32,924 nt of DNA. Source: Bacteroidota bacterium. GTDB taxonomy: Bacteria; Bacteroidota; Bacteroidia; Bacteroidales; VadinHA17. The notes beneath the pieces are model-generated. The model ran no database searches. It was not told the origin of the DNA and saw only the letters and a list, made by a program, of their open reading frames with translations. Shown here in pieces: positions 1 through 32,924 of the stretch; position 1 is the stretch's first letter; each line of letters starts with the position of its first letter. Made by a program: the position numbers and the translations under genes. The DNA lies in NCBI GenBank assembly GCA_022709665.1, contig JAKLIJ010000012.1, positions 1 to 32,924 of the forward strand, read 5' to 3'.

Positions 1-25
1 TTTTAGAAGTTAAAATTAACAGGTA

Positions 26-1030
26 TTATTTTTTTGCGGCTGCCTGATTGGCAGTGATTGCAATCATGCTTACAATATCGCTGACCGAACAGCCTCTCGA
101 AAGATCGTTTATGGGCGCAGCCATTCCCTGAAGTATCGGGCCTATCGCTTCGGCGTTTGCCAGCCGCTGGACCAGTTTATACGCTATATTTCCGCAGTTA
201 AGGTCAGGGAAGACAAGAACATTGGCAAGGCCGGCTATCTGGCTTCCGGGGGCCTTTTTCTGGCCTATTGCGGCAACCAGGGCTGCATCGCCCTGAAGTT
301 CTCCGTCGATCATCATATCCGGAGCCATCTCACGGGCTATTTTAGTAGCATTCACAACTTTGTCGACCATAGCATGTTTGGCGCTTCCCTTTGTTGAAAA
401 GCTGAGCAAAGCAATTCGAGGTTCGAATCCGCATATTGCCCTGGCAGTCTGTCCGGCTGCAACAGCTATCTCGGCAAGCTCGCTGTCGGTCGGATCCGGG
501 TGCACGGCGCCATCTGCAAACACAATAACTCCGTTCTCACCGAAAGTTTTGTCTTTCAAGATCATGACAAATGCGCCTGATACGACGGAAATACCCTGAG
601 CTGTCTTTACATACTGAAAAGCAGGACGCAGTACGTCGCCTGTTGCATGATCGGCTCCCGAAACCTCACCGTCGGCATCTCCGTTCTTGATCATAAGAAC
701 TCCGAGATAGAGGGGATCTTCAATTAGTTTTGCAGCTTCTTCCCTGGTAAGTCCCTTGCTCTTGCGCAGCTCAACCATCATATTGATATAGTGATCCTTC
801 ATCGGATGCGACAACGGATCGACTATTACCGCCCTGTTCAGGTTCTTCAGTCCGAACTGTTCAGCCTTAGCGGCTATATCCCTGGGATCACCGATAAGTA
901 TTATTTGTGCAAGGCCCTCTCCTATTGCAATATCCGCAGCTTTAAGATTCCTTTCCTCATACCCTTCAGGCAGGACAATGCGTTTGTTGTACTTCCTTGC
1001 GTTCAGTTTGATCTGGTCAATTAGTTCCAT
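26..1030 (-). CDS. pta: Phosphate acetyltransferase
   Basis: This 334-residue protein is the short, single-domain form of phosphotransacetylase, which interconverts acetyl-CoA plus phosphate with acetyl phosphate plus CoA in the cytoplasm. The family C-terminus is easily read: GPILQGMAAPINDLSRGCS (about residues 297-315) followed by DIVSMIAITANQA. The N-terminal KRIVLPEGYEERNLKAA is also typical. Length fits the roughly 330-residue family norm and lacks the extra N-terminal domains of enterobacterial Pta. It normally works with acetate kinase to make ATP and acetate; no ackA is inside the window, but the gene ends 25 bases from the left edge, so a partner downstream would lie outside. It is divergent from the FAD dehydrogenase gene across about 190 bp; a TACTTTTA (1068-1075, minus strand) is a weak -7 candidate for it. 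Confidence 0.95.
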   Translation of the reverse strand: MELIDQIKLNARKYNKRIVLPEGYEERNLKAADIAIGEGLAQIILIGDPRDIAAKAEQFGLKNLNRAVIVDPLSHPMKDHYINMMVELRKSKGLTREEAAKLIEDPLYLGVLMIKNGDADGEVSGADHATGDVLRPAFQYVKTAQGISVVSGAFVMILKDKTFGENGVIVFADGAVHPDPTDSELAEIAVAAGQTARAICGFEPRIALLSFSTKGSAKHAMVDKVVNATKIAREMAPDMMIDGELQGDAALVAAIGQKKAPGSQIAGLANVLVFPDLNCGNIAYKLVQRLANAEAIGPILQGMAAPINDLSRGCSVSDIVSMIAITANQAAAKK

Positions 1031-1191
1031 TGTATTTCAATAAGTTAAAATTTAACACATAAGGCTCTAAAAGTAGAAAAAAAAATCCCTAAATAACCAA
1101 GTGTGTCAGATGATTATTTTGTCCACGCATAACCGTTGAAAAAAAATTTTAAGCAGTAAAAGCGTTTCAGGTTAGAAATAAAATCATTTTT

Positions 1192-1199
1192 TAAATTTG
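1192..1199 (+). promoter_or_regulatory. -7 box of the FAD/Fe-S dehydrogenase gene
   Basis: TAAATTTG matches the Bacteroidota -7 consensus TAnnTTTG exactly and is followed by C. It sits 21 bases before the ATG at 1221, which predicts a very short leader. No clear TTTG -33 box is seen 19-21 bases upstream. The match also argues that the TTG at 1197, an in-frame possible start, is promoter rather than coding. Confidence 0.55.
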
Positions 1200-1220
1200 C
1201 GGATCAAAAATGTAAATTTC

Positions 1221-4163
1221 ATGGAGTTTCCGGTTGAAAAATTTAATTCACTGAGAGCATCCCTGGAGGGTGAGCTCAAATACGACAGGGTAAGCAGGTT
1301 AATATATTCAACCGATGCTTCCGATTACAGGGAGGAGCCGGTGGCTGTCATATGGCCGCGGAATGCCTCTGATATAAAGAAGATACTTTGTTTTGCATCA
1401 CAGGAAAAGATCGGGGTCACATTGAGGGCTGCCGGGACTTCACTCGCGGGACAGGTAGTTGGTTCGGGGATAATAGTGGATATCTCGAAACATATGAACA
1501 GGATACTCGAGGTTAACAGGGAGGAAGGCTGGGTCAGAGTTGAGCCGGGTGTGGTTCTTGATGAATTAAATATGTACCTGAAGTCTTTCGGGCTCTTTTT
1601 CGGACCTGAGACATCTACTTCCAGCAGATGCAACATGGGAGGAATGCTTGGTAACAACTCATGCGGATCGCATTCTCTTGTTTACGGCTCGACAAGGGAG
1701 CATACCCTCGAGATAAACGCGATTCTCAGCGACGGAAGCGAAGCTGTCTTCGGTCCCGTTGACAGGGAAACCTTTGAAGGTAAATGCAGGCTGGATAACC
1801 TTGAAGGAAAGATTTACAGGAACATAAGGGAGATGCTTAACGATCCCGTCAATCAGGCCTCAATAAAGGAAGGATATCCCGATCCGCGTATTCCAAGGCG
1901 GAATACCGGCTATGCCCTCGATCTTCTTCTTGATTCTGAGATTTTTAACGGCAATTCGGATAAAACGTTTAATTTCTGCAAACTGCTTGCTGGATCGGAA
2001 GGCACTCTTGCCGTGACAACGGAGATCAGGCTCAATGCAGTTCCTCTCCCTCCCGCATTCAAAACTCTCGTATGTGTTCATCACAGGCATCGCGACGAGG
2101 CATTCCGTGCAAACCTGGTAGCGCTCAGGTTCAAACCCACCGCAGTTGAGCTGACGGACGACAGGATACTGGAGCTGACCAAGGATAACCTCAGTCAGAG
2201 GAACAACCGTTTCTTCATTGAAGGGGACCCGGGAGCGATCATGATGGTTGAATTTGCCAGGAACACCGAAGAAGAAGCGGAATCTGTCACTTCAGCCCTT
2301 ATTGATGCTTTAAAAGCAGAAGGATACGGCTATGCCTATCCGGTCTTAAGGGGTAAGGACATGGCTAAGGCCTGGGAACTCCGGAAGGCTGGTCTGGGTG
2401 TTCTGGGCAACATGAAGGGTGAGGGCAGGACAGTCTCCCTTGTTGAGGATACTTCCGTAAGGGTTGAGGATCTGCCCGCCTATATGGACGATTTTGCCAG
2501 GCTTCTGGCGGCACATGGTAAAGATTCAGTTTATCATGCCCACATTGGAACAGGAGAACTTCACATACGTCCTGTCCTTAACCTGAAGGATCCGGGCGAT
2601 GTAGAGCTATTCAGGACCATAGGCCTCGAAACAGCTCAGCTTGTGAAGAAATACAGAGGATCGCTCAGTGGTGAGCATGGCGACGGAAGACTGAGGGGAG
2701 AATTTATTCCTCTGATACTTGGCGAGGAAAACTATAAACTTCTCAAGGAGCTGAAAGCAGCGTGGGATCCTGAAAACATTCTTAATCCCGGCAAAATAGT
2801 CGACACCCCTCTGATGAACACATTCCTGAGGTATGAGCCGGGCGCCTTAAGCCCAAGGCTCGAGACTATCTATGATTTCTCATCAACCGAAGGCATAGTC
2901 AGGGCGGCCGAAAAATGCAACGGTTCGGGCGACTGCCGGAAGTCGCTGAAGATAGGAGGCACAATGTGCCCTACATTCATGGCCACGATGGACGAGGACA
3001 AGTGCACCAGGGCAAGGGCAAACATACTGCGCGAATTTCTGAGCGTGAAGAATGGCGATCCATGGGATCAGAAAGAGATATATGACATTCTCGATCTCTG
3101 TGTCGGATGCAAGGGATGCAAGGCGGAATGTCCGTCGGGAGTTGATATTGCCAAAATGAAGTCGGAATTTCTTCAGCATTGGTACGACCGGCACGGTGTT
3201 CCACTCCGGACATTGCTCATTGCATATATCACAACCTTTAACCGTTTGGGCTCACTTGTACCGGCAGTATACAACTTCTTCCTTAAAAACAAATTATTCT
3301 CTGACCTTCTCAAACGAACAATAGGTTTCGCAAGGGAAAGGTCGATCCCGCTTCTGCACAAAACCACTCTTAGGAAATGGCTGAAAAAGAATCTTGAATC
3401 GCTCAATCCGTCAAATCCGTCGGGGACAGTCTGTCTTTTTGTAGATGAATTCACCGATTACAACGACACTGAAGCAGGAATTGCAGCTGTCAGGCTGCTG
3501 ACATCCCTCAATTACAGGGTGAGTTCGGTGAGTCATGACCTGAGTGCAAGAACTTTCATATCGAAAGGACTGCTCAGGAAGGCAAAGAAAATTGCCATAA
3601 ACAACATAAACACCTTTTCAGATATAATTTCCGATGAAACACCGCTTGTTGGCATAGAACCTTCTGCCATTCTCGGCTTCCGCGATGAATATCCCGATCT
3701 GGCGGGTGATGGCCTGAAAGAAAAAGCCATGAAGATTGCACGGAACAGTTTTCTGATTGATGAATTCATCTCAAGGGAATTCAGGGCAGGAAGGATAAAA
3801 AGAGAGTCGTTTACAGACAAAAACCTCGATATTCTTCTGCATGCACACTGTCAGCAAAAAGCCGTTTCATCGTCTGTATGTTCTATGGAAATGCTATCCA
3901 TACCAACAAATTACAAGGTTACCGAGATACCTTCCGGATGTTGCGGCATGGCCGGTTCATTCGGATATGAGAAGGAACATTTCGAACTGTCGAACAAGAT
4001 CGGTGAACTTGTTCTTTTCCCCGGGATCAGGAACAGCGGAAGCGAAGTTCAGATCGCAGCTCCGGGAACAAGCTGCAGACACCACATCAAGGACGGAACG
4101 GGAAGAACAGCAAAACCGCCGGTAGTAATTCTCTACGAAGCGCTGAAAAAGCAGACAAACTGA
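1221..4163 (+). CDS. FAD-linked and Fe-S-linked 2-hydroxyacid dehydrogenase (YdiJ/GlcD-like fusion)
   Basis: A 980-residue fusion of a flavin dehydrogenase and an iron-sulfur electron-transfer module. The FAD_binding_4 part is read at about residues 40-165, with RAAGTSLAGQVVGSG near 69-83 and GNNSCGSHSLVYGSTREH near 144-161, followed by the FAD-oxidase C domain (HAHIGTGELHIRPVLN, SGEHGDGRLRGEF). Next come cysteines C566, C572 and C583, a ferredoxin-type CxxCxxCxxxCP at 627-637, and a cysteine-rich CCG domain with GCCGMAGSFGYE around 906-917. This order matches D-2-hydroxyglutarate dehydrogenase YdiJ and glycolate/D-lactate oxidases of the GlcD-GlcF type. The exact substrate cannot be read from sequence. 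The ATG at 1221 is preferred over an in-frame TTG at 1197 that overlaps the -7 box. The protein probably donates electrons to the quinone pool. Confidence 0.85.
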   Translation: MEFPVEKFNSLRASLEGELKYDRVSRLIYSTDASDYREEPVAVIWPRNASDIKKILCFASQEKIGVTLRAAGTSLAGQVVGSGIIVDISKHMNRILEVNREEGWVRVEPGVVLDELNMYLKSFGLFFGPETSTSSRCNMGGMLGNNSCGSHSLVYGSTREHTLEINAILSDGSEAVFGPVDRETFEGKCRLDNLEGKIYRNIREMLNDPVNQASIKEGYPDPRIPRRNTGYALDLLLDSEIFNGNSDKTFNFCKLLAGSEGTLAVTTEIRLNAVPLPPAFKTLVCVHHRHRDEAFRANLVALRFKPTAVELTDDRILELTKDNLSQRNNRFFIEGDPGAIMMVEFARNTEEEAESVTSALIDALKAEGYGYAYPVLRGKDMAKAWELRKAGLGVLGNMKGEGRTVSLVEDTSVRVEDLPAYMDDFARLLAAHGKDSVYHAHIGTGELHIRPVLNLKDPGDVELFRTIGLETAQLVKKYRGSLSGEHGDGRLRGEFIPLILGEENYKLLKELKAAWDPENILNPGKIVDTPLMNTFLRYEPGALSPRLETIYDFSSTEGIVRAAEKCNGSGDCRKSLKIGGTMCPTFMATMDEDKCTRARANILREFLSVKNGDPWDQKEIYDILDLCVGCKGCKAECPSGVDIAKMKSEFLQHWYDRHGVPLRTLLIAYITTFNRLGSLVPAVYNFFLKNKLFSDLLKRTIGFARERSIPLLHKTTLRKWLKKNLESLNPSNPSGTVCLFVDEFTDYNDTEAGIAAVRLLTSLNYRVSSVSHDLSARTFISKGLLRKAKKIAINNINTFSDIISDETPLVGIEPSAILGFRDEYPDLAGDGLKEKAMKIARNSFLIDEFISREFRAGRIKRESFTDKNLDILLHAHCQQKAVSSSVCSMEMLSIPTNYKVTEIPSGCCGMAGSFGYEKEHFELSNKIGELVLFPGIRNSGSEVQIAAPGTSCRHHIKDGTGRTAKPPVVILYEALKKQTN

Positions 4164-4185
4164 AAGGGTTGCTGGTTGCTGTGTT

Positions 4186-4266
4186 ACCGAATACCGTCCC
4201 GATGGCTATCGGGAACCGAATACTGAATACCGAATACCGAATACCTGCCAACTGCCAACTGCCAAC
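4186..4266. repeat. Tandem heptamer array A (ACCGAAT and TGCCAAC units)
   Basis: Directly seen: five ACCGAAT-type units (one reads ACTGAAT; the first is separated from the rest by the palindrome at 4197-4214), then ACC, then three exact TGCCAAC units. It lies between the convergent ends of the FAD dehydrogenase and omega-amidase genes. The second unit is the reverse complement of the GTTGGCA unit of the array at 11976-12017. No coding function and no terminator-like hairpin with a T-run was found in it. Confidence 0.85.
4197..4214. repeat. 18-bp palindrome, copy 1
   Basis: TCCCGATGGCTATCGGGA can fold into a 7-bp stem (TCCCGAT/ATCGGGA) with a GGCT loop. An identical copy is at 5141-5158. Here it interrupts the ACCGAAT array and is flanked on both sides by ACCG (4193-4196 and 4215-4218), which could be a target duplication or simply the array unit. 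Confidence 0.8.
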
Positions 4267-4286
4267 TTGTTGCTTATTACCTGTTG

Positions 4287-5057
4287 CTACAGTTGTATAG
4301 TGAAATTATCCGCGTCTCCTGCCACTGAGAATCTGGTCCGGAATTCCCTTAACTCATCAGTATTGATATCACATGATATTATGCTTTCCAGGTACGTCTC
4401 TCCTGAAGCCAATATCTCTCCCTTTGGTCCGATCATCATCGAATCGCCGGAATATTTTATACCCATGCCGTCTATTCCCGTGCGGTTGACACCTGCAACA
4501 AAGCATTGATTTTCAATAGCTCTTGCCTTAAGCAGGGTGAGCCATACATCCCTTCGGGCTTCGGGCCAGTTTGCCGAGTTAATGAGAAGATCATAATCGT
4601 TCCGGTTCCTGCTCCAGACGGGAAAGCGCAGGTCGTAGCAGATATTGGGACATATCCTCACCCCTTTGTACTCAAAGACCACCCTTTCGGTACCAGGCGT
4701 ATAATTCACCTCCACACCGCCCTGGGCGAATAAATGCCGCTTATCGTATTTGAACAGTGAGCCTTCAGGCGATATGAACACCCACCTGTTGAAATGGTTT
4801 ACCCCTTCAGCAACCATATAGCTTCCGGCGATTGCAAATCCCTTTTCCCGCGATGTCTTCTGCATCCATTCAAAGGTAAGTGACCGGGGCTCTTCGGCAA
4901 GGACATCCGCTGCAGGAGAAAAACCGGTATTGAACATCTCGGGAAGTATGACGAGCTCAGTTCCTTCGGGCACTCTTCCCAACATTTCCGAAAGCTTTGC
5001 AAAATTGCCTTTTTTGTCCTCCCAGAGGATGTCGTATTGAATGAGAGATATTTTCAT
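4287..5057 (-). CDS. yafV: Omega-amidase, nitrilase superfamily (YafV-like)
   Basis: A 256-residue carbon-nitrogen hydrolase. The Glu-Lys-Cys triad of the nitrilase family is visible: E40 in ELVILPEMFNTGF, K106 in FKYDKRHLFAQGG and C140 in RICPNICYDLRFPVWSR. The length and motif wording match YafV/NIT2-type omega-amidases, which hydrolyse 2-oxoglutaramate or 2-oxosuccinamate to the keto acid and ammonia, a repair or salvage step in glutamine and methionine metabolism in the cytoplasm. The start is placed at MKISLIQYDILW because the upstream in-frame extension to 5162 runs through a repeat and would add 35 residues that the family lacks. The neighbours do not point to a specific pathway. The gene is convergent with the FAD dehydrogenase gene across a heptamer array. 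Confidence 0.9.
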   Translation of the reverse strand: MKISLIQYDILWEDKKGNFAKLSEMLGRVPEGTELVILPEMFNTGFSPAADVLAEEPRSLTFEWMQKTSREKGFAIAGSYMVAEGVNHFNRWVFISPEGSLFKYDKRHLFAQGGVEVNYTPGTERVVFEYKGVRICPNICYDLRFPVWSRNRNDYDLLINSANWPEARRDVWLTLLKARAIENQCFVAGVNRTGIDGMGIKYSGDSMMIGPKGEILASGETYLESIISCDINTDELREFRTRFSVAGDADNFTIQL

Positions 5058-5122
5058 GTCAAAATGATTTGGCTGCTGTAAAAATAAAGCATTAAAATGT
5101 AAGATAAACCAGAAAAGGATAT

Positions 5123-5235
5123 TTACCACGGATAGCACGGTCCCGATGGCTATCGGGATCACAGATAAGATCAGGGTTTATATTTGTTGAAACGATCCGT
5201 GTATTGTCCGTGTTCTCCGTGAAATCAGTGGTTAA
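5123..5235. repeat. Imperfect inverted repeat of CACGGA/TCCGTG words
   Basis: The left arm begins TTACCACGGATAGCACGG and the right arm ends TCCGTGAAATCAGTGGTTAA; their outer parts are mutually complementary with mismatches, about 110 bp end to end. Shorter TCCGTG words recur in the right arm (5194-5220). The left arm is broken by the palindrome at 5141-5158; without it, CACGG would join ATCACAG. The arms could form a large cruciform or an RNA hairpin. Confidence 0.6.
5141..5158. repeat. 18-bp palindrome, copy 2
   Basis: Identical over all 18 bases to the copy at 4197-4214 (stem TCCCGAT/ATCGGGA, loop GGCT). It interrupts the CACGGA-word repeat. The flanks differ completely from those of copy 1, so only the palindrome is shared. 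Confidence 0.8.
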
Positions 5236-5292
5236 AACCAGAAAAAAATTTTAGCATTGATCATCCGGTTACGAAATTATTCGTATTAATTA

Positions 5293-5310
5293 TTCCGAAA
5301 AATTTCGGAA
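5293..5310. repeat. Short AT-rich palindrome
   Basis: TTCCGAAAAATTTCGGAA forms an 8-bp stem (TTCCGAAA/TTTCGGAA) with an AA loop. No T-run typical of a terminator follows on either strand. It could be an operator or just part of the local repeat cluster. Confidence 0.4.
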
Positions 5311-5335
5311 CTATATTTCCTGATTTGCTGTCTTT

Positions 5336-5377
5336 TCCTTTGTCCTGTGCCTTGAATCCTTCGCCTTGTGCCTTGTG
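5336..5377. repeat. Tandem heptamer array B (CCTTGTG-like)
   Basis: Six adjacent 7-base units read TCCTTTG, TCCTGTG, CCTTGAA, TCCTTCG, CCTTGTG, CCTTGTG. They differ by a few bases but keep exact 7-base spacing. The array lies about 110 bp upstream of the serpin start. Confidence 0.75.
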
Positions 5378-5489
5378 TCATGCTTCCCCGACGAAAAATA
5401 TTTCACCTTTCCTGTCACGTTTAGCAAGTATGATTCGTATATGTAAGGTATGAATAACCTAAATCCAGTACTTACTTACAAATAACGAC

Positions 5490-6740
5490 ATGAAAAAATA
5501 TCTTGCATTCATTCTGCCGGGACTGGCAATTCTTTTCCTTGCCCTCTCCTGTTCAAAGGGAAACAATGAAGAACCCGACCTGACACCAAAAGACATTACC
5601 CTCTCTGCTGCGGCACCCGTCGCCATTCAAAGCAGCAACGATTTCGGAATTGAGCTTTTCACAAAGGTGACCGCTGAAGAAGACAAAAACCTCATGCTTT
5701 CGCCCCTCAGCGCAAGCACTGCCCTTACCATGCTTCTCAACGGTTGCGGCGGCGATACTTACTCACAACTGCAGGGTACACTTAAATATCCGGCCGGGAT
5801 GAATATTTCCGAAATCAACGAAGCTTACAAGAGTCTTGTCAGCCAGTTGCTCGTTATCGATCCGAAGGTGCAGCTCGCTCTTGCAAACGCGATCTTCTAC
5901 CGCAACGGATTCAGTGTCAAACCGCCTTTCCTTGCCACAATGAGCAATGATTACAAGGCAACCGTCAAGGGACTTGATTTCGCTGCCCCGTCATCCCTCA
6001 CCACGATCAATAAGTGGGCCAGCGACAATACGAACGGGAAAATACCTGAAGTGTTAAGTGAGATATCAGAGTATGCAGTAATGTTCATCATGAATGCCCT
6101 CTATTTCAACGGCGACTGGAGCTACCAGTTTGACAAATCCCTGACAGATGAACTTCCTTTCCATCCCGATGGCGGCACTACGACTGATGTTACCACAATG
6201 AAGGGTGAAGTGGGCTCAAAGGTTGCCTGGGGCAATGATTTCAGGGCAATTGAAATGCCTTACGGTCAGACCAACTTCACCATGGTGGTGATTGTCCCGG
6301 ACGAAACCCTCAGCGCCCTTTATCCTTCTTTTACATACCAGGTATGGGACAAGCTGACCTCCGACCTTGACGCTCATCCTGAGTTCGGCAAAACAATTGT
6401 AACTATGCCAAAATTCAAATTTTCTTATGAGAAATACCTTAACGACCAGTTGATGAGCATGGGTATGATTGATGCTTTCAGCGATTTCAGAGCAGATCTT
6501 TCAGGAATCTCCGATAATCAGATCTATGTCGACTTCGTGAAGCAAAACACTTTCGTCGAAGTAGATGAGGAAGGAACGGAAGCTGCCGCTGTTACAACGA
6601 TAGGAATAAACCTGACAAGTGTAGGCGATCCGCAGCCAAACCAGTTCATCATCGACAAATCCTTCATCTTTGCCATTCGTGAGCGTACGACAAACACACT
6701 GCTTTTTATAGGGCAGGTGATTAATCCGAAAGAGGAATAG
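5490..6740 (+). CDS. Lipoprotein serpin (serine/cysteine protease inhibitor)
   Basis: A 416-residue serpin with a lipoprotein signal peptide (LFLALSCSKGN, lipidated Cys about residue 21). The serpin fold begins near residue 50 (LMLSPLSASTALTMLLNG) and ends with FIFAIRERTTNTLLFIGQVINP. The reactive-centre hinge is intact: EVDEEGTEAAAVTT (about 357-370), with small residues at P12-P10 as needed for loop insertion, so it should be inhibitory. Counting 15 from the hinge Gly362 puts P1 at Thr376, with Ser377 as P1', but the loop is about four residues longer than in alpha-1-antitrypsin, so P1 is uncertain. The lipobox suggests an outer-membrane anchor, as in miropin of Tannerella forsythia. It probably shields the cell against foreign or self proteases. 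The next gene starts 3 bases after its stop. Confidence 0.93.
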   Translation: MKKYLAFILPGLAILFLALSCSKGNNEEPDLTPKDITLSAAAPVAIQSSNDFGIELFTKVTAEEDKNLMLSPLSASTALTMLLNGCGGDTYSQLQGTLKYPAGMNISEINEAYKSLVSQLLVIDPKVQLALANAIFYRNGFSVKPPFLATMSNDYKATVKGLDFAAPSSLTTINKWASDNTNGKIPEVLSEISEYAVMFIMNALYFNGDWSYQFDKSLTDELPFHPDGGTTTDVTTMKGEVGSKVAWGNDFRAIEMPYGQTNFTMVVIVPDETLSALYPSFTYQVWDKLTSDLDAHPEFGKTIVTMPKFKFSYEKYLNDQLMSMGMIDAFSDFRADLSGISDNQIYVDFVKQNTFVEVDEEGTEAAAVTTIGINLTSVGDPQPNQFIIDKSFIFAIRERTTNTLLFIGQVINPKEE

Positions 6741-6743
6741 ACT

Positions 6744-7916
6744 ATGAAAAGGGCACAGGGCTCAGGGCGCAGGGCACAGGGCGAAGAGTATGGCAAACTT
6801 TTCTTCATTCTCTCTATAATTTATACTGCAGTAATTCTCCTTTCAGGCTGCAGCAAGGACGATTTTCCCGTAGCCGAAGATAAAGATGCTGTCGGCGAAA
6901 TTCAGATGAATACTCTTTTTAATATCAGGGAGATATCTGATGGTTTCATAATTGCAGGAGTAAGTGACTCGAAAATAAAAATCTCAAAACTGGATGTAAA
7001 TTTCAACACTGTCTGGAGCAAAGATGACTTTGACTGGGGGAACAATTCTTCAGAAGGCGGCTGGGGCGGTGCTTTTTATTCCGTTGAGATAGTTAATGTT
7101 GTTGAAAAGGGAAATGGCAACATCCTCATCTTTTGTTCAATTGTGGAAGGCTCCGATGTTATGCTCAGTTCAGCCCTGATCGTTATGCTTGACGGATCGG
7201 GGAAGGAACTTTTCAGGAAAGAGCTGGACGATTACATGCTCATCAACGCTTTAGCGACCAATGGTGAAAGATTCCTTCTGTTTGGCAGCAGCCTGATCAG
7301 GCTGAACTCAGATTTTTCAATCGCATGGGAGAATGATGACCATAATTATGTATTCTCAGGAGCAAATGCCATTCAGACTGACGATAATGGCTTTGCAGTA
7401 ACAGGCACATGGAGCAGCCAGCAGGTTTTGCTTCAAAAACTTAATGAAAACGGGATTATCCAGTGGGACAAAAGCAACTTTAATTCAGATCCATTCAATG
7501 ATCTTGGTTACGATTTATATCAAATGTCTGATAAGGGATTTTTAATAATCGGCAGAACCAGAAGTATAAATGAACCCTGGGATATGAATTGTTTCATTAT
7601 CAGGACTGAATCTTCAGGAGACACCCTCTGGACCAGGAAATACGGAGAAGGATCGGATGAGTGGTTTGAAGAAATCCTGTATGCCTCCGATGATGAGTTT
7701 GTGATAAGAAAAACTGTTGGTTATCCTGTCGACACTGAGCGGAAGGGGTTTCTGATGAGCATTTCCGGGAACGGTGAGGTATCTGAATCCCGTGAGATAA
7801 ATATCAATGACTATTTCCTCCGGACTTCATCCGGATATTTTGTCAGGGCTGTAAAAGAAGGAGACAGGATCATATCCTTATCCAAAATACAATTGCAAAA
7901 CCTGTGTGACAATTAA
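6744..7916 (+). CDS. Beta-propeller-like lipoprotein of unknown function
   Basis: A 390-residue predicted lipoprotein. Its signal peptide has an unusually long, basic n-region because the first codons after the ATG are a heptamer array (6751-6785), read as RAQGSGRRAQGE; then comes a hydrophobic stretch and the lipobox LLSGCSKDD. The K-D-D after the lipid Cys resembles the surface-export signal known for Bacteroidota lipoproteins, so the protein may face outward (inference). The body has repeated blades of the kind DNGFAVTGTWSSQQVLLQKL and DKGFLIIGRTRS, with W-containing strands such as GDTLWTRKYGEG, typical of bacterial beta-propellers with delta-60-like repeats. No catalytic motif is visible. 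It starts 3 bases after the serpin stop, so the two are almost surely co-transcribed. No better in-frame ATG was found downstream before the signal sequence. Confidence 0.75.
   Translation: MKRAQGSGRRAQGEEYGKLFFILSIIYTAVILLSGCSKDDFPVAEDKDAVGEIQMNTLFNIREISDGFIIAGVSDSKIKISKLDVNFNTVWSKDDFDWGNNSSEGGWGGAFYSVEIVNVVEKGNGNILIFCSIVEGSDVMLSSALIVMLDGSGKELFRKELDDYMLINALATNGERFLLFGSSLIRLNSDFSIAWENDDHNYVFSGANAIQTDDNGFAVTGTWSSQQVLLQKLNENGIIQWDKSNFNSDPFNDLGYDLYQMSDKGFLIIGRTRSINEPWDMNCFIIRTESSGDTLWTRKYGEGSDEWFEEILYASDDEFVIRKTVGYPVDTERKGFLMSISGNGEVSESREININDYFLRTSSGYFVRAVKEGDRIISLSKIQLQNLCDN
6751..6785. repeat. Tandem heptamer array C inside a coding region (GGGCACA-like)
   Basis: Five adjacent units, GGGCACA, GGGCTCA, GGGCGCA, GGGCACA, GGGCGAA, begin 4 bases after the ATG at 6744 ends. 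A 7-base unit shifts frame at every copy, so gain or loss of units would change the reading frame except in multiples of three. Confidence 0.85.
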
Positions 7917-7958
7917 ATACTTAAAAAACTGCAACTCACTCAAATCCATAAACCAATC

Positions 7959-9245
7959 ATGAAAACAACAATCAGATTATCGCTTACGGTTCTGGTCCTG
8001 ACGGCATTTCTGTCGTCATGTTCCGACAAGACTGTGGAAAGGATCACTTACGAGGCTAACGTACCTGTTTACATTTCGTTCAATGAATTCCGGACCAGTT
8101 TCACAAAGAGTGACCCCATTGAAATATGCCAGCCGGGAAAGATCTACTTCAAAGACAACTATCTATTTGTCAACGAAATAGGCAAAGGGATCCATGTCAT
8201 CGACAATTCTGACCCTGCCAATCCCATAAAAAAGGCATTTTACGAAATAATGGGAAATGTTGATATGGCAATAAGGGGGAACATTCTTTTTGCCGACAGC
8301 TATATCGATCTTGTGGCAATCGATATAAGCGATATTGAAGATCCGGTAGAAGTCGGCAGGATCGAGAACGTCTTTCCTGAGGTTGTACCCGAAGGAGACC
8401 AGTGGTATCCCTATGCAATGGTCGACAAGTCAAAGGGCGTGATCATCGACTGGGAAGTTAAGACAGTCACAGAGGAACGTGAACCCGGAAGCGCCTGGAA
8501 TGGTTATCTGTACAAAGGTGAGATGATGTTTCTGTCAGCTGCCGACGGCGCTGCAAACTGGTCGGCCGGGGCAGGAACGGCCGGATCCATGGCAAGGTTC
8601 ATGCTGAACGGCCATTATCTTTATCTTATTGCCCATCCCTGGATGATGAAGACTGTTAATGTGGCAGAAGCTGATGAAATGAGTATCGTCGACAGCATAA
8701 ATGTTTCCCGCAATATGGAAACTCTCTTTCTTCTTGGGGAAAAATTGTTTGTCGGGACTACCACCGGATTGCTTATCTATGATGTTTCGAATGCAACAAA
8801 GCCAGGATTTATATCGCATTACGATCATATTACCGCCTGCGATCCGGTAGTTGCCGATGAAAACTATGCCTATGTAACTCTCCGTACAGGCACCAGATGC
8901 GCCAATGGTCAGAACCTGCTGGAGGTAATTGATATTTCCTCAATCACAAGTCCTTATCTGGTGAAATCATATCCCATGTACAACCCTCACGGACTCGGCA
9001 TTGACGGCGATCTCCTGTTTGTATGTGACGGGACGGCCGGACTGAAGATCTATGATAAATCTGATCCTCTCGACATTATAAACAGAAAAATTGCGCACTA
9101 TCCCGGATTTTTCACCTATGATGTCATACCGATGGGCGGTACGCTCATGCTTGTGGGAGAGGAAGGAATATACCAGTATGACTACTCCGATCCGGAAAAT
9201 ATTGAACAGATAAGCTACATTCCAATTACAGGCAACGAAGAGTGA
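7959..9245 (+). CDS. LVIVD-repeat lipoprotein
   Basis: A 428-residue predicted lipoprotein (signal peptide with lipobox AFLSSCSDK). The body is made of LVIVD-type repeats, in which a short strand is followed by a V-D-I-S-D-P-like turn: GIHVIDNSDPANPIKKAF, LVAIDISDIEDPVEVGRI, GLLIYDVSNATKPGF, LLEVIDISSITSPYLV and GLKIYDKSDPLDI. These repeats build a beta-propeller found in many surface and secreted bacterial proteins; no enzymatic role is established for them. It follows the propeller lipoprotein after 42 bases and is followed after 3 bases by the barrel protein gene, so it belongs to the same cell-surface block. Partner or ligand is unknown. Confidence 0.85.
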   Translation: MKTTIRLSLTVLVLTAFLSSCSDKTVERITYEANVPVYISFNEFRTSFTKSDPIEICQPGKIYFKDNYLFVNEIGKGIHVIDNSDPANPIKKAFYEIMGNVDMAIRGNILFADSYIDLVAIDISDIEDPVEVGRIENVFPEVVPEGDQWYPYAMVDKSKGVIIDWEVKTVTEEREPGSAWNGYLYKGEMMFLSAADGAANWSAGAGTAGSMARFMLNGHYLYLIAHPWMMKTVNVAEADEMSIVDSINVSRNMETLFLLGEKLFVGTTTGLLIYDVSNATKPGFISHYDHITACDPVVADENYAYVTLRTGTRCANGQNLLEVIDISSITSPYLVKSYPMYNPHGLGIDGDLLFVCDGTAGLKIYDKSDPLDIINRKIAHYPGFFTYDVIPMGGTLMLVGEEGIYQYDYSDPENIEQISYIPITGNEE

Positions 9246-9248
9246 ACC

Positions 9249-9989
9249 ATGAAAGGAACCAAAACACCATTGGTAGTTATACTGTTAGCATTAACTGTCA
9301 CTCTGGCGGCTCAGAGAAGTCAGAAACAGACCGTTGTTCTTAACGGCGGTTCCCGGATAACCGGCACAGTACTGGCTGCTGATCAGGATTCGGTGAAAAT
9401 GAGAATTACCACTCCCCAGGTGATCACACTGAAAAAATCAGATGTTGCGCAGGGTTCAGCTGCAGCAGTAAGTGAAAGACAGCATATTGACAGGCATGGC
9501 TATACAATAGGCATGTCGGCATCGTCGCTTACCGGCCGGAAAGATGAGGAAAACGTCGGCAGCATGAGCTTTCACATTTCAAACGGCTACAGCTTCAGAA
9601 ACGGATTGAGCCTTGGGATAGGAACAGGATATGAGGAAATTGATGTGGCTGTGATGCCTTTGTATGCCGATTTCAGGTATCATCCCCTGAAAACGCGTAT
9701 GTCGCCCTTCGCCTGGGTTAAGGGTGGCTGGTCATTTGCATTCGGGGATCTTGACAACGGACAATACTATTACTATGATTTCCCAAAAGCAAGGGGAGGA
9801 ATCATGTATTGTGCCGGAGCGGGTATCGAACTGGCTTCCTGGGGAGGGAATGCCGTCAATTTCGGAGTGGGTTACCGTTTCCAGAGGATCACTTTCAAAT
9901 ACAGCGAATCCACTTATATGACAACCCCCCGGGAGCTTGTCACCTCTTATAACCGGATTGAAGTGCAGGTCGGTTTTGTTTTCAGGTAG
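9249..9989 (+). CDS. Outer-membrane beta-barrel protein with N-terminal small beta domain
   Basis: A 246-residue exported protein with a classical signal peptide ending ALTVTLAAQ. Residues about 27-65 (VVLNGGSRITGTVLAADQDS, then VKMRITTPQVITLKKSDV) resemble the short domain often written as LKNGSVIKGTI in Bacteroidota outer-membrane proteins. The rest alternates glycine and aromatic strands (YSFRNGLSLGIGTGYEEI, FAWVKGGWSFAFGD, NAVNFGVGYRFQRITFKY) and ends VEVQVGFVFR in sense, with a terminal aromatic pair VFR close to the usual barrel end. An eight-strand porin-like barrel is likely, ligand unknown. Only 3 bases separate it from the preceding LVIVD gene. Confidence 0.72.
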   Translation: MKGTKTPLVVILLALTVTLAAQRSQKQTVVLNGGSRITGTVLAADQDSVKMRITTPQVITLKKSDVAQGSAAAVSERQHIDRHGYTIGMSASSLTGRKDEENVGSMSFHISNGYSFRNGLSLGIGTGYEEIDVAVMPLYADFRYHPLKTRMSPFAWVKGGWSFAFGDLDNGQYYYYDFPKARGGIMYCAGAGIELASWGGNAVNFGVGYRFQRITFKYSESTYMTTPRELVTSYNRIEVQVGFVFR

Positions 9990-10022
9990 GCCAGAAAAAT
10001 GAAAAAACAAACAAAAAACCAT

Positions 10023-10055
10023 CCGGATTAAGTTATTTTTGGGATACTTATCCGG
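10023..10055. promoter_or_regulatory. Inverted repeat bracketing the -7 box of the ECF sigma gene
   Basis: The half-sites CCGGATTAAGT (10023-10033) and ACTTATCCGG (10046-10055) are complementary apart from one extra T. Between them lies TATTTTTG (10034-10041), an exact TAnnTTTG -7 box, 24 bases before the ATG at 10065. A dimeric repressor bound here would cover the promoter. A hairpin in the transcript is less likely, as the left arm lies upstream of the predicted start. No clear -33 box is seen. Confidence 0.5.
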
Positions 10056-10064
10056 AAGGTTGAA

Positions 10065-10652
10065 ATGAGAAGGAGAAAAGAAGATGAAAAGGCATTGTCA
10101 GACATGGATCTTGTCAGGCGATCTTCGGATGGAGAGCCCCGCGCCCGGGAGCTTCTCTACAAACGCTATTTCTCATTTGCCATGTCGATATGCATCAGAT
10201 ATACCAAAGACCAGTACGAAGCAATGGAGGTAGTTAACGACAGCTTTATGAAGGTACTTGGAAACATAGCGGAATATGACGGTTCGAATCCTTTCATGGC
10301 ATGGTATGGCAGGATCCTGGTAAATTCTGCCGTGGATAATTACCGGAAGAACTCAAGGAGGCAGGCAACTTTCCTGCAATATTTTAATCAGGAATCTCCC
10401 GAAGAAATGGAAGATCCTCCTGTAGATGCCGAGCTTTCGGCAAGAGACATTCTGTCGCTTTTCGGCTGCCTGCCTGAGAATTACAGGGTGATCTTTAACC
10501 TGTACGAAATTGAAGGCTATTCGCATGAGGAGATAAGTAAAATGCTTGATATAAGCGAATCAGCTTCAAGAACGAATCTTTCCCGGGCAAAAAAGCTGCT
10601 CCGTGAACTGTATAAAAAGAATTTTAACCCTGAAAGGAGGAGTCATGAATAA
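10065..10652 (+). CDS. ECF-type RNA polymerase sigma factor
   Basis: A 195-residue sigma-70 family protein of the extracytoplasmic-function group. Region 2 is at about residues 28-95 (LLYKRYFSFAMSICIRYT, then YEAMEVVNDSFMKVL and FMAWYGRILVNSAVDNYRK). Region 4 is at about 130-185 (LPENYRVIFNLYEIEGYSHE, then ISKMLDISESASRTNLSRAK), with the helix-turn-helix that reads the -35-type element. Regions 1.2, 3 and a C-terminal extension are absent. Its last 8 bases overlap the next gene, the usual layout of a sigma factor with its regulator. The promoter is bracketed by an inverted repeat. Targets are unknown; the adjacent surface-protein genes are candidates by position only. Confidence 0.92.
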   Translation: MRRRKEDEKALSDMDLVRRSSDGEPRARELLYKRYFSFAMSICIRYTKDQYEAMEVVNDSFMKVLGNIAEYDGSNPFMAWYGRILVNSAVDNYRKNSRRQATFLQYFNQESPEEMEDPPVDAELSARDILSLFGCLPENYRVIFNLYEIEGYSHEEISKMLDISESASRTNLSRAKKLLRELYKKNFNPERRSHE

Positions 10653-11958
10653 ATTTGACGACATACTCAGGGAAAATGTAAAAAAGGCATTCGCCAATTA
10701 CAATTCTGATCACCTTGCCGACGAGGGATGGAAATCGTTCGTGGAGATGCAGAAAGGGAAGCGCAGACGAGCGGTTATTATCCCCCTGTGGGCAAGGGCA
10801 GCCTCAATTTTGCTTATAATCGGATTAGGGACATTTCTTGCTTACCGTTTATCAGTCCATCAGACAACCAGGGAAATAATATCAGCCACAGAACCAGCGG
10901 CCGGCAGGAATGAAGAACATACTGCACCGGTTGCATCCCGGCCTGCGGTTACTCCGGTTGCAGAAAGTGCTTCAGAAACTGCCGGCGTGACAGTCCGGAC
11001 CAAAAAGCCCTACCCTGAATATCAGCCTGCAATTGCTTCAGACGAAACATTTCTTAAGGCTGATCGGGCCGGCGGTGCTGACGACAACATTCACGCAATA
11101 CTGCAAAACAGGTCAGTCTATCCTGACATCCTGCCTGTTCCGGCTATGACCTTATCATTCAGTGAATTATTTAATAAATCAGTTCCTGATGAAATAATGC
11201 AGGAACAAAGTATTTCTGCAGCCATAATTTTTGATGGATCCGGATCTGTTGAGGAATCAACGGAAACTGAAAAAAGTTTCGCACGAAGGAGCTTACTTGC
11301 AGGTCTGTCGGGTTCAATGGCCCGGTCAGAAGAGGCATCGCCATCTGCATCCGGCTTATCAATGGGATTGTATCTTGATCAGAAGATCACGAGGAGGATC
11401 TCATTCCGCCCGGGGCTTGCACTTGCAATGCAATCCTTTGGAATAGAAAACGAAAACTATACTGCAGGAGTTAACTATCCAATATCCTTAAATGACGGTA
11501 CTGCAGGCACACCCTATGCCTTCGACGGACAGTTAAGCATGCTGGCCATGGAGTTGCCTTTGAATCTTGTAATCAGAATATTTGAGAAGGAACGGTCAGG
11601 CTTTTTTGTTTCCGCCGGAACATCCACTATATTCTACATAAGCCAGCAGTTTAAGGCCGATGTGGTAAACGGATACACAAAGATGGAGTTGGATGCACTG
11701 ACCGGATCATATTCGTCAGTGACCAGGTATTCAACCATTGAAGTCGAAAAGGATTTTGGGTCATTCAGAAACACCGACTTTTTCGGACTTGCAAACCTGT
11801 CGGCTGGTTACTCTTTCCCTTACAGTAAAACAGGCACCCTGCTTGTGGAACCTTTTGTTCAACTGCCTGTTGATGATCTTACAAGTCTTGATCTGAAGAT
11901 AAGATACGCCGGAGTATCAATGAAACTGCAGTTTGGCAACAGGGACAAAGGGAAATGA
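10645..11958 (+). CDS. Anti-sigma-like N-terminus joined to an outer-membrane barrel-like C-terminus
   Basis: This 437-residue protein starts at an ATG with a good AGGAGG site 4 bases upstream, inside the end of the sigma gene; a longer in-frame version from 10603 has no such site. Residues 1-45 (FDDILRENVKKAFANYN, then DEGWKSFVEMQKGKRRR) are soluble and charged, as in short anti-sigma domains. One membrane helix follows at about 49-68 (WARAASILLIIGLGTFLAYR). A Ser/Pro/Glu-rich linker runs to about 210. The C-terminal half looks like a Bacteroidota outer-membrane barrel (SMGLYLDQKITRRISFRPGL, FFVSAGTSTIFYISQQF, LANLSAGYSFPYSKTG and a final AGVSMKLQFG). If the topology is right it would span from cytoplasm to outer membrane. 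Function as sigma regulator is inferred from position and N-terminus. Confidence 0.72.
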   Translation: MNKFDDILRENVKKAFANYNSDHLADEGWKSFVEMQKGKRRRAVIIPLWARAASILLIIGLGTFLAYRLSVHQTTREIISATEPAAGRNEEHTAPVASRPAVTPVAESASETAGVTVRTKKPYPEYQPAIASDETFLKADRAGGADDNIHAILQNRSVYPDILPVPAMTLSFSELFNKSVPDEIMQEQSISAAIIFDGSGSVEESTETEKSFARRSLLAGLSGSMARSEEASPSASGLSMGLYLDQKITRRISFRPGLALAMQSFGIENENYTAGVNYPISLNDGTAGTPYAFDGQLSMLAMELPLNLVIRIFEKERSGFFVSAGTSTIFYISQQFKADVVNGYTKMELDALTGSYSSVTRYSTIEVEKDFGSFRNTDFFGLANLSAGYSFPYSKTGTLLVEPFVQLPVDDLTSLDLKIRYAGVSMKLQFGNRDKGK

Positions 11959-11975
11959 CTCACAAGTAACTGCAA

Positions 11976-12017
11976 GTTGGCAGTTAGCAGTTAGCAGTTG
12001 GCTGTTGGCAGTTGGCA
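11976..12017. repeat. Tandem heptamer array D (GTTGGCA)
   Basis: Six adjacent units: GTTGGCA, GTTAGCA, GTTAGCA, GTTGGCT, GTTGGCA, GTTGGCA. It lies between the convergent ends of the anti-sigma-like gene and the unrecognised gene at 12036. The unit is the reverse complement of TGCCAAC in array A, 7.7 kb away. Confidence 0.88.
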
Positions 12018-12035
12018 GTCAGAAGACTTTGTGCC

Positions 12036-13193
12036 TCACCCCTGTCTGCCTGCTATGGAGCTGTAGTAATCGTTGAAAATAGTCTTCAACAGCGGTTTGT
12101 AGTACAGCCAGAAGAATCTCCGGCTGTCCGCCGGCTTATCAGAGTAATTTATACCCTTGATGCCATTGAATCCCTTCAACCGTGACAGGCAGTAACTGAC
12201 ATCATTGTTTGCAAAGTCGCCTGAAAAATAGAAAGTCCTTCCAATTGAGTCACTGGTTACAGCAGGAAAGCTGTTCCTGAGCATTCCGGTTGCGAGGAGT
12301 GTGTCTCCGAGGGCTGTTGTCGAGAGTTCAAACTTTGAAATAACTGTACTTTCAAGCGGGTCGATAATATCAAACCACTTGTCGAAAGCAACTTTTTCTG
12401 GCACTCCGTATTTTGAAGCGTTTTCGGCTTCTGTATGTATAAAGGGTTTGGCATCCGTAAGGTGGGTCCCTTCTTCAAGTACTATGATCTGCTTGTCGCT
12501 GAGAAATACTATTCCCGGTCTTGTAAAAGTCCATGGCCGGCCGTACTCTTTTCTGTACATGGCAGTCATCCATACAGGGAAGTTTTTCGAAGTAGTATCG
12601 AGTTTTTCAAAATATTTGCCTGTCCAGCCTGAGGTCTTTATCCCAAGTTTTTCCTGGGTCCTGTATGATTCAAACTCAGATGTCGGAAAATCGAGTGTAT
12701 TATATTCGAGAATTATCAGCTTGTTCCTATTTTTCATTTCATTAACAAGCAGATAATCTGTATTATTCAGACCACCGTATATTTTTCTTGAGCGTCTGCT
12801 TTTATTGACACCGACGTACCAGTCGTTGAAGAACACCCCGTAAGTATCGGCAAAATAAATAGCGTCAGTTTTTTCGGGAAGGTCGATCATCTCGGAGAGA
12901 TGGTACTCATTAGTGGTATTTCCCCTGTCCTTCAGCGGTCTTGTGGGTGCAAACCCGTAATAGTCCTTCCTGTACGAATAGGATGATTTCTTTTCTTTCT
13001 TAACAAAGCGATCGTTGTTGAGTATCCATGTCAGCGACTTATGATTAATGCGTTCGAGAGTGGGCACCGTCTTATCAAGAATAAGCACGTCGAGAGGTTT
13101 TTTCTCCTGAAAAGTCCAACGGATCAGGTTAAAGAAGGGGAAGGCAAATATCAGAACAATAATGCCAAGGGTTATAAGCAGAGGCTTTTTCAT
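12036..13193 (-). CDS. Membrane-anchored protein of unknown function
   Basis: I do not recognise the family of this 385-residue protein. It starts MKKPLLITLGIIVLIFAFPF, one N-terminal membrane segment (about residues 5-25) without a lipobox, so the rest is probably periplasmic. The following KPLDVLILDKTVPT with a later KLIILEYNTLDFPT and GIVFLSDKQIIVLEEGTHL suggests an alpha/beta fold with parallel strands, somewhat like glutamine-amidotransferase-like folds, but no Cys-His pair could be placed. The C-terminal half has the strand pair TFYFSGDFANNDVSYCLSRL. It is rich in Lys, Tyr and Trp (FFWLYYKPLLKTIFNDYYSS near the end). It stands alone on the minus strand downstream of the GGT gene, 143 bp away, with no terminator seen between. 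Confidence 0.6.
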   Translation of the reverse strand: MKKPLLITLGIIVLIFAFPFFNLIRWTFQEKKPLDVLILDKTVPTLERINHKSLTWILNNDRFVKKEKKSSYSYRKDYYGFAPTRPLKDRGNTTNEYHLSEMIDLPEKTDAIYFADTYGVFFNDWYVGVNKSRRSRKIYGGLNNTDYLLVNEMKNRNKLIILEYNTLDFPTSEFESYRTQEKLGIKTSGWTGKYFEKLDTTSKNFPVWMTAMYRKEYGRPWTFTRPGIVFLSDKQIIVLEEGTHLTDAKPFIHTEAENASKYGVPEKVAFDKWFDIIDPLESTVISKFELSTTALGDTLLATGMLRNSFPAVTSDSIGRTFYFSGDFANNDVSYCLSRLKGFNGIKGINYSDKPADSRRFFWLYYKPLLKTIFNDYYSSIAGRQG

Positions 13194-13336
13194 AACTGCA
13201 TAAATATCTGAAACTATTCAAGTCCTGTACTACAAAAACATTTACAGACAGTAAAATAACTACAAAACACGGTTTTTATTTTCCGCAGACGTAATATTTT
13301 ATGCCAATTTAGCAAAAAATATACAATCACAACTTT

Positions 13337-15055
13337 CTAATAGCCCTTAGCGCAGTTATTGCCTCTGCGGTCAGGTCCTCCCGCCATCTTTCCGTCGGGC
13401 TTTATCATAATCGCGTTCACCCTTCCAATGGTCTTCCTCCCGCTCATTTTGTGTCCTTTTCTGACCAGTTTTTCCACGGTTTGGGCAGGAAGGCCCTCAC
13501 TCTCATAGCTTATCTGATCAGGAAGCCACTGGTGGTGAAATCTCCCGGCGTCGACAGCCTTTCCGATATCCATTCCAAAATCCATTACATTGACAAGAAC
13601 CTGAAGTACCGAAGTCGGGATGGTAGAACCTCCCGGTGAGCCTGCAATTAAAAACAGTCTTCCCTCCCGTTCGACGATGACCGGTGTCATTGAACTAAGC
13701 ATCCTTTTTCCCGGCTCCGCCGAGTTGGCGCTTCCTCCTGTCAGTCCGAACATATTGGGAACTCCTGGTTTTACCGAGAAGTCGTCCATCTCATTGTTAA
13801 GCAGGAATCCGGCGCTGTCGGCCACTATACTGCTCCCGAAGGTCTCATTCAGTGTAGTGGTGACCGAAACCGCATTTCCCCACCTGTCGGCTATTGAATA
13901 ATGGGTTGTCTGGTCGCCTTCCCGGAAAAGAGGATTGCCCGGAAGTATTGAGGATGAAGGTGAAGCTGAATCGGGGTTGAAGCTTTCCATTCTACCTGAA
14001 AGGTATTCATCGCTCAGAAGCTCTGTAAGGGGAATTTTATTAAAACCAGGGTCGCCCAGGAACTCCGACCTGTCGGCAAAAGCCCTTCTTTCCGCCTCAG
14101 CAATCAGATGAACCATTTCGCTTGAATGAAATCCCATCCCAGCCAGATCGTAAGCTTCGATCATGCCAAGGACCTGAAGAAGTATCACTCCTCCGCCTGA
14201 AGGAGGTGAAGCTGTGATGATGCTATATCCCCGGTATTCGCCTCTCAGAGGATCCCTGAACTCGGAGGTATAGTTTGCAAGATCATCTGTGGAAATTAAA
14301 CCGTTGCCTCTCTTCATCTCATTGATAATCATTCTGGCAGTCATCCCTGAATAGAAACCTTCCCTTCCCATGTCCCTTATCCTTTCGAGAGTTGCAGCCA
14401 GTTCGGGCTGACGGAGAGTGTCGCCCTTTGTCCATGGGGTGTCTTTTACAAAGGCAGGCAATCTCCTGTTCCGTCTGATAAAGTTTTCCCTGTTGTTGTT
14501 AAGATCTGCCGCCTGTCCTTCCGTTACCGGAAATCCTTTCCGGGCCAGGTCGATGGCAGGCTGAATAACATCCTTTAAAGAAAGCAGTCCGTATTTCGAG
14601 TGAATGCTCAGAAGGCCGTCGACTGTTCCCGGCACGCCGGCAGCCAGACAGGTTCCTGTGCTGAGTCCGGGCACCACGTTGCCCGAATCATTCAGGAACA
14701 TCTCAGGCTTTGCGGCTGCGGGAGCTTTTTCCCTGTAATCTATCATATCAGTTCTTCCGTCAGCTTCCCTGACTATCATAAAGCCTCCGCCTCCTATGTT
14801 TCCGGCTTCGGGATAGCACACGGCAAGAGCGAATCCTGTTGCTACAGCGGCATCAATTGCGTTTCCACCCCTTCGTAGTATTTCAATGCCGGTCACTGAT
14901 CCTGCCGGATGGGCGGTGACCACCATGCCGCTGTCGGAAGTGACAATATTCATTGAATCGTCTTCCTTACCGGGAACAGAATGGCCTGAGGTGCATCCTC
15001 CTATTATATATAAAAGGAAGAATGCTGTGAACAGATTGAATTTCATGATCCTCAT
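13337..15055 (-). CDS. ggt: Gamma-glutamyltransferase, lipoprotein form
   Basis: A 572-residue gamma-glutamyltranspeptidase precursor, which cleaves the gamma-glutamyl bond of glutathione and related compounds outside the cytoplasm. The signal peptide carries a lipobox (LLYIIGGCTSG, Cys about 21), which is unusual against the soluble E. coli enzyme. The autocleavage site is DQ|TTHYSIADRWGNAVSV, with Thr383 as the predicted new N-terminal nucleophile. Family residues are read in GGGGFMIVREADG, SPPSGGGVILLQ, NNEMDDFSVKPG and KRMLSSMTPVIV, and the end DRRGNNCAKGY is typical. An in-frame extension to 15178 overlaps the rarA side and lacks a signal sequence at its start, so MRIMKF (15055) is used; the ATG at 15046 is equally possible. 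It is divergent from rarA across about 120 bp. Confidence 0.93.
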   Translation of the reverse strand: MRIMKFNLFTAFFLLYIIGGCTSGHSVPGKEDDSMNIVTSDSGMVVTAHPAGSVTGIEILRRGGNAIDAAVATGFALAVCYPEAGNIGGGGFMIVREADGRTDMIDYREKAPAAAKPEMFLNDSGNVVPGLSTGTCLAAGVPGTVDGLLSIHSKYGLLSLKDVIQPAIDLARKGFPVTEGQAADLNNNRENFIRRNRRLPAFVKDTPWTKGDTLRQPELAATLERIRDMGREGFYSGMTARMIINEMKRGNGLISTDDLANYTSEFRDPLRGEYRGYSIITASPPSGGGVILLQVLGMIEAYDLAGMGFHSSEMVHLIAEAERRAFADRSEFLGDPGFNKIPLTELLSDEYLSGRMESFNPDSASPSSSILPGNPLFREGDQTTHYSIADRWGNAVSVTTTLNETFGSSIVADSAGFLLNNEMDDFSVKPGVPNMFGLTGGSANSAEPGKRMLSSMTPVIVEREGRLFLIAGSPGGSTIPTSVLQVLVNVMDFGMDIGKAVDAGRFHHQWLPDQISYESEGLPAQTVEKLVRKGHKMSGRKTIGRVNAIMIKPDGKMAGGPDRRGNNCAKGY

Positions 15056-15176
15056 GGAACAGGGTTTCAGGCAGGAAAAATAGACAAAAAAATGATATGC
15101 GTATGTTTGGGGCATGCCCGGATTCAATGTTTCTCCATCCGCAATTGTTTTATTACTTTTACCCAAATTTCCGACC

Positions 15177-16472
15177 ATGCTGGCAAATCAACCACTGGCT
15201 GACAGGCTGAGGCCCAGGAATCTTGATGAATTCTGCGGTCAGGAGCATCTTGTGGGCCCCAACGGAGTGCTGAGGAAAGCTATCGAATCGGGAAATATCC
15301 CCTCTTTCATTCTCTGGGGGCCTCCCGGAACAGGTAAGACTACCCTTGCCTGGATAGTTTCAAACACCCTCAAAAGGCCATTTTTCCATCTGAGCGCCGT
15401 TCACTCGGGGGTAAAGGATGTCAGGGAGACAATTGAAAAGGCAAAAAAGCAGCAGTTCTTCAATCAGCCCAATCCGGTTCTTTTTATTGACGAGATCCAC
15501 AGATTCAATAAATCGCAGCAGGATTCGCTTCTCGGCTCAGTTGAGCAGGGAATAATAACACTCATCGGGGCCACAACTGAAAATCCGTCCTTTGAGGTGA
15601 TCACCCCTCTCCTTTCACGCTGTCAGGTTTATGTAATGAATCCGCTTGGTGAAAAAGAACTGGAAAGCCTTCTCGACACTGCTCTTAAGAAGGACCTGTA
15701 CCTCGCCAAATTCGATATTGAGATCAGGGAAAATGAAGCGCTTCTGAGGATATCCGGAGGTGATGCGAGGAAGCTTTTCAATGCCCTCGAACTGGTTGTT
15801 TCCGGCGAATCGGATGATGCTTCGCCTGGGAAGATTGTAATTGACAATGAAATGGTTCTCAGACACGTACAAAAGAACCTGGCAATATACGACAAGAACG
15901 GGGAACAGCACTACGATATAATATCTGCATTTATCAAGTCGATGAGGGGAAGCGATCCCAACGCGACTGTTTACTGGCTTGCCAGGATGGTTGAAGGCGG
16001 AGAGGATCCGAAGTTTATAGCCAGGAGGATGCTTATACTGGCTGCAGAAGACATTGGTCTGGCGAATCCCAACGCCCTTCTGCTGGCCCAGGCCTGCTTT
16101 GAATCGATAAATGTTGTGGGATGGCCGGAATCCAGGATAATACTGTCAGAAACTGCAGTTTACCTGGCTACCTCTCCAAAGAGCAATGCCTCCTATATGG
16201 CAATAGAAAATGCTATTGGACTTGTCAGAGAAAAGGGCGATCTTCCTGTTCCTCTTAATATAAGAAATGCTCCTACAAAACTGATGAAGGATCTGGGTTA
16301 TCACAAAGGATACAGATATGCACACGATTTTGAAGGCAACTTTGTGAAGGATGAGTTCCTTCCCGGGGAGATAAGCGGAACAAGGCTGTATGATCCTGGA
16401 GACAATCCCAGGGAGGAAGAGATAAGGCGAAGGCTGAGGGACATGTGGAAGGGCAAATACAATTATGAATAA
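15177..16472 (+). CDS. rarA: Replication-associated recombination AAA+ ATPase RarA
   Basis: A 431-residue AAA+ protein of the RarA/MgsA/WRNIP1 family, which acts at stalled replication forks. Walker A GPPGTGKTT is at 48-56 and Walker B VLFIDEIHRFNKSQQD at 101-116; GATTENPSFEV (131-141) is the typical sensor-1 region. The C-terminal part holds the tetramerisation domain (AAEDIGLANPNALLLAQACF) and the closing signature LGYHKGYRYAHDFEGNFV. The start MLANQPLADRLRPRNLDEF is chosen because that wording opens the family; the in-frame ATG at 15114 adds 21 residues without homology. A TACTTTTA (15154-15161) close to TAnnTTTG may be its -7 box. The gene ends 42 bases before kdsA. Confidence 0.95.
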   Translation: MLANQPLADRLRPRNLDEFCGQEHLVGPNGVLRKAIESGNIPSFILWGPPGTGKTTLAWIVSNTLKRPFFHLSAVHSGVKDVRETIEKAKKQQFFNQPNPVLFIDEIHRFNKSQQDSLLGSVEQGIITLIGATTENPSFEVITPLLSRCQVYVMNPLGEKELESLLDTALKKDLYLAKFDIEIRENEALLRISGGDARKLFNALELVVSGESDDASPGKIVIDNEMVLRHVQKNLAIYDKNGEQHYDIISAFIKSMRGSDPNATVYWLARMVEGGEDPKFIARRMLILAAEDIGLANPNALLLAQACFESINVVGWPESRIILSETAVYLATSPKSNASYMAIENAIGLVREKGDLPVPLNIRNAPTKLMKDLGYHKGYRYAHDFEGNFVKDEFLPGEISGTRLYDPGDNPREEEIRRRLRDMWKGKYNYE

Positions 16473-16477
16473 AAACC

Positions 16478-16507
16478 TTTGAAAAAGAACCGATATTATT
16501 ATATTTA
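16478..16507 (+). promoter_or_regulatory. Candidate promoter of kdsA
   Basis: TTTG (16478-16481), an 18-base spacer and TATATTTA (16500-16507), one mismatch from TAnnTTTG. It lies in the gap after rarA and ends 7 bases before the kdsA ATG, so transcription would begin almost at the start codon. Confidence 0.4.
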
Positions 16508-16514
16508 CAACTGA

Positions 16515-17345
16515 ATGAAACAAGGAGCACCTGATATTCCGGGCCTGAAACACAGGGATTCTGGCAATTTTGTTCTTATTGCGGGACCATGCGTTGTCGA
16601 GAGCGAAGACATTGTATTTTCAACTGCCGGGCTTCTTGCCGGACTGGCCGACAAATACTCCATACCATTTATATTCAAATCATCATACAGGAAAGCCAAC
16701 CGTTCCAAAGCTGACTCATTCACCGGCATAGGCGACATTAGGGCTCTGGAGATACTTGCTGAAGTAAGAACAAGGTATTCCGTTCCGGTTATTACTGACA
16801 TCCACAATCCTTCGGAGGCGGCAATTGCCGCAGGGTATGTTGATGTACTTCAGATCCCGGCCTTTTTATGCCGTCAGACCGATCTTCTTGAAGCGGCAGC
16901 CCTCACTGAAAAATGGATTAACATCAAGAAAGGTCAGTTTTTGTCGGGAGAATCGATGAAATTTGCAGTAGAGAAGGTAAGAGGAGCCGGGAACGACAGG
17001 ATTATGCTTACCGACCGCGGGAACATGTTTGGATACCATGACCTGATTGTAGATTTCAGGAACATCCCGGTTATGCAAAAAAACGGTGTACCTGTGATCA
17101 TGGACATCACCCATTCCCTTCAGCAACCCAACCAGGCAAGGGGGGTGTCGGGGGGAAACCCGGGCATGATAGAAACTATAGGCAAGGCAGCTATCAGCGT
17201 TGGAGCCGACGGGGTCTTTATTGAGACCCATCCCGATCCTGCCGCTGCTCTGTCGGACGGAGCAAATATGCTGAAACTTTCAAAAATGGAACGACTTTTG
17301 AAGATGCTGACTGCATTGAGAAAGACAATCAATACTTTTAACTAA
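16515..17345 (+). CDS. kdsA: 3-deoxy-D-manno-octulosonate 8-phosphate synthase, metal-dependent type
   Basis: A 276-residue KDO-8-phosphate synthase, condensing phosphoenolpyruvate with arabinose 5-phosphate, the first committed step towards the Kdo of lipopolysaccharide. Typical segments are LIAGPCVVES, KSSYRKANRS, DIHNPSEA, QIPAFLCRQTDLL, FGYHDLIVDF and FIETHPDPAAALSDGANML. The residues that bind metal in the Aquifex enzyme (C11, H185, E222, D233) fall here on C26, H200, E237 and D248, all at the same +15 offset. This places it in the metal-dependent class rather than the E. coli class, where Asn replaces the Cys. It is followed after 20 bases by the LolA-like gene, so the two are probably one operon, both serving the envelope. 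Confidence 0.95.
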   Translation: MKQGAPDIPGLKHRDSGNFVLIAGPCVVESEDIVFSTAGLLAGLADKYSIPFIFKSSYRKANRSKADSFTGIGDIRALEILAEVRTRYSVPVITDIHNPSEAAIAAGYVDVLQIPAFLCRQTDLLEAAALTEKWINIKKGQFLSGESMKFAVEKVRGAGNDRIMLTDRGNMFGYHDLIVDFRNIPVMQKNGVPVIMDITHSLQQPNQARGVSGGNPGMIETIGKAAISVGADGVFIETHPDPAAALSDGANMLKLSKMERLLKMLTALRKTINTFN

Positions 17346-17365
17346 ACATTAATTTTAAAGTACAA

Positions 17366-18067
17366 ATGAAAAAACTTTTTCTCGCAACAACCTTTCTTCT
17401 TGCAGCATTCATGCTGAACGCCCAGAGCCTTGATGAAATCATCGGCAATTACACCCTTGCAAATAAACTTGACAAGATAGGCAGTATCAAGACGATAAGG
17501 ATCTCGGCAACGACTTCGGTCATGGGTATGGAACTGCCCATGGAAATGTGGATGAAGAGTCCGAACAAGATCAAAACAGTAACCAGTTTCAACGGACAGG
17601 AAATGATTCAGGTTTTCGACGGTGAAAAAGGATACAGTGTGAACCCGATGACCGGTTCTGCAAGTCCTGAGGAGATGACACCCGATCAGGTGAAGCAGAT
17701 TGACAGAAGTAACTATTTCAACAATTACATGGAACAGTACCTGAAGGAAGGCAAACTTGCCCTCGAAGGTGAGGAAAGCGTAAACGGAAAGCCTGCTTAC
17801 AAGATAAAGGCTGATCTCGGGAACGGAACAAATACTCTTATGTTTATTGACAAAGCTTCCAGTCTTCTTGTTAAAACTGTTGCAACTGTAAACCAGCAGG
17901 GAATGGATATGATGGTTGAAGCCTACCCTTCAAATTACACAGAGACAAACGGGGTTCTGCTTCCCATGAAGACTACCACCTCGACAAGCGGTATGGAAAT
18001 AGTTACTACCTTCACCAAGGTGGAAGTAGATGGTCCTATTGACGACAGTGTTTTCAAGCTGAAATAA
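17366..18067 (+). CDS. LolA-like periplasmic protein
   Basis: A 233-residue exported protein with a signal peptide (MKKLFLATTFLLAAFMLNAQ, cleaved near residue 20). The remainder alternates amphipathic strands, with KTIRISATTSVMGMELPM, MWMKSPNKIKTVTSFNGQEM and IQVFDGEKGYSVNPMTG near the N-terminal side and LLPMKTTTSTSGMEIVTTF, TKVEVDGPIDDSVFKLK at the end. That pattern, ending in a V-F-L-K-like strand, fits the outer-membrane lipoprotein-sorting (LolA/LolB) half-barrel superfamily, in which a hydrophobic cavity carries a lipid. Whether it is the true LolA or one of the many Bacteroidota paralogues cannot be told. It lies 20 bases after kdsA and ends at a strong hairpin terminator shared with the convergent rnpB. 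Confidence 0.7.
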   Translation: MKKLFLATTFLLAAFMLNAQSLDEIIGNYTLANKLDKIGSIKTIRISATTSVMGMELPMEMWMKSPNKIKTVTSFNGQEMIQVFDGEKGYSVNPMTGSASPEEMTPDQVKQIDRSNYFNNYMEQYLKEGKLALEGEESVNGKPAYKIKADLGNGTNTLMFIDKASSLLVKTVATVNQQGMDMMVEAYPSNYTETNGVLLPMKTTTSTSGMEIVTTFTKVEVDGPIDDSVFKLK

Positions 18068-18085
18068 TACTCTCAGGGTATAAAT

Positions 18086-18118
18086 AAAAAAGGTCATGCA
18101 CGTTCATGACCTTTTTTT
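18086..18118. terminator. Bidirectional terminator between the LolA-like gene and rnpB
   Basis: AAAGGTCATG, a 6-base loop (CACGTT) and CATGACCTTT make a long perfect stem flanked by A-runs on the left and T-runs on the right, so either strand gives a hairpin followed by U. It lies 18 bases after the LolA-like stop and about 5 bases beyond the predicted rnpB 3' end. Confidence 0.9.
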
Positions 18119-18122
18119 ATTC

Positions 18123-18508
18123 AAAGCAGCAGGCCTGTAAGCCGGATTCTGTACCGGCTGAGTCATCTGCGAGAGATATTCCGGCCGGCTTCCATCATTT
18201 ATCTTGTCCTGCAATCACTTGCAGGATCCATCGACCTACCCCCCGGCATCGGGCGAGCAGCCCTGATCGCCGGTATACATGGTCTTTCAACCCATGGAGT
18301 GTACGGCTCGCGGCGTTGCCGCCGCGACCGGTGAGCTCTTACCTCACCTTTTCACCCTTCCCCCGACCCTGTGGCCAGGGAGGTTATTTTCTGTTACACC
18401 TGCATACCCTCGCGGATATCTTCCTGTTAGGAAGCATGGCGCTCTGTGTTGTCCGGACTTTCCTTCCCCGGCCCGAAGGCCTGGAACGATGGAACGGCAT
18501 GCTGCCCT
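18123..18508 (-). ncRNA. rnpB: RNase P RNA, bacterial type A
   Basis: The catalytic RNA of ribonuclease P, which trims the 5' leaders of tRNA precursors, about 386 nt on the minus strand. Conserved pieces read on that strand are AAGGAAAGTCCGGAC (complement of 18451-18465), GGTAAGAGCTCACCGG in the P10/P11 region, GTAACAGAAA in the centre, and ACAGAATCCGGCTTAC near the 3' end (complement of 18137-18152). The ends are set by helix P1: AGGGCAGCA (18500-18508) pairs with TGCTGCTTT (18123-18131), nine pairs including two G-U. Protein-like open frames on the plus strand across this region are artefacts. A promoter and a terminator fit both ends. Confidence 0.95.
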
Positions 18509-18517
18509 GCAAAGATA
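18509..18517 (-). promoter_or_regulatory. -7 box of rnpB
   Basis: On the minus strand this reads TATCTTTGC, an exact TAnnTTTG match, directly before the P1 helix of rnpB, so transcription would start within a few bases of the mature 5' end. The -33 position reads TTTATG, a weak match to TTTG. Confidence 0.7.
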
Positions 18518-18521
18518 CTCA

Positions 18522-18554
18522 ATTGCTCAAAAACCTCATAAATTATTACTTTTG
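18522..18554 (+). promoter_or_regulatory. Promoter of queA, overlapping the rnpB promoter region
   Basis: ATTG (18522-18525), a 21-base spacer and TACTTTTG (18547-18554), an exact TAnnTTTG. It would start transcription about 65-70 bases before the queA ATG. The -33 region of rnpB on the other strand (about 18538-18541) falls inside its spacer. Confidence 0.55.
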
Positions 18555-18628
18555 CTGCCTGAATCCGCTGTAACCTTAAAGCTAAAAACCCGAATAATTA
18601 AAAGACATGCGGATAATACTGAAGAAAA

Positions 18629-19837
18629 ATGCAGGAAATAAGGATAGACGAATATAATTACGATCTTCCCGAAGAACGGATAGCCCGTTATCCACTGCCT
18701 GAACGCGATGGTTCAAAGCTGCTTTTGTATGATGGGGAAAAAGTTACTTCCGACATTTTCAGGAATATATCCAGGCATCTTCCGGAAAGTACTCATCTTG
18801 TTTTAAACAACACCAGGGTAATAAGCGCCCGTCTTCTTTTCAGAAAAGAATCGGGAGCCCTTGTCGAGATACTCTGCCTCGAACCTCTTTTACCATATTC
18901 ATACGAACTCACATTTTCCTCATCCGGACCTGTCGAATGGAAATGCATGATAGGGAACCTTAAGAAATGGAAAAGCGGTGTCCTGTCGATGAAGTTCCGG
19001 GCAGGAGGCAAAGAGTACACCCTCAATGCAGAGAGGATATGCAGTGAGGGCGAAGCGTGGAGGATAAGATTTTCCTGGAATAATAAACGTCTGGTTTTCA
19101 GCGATGTGATTGAAGCGTCGGGACATATTCCGCTGCCGCCCTACATAAACCGGGAAGATGAAGCCGACGACAGGCTAAGGTATCAGACAGTGTATTCAGA
19201 GACAGAAGGTTCTGTAGCAGCTCCGACCGCAGGGCTCCACTTCACGGGAGAATTACTGGGCTCATTATCCGACAGGGGAATAAGTCATTCTGAAATAACC
19301 CTTCATGTCGGTGCAGGGACATTTCAGCCTGTCAGGACACCCGGAATAGCAGGGCACATAATGCACTGCGAGCGCTTCTCGGTTAAGAAGGATACGATTG
19401 ACAAACTGCTGGAGAAACACGGCAAAATAATAGCTGTCGGCACAACATCGGTAAGGACACTTGAAAGCCTTTACTGGCTTGGAGTAAAGATACTCTCCGG
19501 CAAGCCTTCGGGAGACTGCCAGAATACTGTCGGTCAATGGGAACCCTACCTGAAAGACATTGATATAACTGTCAGGGAGTCGCTCAGCGCCCTGAAACAG
19601 TACCTTGCAGGAAAGGGTATAAGTGAACTGGAAGCATCGACTAGCATGATAATAGTTCCCGGTTACAGGTTCAGGATGATCGAAGGGATGATCACCAATT
19701 TCCATCAACCGGGCAGCACACTGCTGCTGCTTGTCTCGGCCTGGACCGGAAATGACTGGAAAAGGATTTACAGGTATGCACTCGACAACGAATTCAGGTT
19801 CCTGAGTTACGGCGACAGTTCACTGTTACTTAAATAG
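18629..19837 (+). CDS. queA: tRNA preQ1(34) S-adenosylmethionine ribosyltransferase-isomerase
   Basis: A 402-residue QueA, which moves the ribosyl part of SAM onto preQ1 at tRNA position 34 to give epoxyqueuosine. Family segments are YNYDLPEERIARYPLPERDG at the start, LVLNNTRVISARLLF (about 55-69), HIPLPPYINREDEADDRLRY, QTVYSETEGSVAAPTAGLHF, LHVGAGTFQPVR, IIAVGTTSVRTLESLYW and MITNFHQPGSTLLLLVSAW. It is about 45 residues longer than the E. coli enzyme, mainly before the last domain (GDCQNTVGQWEPYLKDIDIT), which I have also seen as common wording in Bacteroidota copies but could not verify. The ATG at 18629 begins the usual family N-terminus. It is divergent from rnpB. Confidence 0.95.
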   Translation: MQEIRIDEYNYDLPEERIARYPLPERDGSKLLLYDGEKVTSDIFRNISRHLPESTHLVLNNTRVISARLLFRKESGALVEILCLEPLLPYSYELTFSSSGPVEWKCMIGNLKKWKSGVLSMKFRAGGKEYTLNAERICSEGEAWRIRFSWNNKRLVFSDVIEASGHIPLPPYINREDEADDRLRYQTVYSETEGSVAAPTAGLHFTGELLGSLSDRGISHSEITLHVGAGTFQPVRTPGIAGHIMHCERFSVKKDTIDKLLEKHGKIIAVGTTSVRTLESLYWLGVKILSGKPSGDCQNTVGQWEPYLKDIDITVRESLSALKQYLAGKGISELEASTSMIIVPGYRFRMIEGMITNFHQPGSTLLLLVSAWTGNDWKRIYRYALDNEFRFLSYGDSSLLLK

Positions 19838-19891
19838 AAGGACAGATATAATTATTTAGTGGAAGAAAATTGTATTTTGGTAAAAATTTTT

Positions 19892-19922
19892 TTTGATCCC
19901 ATAATGATTATTCGTTAATTTG
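19892..19922 (+). promoter_or_regulatory. Promoter of the small membrane protein gene
   Basis: TTTG (19892-19895), a 19-base spacer and TTAATTTG (19915-19922), one mismatch from TAnnTTTG, 18 bases before the ATG at 19941. The match supports the ATG at 19941 over a TTG at 19920 that falls inside the -7 box. Confidence 0.55.
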
Positions 19923-19940
19923 TTAACTAAAGTATTCGGT

Positions 19941-20180
19941 ATGAATGAAAATAAAATAATGAGGCAGATGGGAGCAATACTCAGCGCTTTCATGGTGTTC
20001 TTTTATATTGGTATCGGGATTTTCCTGATCTTCATTTTCGATTCGAATCTGACGACTCTCAGCAGGCCTGTTCTGGTCATCTTCGGTTCCGTATGCATTT
20101 TCTACGGCCTGTACAGAGCCTACACCACCTATTTAAACATAGTAAATCTGTTCTTCCGATCCGATGATGAAGATGAATAG
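19941..20180 (+). CDS. Small two-helix membrane protein
   Basis: A 79-residue protein with two hydrophobic helices: about 10-33 (GAILSAFMVFFYIGIGIFLI) and about 42-62 (VLVIFGSVCIFYGLYRAYTT), and an acidic tail DDEDE. I do not recognise a family with certainty. The gene has its own promoter and lies 95 bases before the PstS-like gene, on the same strand as the TonB block. Position suggests it may belong to that block, but nothing in its sequence proves a role. Confidence 0.7.
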   Translation: MNENKIMRQMGAILSAFMVFFYIGIGIFLIFIFDSNLTTLSRPVLVIFGSVCIFYGLYRAYTTYLNIVNLFFRSDDEDE

Positions 20181-20275
20181 CAATGGCATAAAATAAGCTT
20201 TTCATTATACATGTACCGGCTCCGGGGTGAAAACTTATAAGAAAAACACGAGAATGTACATAAAATTTTAAGTGA

Positions 20276-21319
20276 ATGAACTTACCTGATCTTTTTCAAA
20301 AATTTATTATTATTGCATTCCGGAATTCTATACCTAAGTCCGAAAATATTGTGAGTATTATTTTGAAAAAGAATTTTACTTCAGGAAAAAGCTTCCTGGG
20401 CATCGTGTTATTACTGACTGTAATTACAGCCGGATGCAGGTCGGGAGGGCAGAAGCAGCTTGATGAGACACCCACCAGGGGAAATATCAGTATTGTTGTC
20501 GACGAGTCATTTCAACCCCTGATCGACACGGAGGTTTATACATTTACATCGCTGTACCAGAATGCTTCCATAAAACCGCTGTACATGCCTGAAGTGGATG
20601 TTGTGAATCATTTCATGGCCGATTCCGTAAAGGTGATGGTGACTAGCCGCAAACTCACGGAAGATCAGATTGCATATCTGAAGGAACAGCTTATAGTGGT
20701 GCGTTCGGTTACCTTTGCCTGGGATGCTCTTGCACTGATAACCAACAGGGAAAATACCGACACTCTACTCACTTATAATAACGTAGCTGACATATTTCAG
20801 GGCAGGGTCAGGGACTGGAAAGATCTGGATCCGAAGTCAAAGTCCGGAAAGATCAGTGTGATATTTGACAATACCAAATCGGGGAATATAAGGTATTTCA
20901 AGGAACGCTTTGAGATAAACGACACCCTTGGCGACAATTTCTTTGCAGTCAACAGCAATGCCGAAGTAATAGAATTTGTTTCCAGGAATCCGGATGCACT
21001 TGGGATCATAAGTGTTAACTGGGTAAGCGACAAGGATGATCCCCAGAGCAACATGTTCCTCAGCAGGGTGAATGTACTGGCCATTTCCCAGGAGTTCGCC
21101 AATGATGGTTCTTATTACAGGCCCTACCAGGGATTCATAGCCGACAAATCCTATCCTTTTGTTAGAGAAGTATACATGAGTTCGAGAGAGACGTTTACAG
21201 GACTGGGATCAGGTTTTATTCAGTGGGCAACAGGAGAACAGGGTCAGAGGATAGTGCTTAAATCAGGGCTTGTTCCGGCAACCATGCCTGTCAGGCTCGT
21301 CCAGGTCAGAACTGAATAA
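20276..21319 (+). CDS. PstS-like substrate-binding lipoprotein
   Basis: A 347-residue protein of the PBP-like superfamily related to the phosphate-binding PstS. A lipobox is clear (LLTVITAGCRSGG, Cys about 54), but the ATG at 20276 gives a 40-residue n-region; in-frame GTG (20351) or TTG (20363) starts would give a normal signal peptide of about 25 residues, so the true start is open. The mature part opens GNISIVVDESFQPLIDTEVY and has the PstS-like pattern: VMVTSRKLTEDQI, FAWDALALITN, NNVADIFQGRVRDWKDL, SGNIRYFKERF, NPDALGIISVNWV. No pstC, pstA or pstB is near, so a role in ABC import is unlikely from context. It lies before the TPR and TonB-system genes on the same strand, which points to a part in that envelope system, ligand unknown. 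Confidence 0.8.
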   Translation: MNLPDLFQKFIIIAFRNSIPKSENIVSIILKKNFTSGKSFLGIVLLLTVITAGCRSGGQKQLDETPTRGNISIVVDESFQPLIDTEVYTFTSLYQNASIKPLYMPEVDVVNHFMADSVKVMVTSRKLTEDQIAYLKEQLIVVRSVTFAWDALALITNRENTDTLLTYNNVADIFQGRVRDWKDLDPKSKSGKISVIFDNTKSGNIRYFKERFEINDTLGDNFFAVNSNAEVIEFVSRNPDALGIISVNWVSDKDDPQSNMFLSRVNVLAISQEFANDGSYYRPYQGFIADKSYPFVREVYMSSRETFTGLGSGFIQWATGEQGQRIVLKSGLVPATMPVRLVQVRTE

Positions 21320-21367
21320 AAGGGGTTGAAGGAACAGTTGGCCTGAAGTTTGATAAATGACATAGAA

Positions 21368-21440
21368 AGCGCAGGGCTCTGAACACAAAATGTCCGACGC
21401 AGCTTTGGCGAAGGTGAAGGGTTCAGGGGCGGGAGCAAAG
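21368..21440. repeat. Degenerate repeat in the PstS-TPR gap
   Basis: The 282-bp gap before the TPR gene holds words close to the heptamer arrays: GCGCAGGGCTCTGAACA at its start, like the GGGCTCA/GGGCGCA units at 6751-6785, and GGCGAAGGTGAAGGGTTCAG later, like the complement of the array at 5336-5377. Seven-base spacing is loose. I see no gene, terminator or clear promoter in the rest of the gap. Confidence 0.35.
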
Positions 21441-21601
21441 AAAAGGCGCAAAAGATTTAAAGAGACAGGAATTTTCAAAACTGGATATAAGAACAGATAC
21501 TCACGATAAATAAAAAATCCGGCGGGAAGATGACAGAGACCGGGGGAGTTGAAAAAAAGAGAATAAATTGAAACAATAATTTGATATCAAAATTGAAAAC
21601 G

Positions 21602-23878
21602 ATGAAAAGTTTGATGTTTACCAGAATCGGTTTGCTGACAGGAGTCCTTTCTGTAGTTATGGTTTTAGGGGTCCGGGCACAGGATCTCAAGAGCGCCATC
21701 CAGCTTACCAAGAGTGAGTCGTACGACAAAGCGGAAGAGATGTATAATTCCCTGATACAGAAAGAGCCAGGCAACAGTAAATACTATTTCTATCTGGGTG
21801 AGAACTATCTTCTCAACTATTTTGCAGATACAATTTCGAATACACTTGCTGCTGCTACCAAAGCTGCGTCTGATATATACCAGAAGGGGATCAACGCGAA
21901 CGCAGGCGATCCGCTAAATTACATCGGGATGGCTAAAATAGCCAATTATACCGGTGATAATGCGAAAGCAAATGAGATGAGGACAAAAGCCAGAAGTTTT
22001 CTTCTTCCCTACAAGAAGATCAAAAAGATGACTCCTCCGGCTCCGGAATACGCATTTGCACTTGCAAAGATAGCTGAGTCGTATGTCAACTCTATTGAAA
22101 ATACTGTCGACACCGGTCTTGCCCTTCCTCTTATAAGGCAGGCGCTTACCATTGACAACAAGAATCCCGAGATATATTTTACGGCAGGTGATATTTACAT
22201 GATGGCAAATGACGGTTCGAATGCAATAAAGAACTACAATCTGGCCCAGTTTGCCGATCCTCAGTCGCCTACTGCCGCCATGAAGATCGGTTATGTATAT
22301 TTTAAAGCCCGTGCATTCACCCAGGCGATTCAGAATTTCGAAGAAGCCATCAATCTTAACAACAACTATGCTCCGGCATACAGGGAACTCGGTCAGCTTT
22401 ACTGGCGTGCCGGGCGTCTTGATCAGTCAAAGGAGAACTTCAAGAAATACCTCGATCTGACTGCCGGGAACATTCCTGCAAAGGTAAGGTATGTGAACTC
22501 TCTCTTCTATGCAGGCGATTATGAAGAAGTAATAAAGAACGTTGAGGAGATTCTTGCTATCGATCAGTCGAGGGGCTACATGAACCGTCTTGCAGGTTAT
22601 TCCTACTATGAAAAGGAAAATCCCGATTACGACAAGGCTCTGGCCTACATGGAAAAACTCTTTTCGGTTGTTGAAAAGGATGCTTTGCTTCAGAAGGACC
22701 ACCATTACATGGCAAGGATCCTTGTAAAAATGAATCAGGATTACACAAAGAACCTTGACGAACTGAATTCTCTTAAGAATCAGCTTGACAGGGAGAAGTC
22801 GAGGATGGCTGCTGCCTCTGCAGCCAACAAAGCCAAATTTGCTGCTTCGGTTGATGAGCTGACTAAAAAGGTTAACGAACTTGAACCAAAGGTTGCTTCT
22901 GCCAACAAGGACCTTGACAGGGCGTTCCGCGAGTTTGACCTGGCATTCAAAGCCAAGCGCACCGATGCCTCTGCTCCCATGACTCCGGTTGAGAGAGCCA
23001 TCTTAAGCGAAATGGCAAGCAACTACAACAGTTTCAGAAGGTATGAAGGAGCTGCCAAAACCTGGGCGAAGCTTATAGATCCTTCAAAGGAAAACAACCT
23101 TAATGAATACATGCTTATCGGAAGGGCTTATTACAATGCAGAGAAATACAAATCGGCTGATTCGGTACTTAATGTAGTGATACAGAAATCGCCGGATTAT
23201 CTTCCTGCACATGCTCAGGTTGCACGCACCTACTCGAGGATGGACCCTGATATGAAGACCGGGATCGCCAGGCCCAAATTTGAAAAATACCTCAGCATTG
23301 CAGCCAAGGACAGCCTTGAAAACATGACTGAAATGCTTGAAGCCATGACCTACCTGGGTTATTTTAACATGGAAAACGGCAACTACACAAAAGCCAAGGA
23401 GTATTATAACAGGATGATCAACCTGAATCCAAGGAACAATGAAGGTAAGATCAGAGGATATAATGGTATTGCCGCTCTCGAAACAAGAGCAGCCGGTCAG
23501 GAAAAAACCCTTGAAGGGAAGATAGCCATTCTGGGAAGGGCTGCTGAAGCTTATGGAAAGATACTTGAGATTGATCCGAACAATACCAACGTAAGAAACA
23601 GTCTCAAATGGGTTCAGGATTACCAGGTCTCGGTTAAGAAAGGTATAAACCCGAACGAGATCAAGGGTGTTATAACCGACTCGGCAGGTACCCCGATAGC
23701 TTATGCATCAGTCAGGGTAAAGGACACTGCTGCCGAGAACCTCACCAACGGAAAGGGAGAATATAAATTCGAGATTCCTCAGGGCTCCGAAATACTTATA
23801 ATCAGCGCCCAGGGCTTTAAATCTAAGGAAGTTGAGATCACAAAATCGAGAGTGTACAACGTTAAGCTTGACAGATAA
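21602..23878 (+). CDS. TPR protein with C-terminal carboxypeptidase-regulatory-like domain
   Basis: A 758-residue exported protein (signal peptide ending LGVRAQD, about residue 25). Residues about 30-340 and 470-670 are tetratricopeptide repeats (for example YDKAEEMYNSLIQKEPGNSK, AFTQAIQNFEEAINLNNNYA, YKSADSVLNVVIQKSPDYLP, YTKAKEYYNRMINLNPRNNE). Between them a coiled coil runs at about 385-453 (LDELNSLKNQLDREKSRMAA and on). The last 70 residues are a small beta-sandwich of the CarboxypepD_reg type, IKGVITDSAGTPIAYASV to the final YNVKLDR. It probably works as a periplasmic scaffold for protein contacts. The ATG at 21602 is chosen over an in-frame TTG at 21581. It ends at a hairpin terminator before exbB. 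I found no clear promoter. Confidence 0.85.
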   Translation: MKSLMFTRIGLLTGVLSVVMVLGVRAQDLKSAIQLTKSESYDKAEEMYNSLIQKEPGNSKYYFYLGENYLLNYFADTISNTLAAATKAASDIYQKGINANAGDPLNYIGMAKIANYTGDNAKANEMRTKARSFLLPYKKIKKMTPPAPEYAFALAKIAESYVNSIENTVDTGLALPLIRQALTIDNKNPEIYFTAGDIYMMANDGSNAIKNYNLAQFADPQSPTAAMKIGYVYFKARAFTQAIQNFEEAINLNNNYAPAYRELGQLYWRAGRLDQSKENFKKYLDLTAGNIPAKVRYVNSLFYAGDYEEVIKNVEEILAIDQSRGYMNRLAGYSYYEKENPDYDKALAYMEKLFSVVEKDALLQKDHHYMARILVKMNQDYTKNLDELNSLKNQLDREKSRMAAASAANKAKFAASVDELTKKVNELEPKVASANKDLDRAFREFDLAFKAKRTDASAPMTPVERAILSEMASNYNSFRRYEGAAKTWAKLIDPSKENNLNEYMLIGRAYYNAEKYKSADSVLNVVIQKSPDYLPAHAQVARTYSRMDPDMKTGIARPKFEKYLSIAAKDSLENMTEMLEAMTYLGYFNMENGNYTKAKEYYNRMINLNPRNNEGKIRGYNGIAALETRAAGQEKTLEGKIAILGRAAEAYGKILEIDPNNTNVRNSLKWVQDYQVSVKKGINPNEIKGVITDSAGTPIAYASVRVKDTAAENLTNGKGEYKFEIPQGSEILIISAQGFKSKEVEITKSRVYNVKLDR

Positions 23879-23890
23879 CAAAAACTTTTG

Positions 23891-23935
23891 CTGAGATACC
23901 GGCGGCATGAAAACAAAACCGCCGGTATTCAGTTT
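23891..23935 (+). terminator. Terminator after the TPR gene
   Basis: ATACCGGCGG (23896-23905) pairs with CCGCCGGTAT (23919-23928) over a 13-base loop, and the outer CTGA/TCAG lengthens the stem past one bulged G. A TTTTT run follows. It begins 13 bases after the TPR stop and separates that gene from the exbB promoter. Confidence 0.8.
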
Positions 23936-24050
23936 TTAGTCCCTGACGAAAAAAATAGTTTTTTCATAGGGTATAGCTGCCACCTAACGGTCTTTAGAAT
24001 GGAAATGTCAGGGTTTCTGATGTATTTAGATAGTTAATTTTATTTATACC

Positions 24051-24082
24051 TTTGGAAAAAAACAATTGAAAATATATATTTG
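24051..24082 (+). promoter_or_regulatory. Promoter of the exbB-exbD-exbD-tonB operon
   Basis: TTTG (24051-24054), a 20-base spacer and TATATTTG (24075-24082), both boxes exact matches to the Bacteroidota consensus. The exbB ATG is 39 bases after the -7 box. The rest of the 243-bp gap holds an AT-rich stretch and a far-spaced CCCTGAC/GTCAGGG pair (23941, 24007) of unknown meaning. Confidence 0.8.
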
Positions 24083-24121
24083 CAAGTCAACAAAATTTTA
24101 ACCTAACCAAAATCGATAAAA

Positions 24122-24940
24122 ATGAGTAAACAAGGAAGTTCTTTCAAAGAGTCGCTGTCGAACGTTTTCGCAGTAAGTTCTATTCTGATAGCATTCGTCA
24201 TTTGCTATCTATTGTTTGTCAATGTAATGGGAAACCCGGTTAACTTCGAGGGAAACAACCCCAATGGTCATGCTCTTGAGGGTAATTACCTGGGAATTAT
24301 TTACAAAGGAGGTTTCATTGTTCCCATACTTATGACATGCGTGCTTGTCCTTATCATTTTTGTTATTGAAAGGCTTATCACTCTTTCAAGGGCAAAAGGA
24401 AAAGGCGGGCTCAACACATTTGTCCGTAAGCTCCAGGGTCTTCTCGAAGCTGACAAGATTGAAGAAGCCATCCAGGAGTGTGACAAGCAGAGGGGTTCAC
24501 TTGCCAATGTTATGAAAGCTGGTCTGGCACGTTACCGTGACCTTCAGAATGACAAGGAACTCGAAAAGGACCAGAAGATCCTTTCAATCCAGAAGTCGTT
24601 TGAAGAAGCTACAGCTCTTGAGCTGCCCATGCTTTCAAAGAACATGGTAATTTTCACCACTCTTGCATCAATCTCTGTGCTCATAGGTCTTATCGGAACA
24701 GTTCTCGGTATGATCCGTGCATTTGCTGCTCTTGCACAGTCGGGCGCACCTGATGCACTTGCTCTCTCACAGGGTATTTCGGAAGCTCTTGTTAACACCG
24801 CATTCGGTATTACAGGTTCCACCCTTTCGATTATTGCGTTTAACTATTTCAGCTCAACTATTGACGCATATACTTTCAAAATTGATGAAGCAGGGTTCAG
24901 TCTGACACAGAACTTCGCTGCTTCACTGAGAGGCAAGTAG
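24122..24940 (+). CDS. exbB: MotA/TolQ/ExbB proton-channel family protein
   Basis: A 272-residue inner-membrane protein of the ExbB/TolQ family, which with ExbD turns the proton-motive force into TonB movement. Membrane helices are read at about 15-37, 63-86, 174-200 and 218-243; the family usually has three, and the extra N-terminal one is common in Bacteroidota copies. The core signature is in the last two helices: LASISVLIGLIGTVLGMIRA and ALVNTAFGITGSTLSIIAF. The cytoplasmic loop (about 90-170) holds charged helices such as LLEADKIEEAIQECDKQRG. It heads the four-gene unit exbB-exbD-exbD-tonB with its own promoter. Confidence 0.93.
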   Translation: MSKQGSSFKESLSNVFAVSSILIAFVICYLLFVNVMGNPVNFEGNNPNGHALEGNYLGIIYKGGFIVPILMTCVLVLIIFVIERLITLSRAKGKGGLNTFVRKLQGLLEADKIEEAIQECDKQRGSLANVMKAGLARYRDLQNDKELEKDQKILSIQKSFEEATALELPMLSKNMVIFTTLASISVLIGLIGTVLGMIRAFAALAQSGAPDALALSQGISEALVNTAFGITGSTLSIIAFNYFSSTIDAYTFKIDEAGFSLTQNFAASLRGK

Positions 24941-24979
24941 TAATAAATCTTTTGGTTTAATCATTAAAAAAAGAAAAAG

Positions 24980-25618
24980 ATGCCAAAGATAAGATTACCG
25001 AAAAATTCGCCCCACATCGACATGACGCCGATGGTGGACCTCTTCTCCGTGGTTCTCATATTCCTTATGCTTACCACCACGATGAGGCAGCCAGAGCCGG
25101 CGAATGTTGATACTCCTTTTTCAATATCAGAGACGCCATTGCCTGACTTCAATACGATGACATTCCTGCTTTCAAATGACGGCAAGGTTTTCATGAACTT
25201 CGACAACGGAGGCGACACCATTCTCAAGTACCGGCCGAAAATTCTTACGGCTATGGGTGAGCGCTACGGGATAGAATTCACTGAAGCCGAACTGAGGACC
25301 TTCGAGATGCAAAAATCCTCGATGGGTATTCCGATAGCCCAGATGAAGCAGTTTCTGAATGCCAAGGACAACAATGAGAGAAACGCCCTGCAGGTTGGAA
25401 TTCCGATCGACTCTGCAGACAACCAGCTTTCGTTCTGGATTCTGGCAGCCCGTCAGGTCAATCCGAACATAAAAGCTTCAATCAAGGGGGATTCAAAAAC
25501 CTCTTTCGAAATGGTTGAAAAGGTTCTTGACATACTTCAGGACAGGAACGTAAACAGGTTTAACCTGGTTACAAGCCTGGAAGCGGTAAAAATTAACCTA
25601 GAAGAAATTCAGCAGTAA
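24980..25618 (+). CDS. exbD: ExbD/TolR family protein, first copy
   Basis: A 212-residue ExbD-type protein. One membrane helix at about 17-36 follows HIDMTPMVDLFSVVLIFLML; Asp20 corresponds to the proton-carrying Asp of ExbD. The periplasmic part is long for the family (E. coli ExbD has 141 residues) because of a stretch around 80-130 (YGIEFTEAELRTFEMQKSSM and on) before the usual C-terminal fold (IKASIKGDSKTSFEMVEKVL, DILQDRNVNRFNLVTSLEAV). It lies 39 bases after exbB and is followed by the second exbD after a single base. Confidence 0.9.
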   Translation: MPKIRLPKNSPHIDMTPMVDLFSVVLIFLMLTTTMRQPEPANVDTPFSISETPLPDFNTMTFLLSNDGKVFMNFDNGGDTILKYRPKILTAMGERYGIEFTEAELRTFEMQKSSMGIPIAQMKQFLNAKDNNERNALQVGIPIDSADNQLSFWILAARQVNPNIKASIKGDSKTSFEMVEKVLDILQDRNVNRFNLVTSLEAVKINLEEIQQ

Positions 25619-25619
25619 T

Positions 25620-26300
25620 ATGGCAGAGATAATTCAGCAAGAACAGCAAAAAGGAGGAAAGAGGAGAGCTAAAAAGCATGCTCCTCACATTGATATGACT
25701 CCGATGGTTGACCTTATGTGTCTGCTTATCGTATTCTTTATGCTTACGACTGCTTTCAGCAAGGCCAAGATAATGGAGATAGTACTTCCTGAGAAGATCA
25801 AGGATCCGACAAAGCAGGAAGCTCCCAAGATTTCAGCAAGCCGTACAACAAACATTCTGCTCGGTCCGGACAACAAGGTGTATGTCTATCCAGGTTCAGT
25901 AAAACCTGAGGATTACAGCGCCAATCCGCCCATTCTGCCTCCCCTTACGGCGACAGATTTCAGTGCAGAAGGAATCCGTCGTATTCTTCTCGACAGGAAC
26001 AAAGCCCTCTTTAAGAAGATCAACGATTTCAACGCTGAGGTGATTTCGGGCAAAATACCGATCTCTCAGGATTCCGCCAGAAGCATGGTGGCTCAGCTGA
26101 AAAAAGACGATGACACCGGCCCTATTGTGCTTATCAAAGCGCATAAACTGGCCAATTACGGGAACTTTGTGGATATTCTCGACGAGATGAATATCTGCGG
26201 AATTGCCCGCTATACGTTTGTTAAGATCGCATGGTACGAGGAAATGATGGTGGAACGTGCTGCTGGCATTGCTTCCACTGCCACTGCTTCTGCCAGATAA
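25620..26300 (+). CDS. exbD: ExbD/TolR family protein, second copy
   Basis: A 226-residue ExbD-type protein starting one base after the first exbD stop, so the two are translationally close. The basic N-terminus (QKGGKRRAKKHAPHI) precedes the membrane helix MTPMVDLMCLLIVFFMLTTA; Asp31 is the expected proton carrier. The periplasmic part again has an insert (about 90-150), then VLIKAHKLANYGNFVDILDE, the usual ending fold with MNICGIARYTFVKIAWYEEM. The two ExbDs share little beyond the helix and are likely to form a mixed dimer in the ExbB pore (inference). Confidence 0.9.
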   Translation: MAEIIQQEQQKGGKRRAKKHAPHIDMTPMVDLMCLLIVFFMLTTAFSKAKIMEIVLPEKIKDPTKQEAPKISASRTTNILLGPDNKVYVYPGSVKPEDYSANPPILPPLTATDFSAEGIRRILLDRNKALFKKINDFNAEVISGKIPISQDSARSMVAQLKKDDDTGPIVLIKAHKLANYGNFVDILDEMNICGIARYTFVKIAWYEEMMVERAAGIASTATASAR

Positions 26301-26318
26301 CCCGTAAACCTTAAGAAA

Positions 26319-27101
26319 ATGGCAAAAGATAATTTTAAAGCACCTGCCTTTGATGACATAGTGTTTGAGAGAAGGAATAAGGAGTACGGAGCCTATACAC
26401 TGCGAAAGAAGTACAATCGTAATGTTCTTATTGCACTTTTGATCGGAACAGCGGTTATTGCAACTGCAGTCATTACTCCCTATCTCAATGCGAAAGCAGC
26501 AGAAGGCAGGGCAAAAGCGACTGAAAGACAGGTAGAGATCGTTATGGAAAACCTCGATCAGCCTACCGAAACCGTAGCTCCTCCGCCTCCTCCTCCACCT
26601 CCTCCACAGGATGTTGTTCAGCAGGCAGCCTACGTTCCCCCGGTTGTGGTTGACTCAGTTAAACCTGAGGATGAAGTTCAGCTTATGACAGCAGATCAGG
26701 CATCTGTAGAAGTACAGGATGCTGAAGTGGTAGAAGAAATAGCCATTGTTGCTGAGGAGATCCAGGAAGAGGAAGAAGAGGAAGCTGAACCTTTCGTGGT
26801 TGTTGAGGAAATGCCTATGTTCCCGGGAGGTGAAGTAGAGCTTCTGAAGTACATCATGGAGCATACCCAGTATCCTGAAGTTGCCAAGGAAAACAACATT
26901 CAGGGAAAAGTAATTGTTAGATTTTGTGTTACTGCCAAGGGTGGTGTGGATAAAGTCGAGATATTAAAGGGTGTTGACCCCGAACTCGATAAAGAAGCCA
27001 TCCGCGTTGTAAAGACACTTCCTGCGTTTAAACCAGGCAAACAGGGTGGTAAACCTGTTCCTGTATGGTACATGGTACCTATAAACTTTACTCTCAAATA
27101 A
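26319..27101 (+). CDS. tonB: TonB energy transducer
   Basis: A 260-residue TonB. The N-terminus FDDIVFERRNKEYGAYTLRK is the Bacteroidota TonB lead, followed by a membrane helix at about 36-54. The periplasmic span has a proline run at 88-96 and a Glu-rich run at about 147-158. The C-terminal TonB domain (about 172-260) reads LLKYIMEHTQYPEVAKENNI, QGKVIVRFCVTAKGGVDKVE and KPVPVWYMVPINFTLK. It contacts the TonB boxes of outer-membrane receptors and drives import. It is 18 bases after the second exbD and ends the operon with a strong terminator. No TonB-dependent receptor is in the window. Confidence 0.95.
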   Translation: MAKDNFKAPAFDDIVFERRNKEYGAYTLRKKYNRNVLIALLIGTAVIATAVITPYLNAKAAEGRAKATERQVEIVMENLDQPTETVAPPPPPPPPPQDVVQQAAYVPPVVVDSVKPEDEVQLMTADQASVEVQDAEVVEEIAIVAEEIQEEEEEEAEPFVVVEEMPMFPGGEVELLKYIMEHTQYPEVAKENNIQGKVIVRFCVTAKGGVDKVEILKGVDPELDKEAIRVVKTLPAFKPGKQGGKPVPVWYMVPINFTLK

Positions 27102-27120
27102 TAAAGCTTCCACAATAAGA

Positions 27121-27155
27121 AAAAGCCGGGATCTCACGATCCCGGCTTTTTTATT
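27121..27155 (+). terminator. Terminator after tonB
   Basis: AAAAGCCGGGATC (27121-27133), a TCAC loop and GATCCCGGCTTTT (27138-27150) make a perfect 13-bp stem followed by TTTATTAT. It lies about 20 bases after the tonB stop. On the other strand the same stem ends in A/U-rich sequence and could stop transcription coming from the threonine aldolase gene. Confidence 0.92.
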
Positions 27156-27232
27156 ATAAGGAAAACGTCAGACGGTGAAAATCCCGGAAAACTTCCCTAA
27201 ATCCGGATATAATAGCTGATTTAAAGGCTGAT

Positions 27233-28282
27233 TCAGATTCGCTTTCCTGTCACCTCAGCAAGCAGTCTGACAAAATCATCAATATCCTCCCGGCTGGTAT
27301 CCCAGCTGGTCATCAGCCTGTATTCAGAGGTCATTTCATCCCAGGAATAAAAGAAGTATGATTTCATAACTTCTTCGGCCACACCTCGGGGGAAAACCGC
27401 AAAGACTCCGTTCGACTGTACCTTTTGGGTTATCCTGATGCCCGGCACATCACTCATCTTTTCTGCAAGTATTCCTGCCATTGCGTTTGCATGCGAAGCA
27501 TTCCTTTTCCAGAGATCGTCCCTGAAATAGGCAATATACTGAGCCGATATGTATCTCATTTTTGAAGCAAGGTGCATTCCCTGCTTTCTGATGTACTTGA
27601 AATAAGGAGAAAGCCCCGGCTTAAGAAAACAGACGGCCTCGCCGTACATCATGCCGTTCTTTGTTCCTCCGAACGATAGCAGATCCACTCCGGCGTCGGT
27701 GGTGAATTTTCTGAAGGGCAGACCGAGATAAACAGCTGCATTTGCTATCCTTGCACCGTCCATGTGAAGAAGCATTCCCTTTTCATGTGCAAAATCTGCC
27801 AGTTCTTTTATCTCATCCACAGTGTAAACCGTTCCCATCTCTGATGTCTGTGTTATCGATATGACTCCCGGCTGGCTATGATGTTCAAAGCCAAAGCCGT
27901 GCAAGTGCTTTGAAAGCAGTTCCGGCTTGAGTTTTCCGTCCGGTGTGTCGACAGTCAGAACCTTGCAGCCGGTGAATTTCTCGGGAGCTCCGCATTCATC
28001 CTGCTGTATATGTGCAGTATGAGCGGTTATAACCGAATTCCACGACCGTGTAACTCCTGCTAACCCCAGTGTATTGGCTGCAGTGCCTGTAAAAACAAAC
28101 CATGCAGCGGTATCCTCTCCAAGATGCTCCCTGAATAGCTGAGCCGCCTGCCTGGTATACACGTCATCGCCATATCCCACAACATGTCCCTGATTTGCTG
28201 AAATGATTTCCTTTAGTATCTCCGGATGCACGCCGGCGTTATTGTCACTTGCAAACCCTCTTCTGTTATTTGTTGATTCCAT
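27233..28282 (-). CDS. ltaE: Low-specificity L-threonine aldolase
   Basis: A 349-residue PLP enzyme of fold type I that cleaves L-threonine or allo-threonine to glycine and acetaldehyde. The PLP lysine is K208 in LLSFGGTKNGMMYGEAV; the Asp and Arg that hold the cofactor are in LLHMDGARIANA (D175, R178). The start is MESTNNRRGFASDNNAGVHP, with the DNNAGVHP lead typical of the family, and TGTAANTLGL (65-74) binds the phosphate. A relative, beta-eliminating lyase, cannot be excluded. It is separated from the upstream sugar-carrier gene by a hairpin and is likely its own unit, or the tail of the gal operon if read-through occurs. Confidence 0.9.
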   Translation of the reverse strand: MESTNNRRGFASDNNAGVHPEILKEIISANQGHVVGYGDDVYTRQAAQLFREHLGEDTAAWFVFTGTAANTLGLAGVTRSWNSVITAHTAHIQQDECGAPEKFTGCKVLTVDTPDGKLKPELLSKHLHGFGFEHHSQPGVISITQTSEMGTVYTVDEIKELADFAHEKGMLLHMDGARIANAAVYLGLPFRKFTTDAGVDLLSFGGTKNGMMYGEAVCFLKPGLSPYFKYIRKQGMHLASKMRYISAQYIAYFRDDLWKRNASHANAMAGILAEKMSDVPGIRITQKVQSNGVFAVFPRGVAEEVMKSYFFYSWDEMTSEYRLMTSWDTSREDIDDFVRLLAEVTGKRI

Positions 28283-28300
28283 CGAAAAGCTTATTTTAAA

Positions 28301-28336
28301 TATTACCCCGGTCTCAATATCAGGACCGGGGTAATA
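28301..28336 (-). terminator. Hairpin between the sugar carrier and threonine aldolase genes
   Basis: TATTACCCCGGTC (28301-28313) and GACCGGGGTAATA (28324-28336) make a 13-bp stem with a 10-base loop. On the minus strand only TTTAAAATAAGC follows, a poor U-run, so termination may be partial. Confidence 0.6.
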
Positions 28337-28374
28337 ACCATAGCGTAAAAGCTATAATATTCAGTTGAATTAAA

Positions 28375-29580
28375 CTACCTTATTTTGGATCCTTTCGCTG
28401 CGAAGAACGTGATATAGGCATAATATATAAAGAGGCAGCAGATTGCAACAATCAGTCCTATACCCCTTTGAATTGCACCCATCATGATCGGAAGGAGAGC
28501 AGCTCCAATGACTGATGTGGCTATAACTCCCGAGCCGACCTTTGAATGGGGACCAAGGTCTTCGAGTGCAAGGTTATAGATGCACGGCCACATTATTGAA
28601 TGCATCAGGCCTGTTCCAAGGAACAGGACAAGTCCTATCCAGTTCATTCCCATTCCGCCCAGAACCAGTGAAAGCATGAGCATTACTGCACCGCCTACAG
28701 CACAGAAGCTAAGTATTCTGCTTGCGGAGTATTTGCGCAGGATGAAGATCCCGGCTATACGGCCGACCATCAGCCCGGCCCAGTAATAAGCCAGAAGCCT
28801 GGTCCTCATTTCTCCATCGAAGGCAAATCCCAGTTTTTCTGAGTAATCGGCGAAGAAACTCGGTATTCCGATCTCCACCCCCATATAAAAGAATATGGCA
28901 AGCGAACCGAGCCAGAGATGGGTGTATTTGTAGGCGCTGTCCTTGTATTTCTTTGTACTGCCTTCAGCCGCTTCTCCTTCCTTGATTTCAGGAAGATGCA
29001 GGAAAAACATAATGACCACGATAATAAGAGTTACAATGCCGATACCTGCAAAGGGACCCTGAACTGTTTTGGGATCGGCCTCAGTTCCGGTATTTGCGGA
29101 CACTATAAGCATAGAAACAAAAATTGGAGCTATCACAGTGGCCACCGAGTTCAGCGCGTTGGTAAGGGTAAGCCTGCTTGCTGCCGTTTCGGGACTTCCG
29201 AGAGCATTCACATAAGGGTTGGCAGCGACCTGGAGAAGTACAATACCAATAGCAAATACTGATACTGCACTCAGGAAGCCATAGTAACCCGCTGCCACTC
29301 CGGGGATGCAAAGGAAGAAGCCAAGGCTTATGAGGCCCAGACCTGCAAGAACCCCGTTTTTATAACCAATCCGGTTAAGCAGGTATCCTACCGGTATGGA
29401 AAGGATATAGGCGCCATAAAAGAAAGTATTTGGAAGCTGTTTTTCTACCTCGTTAAGCTTAAAGGCATCCTTCAGATAGTCAATAAGCGAGTTGTTCATG
29501 GTGGTGATGAAGCCAAGCAGAAAGAACAATGTGGCCATCACTATCAGCGGGAACAGAAAATTGGAGTTTTTGTTTGTCAT
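28375..29580 (-). CDS. FucP-family sugar/H+ symporter (glucose/galactose type)
   Basis: A 401-residue major-facilitator protein of the FucP/GluP group with 12 predicted helices. The family lead is LLGFITTMNNSLIDYLKDAF (about 22-41); other typical parts are FYGAYILSIPVGYLLNRIGY, LQVAANPYVNALGSPETAAS and the second-half AYYWAGLMVGRIAGIFILRK. It should import a hexose with protons across the inner membrane. It lies 42 bases after galM on the same strand, so galactose or glucose is the most likely substrate, but substrate cannot be read from sequence alone. It is the last gene of the galK-galM-carrier unit. It is 401 residues, close to the usual length of 410-440. Confidence 0.9.
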   Translation of the reverse strand: MTNKNSNFLFPLIVMATLFFLLGFITTMNNSLIDYLKDAFKLNEVEKQLPNTFFYGAYILSIPVGYLLNRIGYKNGVLAGLGLISLGFFLCIPGVAAGYYGFLSAVSVFAIGIVLLQVAANPYVNALGSPETAASRLTLTNALNSVATVIAPIFVSMLIVSANTGTEADPKTVQGPFAGIGIVTLIIVVIMFFLHLPEIKEGEAAEGSTKKYKDSAYKYTHLWLGSLAIFFYMGVEIGIPSFFADYSEKLGFAFDGEMRTRLLAYYWAGLMVGRIAGIFILRKYSASRILSFCAVGGAVMLMLSLVLGGMGMNWIGLVLFLGTGLMHSIMWPCIYNLALEDLGPHSKVGSGVIATSVIGAALLPIMMGAIQRGIGLIVAICCLFIYYAYITFFAAKGSKIR

Positions 29581-29622
29581 TTTAGTAGGTTTAAGGTTAC
29601 TTATTGCTTAAAAAGATCTTCT

Positions 29623-30678
29623 TCACTGCTTGACTGAGAATTTATAAATGCAGCTATGCCTGTATTCCTCACCCGGATTCAGGATGGGCGAAGGGAAATG
29701 AGGTTTGTTGATGGCATCAGGAAAATTTTGTGTTTCAAGTGCATACGCCCATCTTTTACCATATTTCTTCCCGATTTTTCCTTTTTCGTTGTCGATCCAG
29801 TTTGCAGTGTATAACTGAAGGCCTGGCTGAGTTGTAAAAACTTCAAGCATCCTGCCTGACACAGGACCGGTTACAGTTGCGGCAAGGCCGGCTTGTCCTG
29901 CCGGGTGATCGAGGACCCAGTTGTGATCGTAGCCGGCTCCGAAACGGAGTTGCTCGTCGTCGAGGTCGATATCCCGGCCGATATGTTTCGGACTTGTGAA
30001 ATCGAATGGAGTGCCTTTTACGGAAAGGATTTCACCTGTCGGGATATTTGTTTCATCAGTAGGAGTGAAAAACTTGCCGTTAATGGTCAGTTCATGGTCA
30101 TAAATGCTTCCTGAGCCCTCTCCTTCCATGTTGAAATACGAGTGACCGGCAAGGTTTACCACAGTTGGTTTGTCGCTTGTGGCATGGTAATCTGCCCTTA
30201 ATTCATTTTCGTCGGTAAGGGTGTAGGTTACCGTAGTTTTAAGGTTACCCGGATATCCTTCCTCACCGTCGGGTGAGAAATATTCCATTTTAACTTTTTC
30301 GGGCGAAGCATCGACTACATGCCAGACTGCCTTGCTGAATCCTTTGATGCCCCCGTGAAGGTGATTGGGTCCGTTATTGACTGCCAGCGTATATTGTTTC
30401 CCGTTAATTGAGAACCTCCCCTTTTCAATACGGTTTGCACATCGACCGCATACTGCGCCCATATACGGACTGTTCATTCCGGTATAATCGGCTATGTTGT
30501 CATATCCCTGGACCACATCTGCAAAGTTTCCTTTCCGGTCGGGAACGAATATGCTCACTATTATTGCTCCGTAGTTTGTAATCTGAGCAACAATTCCGTT
30601 TTTATTCCTGAGAGTGTATAAGCCTGTAGGCTTCCCGTTAAAAACACCTTTGAATGAATCTTCCTTTACAATATTCAT
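29623..30678 (-). CDS. galM: Aldose 1-epimerase (galactose mutarotase)
   Basis: A 351-residue GalM-type mutarotase that interconverts the alpha and beta anomers of galactose and other aldoses. Catalytic residues by alignment with the known enzymes are H107 in NNGPNHLHGGIKGF, H179 in VVNLAGHSYFN, D251 in FGAGYDHNWVL and E315 in AYALETQNFPDAIN. No signal peptide is seen, so it is cytoplasmic. It is 35 bases downstream of galK and 42 bases upstream of the sugar carrier, consistent with one operon for galactose use. Confidence 0.95.
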   Translation of the reverse strand: MNIVKEDSFKGVFNGKPTGLYTLRNKNGIVAQITNYGAIIVSIFVPDRKGNFADVVQGYDNIADYTGMNSPYMGAVCGRCANRIEKGRFSINGKQYTLAVNNGPNHLHGGIKGFSKAVWHVVDASPEKVKMEYFSPDGEEGYPGNLKTTVTYTLTDENELRADYHATSDKPTVVNLAGHSYFNMEGEGSGSIYDHELTINGKFFTPTDETNIPTGEILSVKGTPFDFTSPKHIGRDIDLDDEQLRFGAGYDHNWVLDHPAGQAGLAATVTGPVSGRMLEVFTTQPGLQLYTANWIDNEKGKIGKKYGKRWAYALETQNFPDAINKPHFPSPILNPGEEYRHSCIYKFSVKQ

Positions 30679-30713
30679 AATTGCTTAAATGTCAATTTAT
30701 TTGCCAATTGAAA

Positions 30714-31994
30714 TTAAAACCTGACCTTACCGGCACCCTGATGTCTGATAAAGAGGATATGGCATGAACCCTTGCCGTAAACATGTTCAAGTGTAGCGAC
30801 ATATTTCTTCAGCAGCGACTGCGGAACGAAAGCCTGGATTGTGCCGGCGAAACCGCCACCATGGACTCTCCATGCCCCTTCGCCCTTGAGCACCAGTTCG
30901 CTTAGTGCAAGGGCAAGTGAAACATTCTGTTCCCTGACATTGGTAATGGGATACACATTCTGGTTATACATGAATGAACTGAAGCCCGAGTCGACCACCA
31001 TTCCGAGGAATGATTTGAAATCGTTTTTCTCGAGAGCAGCCACCTGTTCAACCACTCTCTGGTTATCGCCCTGGAAATGTATTGCCCTCAGGATTGCGCG
31101 GTCACCAACTTTTTCGCGAATATCCGGAGTTATTTCAATAACCTGTTTCAGTGTGACTTCCCGCAGCACCTTAGCTCCAAGCTGGGCGGCAACTGCTTTC
31201 ATATCGGTTGGCAGTGAGGCATATTCATCATTCAGGTCGGCATGGCTTCCGCCTGTATCGGTGATGACCAGTGAGAAACCGGTGGCGACGAAATCGAAGT
31301 TCACTTTCTTTACTTTGGGTTTCGACGGATCCTTGAAGTCGATTGTTATCAGTCCGCCCATTGCACAAGCAGTCTGGTCCATCAATCCGCATGGTTTTCC
31401 GAAGTAATTGTTTTCGGAATACTGTCCGATGATGGCATTCTGAATCGGGTCAACCTTGCCTTTATTGAACAATTCACTGAGGATAGCACCTATAAGTACC
31501 TCGAAAGAAGCCGAAGAACTCAATCCGGAGCCTTTTGGAACGCCTCCGTCTATACAGGCGTCAAATCCTCCGATTTCATATCCCAGTTCCTTAAAACGTG
31601 CGCAAATACCCCTGACAAGGGCAGCGGAAGTAAAATTCTCGGCTTTTACCGGTTTTAGGTCTTTAAGGTCGACATTGAACTGAGGATAGCCCTCAGAAAT
31701 GATCCTGATCACATTTGTCCCGTTCTGACCGGCAATGCATGCGTTGTCGAGATTGACTGCGCCTGCAAGAACTCTGCCGAAATTATGATCGGTGTGATTC
31801 CCTCCTATTTCGGTTCGTCCCGGAGATGTAAAGAAGTCAACATCTTTTTTCCCGAATTCAGCTTCAAATTTTTTAAGTAATCCGGTATATCTTTTCCCGT
31901 TTCGTTTCAGTTCAGCCTGATCATTGCCGTAAAGTTCGCGAAATGCCTTATTATCCCCGTTGTTGATTTTGAGGATCAGATTATCAGTTGTCAT
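30714..31994 (-). CDS. galK: Galactokinase
   Basis: A 426-residue GHMP kinase. The galactokinase signature reads SPGRTEIGGNHTDHN (57-71) in the variant wording of Bacteroidota and Firmicutes rather than the GRVNLIGEHTDYN of E. coli. The ATP loop is PKGSGLSSSAS (153-163), and the third GHMP motif is RVHGGGFAGTIQAFVP near the C-terminus. It phosphorylates galactose at C1. The ATG at 31994 is used; the in-frame extension to 32102 crosses a terminator and adds 36 hydrophobic residues not found in the family. A TATATTTA upstream (about 32028-32035, minus strand) is a possible -7 box. It leads the galK-galM-carrier unit; galT and galE are not nearby. Confidence 0.93.
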   Translation of the reverse strand: MTTDNLILKINNGDNKAFRELYGNDQAELKRNGKRYTGLLKKFEAEFGKKDVDFFTSPGRTEIGGNHTDHNFGRVLAGAVNLDNACIAGQNGTNVIRIISEGYPQFNVDLKDLKPVKAENFTSAALVRGICARFKELGYEIGGFDACIDGGVPKGSGLSSSASFEVLIGAILSELFNKGKVDPIQNAIIGQYSENNYFGKPCGLMDQTACAMGGLITIDFKDPSKPKVKKVNFDFVATGFSLVITDTGGSHADLNDEYASLPTDMKAVAAQLGAKVLREVTLKQVIEITPDIREKVGDRAILRAIHFQGDNQRVVEQVAALEKNDFKSFLGMVVDSGFSSFMYNQNVYPITNVREQNVSLALALSELVLKGEGAWRVHGGGFAGTIQAFVPQSLLKKYVATLEHVYGKGSCHILFIRHQGAGKVRF

Positions 31995-32044
31995 GGATAT
32001 ATGGTTTTTAAATTGACGAAAGACTGTAAATATAGCAATTGTAA

Positions 32045-32088
32045 GGAAAAATAAAACGAAGCCGTTCCAAACAATTTGGAACGGCTTC
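32045..32088 (-). terminator. Terminator between the second sugar carrier and galK
   Basis: On the minus strand GAAGCCGTTCCAAA, a TTG loop and TTTGGAACGGCTTC make a perfect 14-bp stem (32058-32088), followed by GTTTTATTTTTC. It is 30 bases after the upstream carrier's stop and 64 bases before the galK start, so galK needs its own promoter. Confidence 0.92.
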
Positions 32089-32117
32089 CGGGGTATTTTC
32101 AATTTATATGGTAAAAG

Positions 32118-32924
32118 TTACCTTCGTTTGCTTCCGACCAACGCAAAGAAAACGATATAGAGGTAGCAGAGGATGGGCAGGATAAATGCAAATCTTACTC
32201 CCATGCTGTCGGCTACAAGGCCCATGAGGACGGGTATCACAGCGCCGCCCACGATAAGTGTGTTTATCAGGCCCGATGCCATGCTGAGTTCTCCCTTGTC
32301 GAGGCCCTCAACACCGAGTGTGAATATGTTGGGGAACATGATGGAGTTGAAGAATCCTACAGAAAGACCCAGCCACAGGATTGCATTGCCTCCCGAAGCC
32401 ATGACGACAACAAGAAGAAGGGCCGCAATTATTCCGAAAACTGCGAGCGATCTGCTTGCATTTCCTTTTCCGAGTCTCATGGCAAGGTAGTTCACGAACG
32501 CAATTCCAGCGAAGATAAGTCCGTCGGTGATTGACTTGCGGACGAACCACCCCACGAACAGGGCAAGCAGGAGAACAAGTGCTGTATAGAGGTATTTTTT
32601 TGACTCCTTGACGTCGGAAAGCATAAATGAGCCGTAGAAACGGCCAACCATTGCGCCTCCCCAGTAAAGGGCGATCATCATTGCCGCCTGTGTGCTGGCT
32701 ATTCCCAGAGCCTCCTGGAAGTATCTCTGAAGCATCGCAGCGGTGCCAACTTCGGCGCCTACATAACAGAAAATACCAACAGCGCCAAGAACTACGTGCG
32801 GGTATTTCCACACGCTTTTCCTTTCAACACCCTGAGTAGAAATTTCGGGAAGTTTCAGGAGATAAATTGCAACAGCGATAATGATAACCACAATGCCGAT
32901 AATCAGGAACGGTGTGGTGGGAAC
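32118..32924 (-). CDS. FucP-family MFS sugar transporter, 5' part outside the window
   Basis: The reading frame runs open to the right edge, so the N-terminal part lies outside; 268 residues are visible. The apparent start at 32891 is a GTG inside a membrane helix (TTPFLIIGIVVIIIAVAIYL) and is not the real start. The visible part is the C-terminal two-thirds of a FucP-group carrier: after a LPEI loop come ICYVGAEVGTAAMLQRYFQE, ALYWGGAMVGRFYGSFML, LGLSVGFFNSIMFPNIFTLG and GLINTLIVGGAVIPVLMGLV. It differs clearly from the carrier at 28375 in wording but keeps the same layout. It ends at a strong terminator before galK. Confidence 0.88.
   Translation of the reverse strand, partial: VPTTPFLIIGIVVIIIAVAIYLLKLPEISTQGVERKSVWKYPHVVLGAVGIFCYVGAEVGTAAMLQRYFQEALGIASTQAAMMIALYWGGAMVGRFYGSFMLSDVKESKKYLYTALVLLLALFVGWFVRKSITDGLIFAGIAFVNYLAMRLGKGNASRSLAVFGIIAALLLVVVMASGGNAILWLGLSVGFFNSIMFPNIFTLGVEGLDKGELSMASGLINTLIVGGAVIPVLMGLVADSMGVRFAFILPILCYLYIVFFALVGSKRR

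Follow-up and report, generated by a model that had tools for sequence, protein, structure and literature searches.

The window, that is, the whole stretch of 32,924 nucleotides that was analysed, carries short head-to-tail arrays of different units and a common length of seven bases. Tandem Repeats Finder returned 14 rows for the window, 7 of which have period 7 and none period 6 or 8. The arrays and related features are the following:

4167..4181, + strand: GGTTGCT x2.1, the left-hand block of a compound heptamer cassette that occupies a convergent gap (Tandem Repeats Finder)
4186..4196, + strand: ACCGAATACCG, heptamer text lying to the left of the palindrome
4197..4214, no strand: 18-bp palindrome TCCCGATGGCTATCGGGA within the ACCGAAT run
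4215..4245, + strand: ACCGAAT x4.4 (Tandem Repeats Finder)
4245..4267, + strand: TGCCAAC x3.3 (Tandem Repeats Finder)
4552-4566: intragenic period-7 row (Tandem Repeats Finder)
5336..5377, + strand: degenerate 7-periodic text in the divergent gap between an amidase gene and a serpin gene
6750..6782, + strand: GGGCNCA x4.7 (Tandem Repeats Finder)
11975..12019, + strand: AGTTGGC/AGTTAGC x6.4, flanked convergently by an OMP-like gene and the gene at 12036-13193
21369..21387, + strand: probable remnant of a GGGCNCA array, aligning with the orthologous gap of genome G007

The initial annotation had proposed five period-7 sites. Those at 4167-4267, 6750-6782 and 11975-12019 stand, but two do not: at 5336-5377, exact CCTTGTG-type copies are confined to 5363-5377 (n = 2.1) and fall under the array threshold, and at 21368, described as a weak array, the window holds no array but instead the probable remnant that aligns with the G007 array. 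To call the arrays exact was too strong, given the variant units at 4215, 6750 and 11975 (matches 88-91%), whereas TGCCAAC and GTTGGCA are indeed reverse complements of each other. The palindrome at 4197..4214 is a separate dispersed repeat in the genus, and the amidase/serpin divergent gap marks the start of a serpin-OMP module. The GGGCNCA array starts 9 bases past the serpin stop codon and lies within the opening codons of the ORF at 6744-7916; it is possibly a case of a heptamer array placed in 5' coding sequence. The neuO gene of E. coli K1 has a heptanucleotide phase-variation tract in its 5' coding part, a position comparable to the possible one at 6750-6782; that tract is intragenic, whereas most arrays in the own and genus pieces lie outside genes.

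The constancy of the period across varied units is genuine and is not confined to this stretch. The sample of the window's own genome comprised the window and 20 further pieces (216,973 bases), 5 of them picked for matching an array query, for a total of 249,897 bases, plus short loci around matches. When exact runs with 12 or more matched bases are counted, these 249,897 bases contain 20 of period 7, compared with 0.0 in five first-order Markov shuffles; the same count gives 1 run of period 6, none of period 8 and 6 of period 9. With the 5 chosen pieces set aside (180,998 bases, window included), an approximate-array score identifies 6 arrays of period 7, 0 of period 6, 1 of period 8 and 5 of period 9. 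In 40 genus pieces, taken as neighbours of window genes, 20 period-7 arrays were found vs 4 of period 6 and 5 of period 8; in the genus, the idea thereby survives the refuting condition that the initial annotation had set for it. Twenty pieces that represent the phylum outside this close kinship, chosen by handle as the first contig per genome and holding 43,163 intergenic bases vs 101,990 in the genus set, have no excess of period 7; the genomes concerned are not array-free, as G092 and G135 have AACTGNN arrays elsewhere. The lack of an excess in the distant pieces argues that a universal polymerase property is insufficient as the whole cause.

The distribution of arrays relative to genes is uneven. 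In 65 pieces of the own genome and the genus (9 of them picked by contig number from five array-bearing genus genomes), with mechanical ORFs serving as gene calls, arrays occupy 12 of 79 convergent gaps, 13 of 345 tandem gaps and 1 of 87 divergent gaps (Fisher P = 0.0008 for convergent vs divergent and 0.0005 for convergent vs tandem). Gaps hold 30 arrays, whereas 815 kb of ORFs hold 3; the 15 arrays in tandem gaps are divided between those closer to the upstream stop (8) and those closer to the downstream start (7). At genome-contig loci, 103 arrays among the matches listed fall in gaps and 77 in mechanical ORFs. Outside the genus, TGCCAAC x3 lies in mechanical ORFs in 39 of 81 genome-contig matches (among the matches listed) and in 25 of 48 viral-contig matches, a proportion of about half that fits the location rule poorly, unless many mechanical ORFs are not genes.

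In equivalent gaps of sister species, the period is kept while the heptamer word changes from species to species. In the gap that separates the OMP-like gene from X385, a neighbouring gene, the unit is AGTTGGC in the window, GGGCNCA in G033 and the reverse complement of GGGCNCA in G007. The gap orthologous to 21369..21387 holds 13 copies of GGGCNCA in the sister species G007, and this array and the probable remnant in the window are the sole case of a unit shared across species (one genome per species). There is also an array in the window with none at the equivalent gap of G033. Arrays recur weakly at particular gaps (g155/g402, 5 of 20; g347/g765, 5 of 16; FAD/amid, 4 of 14; OMP/X385, 3 of 3). 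Hot-spot gaps were considered and set aside, the length-weighted excess having P = 0.049 over 224 gaps (21 array-bearing) and P = 0.15 over the 177 non-divergent ones (20 array-bearing). The serpin-to-OMP module occupies another genomic site in G025, G014 and G021; in the window, G033 and G007, its OMP end adjoins X385, with an array at the junction in all three. The idea that arrays are rearrangement scars, which this junction raises, was rejected: the junction is probably one event counted three times, and other new adjacencies bear an array at serpin/u390 (1 of 1) and X385/g452 (1 of 5) but not at FAD/X385 (0 of 5), g233/g452 (0 of 3), g155/g276 (0 of 2), LVIVD/u390 (0 of 1) or FAD/g452 (0 of 1).

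The own and genus pieces contain 29 unit classes, and some words reach much further. Scanning genome contigs with TGCCAAC x3 gave at least 120 stretches, with 80 loci among the matches listed, and arrays of this word occur in records titled with at least eleven phylum-level groups (the labels being those of the record titles). The units are not wholly arbitrary: the reversed form of TGCCAAC is far less recurrent than TGCCAAC itself, and one scramble is also less recurrent. In viral stretches, TGCCAAC x3 was found 48 times, the scramble ATCACGC x3 9 times and the hexamer control TGCCAA (21 bases), which outnumbers the heptamer, 67 times, and these controls weaken the case; mechanical ORFs contain 62 of the 67 hexamer matches, 25 of the 48 heptamer matches and 5 of the 9 scramble matches. 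ACTCAGC x3 gave 21 rows on 17 contigs. AACTGNN units are present in 19 of 148 phylum genomes and their reversed control in 8 of 148, and by our reading 3 of these 8 also have arrays of AACTGTC or of mixed AACTG words, in whose rotations GTCAA occurs. A common unit grammar was discarded: the 147 distinct unit classes show only a weak enrichment (ACTG, z 4.1), in part because loci had been chosen for TGCCAAC. In the largely open-access literature consulted, no paper naming TGCCAAC arrays in bacteria was found.

Units within an array also bear a trace of how they may have multiplied. A lag test was applied to 94 arrays, each made of 7 or more units in 2 or more variants, including loci L069-L096, fetched by similarity to the window cassette, and other array-selected loci; since arrays within one genome are related, the test may count kin repeatedly. 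Identity at lag 1 is 0.435 vs 0.337 after permutation (69 arrays above, 25 below), at lag 2 it is 0.393 vs 0.335 (60 above, 34 below), and at lag 3 it is 0.325 vs 0.335 (46 above, 48 below). Neighbouring units are thus more alike than chance, as predicted by duplication in 7- or 14-base steps.

The arrays are best read as heptanucleotide simple-sequence repeats, for which there are earlier reports, some from Bacteroidetes, and they probably originate from 7-base slippage, survive mainly at gene ends and are sometimes copied as cassettes. A short 7-base duplication would arise and lengthen as slippage or misalignment adds 7 (or 14) bases at a time; a point change in one unit would then spread by the same step, such that the unit drifts and the period stays. 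Arrays would persist chiefly between two gene ends through selection, because elsewhere they would disrupt promoters or reading frames. Existing arrays may occasionally be copied to other places as compound cassettes in which GTTGCTG, ACCGAAT and TGCCAAC blocks keep one order. Directly observed beneath this reading are the period, the location bias, the absence of an excess from distant pieces, the differing units at equivalent gaps of sister species and the similarity of neighbouring units beyond that of permuted ones.

Plain slippage does not predict a single period, periods 5, 6, 8 and 9 being much rarer, nor does it predict one heptamer in many phyla or cassettes of fixed order. A dedicated process in some lineages is possible, though doubtful: it would write and extend DNA in exact 7-base steps, prefer certain words, AACTGNN above all, act mainly at gene ends, replace units at given sites as species diverge, and be lost or gained sporadically. 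Under such a process, the TGCCAAC arrays of at least eleven phylum-level groups, by record titles, could conceivably represent a preferred word.

It is rather unlikely that the arrays are functional 3'-end elements, such as binding sites, terminators, G-quadruplexes or roadblocks, which selection would keep while the exact unit may change. The strong convergent-gap bias would fit such a role, as would the arrays with differing units found in equivalent gaps of several species. For 13 of the 15 tandem-gap arrays in the own and genus pieces, G outnumbers C on the coding strand, but the same lean exists in background tandem-gap pieces (119 of 201) and is absent or opposite in other sets (33 of 56; 9 of 31). 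At genome-contig loci (among the matches listed), tandem-gap arrays of TGCCAAC run in the sense direction 11 times and in the antisense direction 13 times; at viral loci the figures are 12 and 3. A strand-specific role found no support and was rejected. Recurrence in gaps is, moreover, not clearly beyond what gap length gives (the two P values above), and single-stranded DNA folding of three window stretches is no better than that of shuffles (z -0.34, 0.07 and 0.00).

The compound cassettes could suggest that a short dispersed element of MITE- or REP-like type, perhaps a mobile one, has a heptamer-built body and accounts for the arrays, an explanation that we regard as unlikely. Seven of the nine displayed cassette loci (in G000, G033 and G012) have the block order GTTGCTG or GGTACGC, then ACCGAAT, then CTGCCAA; L019 and L020 are three-block cassettes with one block as a single copy, L092, the eighth locus, has the first two blocks, and the 18-bp palindrome sits mid-cassette in 5 of the 9, one copy being imperfect. 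However, all nine were retrieved by window-cassette queries, which favours this order by choice, and L071, the ninth, has a different one. No common ends were seen by eye across the nine, and most of the arrays listed are built from one kind of unit and are not cassettes.

That the arrays are hairpin arms is very unlikely. Two folded spacers of a Chloroflexaceae tRNA-gene cluster (L156) form strong hairpins (z -5.96 and -5.12), as do cassettes L092 (z -3.83) and L005 (z -3.21), but the remaining 7 of 11 folded stretches, the three window ones included, range from z -1.73 to +1.48. Among array pairs at most 300 bp apart, inverted and direct arrangements are equal at genome-contig loci (18 vs 18 of 113, among the matches listed), and number 0 vs 1 of 4 in the own genome, 0 vs 0 of 3 in the genus and 0 vs 3 of 26 in viral contigs. 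Hairpin formation is not a general property of the arrays.

A fixed period, varied units and several units in each genome would also fit a telomerase-like reverse transcriptase that copies a short RNA template, its product being captured at breaks, and a preprint (PMC12632851) describes DRT10 enzymes whose tandem-repeat DNA products vary in motif length. Such an origin is highly improbable. No RVT_1 match was found in 6 of 12 genomes with TGCCAAC or ACCGAAT arrays (G000, G015, G028, G033, G157 and G208), of which G015, G157 and G208 are 97-98% complete and G000 84%, although some reverse transcriptases may escape the Pfam model. RVT_1 is present in 12 of 18 comparison genomes without TGCCAAC or ACCGAAT arrays in the searches, a set in which G011, G013 and G171 carry other heptamer arrays. 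The absence from half of the array genomes means that an RVT_1 enzyme is not needed, and nothing more. Finally, chance or assembly artefact is the least credible explanation of all: the genome to which the window contig belongs is fragmented, and several arrays elsewhere lie at contig ends (e.g., G284 C20, G224 C3 and G190 C23), but shuffles yield 0.0 comparable period-7 runs and arrays are also present in the interior of near-complete contigs that stand alone, G092 C1 (2,587,874 bases) among them.

The STRR heptamers of heterocystous cyanobacteria are tandem, with several units per genome. The arrays described here share both traits, although their units are probably other ones. A Calothrix STRR case involves three heptamers (cited in PMC4692102). 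The initial annotation, which drew this parallel, knew of no described mechanism for a Bacteroidota equivalent; the parallel holds, but such repeats are in print (PMC4679880, PMC4060949), and so, by later citations, has been the slippage idea since 2007. As cited in PMC4679880 and PMC4692102, Mrazek et al. (2007) tied slippage to a 7-base polymerase contact. The median Bacteroidetes genus has an excess of heptamers repeated at least 3 times, with a score of 0.75 (Huang and Mrazek, 2014, PMC4060949). As in these surveys, period 7 is over-represented here: head-to-tail 7-base units exceed chance, outnumber the neighbouring periods (6 vs 0 and 1 in the unselected own-genome pieces, window included; 20 vs 4 and 5 in the genus) and are mostly non-coding in the own and genus pieces (30 in gaps vs 3 in ORFs). 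The surveys count repeats, whereas a single genus here displays unit replacement, compound cassettes and a contrast with distant relatives.

TAACTGA arrays are found in five Bacteroidetes as well as in Beggiatoaceae and Cyanobacteria, and some of the Bacteroidetes gaps that hold TAACTGA hold other heptamers too (MacGregor, 2015, PMC4679880). These repeats are intergenic and sporadic across phyla, like the present arrays, and TAACTGA is a rotation of AACTGAT, an AACTGNN unit, but it is none of the 29 own and genus unit classes. In the Beggiatoaceae genome of that study, arrays lie mostly just 5' of start codons and related heptamers are seldom repeated, whereas here arrays lie mostly at gene ends and a single genome has many units. 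In Xanthomonas the repeats are GGGAATC and in Nostoc GGGGA(C/T)T, in both cases heptamers with variable positions (Rehm et al., 2015, PMC4692102); they are scarce in divergent gaps and their function is unknown, as is the case here. Between two related Xanthomonas, most repeats lie between equivalent genes with a changed sequence, again like the present arrays. Those heptamers form G-quadruplexes and follow one consensus, whereas here unrelated units replace one another and a run of three G or C occurs in 3 unit classes out of the 29 from own and genus pieces, one of them being the GGGCNCA type that the window carries.

Why bacterial tandem repeats so often have period seven is a question that was posed in 2007. 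A genus in which the period is constant and the word changes, together with distant relatives whose pieces have no excess, constitutes a natural experiment on the cause, and the words common to several phyla provide a second handle on it. Intergenic heptamer arrays change fast and are not to be taken for conserved regulatory sites.

The Tandem Repeats Finder output for the window comprises 14 rows; seven have period 7, and periods 6 and 8 are absent. The initial annotation had described several heptamer arrays with differing units; this stands for three firm sites, whereas the stretch at 5336-5377 is mostly degenerate and the site at 21368 is probably an array remnant.

4167-4267: compound site (cassette) of GGTTGCT, ACCGAAT and TGCCAAC blocks, with an 18-bp palindrome inside; firm
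6750-6782: GGGCNCA array; firm
11975-12019: array of AGTTGGC and variants; firm
5336-5377: mostly degenerate text in a divergent gap, below the array threshold
4197-4214 and 5141-5158: the 18-bp palindrome TCCCGATGGCTATCGGGA, a dispersed repeat that occurs outside heptamer arrays too

At 6744-6782 the GGGCNCA array occupies the opening codons of an ORF, which runs on into a signal peptide of lipoprotein-like type (by our reading it ends in LSGC). A one-unit change would shift its frame, as in phase-variable genes. Of 35 relatives, 4 give weak matches (27-33% identity) and the other 31 give no match. Intergenic text of period about 10 was also seen by eye at 5122-5232 (CACGGAT/TCCGTG), and relatives carry CTCTGTG and CACAGAG arrays of that kind (loci L063 13102-13129 and L066 18545-18583). 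Near the arrays, 15114-16472 encodes an AAA ATPase of the RarA kind, with best NCBIfam matches below cut-offs; since relatives have this gene in the same region too, no link to arrays is claimed.

The preference for seven extends beyond this stretch. The own genome was sampled over 249,897 bases, with 5 of the 20 pieces picked because of array hits; exact runs of at least 12 matches number 20 at period 7 (0.0 in shuffles), 1 at period 6 and 0 at period 8. Without those five pieces (180,998 bases), arrays of periods 7, 6, 8 and 9 number 6, 0, 1 and 5. Forty pieces of genus relatives (651,859 bases), picked for homologous genes without regard to repeats, hold 20 arrays of period 7, while periods 6, 8, 9 and 10 have 4, 5, 3 and 4 and the multiples 14 and 21 have 7 and 3. 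Twenty first-contig pieces from order, class and phylum members outside the genus (366,822 bases, picked by handle) hold 3, 2 and 4 arrays of periods 7, 8 and 10. Intergenic DNA of the own genome and genus (65 pieces, 9 from genomes known to bear arrays) has 41 runs of 7-9 matches at distance 7, where 16 are expected, and the distant set has 3, where 7 are expected; runs of at least 14 number 13 (102 kb) versus 1 (43 kb). Period 7 is therefore favoured in the genus, not everywhere, and at least two distant genomes (G092 and G135) bear AACTGNN arrays outside the sampled pieces.

The varied units at a fixed period had been taken to suggest a copying process that counts seven bases. Seven is not the sole step length: own and genus intergenic runs of at least 14 matches number 8 at period 8 versus 13 at period 7. 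Two period-8 examples are as follows.

L066 12303-12349 (genome G006): period-8 array TTNNACCG
L052 8432-8561 (genome G007): period-8 array GTCTTGCG, with period-14 arrays beside it

Whole units are replaced between relatives whose DNA is about 73-88% identical to the window in the main matching blocks (G033 and G007). Between the OMP-like gene and the gene at 12036-13193, the window has AGTTGGC, G033 has GGGCNCA and G007 its reverse complement. The 3' side of the serpin gene carries GGGCNCA in the window, AGTTGGC with ATTCGGT in G033 and CTCTGCG-like units in G021. The 3' side of the FAD-oxidase gene carries the compound site in the window, GGTTCAA in G013 and arrays of periods 8 and 14 in G007; unlike the window, G033 has no array in this gap. 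Further heptamers in the genus include TCAGGCG, ACTTTTT, AAAAGAC, TCTTTTA and GTTTGRA. The module of serpin, LVIVD, 246-aa, ECF sigma and OMP genes (5490-11958) is placed elsewhere in G025, G014 and G021; in the window and G033 its OMP end adjoins the gene at 12036-13193, and the G007 contig agrees as far as it reaches. That particular gaps attract arrays beyond the effect of gap length is not claimed (P 0.049 over all 224 gaps, 0.15 with divergent gaps left out).

Among 94 arrays long enough to test, identical units exceed permutation at lag 1 (0.435 versus 0.337) and lag 2 (0.393 versus 0.335), and do not at lag 3, a pattern that marks duplication in steps of one or two units. Variation is clustered at a small number of positions within the heptamer (0.52 versus 0.34 at the most variable; 82 arrays); nothing is drawn from this, because duplication that spreads one change yields an equal effect.

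Arrays also favour certain types of gap. With genes called mechanically in the own genome and genus, an array is present in 12 of the 79 convergent gaps, 13 of the 345 tandem ones and 1 of the 87 divergent ones (1.16, 0.31 and 0.05 arrays per kb; convergent versus divergent, P 0.0008), and ORFs hold 3 in 815 kb. TGCCAAC loci of many phyla rank likewise among the matches listed (20/63, 46/177 and 3/45), with 77 arrays inside mechanically called candidate genes. The bias is consistent with arrays being removed from promoters and reading frames, and also with a role of arrays at gene ends.

Three candidate mechanisms were tested: a reverse transcriptase, hairpins and a strand rule. Of 12 genomes that carry TGCCAAC or ACCGAAT arrays, 6 lack the reverse transcriptase family RVT_1, three of the six being 97-98% complete; the comparison set, some members of which bear other heptamer arrays, has it in 12 of 18 genomes. 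Inverted array mates are no commoner than direct ones, and array strand follows no rule consistent across sets, background skew accounting for part. Folding gave no strong hairpin in the three window stretches, and strong ones in two cassettes and in two spacers from a cluster of tRNA genes on a Chloroflexaceae contig. In this cluster (L156 1-4411), 26 predicted tRNA genes stand in a row with one overlapping tmRNA call, and many spacers carry inverted heptamer arrays.

The blocks GTTGCTG or GGTACGC, ACCGAAT and CTGCCAA follow in this order in 7 of 9 displayed cassette loci (own genome, G033 and G012); an eighth has the first two, and L071 a different order. As all nine are search hits of the window's site, the shared order is only suggestive of copying between loci. 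The palindrome lies mid-cassette in 5 of the 9, one copy being imperfect. It is a repeat of its own kind, separate from the heptamers, found in 28 of 36 genus genomes (76 copies in G026), with 0 copies of its reversed control across all 36.

TGCCAAC in three copies occurs in 19 of 395 phylum genomes, which represent 8 of 171 genera; one genome of the 395 has the word reversed. A species-genome scan gave at least 120 stretches; the 80 loci listed span, by record title, at least 11 groups: Chloroflexi, Cyanobacteria, Verrucomicrobia, Proteobacteria, Bacteroidetes with Chlorobi, Firmicutes, Acidobacteria, Aminicenantes, Planctomycetes, Lentisphaerae and Patescibacteria. Merging Aminicenantes and Lentisphaerae with neighbouring groups would leave nine. 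The loci include some from named strains, such as Thiocystis minor DSM 178 and Lentisphaera marina IMCC 11369. With query arrays left out, these 80 loci hold 118 arrays of period 7, 7 of period 6, 10 of period 8 and 9 of period 9. Viral contigs gave 48 stretches for the word, 2 for its reverse, 9 for a scramble and 67 for a hexamer of similar sequence, 62 of them inside ORFs. The wider form AACTGNN, to which the TAACTGA of the literature belongs, has hits in 19 of the 148 phylum genomes scanned, from 16 of 83 genera (reversed control, 8 of 148). Common ancestry, transfer or a bias in the process itself may lie behind this spread.

Heptamer repeats of this kind are known but unexplained. Their excess in prokaryotes, Bacteroidetes among them, and a slippage hypothesis are already in print (PMC4060949, PMC4692102, PMC4679880). 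Rehm et al. (PMC4692102) had seen that most repeats are retained between corresponding genes although their sequence differs, and that, like the arrays here, they are rare in divergent gaps. To this are added whole units replaced at a fixed period within one genus, the contrast of that genus with more distant relatives in period-7 excess, a duplication signature within arrays, and the wide recurrence of TGCCAAC.
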